A DNA stretch of 35,525 nucleotides. It comes from an uncultured Negativicutes bacterium. GTDB lineage: Bacteria > Bacillota > Negativicutes > Acidaminococcales > Acidaminococcaceae. The notes under the pieces are model-generated. The model was given only the letters and a program-made list of their open reading frames with translations, had not been told where the DNA came from and ran no database searches. Both the position numbers and the translations under genes were made by a program. The stretch is from assembly GCA_947074185.1 (NCBI GenBank), contig CAMTOO010000013.1:1-35525 (forward strand), in the 5' to 3' direction. Shown here piece after piece: positions 1 to 35,525 of the stretch. Each line of letters starts with the position of its first letter. The first letter of the stretch is position 1.

Positions 1-62
1 AAAAAAATATGAAAGACATGCAAAGTATTTAATGCATAATAGTATGCCAAAGTGGTAATAAA

Positions 63-902
63 ATGAGTATGTATCATAAAGTAATGCTTGCTCCTGAACT
101 AACAGATCACACTGAGCAAGTAGTACAGGCCTTTTATAGTGCATGTCCAAAGATGGAGACAGAAGTATTTCTTGTACATGTAATTGAAAGCGAATCAGAT
201 GTAAATGAAGATAGCGGTTATTACAAAAAAGTTTATGCTCAGTTAGAAGCAATAAAAAATGATTTGTTCAAAGCTGGTTATGATGATGTAAAATTTATCT
301 TGAAATCAGGCTCGATCTATGATGTTATCTTAGACAGTGTTGAGGAAAATGATATTGATTTAACTATGTTATATTCTCATAAAAAAGGCCTTATCAAAAG
401 TAAATTGTTAGGTAGTACCACCTTTGATATAGCTCGTTCTACTACTGTTCCTCTTTTGATTATAAAAGGGGAAGAAACACATGCTTTATGGAGAAAAATA
501 TTAGTTCCTACAGATTTTTCATCTAAATCTTTAGCCGCTCTTAATGTTATTCGTAACGTGAGAGAAATCGTTGAAGAAGTAGTTTTTGCACATATTGTTG
601 AGCGTTCTCGCAATCAAGAACAACTTTCTGAAAAACTGGAATTGGCAAAAGTAATGTCAGAAGAATTAGTAGAAGAATTAAATGTTTTTGGGATCAAGTC
701 CTCGTATATAATTAAACATGGAGTTCCCTCTAAAGAAATTTGCAACCTAATAGATGAAGAAGGAGTATCTTTAACCTTCACTGCAAAAACAGGTGCAGGT
801 TTAGTTAAAGGTTTATTAATGGGTAGTACTGCTCAAAATGTCATTCTTAACTCTAATGGTCCGATTTTTATTATGCCAGACGGTAATGATGACGTAGAAT
901 AA
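63..902 (+). CDS. Tandem universal stress protein (two UspA domains)
   Basis: The 279-residue protein consists of two UspA folds in a row, roughly residues 1-137 and 142-276. The first ends in a GSTTFDIARS segment and the second in GLLMGSTAQNVI, both resembling the ATP-binding G-x2-G-x9-G-S/T region of Usp proteins, with hydrophobic strands (PLLIIKG, PIFIMP) closing each domain. Tandem Usp proteins are soluble stress or energy-state proteins with no single known reaction; a precise role cannot be given. There is no signal peptide. The start is uncertain because no strong ribosome-binding site precedes it; the ATG at 69 is an alternative. The gene is followed directly by a strong terminator, so it is probably the last gene of its transcript. 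What lies upstream is outside the window. Confidence 0.88.
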   Translation: MSMYHKVMLAPELTDHTEQVVQAFYSACPKMETEVFLVHVIESESDVNEDSGYYKKVYAQLEAIKNDLFKAGYDDVKFILKSGSIYDVILDSVEENDIDLTMLYSHKKGLIKSKLLGSTTFDIARSTTVPLLIIKGEETHALWRKILVPTDFSSKSLAALNVIRNVREIVEEVVFAHIVERSRNQEQLSEKLELAKVMSEELVEELNVFGIKSSYIIKHGVPSKEICNLIDEEGVSLTFTAKTGAGLVKGLLMGSTAQNVILNSNGPIFIMPDGNDDVE

Positions 903-914
903 AAGTAATGCTTG

Positions 915-953
915 CGCCATTCTGTGTTAGTACTTGACAGAATGGCGTTTTTT
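915..953 (+). terminator. Intrinsic terminator after the UspA gene
   Basis: An 11-bp perfect stem (CGCCATTCTGT at 915-925 against ACAGAATGGCG at 937-947) is followed by a T run. It separates the Usp gene from the tRNA gene. Confidence 0.9.
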
Positions 954-1028
954 ATTTATACTATGGTTTGTGATTACTATAATAATGAAGGTAATTACAA
1001 CAACTAAATAACAAAGGAATAATCAACT

Positions 1029-1118
1029 GGAGAGATGACCGAGCGGTTGAAGGTGCACGCCTGGAAAGCGTGTGTGCGTTAACTCGTACCGAGGGTTCGA
1101 ATCCCTCTCTCTCCGCCA
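1029..1118 (+). tRNA. tRNA-Ser (anticodon GGA)
   Basis: A class II tRNA with a long variable arm. The acceptor stem is GGAGAGA (1029-1035) with TCTCTCC (1108-1114), the anticodon loop is CTGGAAA giving anticodon GGA, the T-arm is GAGGG-TTCGAAT-CCCTC (1091-1107), and the discriminator G is followed by an encoded CCA (1116-1118). It reads UCC and UCU serine codons. It lies just upstream of the SRP RNA and may be co-transcribed with it. Confidence 0.97.
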
Positions 1119-1150
1119 TTAAAAAATCCGCGCAAGCGGTTTTGTTTTTC

Positions 1151-1274
1151 TGTAGGGTTGTAAAAGTATGGTCCTGCGCAATGGAAGCCTGTGAACCATG
1201 TCAGGTCCGGAAGGAAGCAGCATTAAGCGGATACTTTTATGTGCCGCAGGGGTGCCTGCTTTTGCAGCCCTACA
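1151..1274 (+). ncRNA. ffs: Signal recognition particle RNA (4.5S/SRP RNA)
   Basis: The strongly conserved domain IV core, GTCAGGTCCGGAAGGAAGCA, begins at about 1200; this is the Ffh-binding hairpin with its GGAA tetraloop. The ends pair: TGTAGGGTTG at 1151-1160 with CAGCCCTACA at 1265-1274, with one G-U pair. The RNA is thus about 124 nt. It scaffolds Ffh for co-translational targeting of membrane and secreted proteins. An SRP RNA directly before dnaX is a common Firmicute arrangement. Exact ends are approximate. An apparent short reading frame across the tRNA and this RNA is not a gene. Confidence 0.93.
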
Positions 1275-1285
1275 GGAAAATAAAT

Positions 1286-1315
1286 AAAAAGTAGTCGTAA
1301 GGGCTACTTTTTTTT
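1286..1315 (+). terminator. Probable terminator of the SRP RNA
   Basis: AAAAAGTAG (1286-1294) pairs with CTACTTTTT (1304-1312), followed by more T. The stem is short and AT-rich, but it sits immediately after the SRP RNA and before the dnaX promoter. Confidence 0.65.
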
Positions 1316-1327
1316 GTGCGTGGATTT

Positions 1328-1336
1328 TGGTATAAT
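1328..1336 (+). promoter_or_regulatory. Extended -10 promoter for dnaX
   Basis: TGG followed by TATAAT gives an extended -10 element 41 bases upstream of the dnaX start. No good -35 box is seen at the usual distance, which fits an extended -10 promoter. The same nine bases recur before deoC. Confidence 0.6.
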
Positions 1337-1376
1337 ATATAGGTAGTTAAAATTCTTGGAGAAAGGGGTGTGAATT

Positions 1377-3200
1377 ATGGCCTATGTAGCATTGTATCGT
1401 AAATGGCGACCAATGGATTTTGATGCTTTAGTTGGACAAGACTCTATTAAACAGGCTTTAATGAACGCTCTTGATTCAAAACGAATTGCTCATGCGTATC
1501 TTTTTACAGGACCACGTGGTACAGGTAAAACAAGTACAGCACGTATCTTAGCAAAAGCTTTAAATTGTGAAAAGGGACCAACGTCTCATCCTTGTAATGA
1601 ATGTTCCAATTGTACGCAAATTACTTTAGGTAATGCAATGGATGTTTGCGAAATGGATGCTGCTTCTAATAGAAGTGTAGATGATATAGAAGAATTATGT
1701 AAAAATGCAGTTTTTGCGCCAGTTAATGGTCGTTATAAAGTGTATATTATAGATGAAGTGCATATGCTCACTAAAGAAGCTTATAATGCACTTTTAAAAA
1801 CTTTAGAAGAACCACCAGCTCATGTTGTCTTTATCTTGGCAACAACTGATCCGCAGCAAATACCGGCAACGATTCACTCTAGGTGTCAACGTTTTGATTT
1901 TAAACGCGTTACAGTAAATGAAATTATAGCTCATTTGAAATTTGTTGCTGAAGGTAGTGGTATCGATATTGATGATGAAGCAGTAAGACTTATTGCTGTT
2001 CATGCAGAAGGCGGTATGAGAGATGCACTTAGTCTTTTAGATCAATGTGGTGTATCTGGTTCTAAAGTTACCGTGGAAAGCGTACGCAATGTTTTAGGTT
2101 TAGTAGGACGCGAAGGTCTGCGAGAATTAGTAACGCTTATTGGCAAAAAAAATGTAACTGGAGCATTAGAAGTTCTTAATGAGTTAGTTTTACATGGCAA
2201 AGATTTACGTCAAATTTTAGTGGAAATCGCGGAATATTTACGAGCAGTATTGCTTTATCAAGCTTCCAAAGATTACCAAGAAGTATATATTACAGATTCA
2301 GCAGAAGCTTTTGATACAGTAGTTCCGTTTTTTAGCCCAAATAGAATTATGGCAGCAGAAGAAACTATTCATAAAGCGCTTACTGAATTAAGATGGGCAG
2401 TACGTGGTCGCATTGTAGTAGAAATGTGTATGTATGATTTGTGCCGCATGGAAGGCAGTACAATGGCTGCTCTTGTAGCAAGAGTAGAGGAATTAGAAAC
2501 AGCGCTTAGAAGTGGTAATGTTGCTAAGGTGGCTAGTGGTGCACCTGTAACTTTGCAAGCTTCTGCTCAAAAACCAGTAGAAAAGGTTGCGCCATTGAAA
2601 GTTGAAACTAAGGTAGAGCCTATTGCTGAGCAAAAGCTAGTTCCAAAACCACAACCAGTTCCAGAAGTTAAAAAGCAAGAAGAACCAGCTGTGAAGTTAG
2701 AAGTTCCGGTTGTAACTGCGCCAGCACCAAAAGCAGAGCAAGTTGATGCAGCATATACACCATATACAGGCGATTGGGCTGTAGGTGATGAGGCTTGGCA
2801 TAAAGCTCTAGACCTTTTAAATGGTGAGAAAAAGCGTGCTATGGTAGCCTGTGTATCAGGAGCTTCGGTGCTTGCTTTTGAGAAAAATATATTAACGATT
2901 GGCTTTAAGAATGACTTTAGCTGTAAACGCATGAAACAAGATGATTACAAAACAACGTTTGAAGATGCATTGCTACGAGTATCGCGCTTACCAATAAAGC
3001 TTAATTGCGTGGTAGATGCTGGTGCAAAAGCTCAAGCTGAACCAGTTAAGGTCGAAAAAGTTGTAGAAGAAAAAGTAGAAACTTCTGTAGAATTTTCGCA
3101 AGAAACTACAGCTCCAGTAGAGACTAAAGAACCAGCTGAAGATTTGACGCAAAAAGCTTTAGGGGTTTTTGGTGGAACTGTACATAAGGCAGATTCTTAG
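1377..3200 (+). CDS. dnaX: DNA polymerase III subunit gamma/tau
   Basis: This is the clamp-loader ATPase that loads the sliding clamp and couples the replicative polymerases. The 607 residues hold an AAA+ module with Walker A GPRGTGKT (45-52), a zinc module with Cys64, Cys73, Cys76 and Cys79, Walker B IIDEVHML (about 124-131) and sensor SRC (in HSRCQRF, about 164). Domain III follows to about residue 370, then a Pro/Ala/Val/Glu-rich linker (about 385-470) and a C-terminal tau-type region. The ATG follows a good ribosome-binding site (GAAAGGGG). It is first in an operon with ybaB, recR and bofA. Full length suggests tau; I see no convincing frameshift site that would yield gamma. Confidence 0.97.
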   Translation: MAYVALYRKWRPMDFDALVGQDSIKQALMNALDSKRIAHAYLFTGPRGTGKTSTARILAKALNCEKGPTSHPCNECSNCTQITLGNAMDVCEMDAASNRSVDDIEELCKNAVFAPVNGRYKVYIIDEVHMLTKEAYNALLKTLEEPPAHVVFILATTDPQQIPATIHSRCQRFDFKRVTVNEIIAHLKFVAEGSGIDIDDEAVRLIAVHAEGGMRDALSLLDQCGVSGSKVTVESVRNVLGLVGREGLRELVTLIGKKNVTGALEVLNELVLHGKDLRQILVEIAEYLRAVLLYQASKDYQEVYITDSAEAFDTVVPFFSPNRIMAAEETIHKALTELRWAVRGRIVVEMCMYDLCRMEGSTMAALVARVEELETALRSGNVAKVASGAPVTLQASAQKPVEKVAPLKVETKVEPIAEQKLVPKPQPVPEVKKQEEPAVKLEVPVVTAPAPKAEQVDAAYTPYTGDWAVGDEAWHKALDLLNGEKKRAMVACVSGASVLAFEKNILTIGFKNDFSCKRMKQDDYKTTFEDALLRVSRLPIKLNCVVDAGAKAQAEPVKVEKVVEEKVETSVEFSQETTAPVETKEPAEDLTQKALGVFGGTVHKADS

Positions 3201-3240
3201 GTATAATAAATTTTGAAAATAAATTTAGGAGGCAATATAG

Positions 3241-3591
3241 ATGGCAAAAGGAATGAAATTCCCAGGAATGGGCGGAGGCATGGGTAACATGCAAGGAATG
3301 CTTCAAAAAGTGCAAAAAATGCAAGCTGAAATGGCAAAAGTTCAAGAAGATTTACAAAATCGTAACTTCGAAGGTTCTGCTGGTGGCGGTGCTGTTGTAG
3401 CAATCGTAAGCGGTAAAAAAGAATTAGTAGAAGTAAAATTAAATCCAAGTGCAGTAGATCCAGAAGACGTTGAAATGTTACAAGATCTTATTGTGGCAGC
3501 AGTTAATGATGCAATGCGTATTATTGATGAAACAACTGAAGCAGAAATGGGTAAAGTAACAGGCGGCATGAATCTACCAGGAATGTTTTAA
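3241..3591 (+). CDS. ybaB: YbaB/EbfC family nucleoid-associated protein
   Basis: A 116-residue protein with a Met/Gly-rich N-terminus (about residues 5-25) followed by the helical YbaB core with KVQKMQAEMAKVQEDL and the strand pattern GAVVAIVSGKKELVEVKL. Members form dimers with a tweezer-like shape that bind DNA; the location between dnaX and recR is its classic position in bacteria. A strong AGGAGG site precedes the ATG, and only two bases separate its stop from recR. Confidence 0.95.
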   Translation: MAKGMKFPGMGGGMGNMQGMLQKVQKMQAEMAKVQEDLQNRNFEGSAGGGAVVAIVSGKKELVEVKLNPSAVDPEDVEMLQDLIVAAVNDAMRIIDETTEAEMGKVTGGMNLPGMF

Positions 3592-3593
3592 AA

Positions 3594-4196
3594 ATGGCTA
3601 GGATGATTAAACCCTTAAATAATGTTTATGAACAATTGAGGCGCTTGCCAGGTATTGGGTCAAAAACAGCTTTAAGGCTTGCCTATCATATAATAGATTT
3701 GCCAGAAAGTGATGTAATGCGTTTAGCTGAAGCACTTGTTACGGCTAAAAAGAATGTGCATCTATGTGAAGAATGCTATAATTTTGCAGATAGCACTAAA
3801 TGTTCTGTTTGTACGGATCAAGAACGAGATCAAAGTTTGATTTGCGTTGTTGAACAACCGCAAGACGTTATGGCGATGGAAAGAAGTAATGGTTACAAAG
3901 GGTTGTATCATGTGTTGCATGGTGCATTATCACCATTAGATGGTATAGGACCTGATGATATTAGAATTAAAGAACTTGTAAAAAGATTACAAGGTTCAAC
4001 AGTAAAAGAAATTATCGTTGCAACCAACAGCAATGTTGAAGGTGAAGCAACAGCAACTTATATTGCTCAGATTTTACAGCCTCTCAATGTACAGGTTAGC
4101 CGTATAGCACATGGCTTACCAGTAGGAGGAGACTTAGAATATGCAGATGAAATCACTTTAGCCCGTGCGCTAGAGAACAGAAGGAAATTGTTCTAA
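3594..4196 (+). CDS. recR: Recombination mediator RecR
   Basis: A 200-residue RecF-pathway protein that works with RecO (and RecF) to load RecA at gaps. It has an N-terminal helix-hairpin-helix (LRRLPGIGSKTALRLAYHI, about 16-34), a zinc finger with Cys58, Cys61, Cys70 and Cys73, a Toprim domain beginning at LICVVEQPQDVMAMER (about 80-96), and the C-terminal GLPVGGDLEYADEITL motif typical of RecR. The length is the family norm. It begins two bases after the ybaB stop, so translation is probably coupled. Confidence 0.97.
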   Translation: MARMIKPLNNVYEQLRRLPGIGSKTALRLAYHIIDLPESDVMRLAEALVTAKKNVHLCEECYNFADSTKCSVCTDQERDQSLICVVEQPQDVMAMERSNGYKGLYHVLHGALSPLDGIGPDDIRIKELVKRLQGSTVKEIIVATNSNVEGEATATYIAQILQPLNVQVSRIAHGLPVGGDLEYADEITLARALENRRKLF

Positions 4197-4207
4197 AGGA
4201 GGTAAAA

Positions 4208-4495
4208 ATGGGGATTTTAGAAGCACTAACAGCAACAATTGCAGGACTTGGTGGGATGGTGACTTTAATAGTAGCAGTATTAATTTTATGGCTATTAGTA
4301 GTACTTTTCTCCTTGCCAATGAAACTTTTGTGGAATGGTATCATGGGTGCCATTATGCTTTGGGTAATCAATTTAGGAAGCGGACTATTGGGCTTTCCAC
4401 AAATTAACATTAACATCATTAAAGCGCTAATAGCTGGTATCTTTGGTATACCAGGCGCAATAGCAGTTGTTTTCTGGGAATTTGTAATGAAATAA
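4208..4495 (+). CDS. bofA: BofA-family membrane protein (pro-sigma-K processing inhibitor family)
   Basis: A 95-residue, almost entirely hydrophobic protein with about three membrane segments (about 15-40, 42-62, 70-93). The C-terminal LIAGIFGIPGAIAVVF matches the family signature in which a GxxGxPG turn sits in the last membrane segment. In Bacillus, BofA holds the SpoIVFB protease inactive during sporulation; the gene there also follows recR, which supports the assignment. Whether this organism sporulates cannot be told from the window, so its target here is open. A strong AAAGGAGG ribosome-binding site lies 12 bases after recR. Confidence 0.85.
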   Translation: MGILEALTATIAGLGGMVTLIVAVLILWLLVVLFSLPMKLLWNGIMGAIMLWVINLGSGLLGFPQININIIKALIAGIFGIPGAIAVVFWEFVMK

Positions 4496-4504
4496 ATTAT
4501 GCTA

Positions 4505-4532
4505 AGAGAGCACAAAAGTGCTCTCTTTTTTT
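4505..4532 (+). terminator. Terminator of the dnaX-ybaB-recR-bofA operon
   Basis: AGAGAGCAC (4505-4513) pairs with GTGCTCTCT (4518-4526) around an AAAA loop, followed by TTTTTT. Confidence 0.93.
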
Positions 4533-4634
4533 ATTTAAAAATACTGTATACATAGGGCTAACACCTTTTAAAAAAAGATGTTTTAAGGTAGAATAGGGAT
4601 GTATTATTTTAATGAGGAAATATGGAGGGAAATT

Positions 4635-5846
4635 ATGAACTTATCAACTAAAATTCTTATTGGTTTAGGCTTAGGTGTAATTGTCGGTCTAAACATGGGG
4701 GCAGAGGGTGTAAACTTTGCTAAATTATGGATTGCACCATTAGGCGCAATATTTATGAATATGATCAGAATGGTAATTATTCCATTGGTAGTATCATCAT
4801 TGATTTTAGGTGTTTGTGGATTAGGTGATATTAGTAAAATCGGGCGTATTGGTGGTAAAACAATTGCGTTTTATTTAAGTACAACAGCATTTGCTATTAT
4901 CTTAGGTTTATTATTTGGTACTATATTAGAACCTGGTGCTGGACTTAGCATGCCAGGTGCTGATGTTAAAACAGCAGCAAAAGCTGCTCCGCCACTAATG
5001 CAAGTAATTGTTGGTATTTTCCCGACAAACCCATTAGATGCAATGCTTAAAGCAAATATGCTTCAAATCATTGTATTCTCACTATTTATGGGAACAGGTA
5101 TTATGGCTGTAGGTGAAAGAGCAGATACTTTATTGAAATTCTTTGATGGTCTTGCAGAAGTATCCTATAAAATCGTTGGTTTCATTATGCAAATAGCACC
5201 TATTGGCGTATTTGGTCTTATTACTCCAGTTGTTGCAGCAAATGGTCCATCAGTATTATTGCCACTACTTAAAGTAGTTCTTGCAGTATATGTAGGTTGT
5301 TTTTTACATGCAACACTTGTATATGGCGGCTTGATCCAATTCTTTGGAAAAATCAGTGTAGGTAAATTCTTCAAAACAATTTTCCCGGCACAGCTTATTT
5401 CTTTCACAAGTTGTTCTTCTGGTGGTACATTACCAGTAAGTATGAATTGTGCAAAAGAATTGAATATTAATAAAGAAGTTTCAAGTTTTGTACTTCCTTT
5501 AGGTGCAACAATCAACATGGATGGTACAGCACTTTACCAAGGTGTTTGCGCACTTTTCGTAGCTCAAATTTATGGTGTTGATTTAACAATGGGCCAATAT
5601 ATGACAATCATCATCACTGGTACATTAGCTTCTATTGGTACTGCTGGTGTTCCAGGCGCTGGTTTTATCATGTTAACAATGATATTAACCGCTATTGGGT
5701 TGCCATTAGAAGGTTCAGCTCTTATTGCTGGTATTGACCGTATTCTTGATATGCCTCGTACTTGTGTAAACGTTACAGGAGATTTAACAGCTTGTTATAT
5801 GATTCACCAAAGTGAAGAAGGTAAGAAAGAAGAACCATTATATTAA
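4635..5846 (+). CDS. Dicarboxylate/amino-acid:cation symporter (DAACS family)
   Basis: An inner-membrane, sodium- or proton-coupled importer of C4-dicarboxylates or acidic amino acids (GltP/DctA/SstT relatives). The family signature is clear: FTSCSSGGTLPVSMNCAKEL for the re-entrant HP1 serine-rich tip (about residues 255-275) and INMDGTALYQG for the TM7 NMDGT cation site, then GTAGVPGAGFIM for HP2 and DRILDMPRTCVNVTGD in TM8. I place the start at 4635 because GGAGGG lies 6 bases before it and the first membrane helix begins right away (NLSTKILIGLGLGVIVG); an in-frame ATG at 4599 would add 12 residues. The result is 404 residues, normal for the family. The exact substrate is not readable. Confidence 0.93.
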   Translation: MNLSTKILIGLGLGVIVGLNMGAEGVNFAKLWIAPLGAIFMNMIRMVIIPLVVSSLILGVCGLGDISKIGRIGGKTIAFYLSTTAFAIILGLLFGTILEPGAGLSMPGADVKTAAKAAPPLMQVIVGIFPTNPLDAMLKANMLQIIVFSLFMGTGIMAVGERADTLLKFFDGLAEVSYKIVGFIMQIAPIGVFGLITPVVAANGPSVLLPLLKVVLAVYVGCFLHATLVYGGLIQFFGKISVGKFFKTIFPAQLISFTSCSSGGTLPVSMNCAKELNINKEVSSFVLPLGATINMDGTALYQGVCALFVAQIYGVDLTMGQYMTIIITGTLASIGTAGVPGAGFIMLTMILTAIGLPLEGSALIAGIDRILDMPRTCVNVTGDLTACYMIHQSEEGKKEEPLY

Positions 5847-5868
5847 TATAGGAAGAAAACAATATAGG

Positions 5869-5921
5869 GCTATAGGTCTTCAGGTTACGGAATAATAACC
5901 TGAAAATCTATAGCTTTTTTT
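5869..5921 (+). terminator. Long-stem terminator, member of a nested-hairpin repeat group
   Basis: GCTATAGGTCTTCAGGTTA (5869-5887) pairs almost fully with the segment ending at 5914 (CTATAGC), with an inner CAGGTT/AACCTG stem, followed by TTTTTTT. It ends the symporter gene. Its outer ATAGGGCTA and inner AGGT...ACCT pieces recur in hairpins at 12744, 31875 and 31942. Confidence 0.85.
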
Positions 5922-6050
5922 ATTTGCGAAAAAATATAATTAAAAGCAATAGTAACTTGAGTAAATTCTATTATTGCTTGAGATACTAATGGTTTTAATC
6001 GTAACGAGCAAAGCTATTGCTTAGTAAATATGTCAAAAAGAAACACTGTA

Positions 6051-6079
6051 TTGTGTGGGTGGGAATTTTGTGTTAAAAT
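6051..6079 (+). promoter_or_regulatory. Probable promoter for autotransporter 1
   Basis: TTGTGT (6051-6056) and TAAAAT (6074-6079) are 17 bases apart. The implied leader is about 115 bases, AT-rich, without a clear structure. The rest of the 5922-6200 gap shows no gene. The ribosome-binding region (GGAAAGTAAAGGGTGGTG) closely resembles that before autotransporter 2. Confidence 0.5.
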
Positions 6080-6200
6080 TAATTAAAGTTACGAAAAGTT
6101 CACAAATAATAAAACAATATAAGATATTAGTTATTTTGCATTAATTTGCATTTATATATATTTATAAAAAATTACAAGGAAAGTAAAGGGTGGTGTATTT

Positions 6201-9200
6201 ATGAAAAATTCAGAAAAAAGCACAGGTAAAAAAATATTGGCCTCACTTGTTATGGGTGTTAATGCTGTAAATGTATTTGCGCCAATGGTACAAGGTATTG
6301 ATGCATTAAGTAAGTTTGAAGGTAATAAGGAAATTAAAAATCGACAAGAAATTGCGATGAGTAAAACGGAAAGTGATAAAACTACTGGTTACGAAACTCT
6401 ATCTACTGTAGCCGGCTATGTTGATGGATTAGTATTTGGTAAAGTTTATGCAGCAAGTATGAATATTACAGCTGGTAGTACTACTGTTGATAATTGGCTA
6501 GTCGGCGACGTTATGAATATCACTAATGCAACAGGTGTAATTGGAACTAATGCTGGTAGCCAGGGTATTTATACTGGTGGTACAGGTGTAGTGTCAACAA
6601 ATCTTGTTACGGGGCTGCAAAATATTAATTTTGGTGTAGGTACGATTATTGACAATAAAGACGGTTGGCAAGTTGTACAGGCAGGCGGCGGAACAGGTAT
6701 TATTATAAATAATACGGGTTGGCAAAGGATATATTCAGGTGCGGTAGGAAGTATTGTGAATTTTGAAGGAACAACGCAAATGCAACAAGTATCGAATTCC
6801 GGTACTGGTATCATTGACAATCTGTTAGGTGGTCAACAGATGATAAATCCTAATGCAACAGGTATAATTGCTGTAATGGAAACTGGTCACCAATATGTAT
6901 ATCAAAATGGAACTGGTTTAGTAAAATCCATGAATAATGGAACACAACATATTTCTGGAGGCACAGGCACAGTAGAAACCATGAACAGTGGTCATCAAAT
7001 GATTGCTAACGGCGGCACAGGCATTGTCGAGATTTTAAAAGATGGGGCTCAATGGGTTAACAGCGGCACAGGCATTGTCGAGATGACTATGCAAGGTGAC
7101 AGCGGCTTCCCTCAACAATATATTATTGGTGCTAATGAAGGCACAATAAAAACCATGAACGGTGGTCAGCAAAATGTTTGGTCCGGCGGCACAGGTACTA
7201 TAGAGACTATGAATGCTGGTTACCAAGCTGTTTCAACCGGCGTAGGCACAATAGTGACCATGAATGATGGTGGACAAGGTGTGCAGTCCGGCGTAGGCAC
7301 AATAGTGACTATGAATGATGGTTTTCAAGTCATATCGATCGACGGCGCAGGTACTATAGAGACTATGAATTATGGTGGGCAACATATTTCTAGTGGCGGT
7401 ACAGGTACAGTAGAAACTATGAATTTTGGTGTGCAAATGATTTCTAGTGGCGGTACAGGTACAGTAGAAACTATGAATGAAGGTTGGCAATGGGTTTCTA
7501 GTGGCGGTACAGGTACAATAGAAACTATGAATGCTGGTTCTCAAAGGCTTTTTAGTGGTGGCAGCGTAAGTATAAATAAGTTCCTTGGAGGAACGCAAAC
7601 TTTAGCTGACGATGGCGCAAGTATAACTGGGCAAGTTGTAAATGGTGGTACTCAGCATATGGAAGCTGCAGGATTATTTGAAGGCACTATTTTAAATGAT
7701 GGTATGCTTGCATATGAAAATGCTGGTGGTGAAGTAAAAGACCTTACTATGAATGGTGGTCGCGTAGTTTTAAATGCGGATACTAATATTTATAAATTAA
7801 CTGGTATGTTCAAAGCGGCTGGTGGTACTGTAGATATGACTGAAGATTTTATAGGTAATGCACCAAGAAGTTATGAAACACTTACTATTGAACACTTAGG
7901 TGGTAGTGGTGGTGCTTTCAAAATCAACACTGATCTTGCAAGTGAAACAGATAGTGATAAGATTGAAATAACTACCAGTGATCCTGGTATAACTCAATAT
8001 GTACAAGTGGTAGACGAAAGTTTATTTAATGGTACAGAAGTAATTGGTTTGAAATCGTTGTTATTCGCCACAGACCCATCTGGAAATGTAACATTCCAAG
8101 GTGTTTCATTAGATAATGGTGGACTATGGGAATTAACTCCTACTGTGGATAGCCCAGATGGAAGCAACTGGTACTTAAGAACAATTGAGAAAAAAGTTAA
8201 TCCATCTACAGAAACTCTTATTGGTAATGTAGAATCTACTTATGGTTTATGGAGAAGTGCTCTTACAGATGATACTCTCCGTAAACGTTTAGGTGATTTA
8301 AGAATAGGTGTAGAAGAAGCTGGCGGCGTATGGGCTAGAGCAAAAGCTGGTAGTTTAAGTGGAAATAACTACAATTCTAAATATCAAACATTCCAAGTAG
8401 GTATTGATAAAACTGTAGGTAATAAAACTTATGGTATGGCAGTAGACCACAGCAATACAAGTAGCGATCTTGCTTCTGGTAGCGGTGATGGATCTATGAC
8501 TGGCTTGAGTCTTTATATGACTACTTATAAAGATAGTGGTCTTTATAGTGATGTAGTACTTCGTGGTGGTAAATTAAGAAGTGGTGTTAATACTTATGGT
8601 CAGTATCCAGATAGCCTCGATTTTGATGCTTATGGTTATAGCGCTAGTTATGAAATTGGTAAAACTAATACACAAGAGAACGGTTGGTTTACTGAACCAC
8701 AAGCTCAATTAGTATTAGGCCACTTAAATGGCGGTGAATATCGCACTGCAAGAGACACATATGTTGATAGAAACGGTGTAAATACTTTGATTGCACGTGT
8801 AGGTGTTGTGGCAGGCCGTAAGATTAATAAAGATAGTGACTATTATTTCAAAGCAAATGTATACCATGAATTCCTTGGTAAAGACAAAATGGATTTATTA
8901 GCTGCAAACGGCGAAAGAATGTCTTATGAAGGTGAAAATAGTGGTACTTGGTTTGAAGTAGGTGTAGGAACAAATATTAAACTTTCTAACCAAACATATT
9001 TCTATGGAGATGTATTAAAAACATTTGGCGGAGATATTAAGAAGAAATGGCAAGTTAATGCTGGTTTAAGATTCGCATTTGGCGGTCCTAAAAAAGTAGC
9101 TCCACTACCAGTAGTAGCTCCAGTAGTAGCAAAACCAGTTGTTCCTAAACACGAAGAATTCTTAGATTCAATCTATTTTGATTTTGATGTTGATACTCCA

Positions 9201-9494
9201 AGAGCTGGAGAACAAGTAAAAATAGATAACTTTGTAAAAGTTGCGAAAGAAAATCCAGATAGAACTTATTCAATGGTAGGTCACACAGATGCTATCGGTA
9301 CAGATGAGTACAACATGGAACTTTCAAAACGCAGAGCAGCTAACGTAAAGGCAGCTGCACAAGCACAAGGTGTGCCAGCAACACAAATGGAAGAAGCTTA
9401 CCAAGGTAAGGCTGAACCAGCTGATACAGATTCAACTGCAGAAGGTCGCGCTAACAATCGTCGCGTAAATATTTTCGAATATACAAATAAATAA
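6201..9494 (+). CDS. Autotransporter adhesin-like protein with AIDA-type repeats, beta-barrel and C-terminal OmpA domain
   Basis: A 1097-residue surface protein. The N-terminus is basic then hydrophobic (KKILASLVMGVNAVNVFAP); a second hydrophobic patch ends in VYAAS near residue 91, so the signal region may be unusually long. Residues about 100-450 form some twenty 17-19-residue repeats of the type GTGTVETMNxGxQxVSSGG, like AIDA-I-class passengers that fold as a beta-helix. An autotransporter barrel follows (about 675-962) ending in LRFAF, the aromatic end expected by the BAM machinery. Instead of stopping there, a Pro/Val linker (about 965-990) leads to an OmpA-like domain with GHTDAIGTDEYNMELSKRR, whose Asp and the Arg 15 residues later match the diaminopimelate-binding pair. 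The barrel is shared with the next gene. The ligand of the passenger is unknown. Confidence 0.9.
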   Translation: MKNSEKSTGKKILASLVMGVNAVNVFAPMVQGIDALSKFEGNKEIKNRQEIAMSKTESDKTTGYETLSTVAGYVDGLVFGKVYAASMNITAGSTTVDNWLVGDVMNITNATGVIGTNAGSQGIYTGGTGVVSTNLVTGLQNINFGVGTIIDNKDGWQVVQAGGGTGIIINNTGWQRIYSGAVGSIVNFEGTTQMQQVSNSGTGIIDNLLGGQQMINPNATGIIAVMETGHQYVYQNGTGLVKSMNNGTQHISGGTGTVETMNSGHQMIANGGTGIVEILKDGAQWVNSGTGIVEMTMQGDSGFPQQYIIGANEGTIKTMNGGQQNVWSGGTGTIETMNAGYQAVSTGVGTIVTMNDGGQGVQSGVGTIVTMNDGFQVISIDGAGTIETMNYGGQHISSGGTGTVETMNFGVQMISSGGTGTVETMNEGWQWVSSGGTGTIETMNAGSQRLFSGGSVSINKFLGGTQTLADDGASITGQVVNGGTQHMEAAGLFEGTILNDGMLAYENAGGEVKDLTMNGGRVVLNADTNIYKLTGMFKAAGGTVDMTEDFIGNAPRSYETLTIEHLGGSGGAFKINTDLASETDSDKIEITTSDPGITQYVQVVDESLFNGTEVIGLKSLLFATDPSGNVTFQGVSLDNGGLWELTPTVDSPDGSNWYLRTIEKKVNPSTETLIGNVESTYGLWRSALTDDTLRKRLGDLRIGVEEAGGVWARAKAGSLSGNNYNSKYQTFQVGIDKTVGNKTYGMAVDHSNTSSDLASGSGDGSMTGLSLYMTTYKDSGLYSDVVLRGGKLRSGVNTYGQYPDSLDFDAYGYSASYEIGKTNTQENGWFTEPQAQLVLGHLNGGEYRTARDTYVDRNGVNTLIARVGVVAGRKINKDSDYYFKANVYHEFLGKDKMDLLAANGERMSYEGENSGTWFEVGVGTNIKLSNQTYFYGDVLKTFGGDIKKKWQVNAGLRFAFGGPKKVAPLPVVAPVVAKPVVPKHEEFLDSIYFDFDVDTPRAGEQVKIDNFVKVAKENPDRTYSMVGHTDAIGTDEYNMELSKRRAANVKAAAQAQGVPATQMEEAYQGKAEPADTDSTAEGRANNRRVNIFEYTNK
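7391..7552 (+). repeat. Three near-identical 54-bp tandem repeats inside the passenger
   Basis: The unit starting TAGTGGCGGTACAGGTACAG begins at 7391, 7445 and 7499, exactly 54 bases apart, encoding 18-residue repeats. More diverged copies extend on both sides (about 6940-7560). They are in frame, so gain or loss of a unit would leave the protein open. Confidence 0.9.
8307..8989 (+). repeat. 683-bp exact direct repeat, copy 1 (autotransporter barrel)
   Basis: By direct comparison this stretch is identical, base for base, to 11947-12629 (offset 3640). The sequences on either side are homologous but carry many differences, including at silent positions. Confidence 0.93.
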
Positions 9495-9508
9495 TAGTAA
9501 ATAAAAAT

Positions 9509-9546
9509 AAAATATAGGCTCTCTAATATGAGAGCCTATATTTTTT
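9509..9546 (+). terminator. Terminator after autotransporter 1
   Basis: AAAATATAGGCTCTC (9509-9523) pairs perfectly with GAGAGCCTATATTTT (9530-9544) around TAATAT, then T. The A-rich left side makes it potentially bidirectional. Confidence 0.92.
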
Positions 9547-9606
9547 ATTGAGGAAATCTATAATGGTAGGATTCTATTGGTCTGCCTTTATTATTTCACA
9601 AAAAAC

Positions 9607-9738
9607 TTGCAAAGTTATAAGTAAATGTGATAAAATTGAAACATAGATAAAAGACAAAAGTCTTTTTAAAAAGTATTGCGCAAATAAGTATTAAACACAT
9701 TGGCTTAATGACAGAATGTTATAGGGAATAACATTGTC
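9607..9738 (+). promoter_or_regulatory. Probable promoter and structured leader of autotransporter 2
   Basis: TTGCAA (9607-9612) and TAAAAT (9631-9636) are 18 bases apart, implying a leader of about 150 bases. In the leader AATGTTAT (9715-9722) pairs with ATAACATT (9728-9735). A weaker AAAAGAC/GTCTTTT hairpin lies at 9649-9666. No gene is seen between 9547 and 9792. Confidence 0.45.
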
Positions 9739-9792
9739 TTTACATATACAAATCAAGTATGAATTTATAAGGGAAAGCAAAGGGGTGTATTT

Positions 9793-12723
9793 ATGAAATC
9801 TACAAGTAAAATTTTAACAGCTACTATTATGGCAACACTTTTAAGTGGTGTAAGTATTAGTAATGCTAATACTACAACTACACCAGTTACTTCAAGTAAC
9901 ACGGCGGGGACTGCATATAGCTTGATTGATATTACAAGTAATGCAATTGGTCCGATTTATGCAGTTCTTGGACCAGGTTCATTGGATTTATATATGAATG
10001 ACGGTGGGGTTATTCAACATGTTAATACAGGTGCACCTGGTTCGTTAAAACATGGAGAGGCAGTAGGTATTTCTAATACAAATCTTATTGTATCTGGTGG
10101 TACAGTAAATATTAATGTTGCTACACGTACTGCAGATATTCCTAGTCCAGTAGTAATTGCTCGTAACTGGGCAAAGGTTTGGGGTATGGATATTGCTTCT
10201 ACAGGGCACAAGAATTTGGTTGATGGAAATGTAGTAATGAATTTAGAGGCAATTGCTGGGAATAATGCAACTGCTGTTAGCAATGGCGGTGGATCAGCGC
10301 AAAGTAATACAATGGCGTATGTTATAGGTGCAAGAAATATTGGTACAGGAGCTATGACAAATATTGCTGGCAATCTTACAATTAATGCAAATGCTAAATC
10401 AGGCGACAACGCGTATGCTGGAGGGACTAGTACCGCAAATGCAACCTTGTACGTAGATGCTTTAGCTTATGCTATAACTACTTATAATGGTGGTAAGTTC
10501 AATCTTGGAGGCAACTTCGATGCTAATTTGACAGTTAAAGCTGGTAATAATGCCGTAAATGAAGCAATCAACCTTAATCCTAGTTCGGCTACTGCTTTAG
10601 GATCTGTGTTGTTAGCTAATGGTACAAATGCTGTGAATACAATAAATGGTAATTTAAGAGCCACTATTGATGCAGAAGGTGGCGATAATTCAGATGTTTC
10701 TGGAGATGCAGCAATTAGAGCTGTTTGGGCTGATACTGGTGGTGCAAATATAATTTATGGAAATGTTGATTTAGACTTGAAGGCAAGAAGCGGTGCAAAT
10801 AATGCAGCGAATGGCTTAGATAATTATGCTATAATACATGCTATTAGAGCAAATGATGGTAGTAATGTTATTGGCGGCGATGTAAAAATAAAGGCTGAAT
10901 CAATAGTTCAAGCAAGTAGCACTGGTAATGCATGGGCTTATGGTATTAGAGCTGAGAATAATGGTAGTGTTATTATTTCGGGTAATGCTGATATGGATAT
11001 TACTACAAAAGCTAGTCATGCTACAAATTCTGCGGCTTATGCATATGGTATTTTAACAAGAGGTAATAGTTCTACGTGTTTAGAAGGTGACATTAAAATT
11101 GTAGCTAATGCAGATGCAACAGCTGGCAATAACTTTAAATCATATAGTGTTGTTGCGTCAAATGGTGGTGATAACCAACTAGATCTACCAGGATTTGTAA
11201 AACAATTTGAAGGTATAGTTGAAGCTGTAGGTACAGGAACAAATCCAAGTAAAAATACTATCTTATTAGACATGCCAGGATCTTACCTTCAAGGTAATAT
11301 TCTTGATGATGGCACTGGTATTAATGATATCACTCTTGAAAATGAAGGTACTTGGAGACCAGTTTATGACAATCGTTATGGCGAATTCTTTGATCCAGCA
11401 GATAGTGCAACGCATACTAAAACATATACAGTAACAGATAATAGTGTTCCTGAAATCACAATGAAACAAGATGGTATCATCGATATGGTTTGGGATGGTA
11501 CAAGAACACATTATAGAAATCTTGATATTGAAACTTTAAATGGTAGTGGTGGTAACTTTAAAGTTGCAACAGATTTGGCAAGTGGTACTAATGGTGATAA
11601 AGTTGTTGTTACCAATGGTGAAGCAAGCGCAACACATTATATTGGTGTAACAGATGCAAGTCTTTTAACTGGTCAAACAGTAGTAGGGCCAGCAAAACTT
11701 CTTGTAGCAACAGATCTTTCTCAAAACATTACTTTCTTAGGTAAAACATTAGATACTGGTGGACTTTGGCAAACAACTCCAACTATCGAAAATTTAGATC
11801 CAGGCAATTGGTACTTAACAATGGTTCAAGCAGAAGCTAATCCATCTACTGCAACTCTTATTGGCAATATGGAATCTACTTATGGTTTATGGAGAAGCAT
11901 TCTTACAGATGATACTCTTCGCAAGCGTTTAGGTGATTTAAGAATGGGTGTAGAAGAAGCTGGCGGCGTATGGGCTAGAGCAAAAGCTGGTAGTTTAAGT
12001 GGAAATAACTACAATTCTAAATATCAAACATTCCAAGTAGGTATTGATAAAACTGTAGGTAATAAAACTTATGGTATGGCAGTAGACCACAGCAATACAA
12101 GTAGCGATCTTGCTTCTGGTAGCGGTGATGGATCTATGACTGGCTTGAGTCTTTATATGACTACTTATAAAGATAGTGGTCTTTATAGTGATGTAGTACT
12201 TCGTGGTGGTAAATTAAGAAGTGGTGTTAATACTTATGGTCAGTATCCAGATAGCCTCGATTTTGATGCTTATGGTTATAGCGCTAGTTATGAAATTGGT
12301 AAAACTAATACACAAGAGAACGGTTGGTTTACTGAACCACAAGCTCAATTAGTATTAGGCCACTTAAATGGCGGTGAATATCGCACTGCAAGAGACACAT
12401 ATGTTGATAGAAACGGTGTAAATACTTTGATTGCACGTGTAGGTGTTGTGGCAGGCCGTAAGATTAATAAAGATAGTGACTATTATTTCAAAGCAAATGT
12501 ATACCATGAATTCCTTGGTAAAGACAAAATGGATTTATTAGCTGCAAACGGCGAAAGAATGTCTTATGAAGGTGAAAATAGTGGTACTTGGTTTGAAGTA
12601 GGTGTAGGAACAAATATTAAACTTTCTAAACAAACTTATTTCTACGGTGATGTAGCTAAAACATTCGGCGGAGATATTAAGAAAAAATGGCAAGTAAATG
12701 CTGGTATGAGATTTACTTGGTAA
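9793..12723 (+). CDS. Autotransporter with beta-barrel, second copy
   Basis: A 976-residue autotransporter. A plain signal peptide (basic start, hydrophobic ILTATIMATLLSGVSI, probable cleavage after SNA near residue 25) leads to a Gly/Ala/Asn/Thr-rich passenger (about 26-600) with loose repeats of about 45-50 residues in which AYxI or AxA, NGG and GN(V/A)D recur; this suggests a beta-helix but differs from the AIDA-type repeats of the preceding gene. The region before the barrel (from about 575, GSGGNFKVATDLASGTNGDK) resembles that of the neighbour at moderate identity. The barrel (about 690-976) ends NAGMRFTW; a terminal aromatic residue is standard for BAM substrates. There is no OmpA tail. 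Target and ligand are unknown. Confidence 0.92.
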   Translation: MKSTSKILTATIMATLLSGVSISNANTTTTPVTSSNTAGTAYSLIDITSNAIGPIYAVLGPGSLDLYMNDGGVIQHVNTGAPGSLKHGEAVGISNTNLIVSGGTVNINVATRTADIPSPVVIARNWAKVWGMDIASTGHKNLVDGNVVMNLEAIAGNNATAVSNGGGSAQSNTMAYVIGARNIGTGAMTNIAGNLTINANAKSGDNAYAGGTSTANATLYVDALAYAITTYNGGKFNLGGNFDANLTVKAGNNAVNEAINLNPSSATALGSVLLANGTNAVNTINGNLRATIDAEGGDNSDVSGDAAIRAVWADTGGANIIYGNVDLDLKARSGANNAANGLDNYAIIHAIRANDGSNVIGGDVKIKAESIVQASSTGNAWAYGIRAENNGSVIISGNADMDITTKASHATNSAAYAYGILTRGNSSTCLEGDIKIVANADATAGNNFKSYSVVASNGGDNQLDLPGFVKQFEGIVEAVGTGTNPSKNTILLDMPGSYLQGNILDDGTGINDITLENEGTWRPVYDNRYGEFFDPADSATHTKTYTVTDNSVPEITMKQDGIIDMVWDGTRTHYRNLDIETLNGSGGNFKVATDLASGTNGDKVVVTNGEASATHYIGVTDASLLTGQTVVGPAKLLVATDLSQNITFLGKTLDTGGLWQTTPTIENLDPGNWYLTMVQAEANPSTATLIGNMESTYGLWRSILTDDTLRKRLGDLRMGVEEAGGVWARAKAGSLSGNNYNSKYQTFQVGIDKTVGNKTYGMAVDHSNTSSDLASGSGDGSMTGLSLYMTTYKDSGLYSDVVLRGGKLRSGVNTYGQYPDSLDFDAYGYSASYEIGKTNTQENGWFTEPQAQLVLGHLNGGEYRTARDTYVDRNGVNTLIARVGVVAGRKINKDSDYYFKANVYHEFLGKDKMDLLAANGERMSYEGENSGTWFEVGVGTNIKLSKQTYFYGDVAKTFGGDIKKKWQVNAGMRFTW
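11947..12629 (+). repeat. 683-bp exact direct repeat, copy 2 (autotransporter barrel)
   Basis: Identical to 8307-8989. The first mismatches are at 11946 (G here, A in the other copy) and 12630 (A here, C there), after which differences are frequent. Confidence 0.93.
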
Positions 12724-12743
12724 GTAATTAAATAATAAAAATA

Positions 12744-12808
12744 AATATAGGGGTAGGCCTTTAGGTTTAATTAGAATTAACCTTTAGGCTACCCCTATAT
12801 TTTATTTA
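12744..12808. terminator. Long nested hairpin / bidirectional terminator after autotransporter 2
   Basis: ATATAGGGGTAG (about 12745-12756) pairs with CTACCCCTATAT (12789-12800), and an inner AGGTTTAATT pairs with AATTAACCT. A/T tracts flank both ends, so it could stop transcription either way. It belongs to the same architectural group as the hairpins at 5869, 31875 and 31942. Confidence 0.8.
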
Positions 12809-12877
12809 CTAAACATTAGACATATTACTACTAATAAGGTAAAATCAAGAGAGATACCAATAATCGAGGTGAAAAAC

Positions 12878-13798
12878 GTGAAAAAATTACTTTTATTAGC
12901 AGTAGTTTTAACAGCAACAATCATGTGGGGAATATTTAATTTTATGCAAACAGGCTTCGATGGTTTTTTTGTAAACCAAGAGCTACTAGCAGAAAAAAAG
13001 AATATAGTTGTAATGGGAGCTGATTCTAGGAAAAAAGATAATGATCCAGGAAGAAGTGATACTTTATTTGTGGTGATGGTGGATACTAATAAAGCTAGAG
13101 GATCTATTTTATCTATACCTCGCGACACAAGAGTTAAAATTAAGAATAAAGGTTTTGATAAAATAAATCATGCTTATGCTTTTGGCGGAGCAAAATTAAC
13201 CCGCGATACCGTACAAGATTTTCTAGGTCTAAAGGTAAACAATTACATAGTAATAGATTTTAGTGGCTTTGAAGCTATCGTAGATTCTATGGGCGGTGTT
13301 ACCGTAGACGTAGAAAAACGTATGTATTATAAAGACGATTGGGATGGATTTGTTGTAGATTTGCAACCAGGTGTGCAAGAACTAAACGGTGCAAAAGCAA
13401 TGCAATATATTCGCTATCGTGATGAACAAGGTGATATTGGCAGAATTCAACGTCAACAAAAATTTATTTTAGCAGTTTACAATAAAATTCATTCAGCAGA
13501 AATATTACTTAAAGTTCCTGGTATGACGAAACAATTAGCTTCAATGCTAAATACCAATATGAATTTAAAAGAAATGGTTGAGTATGGCACAGCAATGTAC
13601 AGCTTTATGCAAGAAGGAACTTTAGAGATGGAAATGGTACCAGGAAAACCAGAATATATTAACCAAATTAGTTACTGGATTCCAGATGTAGAAGCAACTC
13701 GAAAATTGGTAGAAAAAATGCAAGGGGTATTAAATAATAAAGCTTTTGAAAAACAATCAAACAGCCTTGCTGATGAGTATAAACGCAGTTTAGAATAA
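12878..13798 (+). CDS. LytR-CpsA-Psr (LCP) family cell-wall glycopolymer ligase
   Basis: LCP proteins are membrane-anchored enzymes that move glycopolymers from undecaprenyl-phosphate carriers onto peptidoglycan. The protein has an N-terminal anchor (KKLLLLAVVLTATIMWGIF) and an extracytoplasmic LCP domain: VVMGADSR, GRSDTLFVVMVD, SILSIPRDTRV, KINHAYAFGG, VIDFSGFEAIVDSMGGV and RYRDEQGDIGRIQRQQ, which supply the Arg/Asp residues that grip the pyrophosphate and magnesium. I choose the GTG at 12878 because GAGGTG lies 6 bases before it and the anchor starts at once; an upstream in-frame GTG at 12869 would overlap that site. Length is 306 residues. In a diderm Firmicute its acceptor polymer is unknown. 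Confidence 0.92.
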   Translation: MKKLLLLAVVLTATIMWGIFNFMQTGFDGFFVNQELLAEKKNIVVMGADSRKKDNDPGRSDTLFVVMVDTNKARGSILSIPRDTRVKIKNKGFDKINHAYAFGGAKLTRDTVQDFLGLKVNNYIVIDFSGFEAIVDSMGGVTVDVEKRMYYKDDWDGFVVDLQPGVQELNGAKAMQYIRYRDEQGDIGRIQRQQKFILAVYNKIHSAEILLKVPGMTKQLASMLNTNMNLKEMVEYGTAMYSFMQEGTLEMEMVPGKPEYINQISYWIPDVEATRKLVEKMQGVLNNKAFEKQSNSLADEYKRSLE

Positions 13799-13818
13799 GT
13801 TTGTGTTAGGAAAACTAA

Positions 13819-13847
13819 TTGCATAATGTATACAATTATGCTATAAT
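13819..13847 (+). promoter_or_regulatory. Strong promoter with an embedded inverted repeat
   Basis: TTGCAT (13819-13824), a 17-base spacer and TATAAT (13842-13847) form a near-ideal promoter. The arms GCATAAT (13821-13827) and ATTATGC (13835-13841) are an inverted repeat lying between and over the promoter boxes, the usual place for a repressor operator. Confidence 0.65.
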
Positions 13848-13853
13848 AAATGT

Positions 13854-13901
13854 AACTTAACAAGCCCCTCATTTGGCCCTTCTCGGAAGGGCTTTTTTTT
13901 T
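13854..13901 (+). ncRNA. Candidate short RNA or attenuated leader upstream of fakB
   Basis: Transcription from the promoter above would start near 13854 and meet a strong terminator almost at once: GCCCTTC (13876-13882), loop TCG, GAAGGGC (13886-13892), then nine T. The product is about 48 nt. AAGCCC at 13862-13867 could pair with GGGCTT at 13889-13894 and compete with the terminator stem, so an attenuator leader for the downstream gene is an alternative. The hairpin could also simply end the LCP gene. It resembles no RNA family I know. Confidence 0.45.
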
Positions 13902-13995
13902 GAATGAAACAAAAATATCACTCCCTAAATTGTGGTATTTTTTGCTTAAATATGATAAAATATATAGTAGAATATGCATAGGATAGGAGAACTTT

Positions 13996-14853
13996 ATGCG
14001 AGACGATGTCCATATAGTATTAGATAGTATCGCTGTGTCGGAAGAAACTTCTCTCAAAGACGACCCTCGTTGCCATGTTGTAAAGTTAATAGTTGGTGTT
14101 GGTGATGAAGAATGGATAGATGGAGATAAATCTTTAAAAGAGATGTTTAGCTTGGTAGAAAAGCATGATAAATTACCAAAAACATCCCAACCACCAGTAG
14201 GACAATTTTTAGACCTTTTTACCAAACTATCACAAGAAGGGAAAAAGGTTATTTATATTGCTGTAGATAGTAAATTAAGTGGTACATATCAAACCGCTTG
14301 TATGGTCGCTAAAGAAGTTAATGCTACAGTGCCGGGGGCAGATGTACGCGTTGCAGATGGCAGAACTGCTGGTTGTCCACTTAGCGGAATGGCTTTAGCA
14401 ACTTTAGCCTATGCTGAAACTGGTGCTAGCATGGATGAAATAGAACAATATTTGTTTGATGTGATACGTCGAACCGAAACTTTTTTTTCAGTAGAAACTT
14501 TAGATTATCTAGAAAAAGGTGGACGTATTGGTGCGGTAGGCGCATTAGTAGGCAATATCTTAGGTATTAGACCAATAATTTCTTTGGAAAAAGATGGATC
14601 GTTATTTATCAAAGATAAATGCAGAACGAGAAAGAAAATTTTGAATCGCCTTATTGAATTAGGGGCGGCAGAAGCTCCTATAGAAGCTATGTATGTAGCT
14701 CATGCGGAAGCTCATGAAGATGCAGAATATTTAAAGGCACAATTATTAGAATTGTTTCCTGATGTACCATTAATATTAACTGGTATTGGTACAGTATTAG
14801 CAGCACATTTAGGACCAGGTGTTATCGGGGTATTTGTAAGAAAAAAACTATAA
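13996..14853 (+). CDS. fakB: DegV-family fatty-acid-binding protein (FakB-like)
   Basis: FakB proteins hold a fatty acid while FakA phosphorylates it, feeding exogenous fatty acids into phospholipid synthesis. The 285-residue protein has the DegV fold: an N-terminal Rossmann-like half with SQPPVGQFLDLF and SKLSGTYQTA (the Ser/Thr that contact the carboxylate), and an ETLDYLEKGGRIGAVGALVG segment typical of the family. A good AGGAGA site precedes the ATG. The FakA partner begins 18 bases downstream, which strongly supports the FakB role over a generic DegV label. Bound chain length and saturation cannot be told. Confidence 0.92.
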   Translation: MRDDVHIVLDSIAVSEETSLKDDPRCHVVKLIVGVGDEEWIDGDKSLKEMFSLVEKHDKLPKTSQPPVGQFLDLFTKLSQEGKKVIYIAVDSKLSGTYQTACMVAKEVNATVPGADVRVADGRTAGCPLSGMALATLAYAETGASMDEIEQYLFDVIRRTETFFSVETLDYLEKGGRIGAVGALVGNILGIRPIISLEKDGSLFIKDKCRTRKKILNRLIELGAAEAPIEAMYVAHAEAHEDAEYLKAQLLELFPDVPLILTGIGTVLAAHLGPGVIGVFVRKKL

Positions 14854-14871
14854 TCGGGAGTGTCCTGTTTA

Positions 14872-16509
14872 ATGGAATCTAAACAAACAATGATTATAAC
14901 GGGTGAACAAATTAAAAATATGCTTTTAGGCGCACATAAATGTTTTCAACGCGACTACATTATGATTAACGACCTAAATGTTTTTCCTGTGCCAGATGGC
15001 GATACAGGGACTAATATGCTACATACTATGGACTCTGTAGCTAAGGAATTAGTCAAACTAAAAAATCCTACTGCAGGGGAAGCAGGAAGTGTTGCTATGC
15101 GTAGTGCAATTATGGGTGCGCGTGGTAATAGTGGGGTAATTTTATCCCAACTTTTACGTGGTATTGGTAAAGGTCTTGCGGGTAAAAGTGAAGTAACTAG
15201 TAATGAAATAGGTAAAGCTTTCCAATTTGGAGTACTTTACGCATATAGGGCAGTATCAAAACCTGTTGAAGGAACTATTTTGACGGTAGCTCGTGGAATG
15301 GCAAAAGGTGCATATCACGCTGTCCGCAAAGGCGAAGATTTTATTGAAATTTTAGAAGAAGTAATTGAAGCGGGTAAAGAAGAGCTTAAAAGAACTCCAG
15401 AATTACTTCCTGCATTAAAAACTGCAGGTGTAGTAGATGCTGGTGGACAAGGCTTAATCACATTCTTTGAAGGCTGTTTAGCGGGCTTTAGAGGTGATGA
15501 AATAACTACAACTGATGTTAATACTGTAAATGCTGACGGTGTAGTGAAAACTATTGCAGCAAATACTGGTGAAGTTTTTGATTTGCGTTATCCTTATTGT
15601 ACAGAATTTGTTGTATATGATGCTAAGGTTGAAAGAAATCATGTATATGAATGCTTAAAAGATATGGGCGATTCTTTAATAATTGCTGTAGTAGATGATA
15701 TTATTAAAGTGCACATCCATGCAGAAGATCCAGGTGCTGTTTTGAGTCATGCTATTACTTGGGGTAGTTTACATGATATAAAAATTGATAATATGGTTGA
15801 CCAACACGAAGGCAAGGCAACTGATAGAAGTATTACAGAGCCTATCGTGAAAAAAGGCCTTTCTGTATTATCTATTGCAGCAGGCGATGGTATCGCAGAT
15901 ATTATGCGTAACCTTGGTGCTGGTGCAATTATTATGGGTGGACAAAGCATGAATCCATCTGTAGAAGATTTTATTGATGCTATCGAAAAAGGTACAGCAG
16001 AAGATTATATTATTTTACCTAATAACAAAAATATTATTTTAGCTGCTGAACAAGTGCGTAAGATGCTAGGGGTAGCCCATGTTTCTTATGTACCAACAAC
16101 AAATTTAGCTCAAGGCTTAATGGCGTTAATAAAGTTTGATCCACACAAAACTATTGAAGAAAATACTACTTTGATGACTGCTGAAGCAAAAACTGCTAAG
16201 TGTATTTCTGCTACTATTGCAGTTAGAGATAGTGTAGTAAATAATATTACGATTAAAAAAGATGACTACTTAGGTCTTGTAGATGACAAAATAGTTGCTA
16301 CAGGAAAAACCTTAGATGCTGTTATTAAATCAGCTATTGAAACACTTGATGAAGATTATGAATTAGCAAGTATTTATTATGGAGCAAATTTATCTGAAGC
16401 AGATGCTAAAGCAATTGCCCAAGAAATAGAAACACTTGATAAAGATTGGGAAGTAGAGGTATTTGAAGGTGGACAACCTTTATACCCAGTAATTATTTCC
16501 TTAGAATAG
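14872..16509 (+). CDS. fakA: Fatty-acid kinase ATP-binding subunit (DAK2-domain, FakA/YloV-like)
   Basis: A kinase that phosphorylates FakB-bound fatty acids with ATP. The N-terminal DAK2/DhaL domain carries LNVFPVPDGDTGTNML (about residues 37-52), whose aspartates bind two magnesium ions and ATP, and MGARGNSGVILSQLLRG. A middle FakA domain follows from about 215 (YPYCTEFVVYD) and a C-terminal EDD-like domain ends with GGQPLYPVIISLE. I take ATG 14872, preceded by GGGAG; an in-frame GTG at 14860 overlaps that site and is less likely. The length of 545 residues is usual. Spacing to the genes on both sides is 18 bases, so it is the second gene of a five-gene unit. Confidence 0.94.
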   Translation: MESKQTMIITGEQIKNMLLGAHKCFQRDYIMINDLNVFPVPDGDTGTNMLHTMDSVAKELVKLKNPTAGEAGSVAMRSAIMGARGNSGVILSQLLRGIGKGLAGKSEVTSNEIGKAFQFGVLYAYRAVSKPVEGTILTVARGMAKGAYHAVRKGEDFIEILEEVIEAGKEELKRTPELLPALKTAGVVDAGGQGLITFFEGCLAGFRGDEITTTDVNTVNADGVVKTIAANTGEVFDLRYPYCTEFVVYDAKVERNHVYECLKDMGDSLIIAVVDDIIKVHIHAEDPGAVLSHAITWGSLHDIKIDNMVDQHEGKATDRSITEPIVKKGLSVLSIAAGDGIADIMRNLGAGAIIMGGQSMNPSVEDFIDAIEKGTAEDYIILPNNKNIILAAEQVRKMLGVAHVSYVPTTNLAQGLMALIKFDPHKTIEENTTLMTAEAKTAKCISATIAVRDSVVNNITIKKDDYLGLVDDKIVATGKTLDAVIKSAIETLDEDYELASIYYGANLSEADAKAIAQEIETLDKDWEVEVFEGGQPLYPVIISLE

Positions 16510-16527
16510 TAAAGGTAGATTTAAAAG

Positions 16528-16836
16528 ATGACTGAAATAATGGTGGCAATCGTTTTAGGGATTACTCTTGGTTGGACGGATGTTTTGTCTTATACAACTA
16601 AAGAAAGATTAAATAAATTATCCATGTTCTGTCTTCTTGTTATGCTATTCTGCTTAGGTGCTAAAATAGGCTGTGACCAAGAACTTTTAAATAATTTAGG
16701 GGTACTTGGGAAGCAGTCTTTATTTATGGCTATGGCAGTTATAACAGGAAGCATCTGCATGGTATTTTTGGTTTATAAAATTTTCCAAGCAGAAGTGGAT
16801 GATGCTGTAGAGAATGGTGGTGAGCACCATGGCTAA
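16528..16836 (+). CDS. LysO-family exporter, N-terminal part (separate small membrane protein)
   Basis: A 102-residue membrane protein with about three helices (3-22, 29-50, 65-88) and a charged tail (EVDDAVENGGEHHG). It matches the N-terminal portion of the LysO (DUF340) lysine exporter family, with EIMVAIVLGITLGW and a KLSMFCLLVMLFCLGAKIG segment. In E. coli LysO is a single chain; here it is two genes overlapping by 8 bases, with the second supplying the rest. The junction has its own ribosome-binding site, so this looks like a true split and not a sequencing frameshift. The substrate may not be lysine, given the neighbour described below. Confidence 0.78.
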   Translation: MTEIMVAIVLGITLGWTDVLSYTTKERLNKLSMFCLLVMLFCLGAKIGCDQELLNNLGVLGKQSLFMAMAVITGSICMVFLVYKIFQAEVDDAVENGGEHHG

Positions 16837-17428
16837 AAGTATCTTTGCAGCGATGTTAATAGGCGGTTTAATAGGCTATTTCTTTTTCGGCGTAGAAGAT
16901 AAAGATTGGCTGGATACTACTTTAATGTCTGCATTATATGTAATGGTATTTATTGCGGGGATTGAAATTGGTGGTAATAGACATTTATTAAAAAAGATAG
17001 CTACTCCTCGTAGTATGGCGTTGGCACTTATGATTCCTGCAAGTATTATCGTAGGTTCTTTAGGCGCAGCGTATCTTGTAGCACCACTAATCGGTATGAC
17101 AAGACCAGATGCAGTTCTTGTAGCTTCAGGCTTAGGCTGGTATAGCCTTTCCTCAGTAGTTGTTAGTACTCAATACAATACAGAAATTGGTACAATCGCA
17201 TTTTTAGCAAATATGTTCAGAGAAACAGGGGCAATTTTAATATTACCTTTTTTGGCAAAATGGAATAAGCTTATTATTTTAGCACCAGCAGGTGCTGCTA
17301 CTATGGATTCAGGCTTGCCTATCGTAATAAATAATAGTAATGTACATATAGGAATGTTTGGTTTTATAAGCGGACTCGTAATAACTTTAGTAGTACCAGT
17401 TTTATTGGCATTTTTCTTGCCCGGTTAA
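16829..17428 (+). CDS. lysO: LysO-family exporter, C-terminal part
   Basis: A 199-residue membrane protein with six or so helices, containing the conserved LysO core VMVFIAGIEIGGNRHLL, ASGLGWYSLSSVV, FLANMFRETGAILILPF and GAATMDSGLPIV. LysO of E. coli exports lysine and its analogue thialysine. I choose ATG 16829, after GGTGGTGAG, giving an 8-base overlap with the preceding gene and likely coupled translation; an ATG at 16814 would add five residues. Together the pair makes about 300 residues, close to a single-chain LysO. It lies 22 bases before a gene of the cysteine-desulfidase family, which raises the possibility of another amino-acid substrate. Confidence 0.88.
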   Translation: MAKSIFAAMLIGGLIGYFFFGVEDKDWLDTTLMSALYVMVFIAGIEIGGNRHLLKKIATPRSMALALMIPASIIVGSLGAAYLVAPLIGMTRPDAVLVASGLGWYSLSSVVVSTQYNTEIGTIAFLANMFRETGAILILPFLAKWNKLIILAPAGAATMDSGLPIVINNSNVHIGMFGFISGLVITLVVPVLLAFFLPG

Positions 17429-17450
17429 GTAAATTTAAGGAGGTTGCGTG

Positions 17451-18725
17451 ATGCATAAACTTACTAATTTAATTAAAGAAGATATGAAACCAGCTTTAGG
17501 GGTAACTGAACCAGGTGCAATTGCATTTGTTTTAGCTACAGCAAAAGAAAATTTACAAGCCGAAGTTGAAAAAGTTTATTTACGATTAAATAGTGGCATG
17601 TTTAAAAACGCATTTACTTGCGGGATCCCAAATAGTTCAGAATTTGGCAATTACTATGCAGCAGCTCTAGGTGTTGTTGCAGGGGATGCAAGTAAAGGTT
17701 TAGAGTGTTTGGATAAAGTAAGTAGCGAAGCTGAAATTAAGGCAAAAGCAATGGTAGAAGCTGGTAAAATACAAATAGATTTAAGTGAAATTACAAGCCG
17801 AATTTTTATTGAAGCAAAAGTAGTTAGCGGGACATCTGAAGTGGTTGTAACCGTGCGAGATAGTCATACTAACATAGTTGAAATTCGTAAAGATGGTGTA
17901 GTAATTTTTGAAAAAGAAACAGATAAAACTGAAGCTGAGCAAGGCAAACATATGATTCACGAGTATTCTTTAAAAGAGCTTTGTGAGTATGCAAAAACTG
18001 TGGATATTAAAGAGTTAGAATTTATTAAAGAGGCCTATGATGTAAATTTAGAGCTTTTTGAAGAAGGGCTAACTAGCACAAAAACATCTTTTGCTAGATA
18101 TCTATTAGCAGAAAATGGTGGAAAAATAATTTCTCGAGACGAGCAAAAAACTGCGAATTTACTTTGTAATGCAACAATAGAAGCAAGAGTTCTAGGGTTA
18201 TCTAAACCAGCAATGAGTATTACTGGTTCTGGTGCTCATGGTATTATTGCAACTATGCCTTTATATGCAGCTTATAAAGTAAATGACTATACAGAAGAAA
18301 CTTTACTACGAGGAACTGCTTTAAGTTATTTAGTATGCATGTATATAAAAGAGTATTCAGGCAAACTTTCTGCTTTCTGTGGTTGTGCAATAGCAGCAGG
18401 AACAGGAACTGGTTGCGGACTTATAGCAATGGCTGGCGGTGATGAAGAAGTAATGACTAGATTCATTAATAACGTTGCAAGTAGTATTACGGGTATGATT
18501 TGTGATGGGGGTAATCAAGGCTGTACTATGAAAGGTGTTGTGGCCGTTGATACTATTTATACAGCTATGAAAATGGCTTTTGCAGGAGTTAGCATTGCAG
18601 ATATACACGGTATAAATGGTGCAACGCCAGAAACTACTATGAAAAATATGGGACTCATTGCTTCTCCTGGTATGGAAGGAACAGAAAAAACTATTATCGA
18701 TATTTTAGAAACAAAGAAAATATAA
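17451..18725 (+). CDS. UPF0597 / L-cysteine desulfidase (CyuA-like) [4Fe-4S] enzyme
   Basis: Members relate to the iron-sulfur serine dehydratase alpha chain and include CyuA (YhaM) of E. coli, which breaks L-cysteine into pyruvate, ammonia and sulfide under anaerobic conditions. The 424-residue protein has the family landmarks: EPGAIAFVLA near the N-terminus, TCGIPNSSEFGN, ITGSGAHGIIATMP, and the cysteine motifs SAFCGCAIAAGTGTGCGL and MICDGGNQGCTMKG that would hold the cluster. ATG 17451 follows AAGGAGG by 7 bases; the GTG just before it is less likely. It closes the fakB-fakA-lysO unit before a strong terminator. Serine or another small amino acid as substrate cannot be excluded. Confidence 0.86.
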   Translation: MHKLTNLIKEDMKPALGVTEPGAIAFVLATAKENLQAEVEKVYLRLNSGMFKNAFTCGIPNSSEFGNYYAAALGVVAGDASKGLECLDKVSSEAEIKAKAMVEAGKIQIDLSEITSRIFIEAKVVSGTSEVVVTVRDSHTNIVEIRKDGVVIFEKETDKTEAEQGKHMIHEYSLKELCEYAKTVDIKELEFIKEAYDVNLELFEEGLTSTKTSFARYLLAENGGKIISRDEQKTANLLCNATIEARVLGLSKPAMSITGSGAHGIIATMPLYAAYKVNDYTEETLLRGTALSYLVCMYIKEYSGKLSAFCGCAIAAGTGTGCGLIAMAGGDEEVMTRFINNVASSITGMICDGGNQGCTMKGVVAVDTIYTAMKMAFAGVSIADIHGINGATPETTMKNMGLIASPGMEGTEKTIIDILETKKI

Positions 18726-18735
18726 AAACGCATAA

Positions 18736-18769
18736 AAAAACCTGTTAATCGAAAGATTAACAGGTTTTT
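18736..18769. terminator. Bidirectional terminator between the CyuA-like gene and tex
   Basis: AAAAACCTGTTAATC (18736-18750) pairs perfectly with GATTAACAGGTTTTT (18755-18769) around GAAA. It serves the two convergent genes; on the minus strand it begins 3 bases beyond the tex stop. Confidence 0.95.
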
Positions 18770-18772
18770 AAT

Positions 18773-20935
18773 TTAGTCTTTTTTAGGCATTTGTTTTAAG
18801 CTAAGACCTATGCGATTGCGTTCTTCATCAATGTTGATAATAATTGCTTCTACAATTTGTCCTACATTTACAACGTCTAAAGGATGTTTGAAGTATTTAG
18901 TAGAAAGTTCTGAGCGGTGAATAAGACCACTTACCTTCAAACCAATATCTACAAAACAGCCAAAGTCTACAACATTTTGAACAGTACCTTTAACTACGCT
19001 ACCAACTTCAAGATCGCTTAATTTTTTAACATTTTTACGACTCATTGGAGCAGGAGAATCTTCACGAGGATCGCGACCAGGCTTAGCAAGAGCGCCCAAA
19101 ATGTCAGTTACAGTAGGGACACCAGCATTAAGTTCACCAGCTAATTTAACAGGATCAGTTTTACTAGCAATTAATTGCACGTTAGCATCAGTACAATTTT
19201 TAAGAGTGCAACCCATGCTAGTGATAATTTGTTCAGCTAAATCATAACTCTCTGGATGAACAGAAGTGTTATCTAGAGGGTTTTTGCCATTTTGGATACG
19301 TAAGAACCCAGCACATTGAGTAAAGGCAGCAGGGCCAAGACGAGCAACTTTTAATAACTCTCTACGACTTTTGAATGCTCCATTATCATTACGATAAGCT
19401 ATAATATTTTTTGCTACAGCGCTGGAAATACCTGCTACATAACCTAAAAGAGCAGGTGATGCTGTGTTAAGCTCTACGCCAACATGGTTAACGCAGGATT
19501 CAACAACATTTCCTAAGGTATTAGCAAGTTCTTTTTGATTAACGTCATGTTGATATTGACCAACGCCGATAGCTTTAGGATCAATTTTTACAAGTTCTGC
19601 TAATGGATCTTGTACTCTACGAGCGATAGAAACCGCGCCACGAATAGACACATCTAAATCAGGTAATTCTTCTCTTGCGAGTTTAGAAGCAGAGTATACG
19701 GACGCACCAGCTTCGCTTACGATAATATAAGACATGTTAAAATTATGTTTAGCAATCATCTTAGCGGTAAATTCTTCTGTTTCAAAAGAAGCAGTACCAT
19801 TACCGATAGTTACTAAAGTAATATTATGAGCTTTTACTAATTTTACAAATTCAGCCTCAGCCATAGCTTGTTGATGATCACTACCTGTAATATAGATAGT
19901 AGCAATATCAAGTACTTTGCCTTGAGGGCTAATTACAGCAACTTTACAACCGGTGCGGTAACCAGGGTCAAGACCTAAAACAGTATGACCGCCAATAGGT
20001 TGTTGTAAAAGTAATTGGCGTAAATTTGTACCAAAAACACTAATAGCTTGTTTTTCAGCAGTTTCAGTAAGTTCGTTGCGAATTTCACGTTCAATAGAAG
20101 GGAAAATCAAACGTTTATAACTATCTGCAGCTGCATTTTGATACATTTCTGTATAAGCACCAGTAGGGTGAATTTTCAAGAAACGATATAATTTTTCAAG
20201 CATTGTTTCCACAGGATAATTTAAAGAAAGTTTTAAGAATTCTTTATCTTCACCACGATTAAGAGCAAGTACTCTATGAGGTGGAAGTTGGCGAACAGGT
20301 TCGCTATATTCTTTGTACATTAAGAAGTCTTTACCAGTTGCTTCGTCTACTGTAAGAGTAGATGAAATTTCTGCATTTTGCCAAAGAGTTTTACGAATCA
20401 TTTCTCTTACAGCAGCAGTATCAGAAATATTTTCAGCAACGATATCACATGCACCAGCCCAAGCTTCTTCGACAGTATTAACACCTTTTTCAGGGTCTAT
20501 CTGCATTTCTGCAAGTTTATCAAGAGGAATACTTGGTTCGTTTTGTTCCATAATTAAATCAGCTAAAGGTTCAAGCCCGCGTTCTCTTGCAATTTGAGCA
20601 CGAGTACGTTTTTTAGGTCTGTAAGGAAGATATAAATCTTCTAATTCTTGCATTTTAACTGCTTTATTAATTTGTTCTTCAAGCTCAGGAGTAAGTTTTT
20701 CTTGAGCAGTGATAGAAGCTAAAATTTCTTGACGACGGTCTTCTAAGTTGCGCAAATATTGGGCACGTTCTTCGATATTACGAATTTGTTCTTCATCTAA
20801 AGAACCAGTTGCCTCTTTGCGGTATCTAGCAACAAAAGGTACAGTATTTCCTTCATCTAGTAGTTTTAAAGTAGCTTCGCATTGACCATATTTAATATGC
20901 AATTCTGAAGCTATGAGTGTTATAATTTTATCCAT
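18773..20935 (-). CDS. tex: Tex-family RNA-binding transcription accessory protein
   Basis: A 720-residue cytoplasmic protein of the Tex family, linked to transcription and RNA handling. Domains in order: N-terminal helical Tex region (1-190) with VPFVARYRKEATGSLDEEQI, a YqgF-like fold starting at GLDPGYRTGCKVAVI (about 325), helix-hairpin-helix repeats with NTASPALLGYVAGISSAVAKNI (about 495-560) and a C-terminal S1 domain (about 645-715) with GSVVKGTVQNVVDFGCFVDIG. A clear GGAGG site precedes the start. Family length is about 720-780 residues, so it is complete. It is a single-gene unit on the minus strand, divergent from perR. Confidence 0.96.
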   Translation of the reverse strand: MDKIITLIASELHIKYGQCEATLKLLDEGNTVPFVARYRKEATGSLDEEQIRNIEERAQYLRNLEDRRQEILASITAQEKLTPELEEQINKAVKMQELEDLYLPYRPKKRTRAQIARERGLEPLADLIMEQNEPSIPLDKLAEMQIDPEKGVNTVEEAWAGACDIVAENISDTAAVREMIRKTLWQNAEISSTLTVDEATGKDFLMYKEYSEPVRQLPPHRVLALNRGEDKEFLKLSLNYPVETMLEKLYRFLKIHPTGAYTEMYQNAAADSYKRLIFPSIEREIRNELTETAEKQAISVFGTNLRQLLLQQPIGGHTVLGLDPGYRTGCKVAVISPQGKVLDIATIYITGSDHQQAMAEAEFVKLVKAHNITLVTIGNGTASFETEEFTAKMIAKHNFNMSYIIVSEAGASVYSASKLAREELPDLDVSIRGAVSIARRVQDPLAELVKIDPKAIGVGQYQHDVNQKELANTLGNVVESCVNHVGVELNTASPALLGYVAGISSAVAKNIIAYRNDNGAFKSRRELLKVARLGPAAFTQCAGFLRIQNGKNPLDNTSVHPESYDLAEQIITSMGCTLKNCTDANVQLIASKTDPVKLAGELNAGVPTVTDILGALAKPGRDPREDSPAPMSRKNVKKLSDLEVGSVVKGTVQNVVDFGCFVDIGLKVSGLIHRSELSTKYFKHPLDVVNVGQIVEAIIINIDEERNRIGLSLKQMPKKD

Positions 20936-20990
20936 TGCTACCTCCGCATTTAGTAATTCACATTATTTATTTTAAATCTTTTGAAAAGTA

Positions 20991-21050
20991 TTGTCAAAAG
21001 AGAACTTTTTTGATAAAGTATATAATAAGAAGTAATGAATAATTATTATC
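20991..21050 (+). promoter_or_regulatory. perR promoter region with a possible Fur/PerR-type operator
   Basis: TTGTCA (20991-20996) with TAAAGT (21014-21019) at 17 bases, or the TATAAT at 21021-21026, could serve as promoter. Just downstream is the palindrome AATAATTATT (21038-21047) within TGAATAATTATTATCA, AT-rich and similar in style to PerR/Fur boxes. Autoregulation is typical for PerR but unproven here. Confidence 0.4.
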
Positions 21051-21092
21051 AATTAAAAATTCTTTGAAATTAGTTTAGAAAGGAGTGTGCGT

Positions 21093-21521
21093 ATGTTAAC
21101 AGGCAAAGAACTTTCAAGTTTATTAAGAGATAATGGCTACAAGGTAACGCCACAAAGATTAGCTGTTTATGAATCTTTAGCTAAAACAAAAACACATCCC
21201 AATGCAGAAATGTTATTTAAAACTTTGCAACCGAAATTTCCAGCGATGAGTTTTGCAACAGTTTATAAAAGTATGGAAATTTTCGATCGTTTAAATATTA
21301 TAACTATTCTTAACACAGGTGAAGATAGTTATCGTTATGATGCAGATATGAGTGATCACCAACATATTCAATGTACTAAATGTGGTCGTGTAGATGATTT
21401 AATGGTAGATTCTAGAGACTTTACTCATAAAGCAGAGTTAGAAACAGGCTATAGAATTTCTGAACAAAAATCATATTTTTATGGTGTTTGTCCTAAGTGT
21501 TTAGCAAAAGAACATAATTAA
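21093..21521 (+). CDS. perR: PerR-type peroxide-sensing Fur-family repressor
   Basis: A 142-residue Fur-family repressor. Residues line up one-for-one with Bacillus PerR with an offset of two: regulatory metal ligands His35, Asp83, His89, His91 and Asp102 (PerR His37, Asp85, His91, His93, Asp104), and structural zinc cysteines 94, 97, 133 and 136. The winged-helix DNA-binding domain (about 1-75) contains KVTPQRLAVYESL and SFATVYKSMEIF. PerR senses peroxide by iron-catalysed oxidation of the histidine ligands. ATG 21093 lies 8 bases after AAAGGAG; an upstream GTG at 21087 is less likely. It is transcribed alone, ending in a terminator. Fur or Zur is less likely because both PerR aspartates are present. 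Confidence 0.9.
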   Translation: MLTGKELSSLLRDNGYKVTPQRLAVYESLAKTKTHPNAEMLFKTLQPKFPAMSFATVYKSMEIFDRLNIITILNTGEDSYRYDADMSDHQHIQCTKCGRVDDLMVDSRDFTHKAELETGYRISEQKSYFYGVCPKCLAKEHN

Positions 21522-21527
21522 TATTTT

Positions 21528-21570
21528 ATCACATTCCCTAGAAATTTTCCGTGGGAATGTGATTTTTTTT
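21528..21570 (+). terminator. Terminator after perR
   Basis: ATCACATTCCC (21528-21538) pairs perfectly with GGGAATGTGAT (21553-21563) across a 14-base loop, followed by seven more T. Confidence 0.92.
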
Positions 21571-21598
21571 GAAATCGCCACAAAAAGAACATATTTTT

Positions 21599-21607
21599 TG
21601 GTATAAT
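21599..21607 (+). promoter_or_regulatory. Extended -10 promoter for deoC-walJ-htrA-rlmH
   Basis: TGG plus TATAAT, 25 bases before the deoC start, the same extended -10 string as before dnaX. No clear -35 box. Confidence 0.6.
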
Positions 21608-21631
21608 ATATTCTATAACAAGGAGGGTAAT

Positions 21632-22279
21632 ATGTTAGCAAAACATTTAGAACATACATTATTAAAACCAGAAGCTACAGTTAATGACATAATGAAATTA
21701 TGCGAGGAAGCAAAAGAGGCAGGTTTATTAGGTGTGTGCGTGAATCCTTGTTACGTGCCACTTGCAAAACATTTATTAGCAGATAGCGACCTTAAAATTA
21801 TTACGGTAATAGGATTTCCTTTAGGGGCAGATGTAACTGCTGTAAAAGTTTTGGGTACTAAATTAGCAATCGAAGAGCATGCAGACGAAATAGATATGGT
21901 AATGAATATTAGCGCTTTTAAAACTGGTAATTATGAAGCAGTAAAAGAGGATATTAAAGCTGTGGTAGAAGCAGCAAAACCATATCCAGTAAAAGTTATT
22001 ATTGAAGCTTGTTTACTTACAGATGAAGAAAAGCATAAAGCAACTCAAATAGTAGGTGAAGCTGGCGCAGCCTTTGTAAAAACTTCTACAGGCTTTAGCA
22101 CAGGCGGTGCAACAGAAGCAGATGTAAAAATTTTAGTAGAAGAAGCTAAAAAATATAATATGCAAGTAAAAGCGGCAGGCGGAATTCGTGATGCTGAGTG
22201 TGCAAAACGCATGTTAGAGTTAGGTGCAGAAAGAATAGGTACAAGCGCAGGTCCTACTATTGCTCAAGGGGAAAGTTGA
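21632..22279 (+). CDS. deoC: Deoxyribose-phosphate aldolase
   Basis: It cleaves 2-deoxyribose-5-phosphate to acetaldehyde and glyceraldehyde-3-phosphate in deoxynucleoside breakdown. The 215-residue TIM barrel has LEHTLLKPEAT at the start, DEIDMVMN (Asp88) and the Schiff-base Lys150 in AFVKTSTGFS, plus KAAGGIRD near the end. The ATG follows AAGGAGGG. No other deo genes are nearby, so it is detached from a nucleoside operon. Its stop codon overlaps the next start by one base (TGATG). Confidence 0.97.
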   Translation: MLAKHLEHTLLKPEATVNDIMKLCEEAKEAGLLGVCVNPCYVPLAKHLLADSDLKIITVIGFPLGADVTAVKVLGTKLAIEEHADEIDMVMNISAFKTGNYEAVKEDIKAVVEAAKPYPVKVIIEACLLTDEEKHKATQIVGEAGAAFVKTSTGFSTGGATEADVKILVEEAKKYNMQVKAAGGIRDAECAKRMLELGAERIGTSAGPTIAQGES

Positions 22280-23052
22280 TGAGTAAGTTTAAAGTAGCGA
22301 CCTTGGCTAGTGGAAGTAAAGGTAATGCCACAATTATAAAATGTGGTAAAGAAAAAATTTTAGTAGATATAGGAATTTCTTGTAGAGATCTGACTAATAG
22401 ATTAAAAAGTATTAATATGACACCAGAAGAGTTAACGGGAATATTTATAACTCATGAGCATGATGATCATATTAAAGGACTCAAAAATTTTTCTAAAAAG
22501 TATGAAGTACCGGTTTTCGCAAGTAAAGGAACTTGGCAAGGCTTACAAGATATTACAGAAGAAGTTTCTATTGATATGAGAGTAATTAACACCACTATTG
22601 CTTTAGATAAGTTTGAGATTACACCATTTAAAGTATCTCACGATGCTAATGAGCCAATAGGATTTACTGTTAAGAGCAACAAACACAAACTCTCTTATGT
22701 AACTGATACAGGTACAGTTAGTGAACAAATAAAAAAAGTGGTTTTAGATTCTGATGTAGTAGTTTTAGAAGCTAATCATGATATTGATATGTTGATGGAA
22801 GGTAGTTATCCTGCATTCTTAAAGAAGAGAATTTTAGGTACTAAAGGGCATTTAGCAAACACACAAGCTGCTTGGCTTTTAGCACAATTACCACTTTTAC
22901 CAAAGGAAATATTTTTGATTCATTTGAGTCAAGATAATAATAATCAAGATGTTGCTCTAGAAACAATACAAACTATTTTAAACAAGCAACAAGATATTAG
23001 TAAAATCAAGTTCTACATTGCATCTCAAAAAGATGTAATTACGAATTTCTAA
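22279..23052 (+). CDS. walJ: Metallo-beta-lactamase-fold protein, WalJ/YycJ family
   Basis: A 257-residue predicted metal-dependent hydrolase. It shows ASGSKGNATII near the start, the metal site THEHDDHIKGL (about 59-69), FKVSHDANEPIGFTV and YVTDTGTVSEQI, typical of WalJ/YycJ. In bacilli and streptococci the gene sits with the WalRK two-component system and is linked to cell-wall and DNA-end handling as a nuclease-like protein; here walRK is not adjacent but an htrA gene follows directly, the order seen at the end of many wal operons. It is translationally coupled to deoC. Confidence 0.9.
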   Translation: MSKFKVATLASGSKGNATIIKCGKEKILVDIGISCRDLTNRLKSINMTPEELTGIFITHEHDDHIKGLKNFSKKYEVPVFASKGTWQGLQDITEEVSIDMRVINTTIALDKFEITPFKVSHDANEPIGFTVKSNKHKLSYVTDTGTVSEQIKKVVLDSDVVVLEANHDIDMLMEGSYPAFLKKRILGTKGHLANTQAAWLLAQLPLLPKEIFLIHLSQDNNNQDVALETIQTILNKQQDISKIKFYIASQKDVITNF

Positions 23053-23067
23053 TTGAAGGAGAAACTT

Positions 23068-24162
23068 ATGAACACAAAATTTACAACAAAAATGTTGTGT
23101 GCTTTATTAGTAGGTACAACAGTTTTATTCGCAGGTTGTGGCGGAGATACTAAAGCAGAAGCAGTTAAAGATCAAAAACAAGTTGCAGCTGCAGAAAAAC
23201 AAAGTGGTAAAATAAGTGCTGCTCGCAATACACCTATTGTGGCAGCAGCTAAAAAAGTAGGGCCAGCAGTAGTTGGTATTACTAATAAAGCGTATGTACG
23301 CGACTTTTTTAACAGAGTACAATTAGCAGAACGTGGTACTGGTTCTGGTGTAATTTATGACAAATCAGGCTTAATTGCTACAAATAACCATGTAATAGAT
23401 GGTGCAGAAGAGATTATTGTAAGTCTTTCTGATGGTAGATCTGTTAAAGGTAAAGTGCTAGGTGCAGATGCTGCAACAGATTTAGCGGTTGTTAAAATTG
23501 ATGAAGCAAATCTTACAGTAGCTGATTTTGGCGAATCAGGTAGCTTACAAGTTGGTGAGCCAGCAATTGCGATTGGTAATCCACTTGGTTTAGAATTTAG
23601 AGGTAGCGTAACAGCAGGTGTAATTAGTGCGTTAAATAGATCTTTAGATCTTGGTGAACGTAGATTTAACTTGATTCAAACAGATGCAGCAATTAACCCA
23701 GGTAATTCTGGTGGTGCACTTGTAAATGCAGATGGTGAAGTTATTGGTATTAACTCTGCAAAAATAGCTGTAAGTGGTGTAGAAGGTATCGGTTTTGCTA
23801 TTCCTATTGATACTGCAAAACCTATTTTAGATGAACTTGCAAAGCAAGGTCGCGTAACTAGACCGTTTGTTGGTGCAACTTTAGTAGATAAAGCTATAGC
23901 AGCTCGTTATGGTTTTGATATGGACTTAAAAGATGGCTTATTTATCATGAAAGTTCTACCAGGAGGCCCACTTGCAGAAGCAGGACTTCGCTCTGGCGAT
24001 ATCATTACTAAATTCCAAGGTCAAGCAGTAACTAAAGTTACTGAACTTCGTGCTAAAATTGCAGAATGCAAAGTTGGCGACGTAGTTGAAATCACTTATA
24101 TGCGCGGTGATGATACTCGTACAGTGAAAATTACATTGAAAGAAATGCCAAGAGAACAATAA
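23068..24162 (+). CDS. htrA: HtrA/DegP-like serine protease, predicted lipoprotein
   Basis: A 364-residue envelope quality-control protease. It begins with a lipoprotein signal (MLCALLVGTTVLFAGC, lipidated Cys24) followed by a Lys/Ala/Gln-rich spacer. The trypsin-like domain has His108 (TNNHVIDG), Asp138 (ATDLAVVKID) and Ser214 (NPGNSGGALV); one PDZ domain covers about 265-360 (GGPLAEAGLRSGDIITKF). ATG 23068 is preceded by GAAGGAGA. Lipid anchoring differs from the soluble DegP of Proteobacteria and the N-terminally membrane-anchored HtrA of bacilli. It is followed directly, with no gap, by rlmH. Confidence 0.94.
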   Translation: MNTKFTTKMLCALLVGTTVLFAGCGGDTKAEAVKDQKQVAAAEKQSGKISAARNTPIVAAAKKVGPAVVGITNKAYVRDFFNRVQLAERGTGSGVIYDKSGLIATNNHVIDGAEEIIVSLSDGRSVKGKVLGADAATDLAVVKIDEANLTVADFGESGSLQVGEPAIAIGNPLGLEFRGSVTAGVISALNRSLDLGERRFNLIQTDAAINPGNSGGALVNADGEVIGINSAKIAVSGVEGIGFAIPIDTAKPILDELAKQGRVTRPFVGATLVDKAIAARYGFDMDLKDGLFIMKVLPGGPLAEAGLRSGDIITKFQGQAVTKVTELRAKIAECKVGDVVEITYMRGDDTRTVKITLKEMPREQ

Positions 24163-24642
24163 ATGAAAATCACTATTGCATGTGTAGGAAAAATTAAAGA
24201 AAAGTATTTAGTAAGTGGTATTGAAGAATTCACTAAAAGATTAACTCCTTTTTGTAAATTGGAGGTAGTATCGATTAATGAAGAAAAGATGCCAGATAAT
24301 CCATCTGCAAAAGAAAAAGAGCAGATACTTGCTAAGGAAACAGAAAGATTAGTAGCTGTTATTCCAGACAATTCTTTTGTTATAGCATTAGATGTTGTAG
24401 GGCAGCAACTTTCTTCAACAGAACTTGCGGCAAAGTTTGATGAATTAGCAGTGCAAGGTACTAGCCATATTACTTTTGTAATTGGTGGTGCGTTTGGCTA
24501 TGCAGATGAACTTCGTAAAAAAGCAGATCTTAGATTATCCTTTTCTAAAATGACTTTTACGCATCAGATGATTAGATTATTATTAATCGAACAAATCTAT
24601 CGTGCCTTTAAAATAAGTCGCGGAGAGAAATATCATTGGTAA
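24163..24642 (+). CDS. rlmH: 23S rRNA (pseudouridine1915-N3)-methyltransferase
   Basis: A 159-residue SPOUT-family enzyme that methylates pseudouridine 1915 of 23S rRNA on the assembled ribosome. The knotted S-adenosylmethionine site is seen in FVIGGAFGYADEL and the C-terminal FSKMTFTHQMIRLLLIEQIY with RGEKYHW, the standard RlmH ending. The start codon abuts the htrA stop codon. The walJ-htrA-rlmH order is a familiar Firmicute arrangement. Confidence 0.97.
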   Translation: MKITIACVGKIKEKYLVSGIEEFTKRLTPFCKLEVVSINEEKMPDNPSAKEKEQILAKETERLVAVIPDNSFVIALDVVGQQLSSTELAAKFDELAVQGTSHITFVIGGAFGYADELRKKADLRLSFSKMTFTHQMIRLLLIEQIYRAFKISRGEKYHW

Positions 24643-24647
24643 AAATT

Positions 24648-24685
24648 AACAGCCAGCTAGCAAAATATTGCTAACTGGCTGTTTT
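24648..24685. terminator. Terminator between rlmH and the convergent OFA transporter
   Basis: AACAGCCAG-C-TAGC (24648-24661) pairs with GCTA-A-CTGGCTGTT (24670-24683), one mismatch, followed by T; A-rich sequence on the left side could serve the minus strand. Confidence 0.88.
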
Positions 24686-24698
24686 ATTTGTATGTAGT

Positions 24699-25928
24699 TT
24701 ATTTTCCTAGTTCTTCTTCGATCATTGTATCTACAGAAGTACGCCATTTAAGGATTGCTGCAATAATAAGACTTACTACAAACATTCCTGAGAATACATA
24801 AAGTGTTATGGAGTAGCTGTTACTAGTTTCTTTTACATAAGATACTAGCAGTGGTCCTGCAATTCCTGCCATAGCCCAAGCGGTAAGAATTTTACCGTGG
24901 ATAGCACTAAGTTCTTTTGTTCCGAATAAATCACTTAGATATGCTGGCATACAGGAGAAGCCTGCACCGTAACAGGAGATTATAATATAAACAATAAGTT
25001 GGAATAAGAATAAAGTAGTTGTTTGGGCTAATAAATAGAAAGCTGCTATTTCGATTACAAAGAATAATACGTAAACAGTACTACGACCGATATAATCTGA
25101 TACAGTTGACCAAGCTATGCGCCCAAAACCATTTACTAAGCCTATAATACCAACCATTGACGCAGCGGCCATTGGTGACATTTTTACGACTTCTTGAGCC
25201 ATCGGAGATGCTACTGCTAAAAGCCCGATGCCACAAGTAATGTTTGTAAAGAATATCCACCAAAGAGCATAGAACTGCCAAGTTTTACTTGCTTCACTTG
25301 CTGTAAATTGTTTGGCTGGAAGGATACTTTTTATTGAAGGATCAGTTACTACAGGTTGTGGTGCTACTGGTGGTGGCTCTAAATATAGTGAAGATGGCAC
25401 CATAACAGCAATGTAAATACATGCTAGAATAACAAAGTTTGGTATAAGTCCAAATTTAGCAATTAAAAATTGCATTAGTGGTCCTGCTACTAAGCTTGCA
25501 AAGCCAAAACCCATGATGGCAAGACCGGTTGCAAAGCCGCGATGTTTAGGAAACCATTTTACTAAGGTGGATACAGGTGTGATATAACCAACACCTAGTC
25601 CGATACCGCCAATACATCCATAAAAGAGATATAGTAAGTATAGGTTTTTAAAGTATAGTGCAAGAGCTGAACCTAGCATGCCTAGTCCGAAGAAGGCAGT
25701 TGCTACAAGTCCGCTTTTGCGTGGACCGTGCTTTTCAACATAGCCACCCAAAAAGCCAGCTGAAAGTCCTAAAAATAAAATTGCGATGGAAAATGTCCAG
25801 GTAGTTTCTTTAAGAGTAAACCCCATACTTTCCATAATTGGTTTGGTTAAAACACTCCATGCATAAACGCTGCCTATGCAGATGTGGATCCCTACCGCTG
25901 ATAATGCTATGAGCCATTTGTTTTTCAT
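24699..25928 (-). CDS. MFS transporter of the oxalate/formate antiporter (OFA) family
   Basis: A 409-residue major-facilitator protein with 12 membrane helices and a central loop (about 188-212). The start WLIALSAVGIHICIGSVYAWSVLTKPI and the segment GFATGLAIMGFGFASLVAGPLMQ are typical of OxlT-like OFA proteins. OxlT swaps oxalate for formate, but most family members have no tested substrate. GGGGAG precedes the start. The decisive context is the leader: a ZTP riboswitch with a terminator, which normally controls purine and one-carbon genes. That suggests formate or a related one-carbon or carboxylate substrate; this is inference. It is a single-gene transcript convergent with rlmH. Confidence 0.9.
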   Translation of the reverse strand: MKNKWLIALSAVGIHICIGSVYAWSVLTKPIMESMGFTLKETTWTFSIAILFLGLSAGFLGGYVEKHGPRKSGLVATAFFGLGMLGSALALYFKNLYLLYLFYGCIGGIGLGVGYITPVSTLVKWFPKHRGFATGLAIMGFGFASLVAGPLMQFLIAKFGLIPNFVILACIYIAVMVPSSLYLEPPPVAPQPVVTDPSIKSILPAKQFTASEASKTWQFYALWWIFFTNITCGIGLLAVASPMAQEVVKMSPMAAASMVGIIGLVNGFGRIAWSTVSDYIGRSTVYVLFFVIEIAAFYLLAQTTTLFLFQLIVYIIISCYGAGFSCMPAYLSDLFGTKELSAIHGKILTAWAMAGIAGPLLVSYVKETSNSYSITLYVFSGMFVVSLIIAAILKWRTSVDTMIEEELGK

Positions 25929-25970
25929 CTTAATCTCCCCTTTTTAAGATAAGTCGCATCTGCGTTAGCA

Positions 25971-26080
25971 ATAAAAAAACGCCTGAGCAGAATTTCTCGC
26001 CCAGACGGTCGGCATTAATTAAAAATATTGTGGTTCACGTGGTTTATTCCACTTTATCCGTCAGTTCCACAATATGTAGT
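25971..26080 (-). promoter_or_regulatory. ZTP (pfl) riboswitch with overlapping intrinsic terminator
   Basis: Read on the minus strand: P1 is ATATTGTGG (26075-26067) with CCACAATAT (26033-26025); within it lie ACTGACGGA and a P2 hairpin GTGG-AATAAA-CCAC (26052-26039). After an AT-rich linker comes GCCGACCGTCTGGGC. GACGG (26062-26058) and CCGTC (26008-26004) can form the pseudoknot, and the CTGGGC box matches the ZTP-aptamer 3' element. GTCTGGGC (26006-25999) can instead pair with GCTCAGGC (25988-25981) followed by TTTTTT, a terminator. Ligand binding would keep the pseudoknot and block termination, so an ON switch is expected. Identified from remembered consensus and pairing, not by covariance search. 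Confidence 0.85.
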
Positions 26081-26091
26081 AGTATATTTTT

Positions 26092-26119
26092 ATTATAACA
26101 ACTAATTGTAGTATGTCAA
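26092..26119 (-). promoter_or_regulatory. Promoter of the ZTP-riboswitch/OFA transcript
   Basis: On the minus strand TTGACA (26119-26114) and TATAAT (26097-26092) are 16 bases apart, both perfect hexamers. Transcription would start near 26085, just before the aptamer. Confidence 0.8.
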
Positions 26120-26137
26120 GCAAATTAAAAAAATATA

Positions 26138-26146
26138 TGCTATAAT
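26138..26146 (+). promoter_or_regulatory. Extended -10 promoter for the barnase gene
   Basis: TGC plus TATAAT about 60 bases upstream of the barnase start. It is divergent from the OFA promoter, with the minus-strand -35 box only about 20 bases away, so the two could influence each other. Confidence 0.5.
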
Positions 26147-26207
26147 ATTGAAAAGTATTAAAAATGATACACTTTTTATGATAATAAGTCGAAGGTTTGG
26201 TGAAAAA

Positions 26208-26723
26208 ATGAAAAAAATATTTGCGATATTAATGGTTTTAGTGTTTGCATTAAGCGTAGTAGCAGGTTGTGGCAGCGAAAAAGCAGAACAAACGCCTGCA
26301 AAGGTTAGCGCTAGTACGGCAGCAACTAAAAAAGACTCAAATAAAAAGGCTGAGCAGACAGAACGCCAAAATAAATCTGCTAATATTCGTGAAAATGGCG
26401 AATATACAGATAAAGACAGTGTTGCAGCTTATATAAACACTTACAAAAAACTTCCGTCTAACTTTATTACTAAGAAAGAAGCAGAAAAATTAGGTTGGAA
26501 GAAAAATGGTACGTTAGATAAGGTTGCTCCTGGTAAAAGCATTGGTGGAGACCATTTTGGTAACTTTGAAAAACAAGTCCCAAGTAAAGATGGTAGAAAA
26601 TGGAAAGAATGCGATATTAATTATAAAAAAGGTAATAGAGGTAAGTATCGAATAGTATTTTCTAACGATGGTTTAATTTACTATTCTGATGATCACTACA
26701 AGACCTTTAGCAAACTTTATTAG
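26208..26723 (+). CDS. Barnase-family ribonuclease with lipoprotein signal
   Basis: A guanyl-preferring ribonuclease of the barnase (N1/T1) family. Residues about 63-171 track barnase closely (KLPSNFITKKEAEKLGW, VAPGKSIGGDHFGNFE). The catalytic residues are kept: Glu134 (barnase Glu73, in WKE), Arg144 (Arg83), Arg148 (Arg87) and His163 (His102). Unlike secreted barnase, the N-terminus MKKIFAILMVLVFALSVVAGC is a lipoprotein signal with Cys21, followed by a Lys/Gln/Ala/Ser spacer. ATG 26208 gives this signal; an in-frame start at 26148 would put 20 residues in front of it. A barstar gene follows after 16 bases. The mature enzyme would be tethered to a membrane outside the cytoplasm; whether it faces outward is unknown. 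Confidence 0.94.
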   Translation: MKKIFAILMVLVFALSVVAGCGSEKAEQTPAKVSASTAATKKDSNKKAEQTERQNKSANIRENGEYTDKDSVAAYINTYKKLPSNFITKKEAEKLGWKKNGTLDKVAPGKSIGGDHFGNFEKQVPSKDGRKWKECDINYKKGNRGKYRIVFSNDGLIYYSDDHYKTFSKLY

Positions 26724-26739
26724 TAGAGGAGCAATTACT

Positions 26740-27009
26740 ATGGAAAAAATTACATTAGATATAGAAAAAATGAAAACTCCTGAAGCAGCTCATAGATATT
26801 TAAGAGATGCATTAAATTTCCCGAAATATTATGGTGAAAATTTAGATGCCTTAAATGATTGCTTAGGAGATATAGATAAACCACTTTTGGTTAAAATTCC
26901 GAAAGCTCTCAAAAGTAAGAAGTATTTAGGTGAATATGGCGAAAGAATTATTGAAGTATTTCTTTTTGCTGAGGAAGAAAATTTAATGTTAAAGATTGAA
27001 GTTAAATAG
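26740..27009 (+). CDS. Barstar-family ribonuclease inhibitor
   Basis: An 89-residue cytoplasmic inhibitor that plugs the barnase active site. KYYGENLDALNDCLGD is nearly the barstar inhibitory helix (YYGENLDALWDCL), with Asp36 and Asp40 matching barstar Asp35 and Asp39. The length equals that of barstar. AGAGGAG precedes the ATG, which I prefer over an upstream in-frame start at 26689 inside the barnase gene. It protects the producer before export of the nuclease. It is placed directly after its partner, and the MATE gene starts 7 bases later, so all three are probably one transcript. Confidence 0.95.
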   Translation: MEKITLDIEKMKTPEAAHRYLRDALNFPKYYGENLDALNDCLGDIDKPLLVKIPKALKSKKYLGEYGERIIEVFLFAEEENLMLKIEVK

Positions 27010-27016
27010 GTGAAAA

Positions 27017-28378
27017 ATGTTGAATCTAGCGAATAGATTATTTGGGACTGACTTTTCTAATAAAGTCAGTTATCTTTTTAGTATAATTATCCCTATTTTC
27101 ATTACTCAGATAACTATTGTAGGGATGAATTTTTTTGATGCTTCTATGAGTGGACATGCAAGTGCAACTGATTTAGCAGGTGCTGCGATTGCTGGTAATT
27201 TGTGGATGCCAATATTTACTGGGATTAATGGCATATTAATAGCTACAATTCCGCTTGTGGCACACTTAATAGGTGGAAATGAAAAGCATCGTATAGGGGA
27301 ACTTGTACAACATGGTTTTGTTTTAGCTGTTGGGATTGCAGTTGCTGTTATTATCTTTGGATTTGTAAGTATTGAATATGTTTTAGAAGAACTTAAACTA
27401 GAACAACAAGTTGCTTATGTGGCGCGTTATTATTTGCTAGCGATAGCTTTTGGTGTTGTTCCATTCTTTCTTACTACAGTTATGCGTTCTATTTTAGATG
27501 TTTTTGGTGATACTAAAGTAACAATGAAAATATTTTTGTGCGCATTACCTATTAATGCTGTACTAAACTATATCTTTATTTTTGGCAAATTAGGAGTCCC
27601 AGCTTTTGGTGGTATAGGTGCAGGTATTGCAACCTCTATTACTTACTGGATTCTATTTTTTATGTTTACAAGGGTATGTTTGCAGGTGCCTCAGTATAAA
27701 GAACTAAATATTTTTGTTAGTAAGCTGGAAATTAAAGGTAAATTAATAAAGGAATACCTACGAGTAGGCATTCCTTTAGGTGCTGCAATTTTTATGGAAA
27801 CAAGTATTTTCTGTGTTATTGCATTTTTTATTGCTAAATTTGGTACAGAAATAATAGCTGCAAATCAGGCAGCTCTAAATGTTTCAACACTTTTTTATAT
27901 GATTCCGCTAAGTATAAGTATGGGACTAACAATAGTTGTAGGCGTTGAAGCAGGTGCTAAACGCTGGACTACTGCTAAAGAGTATGGAAATCTAGGTTTA
28001 ACTTTTAATCTTACCTGTGCAGCAATGCTTCCATTTATAGTTTATTTTTCGCGTAATATTATTGCAGGATTTTATTCTACAGATCCTGCGGTAACAAGTA
28101 AAATTGTTGAATTGTTATTTTACGCTATATTTTTCCAAATGGCAGATGCTATAGCTGTACCAATACAAGGTATTTTGCGTGGTTATAAAGATGTAAAACC
28201 AGCATTTTACGCAAGTATGGTGGCCTATTGGATTATAGCTTTACCACTAGGAGCATTTTTAGATTATTACTTACAACAAGGAGCAATATCTTACTGGATT
28301 GGTCTTGATGCAGGGGTATTTGTCTCAGCTTTAGTATTAGCAGTTAGATTGCGCTGGACACGTAAGCAGTTTATTTAG
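27017..28378 (+). CDS. MATE-family multidrug/cation efflux transporter
   Basis: A 453-residue inner-membrane protein with 12 helices in two halves. MATE landmarks include IFITQITIVGMNFFDASMSGHASATDLAGAAIAGN at the start, PLVAHLIGGNE, and in the second half AANQAALNVSTLFYMIPLSISMGL. NorM-type MATE proteins use sodium or proton gradients to expel cationic drugs and metabolites. AGGTGAAAA precedes the ATG. It is only 7 bases after barstar; a link to the ribonuclease is unproven and the placement may be chance. Its last 8 bases overlap the end of the convergent cupin gene, with no terminator between them. Confidence 0.93.
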   Translation: MLNLANRLFGTDFSNKVSYLFSIIIPIFITQITIVGMNFFDASMSGHASATDLAGAAIAGNLWMPIFTGINGILIATIPLVAHLIGGNEKHRIGELVQHGFVLAVGIAVAVIIFGFVSIEYVLEELKLEQQVAYVARYYLLAIAFGVVPFFLTTVMRSILDVFGDTKVTMKIFLCALPINAVLNYIFIFGKLGVPAFGGIGAGIATSITYWILFFMFTRVCLQVPQYKELNIFVSKLEIKGKLIKEYLRVGIPLGAAIFMETSIFCVIAFFIAKFGTEIIAANQAALNVSTLFYMIPLSISMGLTIVVGVEAGAKRWTTAKEYGNLGLTFNLTCAAMLPFIVYFSRNIIAGFYSTDPAVTSKIVELLFYAIFFQMADAIAVPIQGILRGYKDVKPAFYASMVAYWIIALPLGAFLDYYLQQGAISYWIGLDAGVFVSALVLAVRLRWTRKQFI

Positions 28379-28724
28379 GTAAGTTTGAAATAAGAGCAAT
28401 AAGAACTAGGTCTGTAGTACCAATGTTTTTGATGCCATGACCTTCTCCTGCTGCAGTGAAAGTACTCATGCCAGGAGTAAGAATAATCGTTTCTTGGTTG
28501 TTATCACAATATTCTCCAGTGCCTTCTAAAACGTAATAAGTTTCGTTATTAGTTTCATGCATATGGTATCCAAGAGAACAACCAGGATGGAATATTACTC
28601 TAGCAAACATTGCGTTTTGGCCTTGGAAGAGGCTTGGATCAATAAGGTGTTCGATGACAGTATAGCCTTCACCACCAGCTCTTTTTTCAAAAAATTCTAT
28701 TTTGCGATCTTTAATTACAGGCAT
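28371..28724 (-). CDS. Small cupin-domain protein
   Basis: A 117-residue single-domain cupin with the metal site His54, His56, Glu61 (GYHMHETNNETYYVLEG) and His96 (GEGHGIKNIG), the 3-His/1-Glu pattern. Such small cupins may be isomerases, dioxygenases or sugar/metabolite sensors; the reaction cannot be named. AAGGAGG precedes the start. It is a lone minus-strand gene whose 3' end overlaps the MATE gene by 8 bases. Confidence 0.85.
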   Translation of the reverse strand: MPVIKDRKIEFFEKRAGGEGYTVIEHLIDPSLFQGQNAMFARVIFHPGCSLGYHMHETNNETYYVLEGTGEYCDNNQETIILTPGMSTFTAAGEGHGIKNIGTTDLVLIALISNLPK

Positions 28725-28845
28725 TTTTATTTCCTCCTTTAAAATTTATCTAGTTTAAATATTCGTGGAAATATGCTGAAATCCTGCTTAAATTAGTGGT
28801 TTATAAAACAAATAAAAATATTTCAAGAATTTTTCTATTTTTCTC

Positions 28846-28874
28846 TTTACAAATTTACCGTGTTAAAGTATAAT
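28846..28874 (+). promoter_or_regulatory. Promoter of the amino-acid ABC transporter operon
   Basis: TTTACA (28846-28851), a 17-base spacer and TATAAT (28869-28874), 32 bases before the first gene. Confidence 0.8.
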
Positions 28875-28906
28875 AAGGTCATGGAAAATTTAGGAGGGGT
28901 TTTAAA

Positions 28907-29674
28907 ATGAAAAAACTTTTATTAGTATTAATGACTTTATTAATGGCTGTGTCTATGATTACAGGCTGTGGTAACAGCGGTCCTAAAAAAATGGTAATAG
29001 GTTTAGATGATAACTTTGCACCAATGGGCTTCCGCAATGAAAAAAATGAAATTGTTGGTTTTGATATTGATATGGCAAGAGAAGCTTGTAAACGTGCAGG
29101 TCTTGAAGTAGAATTTAAGCCAATCGACTGGAGTGCTAAAGAAGCAGAACTTAATGGCAAACGTATTGATGCTATTTGGAATGGTTTCACAATGACTGCA
29201 CCTCGTCAAAAAGTAATTAGATTCTCTAAACCATATATGGATAATCGCCAAATTTTAGTAGTGCCTGCAAGTTCTACTATCAAAACAAAAGCAGATTTTG
29301 CTGGTAAAGTTTTGGCAGTACAAGATGATAGTACTGGTAGCATGATTATTGATGAAGATAAAGCATTACAAGGTACTTTAAAAGAGTACAAAAAATATCC
29401 GGATTTTGCAGCAGCATTTCTTGATATTGACTCTGGTCGTGTAGATGTATTAGTAGTTGATGAAGTACTTGCTCGTTATTACATGACTAAACAACCTGGT
29501 AAATACGTAGTTCTTGCTGAAGATATGGGTACGGAACAATTTGGTATTGGTTTCCGTAAAGAAGATAAAGAATTTGCTGATCGTATCGACAAGGTTTTGG
29601 ACGAAATGAAAAAAGACGGCACTGCTAAAAAAATTGCTGAACAGTGGTTTGGTGCTGACGTTATCAGTTATTAA
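28907..29674 (+). CDS. Amino-acid ABC transporter substrate-binding lipoprotein
   Basis: A 255-residue family 3 solute-binding protein. A lipoprotein signal (LLLVLMTLLMAVSMITGC, Cys21) is followed by the two-lobed binding domain: MVIGLDDNFAPMGFRNEKNE, VGFDIDMAREACKRAG, DAIWNGFTMTAPRQKVIRFS, VLAVQDDSTGSM and FGIGFRKEDKEFADRI. These are typical of polar amino acid binders (glutamine, cystine, arginine type); the Asp-Arg residues that hold the amino acid backbone are present, but the side chain specificity cannot be read. GGAGGGG precedes the ATG. It is the first gene of the operon and is separated from the permease by a hairpin. Confidence 0.95.
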   Translation: MKKLLLVLMTLLMAVSMITGCGNSGPKKMVIGLDDNFAPMGFRNEKNEIVGFDIDMAREACKRAGLEVEFKPIDWSAKEAELNGKRIDAIWNGFTMTAPRQKVIRFSKPYMDNRQILVVPASSTIKTKADFAGKVLAVQDDSTGSMIIDEDKALQGTLKEYKKYPDFAAAFLDIDSGRVDVLVVDEVLARYYMTKQPGKYVVLAEDMGTEQFGIGFRKEDKEFADRIDKVLDEMKKDGTAKKIAEQWFGADVISY

Positions 29675-29685
29675 TAGTACAACTT

Positions 29686-29713
29686 AGAGCGTTGGACTAA
29701 GTTCCAACGCTCT
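29686..29713 (+). terminator. Intra-operon hairpin between binding protein and permease
   Basis: AGAGCGTTGGA (29686-29696) pairs perfectly with TCCAACGCTCT (29703-29713). The T run behind it is broken (TTAAATTTTT), so it may be a leaky terminator or an RNA-stabilising stem, letting more binding protein than permease be made. Confidence 0.8.
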
Positions 29714-29739
29714 TTAAATTTTTAAAATCGGAGACAAGA

Positions 29740-30390
29740 ATGGATTACATTATTTCTATTATTCCTCAAATGTTATTGGGGACAGTTGACACTTTAAGAT
29801 TGTTTTTTGTGACGATAGTGCTATCTATACCTCTAGGTGTAGTACTCGCTTTAGGTAGAGTATCTTCCTTTAAAACCTTGCGTACCTGTATTAGCGGGTA
29901 TGTTTGTTTGTTACGCGGGACTCCATTAATGTTGCAATTATTATTTGTATATTATGGCTTGCCTTTTATTCCAGTAATTGGTATTCGTTTAGATGATTTT
30001 CCAGCAGCAATTTTTGCTTTCGTATTAAATTATGCTGCTTATTTTTGTGAAATTTTCCGTGCAGGTATTCAATCAATTCCTAAAGGACAGTATGAGGCCG
30101 CACAAACTTTGGGTATGAACTATGTTCAAACTATGAGAAGAATTGTTTTACCACAAGTACTTAAGGTTATTTTGCCACCAGTAAGTAATGAAACTATCAC
30201 TTTGGTAAAAGATACATCCCTTATTTACGTATTAGCTATGAATGATTTATTGCGTACTACTAGAAACTTAGTACAACGCGATTTCAATATAATGCCTTTT
30301 GTTGTTGCAGGTGTATTTTATTTGATTATGACAATGGTGTTGACTTATATGTTCGATAAACTAGAAAAGAAATTTTCCGTTTATGATTGA
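29740..30390 (+). CDS. Amino-acid ABC transporter permease
   Basis: A 216-residue inner-membrane permease of the HisM/GlnP type with about five helices. It carries [19 protein letters not shown] and the EAA loop with [21 protein letters not shown] that docks to the ATPase, followed by [17 protein letters not shown]. Such permeases function as homodimers when only one gene is present, as here. CGGAGA precedes the ATG. Confidence 0.95.
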
Positions 30391-30401
30391 TGAGGTATGA
30401 G

Positions 30402-31163
30402 ATGAAAAAAATTGATGCACGTAATATAATTAAAAACTTTGGCAACTTAGAAGTGCTTAAAGGTATTGATCTAGAGGTAAATGAAGGCGAAGTAGTTGCA
30501 GTTATTGGTCCATCTGGCTCAGGTAAAAGTACCTTGCTTCGTTGCTTAAATAAGCTAGAGATTATTAACCAAGGAACGATTATTATTGATGGTGAAACTT
30601 TAGTTGATACAGACGCAAAAGGTGAACCAAAATATGCTTCAGGTGAAGCTGCAACTAAAATTATTTGTAAAATGGGTATGGTTTTCCAACAGTTTAACCT
30701 TTTCCCTCATATGACTGTATTAGAAAATTTGATTGAAGCTCCTGTAAATGTGCAAAAGCGTGATGTTGCAGAAGTTACTAAGGAAGCTGAAATCCTTTTA
30801 GAAAAAGTAGGCTTATCTGATAAAAGAGATGTTTATCCTCGTAAACTTAGCGGCGGTCAACAACAGCGTGTTGCTATTGCTAGAGCACTTGCAATGAAGC
30901 CGGATATTATGCTTTTTGACGAACCAACGTCTTCTTTAGATCCAGAGCTTACTGGTGAAGTTCTAAAAACGATGCGTAATTTGGCAGAAGATAGAATGAC
31001 TATGGTTGTTGTTACTCATGAAATGGGTTTTGCTCGTGAAGTTGCAACTAAAGTTATGTTTATGGCAGATGGTATTGTGCAAGAACAGGGATGTCCTGAG
31101 GAATTATTCACTAATCCTAAAAATGAGCGTTTACAAGCATTCTTGCAAAAAGTATTACATTAG
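30402..31163 (+). CDS. Amino-acid ABC transporter ATP-binding protein (GlnQ type)
   Basis: A 253-residue ATPase. Walker A is GPSGSGKST (about 36-44), the Q-loop lies in [17 protein letters not shown], the signature is [16 protein letters not shown], Walker B is [14 protein letters not shown], and the switch histidine is in [10 protein letters not shown]. The family pattern of a polar amino acid importer is complete. ATG 30402 follows GAGGT by 5 bases; an ATG at 30387 that overlaps the permease stop would add five residues. It ends 15 bases before queC. Confidence 0.95.
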
Positions 31164-31178
31164 AAAGAGATGTATACA

Positions 31179-31868
31179 ATGAAAAAAGGAATTGTTTTAA
31201 GTAGCGGAGGAATTGATTCTACTACTTGTTTAGGAGTTGCCATTAAGGAGTTAGGTGTAGAAAATGTTGTATCTGTATCTATTGACTATGGGCAAAAGCA
31301 TAAAAAGGAACTATTACAAGCACAGAAAATAGCTGATTATTATGGCATTAAAAATTACGTATTTAATATTGCGCAAATTCTTCAATATAGTAATTGTCCG
31401 TTATTAGCTTCTTCAACTGAGGAAATAAAACATAAAAGTTATGCTCAGCAGATTGAAGAAGAAGGCGAAGGAATGGTAAGTACATATGTTCCTTTTAGAA
31501 ACGGCTTATTTTTATCTGTTTCAGCAAGTTTAGCAATGAGTATCTTTAAGGATGATGATGTGGGTATTTATATTGGTGCGCATGCAGATGATGCGGCAGG
31601 TAGTGCTTACGCAGACTGCTCAGAAGAATTTGTTGCAACGATGAGTAAAGCGATAAGTATTGGAACATATAGTAAAGTGCAAATTGTAGCACCTTTAGTG
31701 ACTTTTAATAAAGCTGAGGTTGTAAGGCTTGGATTAGAACTAAAAGTACCATATAATTTAACATGGTCTTGTTACGAGGGCGAGGCAAATCCTTGCGGTA
31801 GTTGTGGCACTTGTATTGATAGAGCAAATGCATTTAAAGTAAATGGAGTAGAAGATCCAGTAAAATAA
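31179..31868 (+). CDS. queC: 7-cyano-7-deazaguanine synthase
   Basis: QueC turns 7-carboxy-7-deazaguanine into preQ0 using ATP and ammonia, a step in queuosine tRNA modification. The 229-residue enzyme has the PP-loop LSSGGIDSTT (7-16), VSIDYGQKHKKEL, STYVPFRNGLFLS and a zinc-binding end with SCYEGEANPCGSCGTC. ATG 31179 is spaced 9 bases from GAAAGAG; an ATG at 31170 abuts that site. No queD, queE or queF is nearby, so the pathway is scattered or partly salvaged. It is probably read through from the ABC operon. No preQ1 riboswitch was seen. Confidence 0.94.
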   Translation: MKKGIVLSSGGIDSTTCLGVAIKELGVENVVSVSIDYGQKHKKELLQAQKIADYYGIKNYVFNIAQILQYSNCPLLASSTEEIKHKSYAQQIEEEGEGMVSTYVPFRNGLFLSVSASLAMSIFKDDDVGIYIGAHADDAAGSAYADCSEEFVATMSKAISIGTYSKVQIVAPLVTFNKAEVVRLGLELKVPYNLTWSCYEGEANPCGSCGTCIDRANAFKVNGVEDPVK

Positions 31869-31874
31869 AACTAA

Positions 31875-31929
31875 AAAAGCCATAGGCTGACAGGTGAATT
31901 CTAATTGAACCTGAAAGCCTATGGCTTTT
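31875..31929. terminator. Nested hairpin A after queC
   Basis: AAAAGCCATAGGCT (31875-31888) pairs perfectly with AGCCTATGGCTTTT (31916-31929); inside, CAGGT pairs with ACCTG. The A and T ends make it able to terminate in either direction. It is the first of two adjacent hairpins with similar loops. Confidence 0.85.
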
Positions 31930-31941
31930 GATTGTAGTCAT

Positions 31942-32002
31942 AAATAAACATATAGGGCTAGAGGTGAATTTGATTTGAACCTAAAGCCCTATATGTTTAT
32001 TT
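31942..32002. terminator. Nested hairpin B before the thioesterase stop
   Basis: AAATAAACATATAGGGCT (31942-31959) pairs perfectly over 18 bases with the segment at 31985-32002; inside, AGGT pairs with ACCT. Its loop (AGGTGAATTTGATTTGAACC) closely matches that of hairpin A. It can end the minus-strand thioesterase transcript. Confidence 0.85.
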
Positions 32003-32014
32003 TATTATTAATAT

Positions 32015-32404
32015 TTATTTTGCAGCAACTTTACTCATGAATTTCTCTCTGTCTATTACAAAGCGTTCATGTACGCCAATGCCGATAGTTTCTTTTTCGT
32101 CTTTTGCAGAAACTTTAAAAGTAAGCTTGCGACCTTCCACAAGAATAAGTTCAGCAGTTGCTGTTACCTTCATGTTAGCAGGAGTTGCTGCATCATGAGA
32201 AGTATCCATTCTAATACCAACGCTACTTGTTCCTGCATCTAGACATTCACCAATAGCATTACAAGCAGCTTTTTCCATGAGCGCAATCATAGATGGTGTT
32301 GCAAAAACTTCTAAATCACCACTTCCCATAGTAATTGCAAAATTACTGGAGTCTACAATAGTAGCAGCAGTGCCGATAAGACCAACTTTTAATTCCATTG
32401 TCAT
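32015..32404 (-). CDS. Hotdog-fold thioesterase, fluoroacetyl-CoA-thioesterase-like (FlK family)
   Basis: A 129-residue single hotdog protein. The FlK catalytic set Thr42-Glu50-His76 is matched here by Thr36 (FATPSMIAL), Glu44 (LMEKAA) and His70 (TSHDAATP) with identical spacing (8 and 26). FlK hydrolyses fluoroacetyl-CoA in Streptomyces cattleya; the many relatives in gut bacteria are thought to act on small acyl-CoAs, so fluoroacetate itself need not be the substrate. GAGGT lies 8 bases before the start. It is divergent from an acyl-CoA ligase, which fits acyl-CoA turnover. Confidence 0.87.
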   Translation of the reverse strand: MTMELKVGLIGTAATIVDSSNFAITMGSGDLEVFATPSMIALMEKAACNAIGECLDAGTSSVGIRMDTSHDAATPANMKVTATAELILVEGRKLTFKVSAKDEKETIGIGVHERFVIDREKFMSKVAAK

Positions 32405-32460
32405 ATTTTATACCTCGTTTTCTTATTATTTATACTTATATATTAGCTTGCTTTTTTGCA

Positions 32461-32489
32461 TTGTGCAAGTGTCTAAATACGAGTATAAT
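32461..32489 (+). promoter_or_regulatory. Promoter for the acyl-CoA ligase-larE transcript
   Basis: TTGTGC (32461-32466), a 17-base spacer and TATAAT (32484-32489), 35 bases before the gene. Confidence 0.7.
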
Positions 32490-32524
32490 GAATTATAGGG
32501 AAAAATATATGAGGAGGCGAAGCG

Positions 32525-34006
32525 ATGTTATTTTATGAAATTTTAGATAATCATAAGGATCATTCCGAAGCTTTGATTTTCCAAGATACTAGTATGACTT
32601 ATGGTGAACTTAAGGAAAAAATAGATTTGTGGGCTTCCTGTTTACAAGCAAAAGGTGTGAGAAAAGGCGATAAAGTAGGCCTTTTAAGCAAAAATAGTAT
32701 TGAATTTGTTATTGCCTATTTTGCTATTATAAAGGCAGGCGGTGTGGTTGTTCCTTTTAACTTCCAATTAGCGCCTCTGGAAATTGCGTATATAGTGAAA
32801 GATGCAGGGATGAAGTTTCTGATAACTAAAGAAAAATTAGATTTAGAAGCAGCCCTTAAGGAATATGCTTGTGGGCAAGTTCTACAAATAGAGTTTGATG
32901 AATTAAATGCACAAAAAACTATGGAATATAATCCAGTTGCTTTAAATGAAAATGACAATTGTACTATCATTTATACTAGTGGTACTACTGGTTATCCTAA
33001 AGGCGCTATGTTGTCTCATCGCAACCTAGTTTCTAATGCTAGGGATTTTACAAAACGTGTTCTTATGTTTGATACAGATAGAATGCTTTGCGTTTTACCA
33101 ATGTATCATTGTTTTGCATGGACAGTTTCTGTTGCAGGACCATTATTAAATGGCGGCTGCATAATAGTACAGGAAAATTACACTTTAGGCGAGGCGGTAA
33201 GATTGATTGAAAAATATCAAATTACTCAATTTGCGGGCGTTCCTACAATGATTCAAATGTTTGAGAAAGGTGCAGAAGCCAACCAATTAAAGTCAATAAG
33301 ATATTTTGTTTGTGGTGGTGCATCTTTGCCACAAAAGCTAGCTAAAGATTTTAAAAATAAATTTGGCAAGCCTGTGCAAGAAGGGTATGGACTTTCAGAA
33401 GGATCTCCAGTTTGTACTGTTAATCCAGCAGATAAGATAAAAACAGGTTCTATTGGACCTCAATTGCCAGATGTTTTAATTGAGATTCGTGATGAAAATG
33501 ATAAGGAAGTTGCGGTAGGAGTTGTAGGAGAACTTTGCGTGCAAGGTCCTAATGTTATGTTAGGCTATCTTAATAAACCTGAGGAAACAGCTAATACTTT
33601 ACGTGGTGGCTGGTTACATACAGGTGATTTAGCTTATAAAGATGACGAAGGATATATCTTTATCGTTGATAGATTAAAAGATATGATTATTACAGGTGGG
33701 GAAAATATTTACCCTAGGGAGATTGAAGAAGCTATTTATCATCACTCTGCTGTACAAGAAGTTGCTGTTGTTGGCGTGCAAGATAAACTAAGAGGGCAAG
33801 CTGTGGCAGCATATGTTGTTTTAAAAGAAGGTATGGAAGTTACTAAGAAGGATTTAAGACAGTTTTTATTGACCAAAATAGCTGCTTATAAAGTTCCTAA
33901 GCATATAATTTTTGTGGAGCTGCTTCCTAAGAACAATACTGGAAAAGTTTTAAAAACAGTATTGCGAACTAAATGTGAGGAAGATGTTTTGAGAGGTAAA
34001 TTTTAA
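32525..34006 (+). CDS. AMP-forming acyl-CoA/acid ligase
   Basis: A 493-residue adenylate-forming enzyme that activates a carboxylic acid with ATP and passes it to CoA. Motifs: IIYTSGTTGYPKGAMLSH (about 149-166, phosphate loop), YGLSEGSPVC (adenine site), GGWLHTGDLAYKDDEGY, DRLKDMIITGGENIYPREIE (hinge) and PKNNTGKVLKTVLR with the catalytic Lys near the C-terminus. Closest in style to medium/long-chain acyl-CoA synthetases; the acid is not readable. GAGGAGG precedes the ATG. The larE start overlaps the stop by one base, indicating coupled translation. Confidence 0.92.
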   Translation: MLFYEILDNHKDHSEALIFQDTSMTYGELKEKIDLWASCLQAKGVRKGDKVGLLSKNSIEFVIAYFAIIKAGGVVVPFNFQLAPLEIAYIVKDAGMKFLITKEKLDLEAALKEYACGQVLQIEFDELNAQKTMEYNPVALNENDNCTIIYTSGTTGYPKGAMLSHRNLVSNARDFTKRVLMFDTDRMLCVLPMYHCFAWTVSVAGPLLNGGCIIVQENYTLGEAVRLIEKYQITQFAGVPTMIQMFEKGAEANQLKSIRYFVCGGASLPQKLAKDFKNKFGKPVQEGYGLSEGSPVCTVNPADKIKTGSIGPQLPDVLIEIRDENDKEVAVGVVGELCVQGPNVMLGYLNKPEETANTLRGGWLHTGDLAYKDDEGYIFIVDRLKDMIITGGENIYPREIEEAIYHHSAVQEVAVVGVQDKLRGQAVAAYVVLKEGMEVTKKDLRQFLLTKIAAYKVPKHIIFVELLPKNNTGKVLKTVLRTKCEEDVLRGKF

Positions 34007-34818
34007 TGGATGAATTACAAATAAAAAAAGATAAATTAGAAAATATAATTAACGAATTAGATAGCGTGGTAGTCGCTTTTAGTGGTGGAGTTGACTCTGC
34101 CTTACTACTTGCTGTAGCGGCTAAAAATCACAATATAAAAACTATAGGTATAACAGTTAAATCTATTAGTTATGCTGGACATGAACTTAAAGATGCTGAA
34201 GACATAGTTCATATTTTAGGGGTGGAACACGCTTATTTAGAAGTAGATCAGTTAGGCATACCTGAATTTGCAGGAAATGGACCAGAACGTTGCTATTATT
34301 GCAAAAAAGCTATCTTTGAGGAGCTCAAGAAATTTGCTAAGCAAAATGGCTATGCATACGTTGTTGATGGTAGCAATATAGATGATATAGGTGATTATCG
34401 TCCTGGGGCACGAGCTCTTGAAGAACTTGGGATAAGAAGTCCTTTAAAAGAAGCAGGTTTAGATAAAAAAGAAATTCGTAAACTTTCTCAAGAAATGGGA
34501 CTTTTTACAGCAGATAAGCCGTCTTACGCCTGTCTTGCTTCAAGAATTCCTTATGGTGAAGAAATTAGTGAAGAAAAATTGCGAAGAATAGAAAAAGCAG
34601 AAAATTATTTGCGTGGACTTGGCTTTACCAATGTACGTGTTAGATCGCATGGTTCTTTGGCACGAATTGAAGTTGCGCCAGAACAAATTAATTTGTTTAA
34701 TATGGGTGAAAAACGTCAAATGATTAGTAAGAAAATGAAAGAGTATGGATTTATCTATGTTGCTATAGATTTAGATGGATTTAGACAAGGTAGCATGAAT
34801 GCTGAAATAAAAAAATGA
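34006..34818 (+). CDS. larE: ATP-dependent sacrificial sulfur transferase LarE
   Basis: LarE gives the sulfur of one of its own cysteines to build the nickel-pincer nucleotide cofactor of lactate racemase and related LarA enzymes. The 270-residue protein has the PP-loop SGGVDS (26-31), PERCYYCKKAIF, and SYACLASRIPYG in which the cysteine is residue 176, the same number as the sacrificial Cys176 of Lactobacillus plantarum LarE. The partner genes larA, larB and larC are not in the window. It overlaps the acyl-CoA ligase gene by one base. Its stop codon (34816-34818) lies inside the terminator stem. Confidence 0.93.
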   Translation: MDELQIKKDKLENIINELDSVVVAFSGGVDSALLLAVAAKNHNIKTIGITVKSISYAGHELKDAEDIVHILGVEHAYLEVDQLGIPEFAGNGPERCYYCKKAIFEELKKFAKQNGYAYVVDGSNIDDIGDYRPGARALEELGIRSPLKEAGLDKKEIRKLSQEMGLFTADKPSYACLASRIPYGEEISEEKLRRIEKAENYLRGLGFTNVRVRSHGSLARIEVAPEQINLFNMGEKRQMISKKMKEYGFIYVAIDLDGFRQGSMNAEIKK

Positions 34819-34840
34819 CCTCAAATGAGGTCATTTTTAT
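34811..34840. terminator. Bidirectional terminator between larE and lgt
   Basis: ATGACCTCA (34815-34823) pairs with TGAGGTCAT (34826-34834), flanked by A and T tracts. It overlaps the larE stop codon and serves the convergent lgt gene too. Confidence 0.88.
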
Positions 34841-34857
34841 TTTTGTAAAAATTGATG

Positions 34858-35525
34858 TTAATTGGTAGAACTGTTTTTCTCTTTATAACCGCAGTAGAAG
34901 AATAATACAGCAGCAATAAGTGCAAAAGCTAAACTAGTTGTTTGCGCACTAGTGAAGCCTAAAAAATATGGTTCTGCATAGTCGCCTCGTAAATATTCTA
35001 GACCAAAACGCATCATAGAATACATAAAAGCGTAAAGGCAAATTGCCTGACCTTTAGCGTGTTTGAAAGATCTAAATAAAAGAAGTAGAGCAAAGAGTAC
35101 AACATCTAATTGGCCTTCCCATACTTCTGCAGGCCAAAGAGGAGTTGCTCCATAAGTAGCACGCGCTAAAGTTCCTTCAGGATAAATAATGCCAAAGTCG
35201 CCCCCAGTAGGTGAGCCAAAGGCATCACCGTTTAATAAATTAGCGATACGACCGATTGCTTGTCCGATTAAAAGAGAAGGTGCTACGATATCTGCTAAGG
35301 CTAACCAATCTATATTATTTCTTTTACAATACCAAACACCAGCTAAGAAGCCAAAGAGAATACCGCCTTGACTTTCCATACCTCCTTTCCAAACAAAAGT
35401 TCTTGCTATAAGACGTTGTTGGTAGTTGTCCCAATCAAAACAGCATACATCCAAACGTCTTCCTCCAACAATTTCGCCGAACCCTCCACAATTTCTTACA
35501 TCTCCTATGTGATCATGCCCTCGTT
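34858..35525 (-). CDS. lgt: Prolipoprotein diacylglyceryl transferase (5' end beyond the window)
   Basis: Lgt moves diacylglycerol from phosphatidylglycerol onto the lipobox cysteine, the first step in lipoprotein maturation. Visible are GGILFGFLAGVWYCKRNNI, APSLLIGQAIGRIANLLNGD (with the conserved Arg and Asn of the Lgt signature), FGSPTG, PTWxPAE-like ATPLWPAEVWEG and MRFGLEYLRGDY, plus five or so membrane helices. The frame stays open to the window edge and upstream residues (GEIVGGRRLDVCCFDWDNYQ) resemble the Lgt GxIVGAR...DYY region, so the TTG at 35454 is not the true start. The usual His of the HGG motif reads Gln here (ESQGG). The first part of the gene is missing. Confidence 0.88.
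   Translation of the reverse strand, partial: RGHDHIGDVRNCGGFGEIVGGRRLDVCCFDWDNYQQRLIARTFVWKGGMESQGGILFGFLAGVWYCKRNNIDWLALADIVAPSLLIGQAIGRIANLLNGDAFGSPTGGDFGIIYPEGTLARATYGATPLWPAEVWEGQLDVVLFALLLLFRSFKHAKGQAICLYAFMYSMMRFGLEYLRGDYAEPYFLGFTSAQTTSLAFALIAAVLFFYCGYKEKNSSTN

Follow-up and report, generated by a model that had tools for sequence, protein, structure and literature searches.

ZMP/ZTP (pfl) riboswitches are transcriptional ON switches in which two states compete for a single RNA strand (PMC2864571; PMC7337938; PMC7484762). The target genes named in the published texts compared here are purH, fhs, pfl, glyA, folD and those for other enzymes (PMC2864571, PMC7484762, PMC7337938). A carboxylate transporter is absent from these texts (earlier notice of such a target is possible), and a literature search linking ZTP with oxalate or with an antiporter returned nothing on such an association. 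Major facilitator superfamily (MFS) carriers of the MCT/OFA-like kind have poorly known substrates and names that derive from weak homology. Two members of solved structure offer the closest points of reference: SfMCT, the L-lactate transporter of Syntrophobacter, for which the residues of the carboxylate and proton sites have been assigned (PMC6573034), and the oxalate:formate antiporter OxlT, in which Lys355 is essential (PMC10070484). A riboswitch of known ligand before a gene of this type narrows the candidate substrates to those serving one-carbon supply and thus gives a short, testable list.

The locus described here combines these elements. The explanation that we favour, with rather better than even confidence, is that a ZMP/ZTP ON switch governs the single-gene transcript of a monocarboxylate MFS transporter, most likely one that imports formate.

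The transporter leader and its conservation

The host is a gut bacterium related to Phascolarctobacterium, and the window, by which we mean the whole analysed stretch of 35,525 nucleotides, belongs to its 1.57 Mb genome. Reading along the minus strand, the transporter gene and its leader comprise the following features:

26119-26092, minus strand: sigma-70 promoter TTGACA-16 nt-TATAAT with an extended TG, 12 of 12 consensus matches
26078-25992, minus strand: full-length ZMP/ZTP (pfl) riboswitch aptamer, Rfam RF01750
26058-26062, minus strand: pseudoknot 5' strand GACGG, with its CCGUC partner in 76 of 76 leaders
26004-26008, minus strand: pseudoknot 3' strand CCGUC, common to the left arm of the terminator
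26007-25980, minus strand: intrinsic terminator CGTCTGGGC-GAGAAATTCT-GCTCAGGCG, with a T run to about 25973
25935-25940, minus strand: ribosome-binding site GGGGAG, read from the sequence, upstream of the ATG
25928-24699, minus strand: MFS carboxylate transporter gene P0001 (409 aa), placed by profile and phmmer matches on a probable MCT/SfMCT-type branch near OFA

The original prediction had read this leader as a ZTP riboswitch behind a perfect-hexamer promoter, with a 3' element that doubles as the left arm of a terminator, and had proposed a covariance search as a check. That reading holds throughout: RF01750 matches over its whole length (model positions 1-86 of 86) at 64.3 bits (E 2.2e-8), well above the gathering score of 39 bits, the promoter hexamers agree with the consensus at every position, and the terminator left arm CGTCTGGGC is the 3' strand of the aptamer, consisting of the pseudoknot CCGUC and the P3 GGGC. 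The hairpin has 10 pairs, 6 of them G-C, and is followed by the tail TTTTTTTATT; terminator-like sites number 2 in this region as against 0.2 in shuffles. For the isolated leader, the minimum-energy structure contains the terminator and has a folding energy of -28.3 kcal/mol (z -2.8). Since the aptamer lies between promoter and terminator, and the terminator reuses the aptamer 3' strand, the leader has the layout of an ON switch acting on transcription; as it belongs to a class already studied, its ligand and ON direction can almost certainly be taken to be those of the ZMP/ZTP riboswitches. No second RF01750 match was found in the 1.57 Mb genome. The neighbouring gene downstream of the transporter (24163-24642) is convergent, and the transporter gene reads as a single-gene transcription unit.

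Divergent from the riboswitch, at 26148-27009 on the plus strand, are genes for a barnase-type ribonuclease (PF00545) with a lipoprotein-like N terminus and then a barstar-type inhibitor (PF01337), a pair that looks like an exported RNase and its immunity protein. The window also carries a bacterial large SRP RNA (1139-1285, plus strand) with an adjacent tRNA (1029-1115, plus strand), and an autotransporter with an outer-membrane beta-barrel domain (TIGR01414; 9793-12723, plus strand), which fits a diderm Negativicute.

A survey of orthologues had likewise been suggested, with the remark that the lack of a conserved pseudoknot would speak against the riboswitch. Within the class Negativicutes, to which our survey of the pairing extended, the same ZTP leader recurs before nearly all close transporter orthologues, across many GTDB families; within the Acidaminococcaceae it precedes close orthologues in most of the genera that possess one. 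Two of nine orthologues at first scored negative carry a match of 38-39 bits at the expected place, slightly below threshold. The pseudoknot is paired in every one of 76 aligned orthologous aptamers, its second pair being A-U in 68 and G-C in 8, while one other pair is G-U once. Among the 71 distinct rows used for the covariation test, 92.4% of cells pair and both partners vary in 13 of the 22 pairs; the observed covariation was reached by 0 of 500 shuffles, and slid alignments pair at 31-39%. A terminator that uses the shared strand is present in 55 of 65 parseable orthologous leaders. On the protein tree, the ZTP label requires 7 changes, compared with 28.5 in shuffles.

At four loci the transporter is preceded by tandem ZTP aptamers (L094:1777-1976, L151:1216-1426, L154:1228-1431 and L173:432-631); at L173, one aptamer has a GGCGG/CCGCC pseudoknot and the other GACGG/CCGUC. 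Only five cases of tandem ZTP aptamers have been reported, with no transporter described among them (PMC9481103). Two distant transporters, about 38-39% identical (L209 in genome G120, L212 in G147), are likewise preceded by ZTP leaders, and this control was probably acquired independently there. In G026 (L004, L128) the ZTP leader is intact, and the transporter reading frame is interrupted or divided between contigs, owing either to assembly error or to gene decay.

One-carbon supply and the ZTP regulon

In the proposed mechanism, a shortage of 10-formyl-tetrahydrofolate would cause ZMP/ZTP to accumulate and to bind the nascent aptamer, keeping the CCGUC/GGGC strand engaged in P3 and the pseudoknot. 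Because the terminator hairpin needs the strand thus held, it could not form, and the transporter would be made. The carrier would most likely bring formate into the cell, where Fhs, encoded elsewhere in the genome, would join it to tetrahydrofolate and so restore 10-formyl-tetrahydrofolate. The aptamer, its overlap with the terminator, the conservation among orthologues, the presence of fhs and the absence of pfl are features of the sequence itself; comparative genomics suggests formate as the substrate and uptake as the direction. Formate import is our best guess at the function of the transporter, and a moderately probable one.

Other ZTP leaders in the Acidaminococcaceae stand before genes for AICAR formyltransferase (NF005492), fhs, pfl or pflA, and class-wide also before fchA-folD (the fchA match, at 111, is below the curated cut-off of 275) and before the xanthine phosphoribosyltransferase gene xpt. 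In G137 a ZTP-fhs unit and a ZTP-transporter unit lie on the same strand with one opposite-strand gene between them. The shared regulon is purine and formyl-tetrahydrofolate supply. The leaders before xanthine phosphoribosyltransferase (NF006671; L279 and L281, in G112 and G168) extend to purine salvage, and this enzyme is not among the ZTP targets named in the published texts compared here.

The genome of the window (G000) carries fhs and folD, and searches of it for pyruvate formate-lyase (PFL) and for formate channels of the FNT family found neither. Among 59 Acidaminococcaceae genomes, PFL (counted as TIGR01255 above cut-off) occurs in 10, a strong FNT (FocA-like) match in 14 and the ZTP-controlled transporter in 26 (including G015, whose leader falls past the contig end), with zero overlap (Fisher 2e-9, a value not corrected for relatedness). 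Once relatedness is allowed for by means of an rpoB tree, only four independent contrasts are left, and each of them goes the way expected (sign test p 0.125); two of these set PFL against the transporter inside one genus (G006/G007 and G003/G008), and one sets FNT against the transporter inside another. In the PFL-bearing genomes G021 and G042, a related transporter is retained without a ZTP leader, and pfl has the ZTP leader instead. Some Acidaminococcaceae (G034, G039, G041) have none of the three systems, and in the largest genus the FNT proteins fall short of the cut-off of the FocA equivalog model. FolD is present in 55 of the 59 genomes and is thus nearly universal, so that serine can also feed 10-formyl-tetrahydrofolate and formate is not its only source.

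Exclusivity between PFL and the transporter was also tested class-wide and was not found: outside the Acidaminococcaceae the two occur together in 30 of 126 genomes (Fisher p 0.26). The genera g23 and g60, which lie outside the family, show the same swap between PFL and transporter. The original prediction of formate import therefore keeps its link to one-carbon supply and gains comparative support in the Acidaminococcaceae, with a pattern that is not repeated across the class. In the genus that has FNT in place of the transporter, inspection by eye places the FNT gene next to a putative inosine-uridine nucleoside hydrolase gene (L140, L141); a formate channel beside purine salvage would be odd.

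The genome of Phascolarctobacterium faecium carries a transporter orthologue (L099). With formate in faecal cultures, P. faecium went from 8.7% to 12.4% (PMC8921067); succinate raised it more than formate did (PMC8921067), and the formate response is therefore only circumstantial. The wider proposal, for which we regard the case as evenly balanced, is that this MCT-like lineage of the Negativicutes is a dedicated, ZTP-induced formate importer that replaces PFL or FNT as the formate supply, and that gut relatives of Phascolarctobacterium eat the formate of their neighbours. Were formate the substrate, common succinate-using gut bacteria without PFL would have an uptake route for the formyl groups of purines, and the automatic names 'L-lactate transporter' and 'oxalate/formate antiporter' would be corrected.

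Family of the carrier and alternative readings

The carrier had originally been labelled an OFA-family transporter. This label was not borne out by the curated profiles, in which it reaches 184.6 bits against a cut-off of 374.9 for TIGR00890 and 132.5 against 335 for TIGR04259, both of them OFA models, and passes NF049980, 'L-lactate MFS transporter SfMCT', at 387.5 bits against a cut-off of 320. A phmmer search against solved structures gave SfMCT (6g9x, E 2.7e-37) as the best relative, and OxlT (8hpj) at E 3e-20. The position of OxlT Lys355 is Trp351 in all 73 of the 73 ZTP-controlled members examined; the equivalent of OxlT Arg272 is kept as Arg270, and the pocket of two basic residues that marks OFA proteins is not found. 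Together, the failed OFA cut-offs, the change of Lys355 to Trp and the match to SfMCT point to a monocarboxylate-type carrier near OFA and closer to the MCT-type carriers, and do not support membership in OFA itself. Compared with SfMCT, the carboxylate-site residues Tyr119, Asn276 and Arg280 correspond to Tyr115, Asn266 and Arg270 here and are invariant, while the pocket differs by Leu145 to Phe, in the pocket wall, and Leu28 to Val. The SfMCT proton site (His250, Arg256, Asp257, Asp378) is not reproduced, His250 being Val239, Arg256 being Gln245 and the acidic residues being mostly Glu.

This kinship with SfMCT bears on the choice of substrate. With the riboswitch acting as described, the transported acid might be lactate, pyruvate, glycolate or glyoxylate, feeding one-carbon metabolism indirectly, for example via glycine or serine. 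The passing NF049980 score agrees with this, as do the lactate specificity of SfMCT (PMC6573034) and the retention of all of its lactate-site residues (Tyr, Asn, Arg, Tyr, Phe); moreover, the substrates of SfMCT must have three carbons or more, and short acids are not accepted (PMC6573034), which counts against formate. Lactate and pyruvate, however, supply no direct one-carbon unit, which makes control by ZTP hard to explain. Six other proteins were scanned with NF049980 and every one passes the cut-off, among them copies of 39-42% identity that have no ZTP leaders, so the 'L-lactate' label is broad rather than specific. As the SfMCT proton-site His250 is Val in the present carrier, and as the exclusivity with PFL and FNT in the Acidaminococcaceae favours formate, we judge such a substrate unlikely, though it deserves the most weight after formate. 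The conserved carboxylate-binding Tyr, Asn and Arg, with Trp in place of the second basic residue of OxlT, are consistent with formate as the acid carried.

It is improbable that the ZTP leader is a mark of regulon membership passed on by descent and devoid of specific substrate logic, attached to a general acid carrier and moving with it as a promoter-leader unit. The leader does accompany the gene across a wide tree, and in two Acidaminococcus-like genomes the nearest relatives of the gene lie outside the genus, as if the leader had been co-transferred; but the pseudoknot and terminator are intact over a deep divergence, which needs selection, and paralogues in the same genomes (L188, L189) have no leader, indicating that it is not passively retained.

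An oxalate:formate exchanger (oxalate in, formate out), or an acid exporter acting in folate stress, is very improbable despite the resemblance to the OxlT family, as export of formate at low formyl-tetrahydrofolate would deepen the shortage; oxalate:formate exchange was rejected on the missed family cut-offs, the replacement by Trp, in every member, of a lysine essential in OxlT, and the absence of oxalyl-CoA decarboxylase, which was found in 0 of 160 Negativicutes genomes, with E. coli as the positive control.

Comparison with known systems

With the FocA/FNT formate channels, the transporter would share the passage of formate, its proposed role, and in the Acidaminococcaceae the two are mutually exclusive; it belongs to an unrelated protein family and carries a ZTP leader, of which none was seen on FNT genes. 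OxlT (8hpj) has the same MFS fold and an Arg272 that corresponds to Arg270, and differs in having Lys355 where the present carrier has Trp351, in the two family cut-offs that the latter misses, and in that the class surveyed here is without oxalyl-CoA decarboxylase. SfMCT (NF049980, 6g9x) is closer, the carrier passing its cut-off and sharing its carboxylate-binding residues, and is set apart by the changes Leu145 to Phe, Leu28 to Val and His250 to Val and by the ZTP control of the present transporter. The leader agrees with the ZMP/ZTP (pfl) riboswitches of RF01750 in its full-length consensus aptamer, its pseudoknot, the terminator overlapping the 3' strand and the predicted ON direction (Weinberg 2010, PMC2864571; PMC7484762; PMC7337938). 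The riboswitch class is already known; it is the target gene, a carboxylate transporter that has tandem aptamers at four of its loci, that differs from those of the described members and is missing from the published texts compared here.
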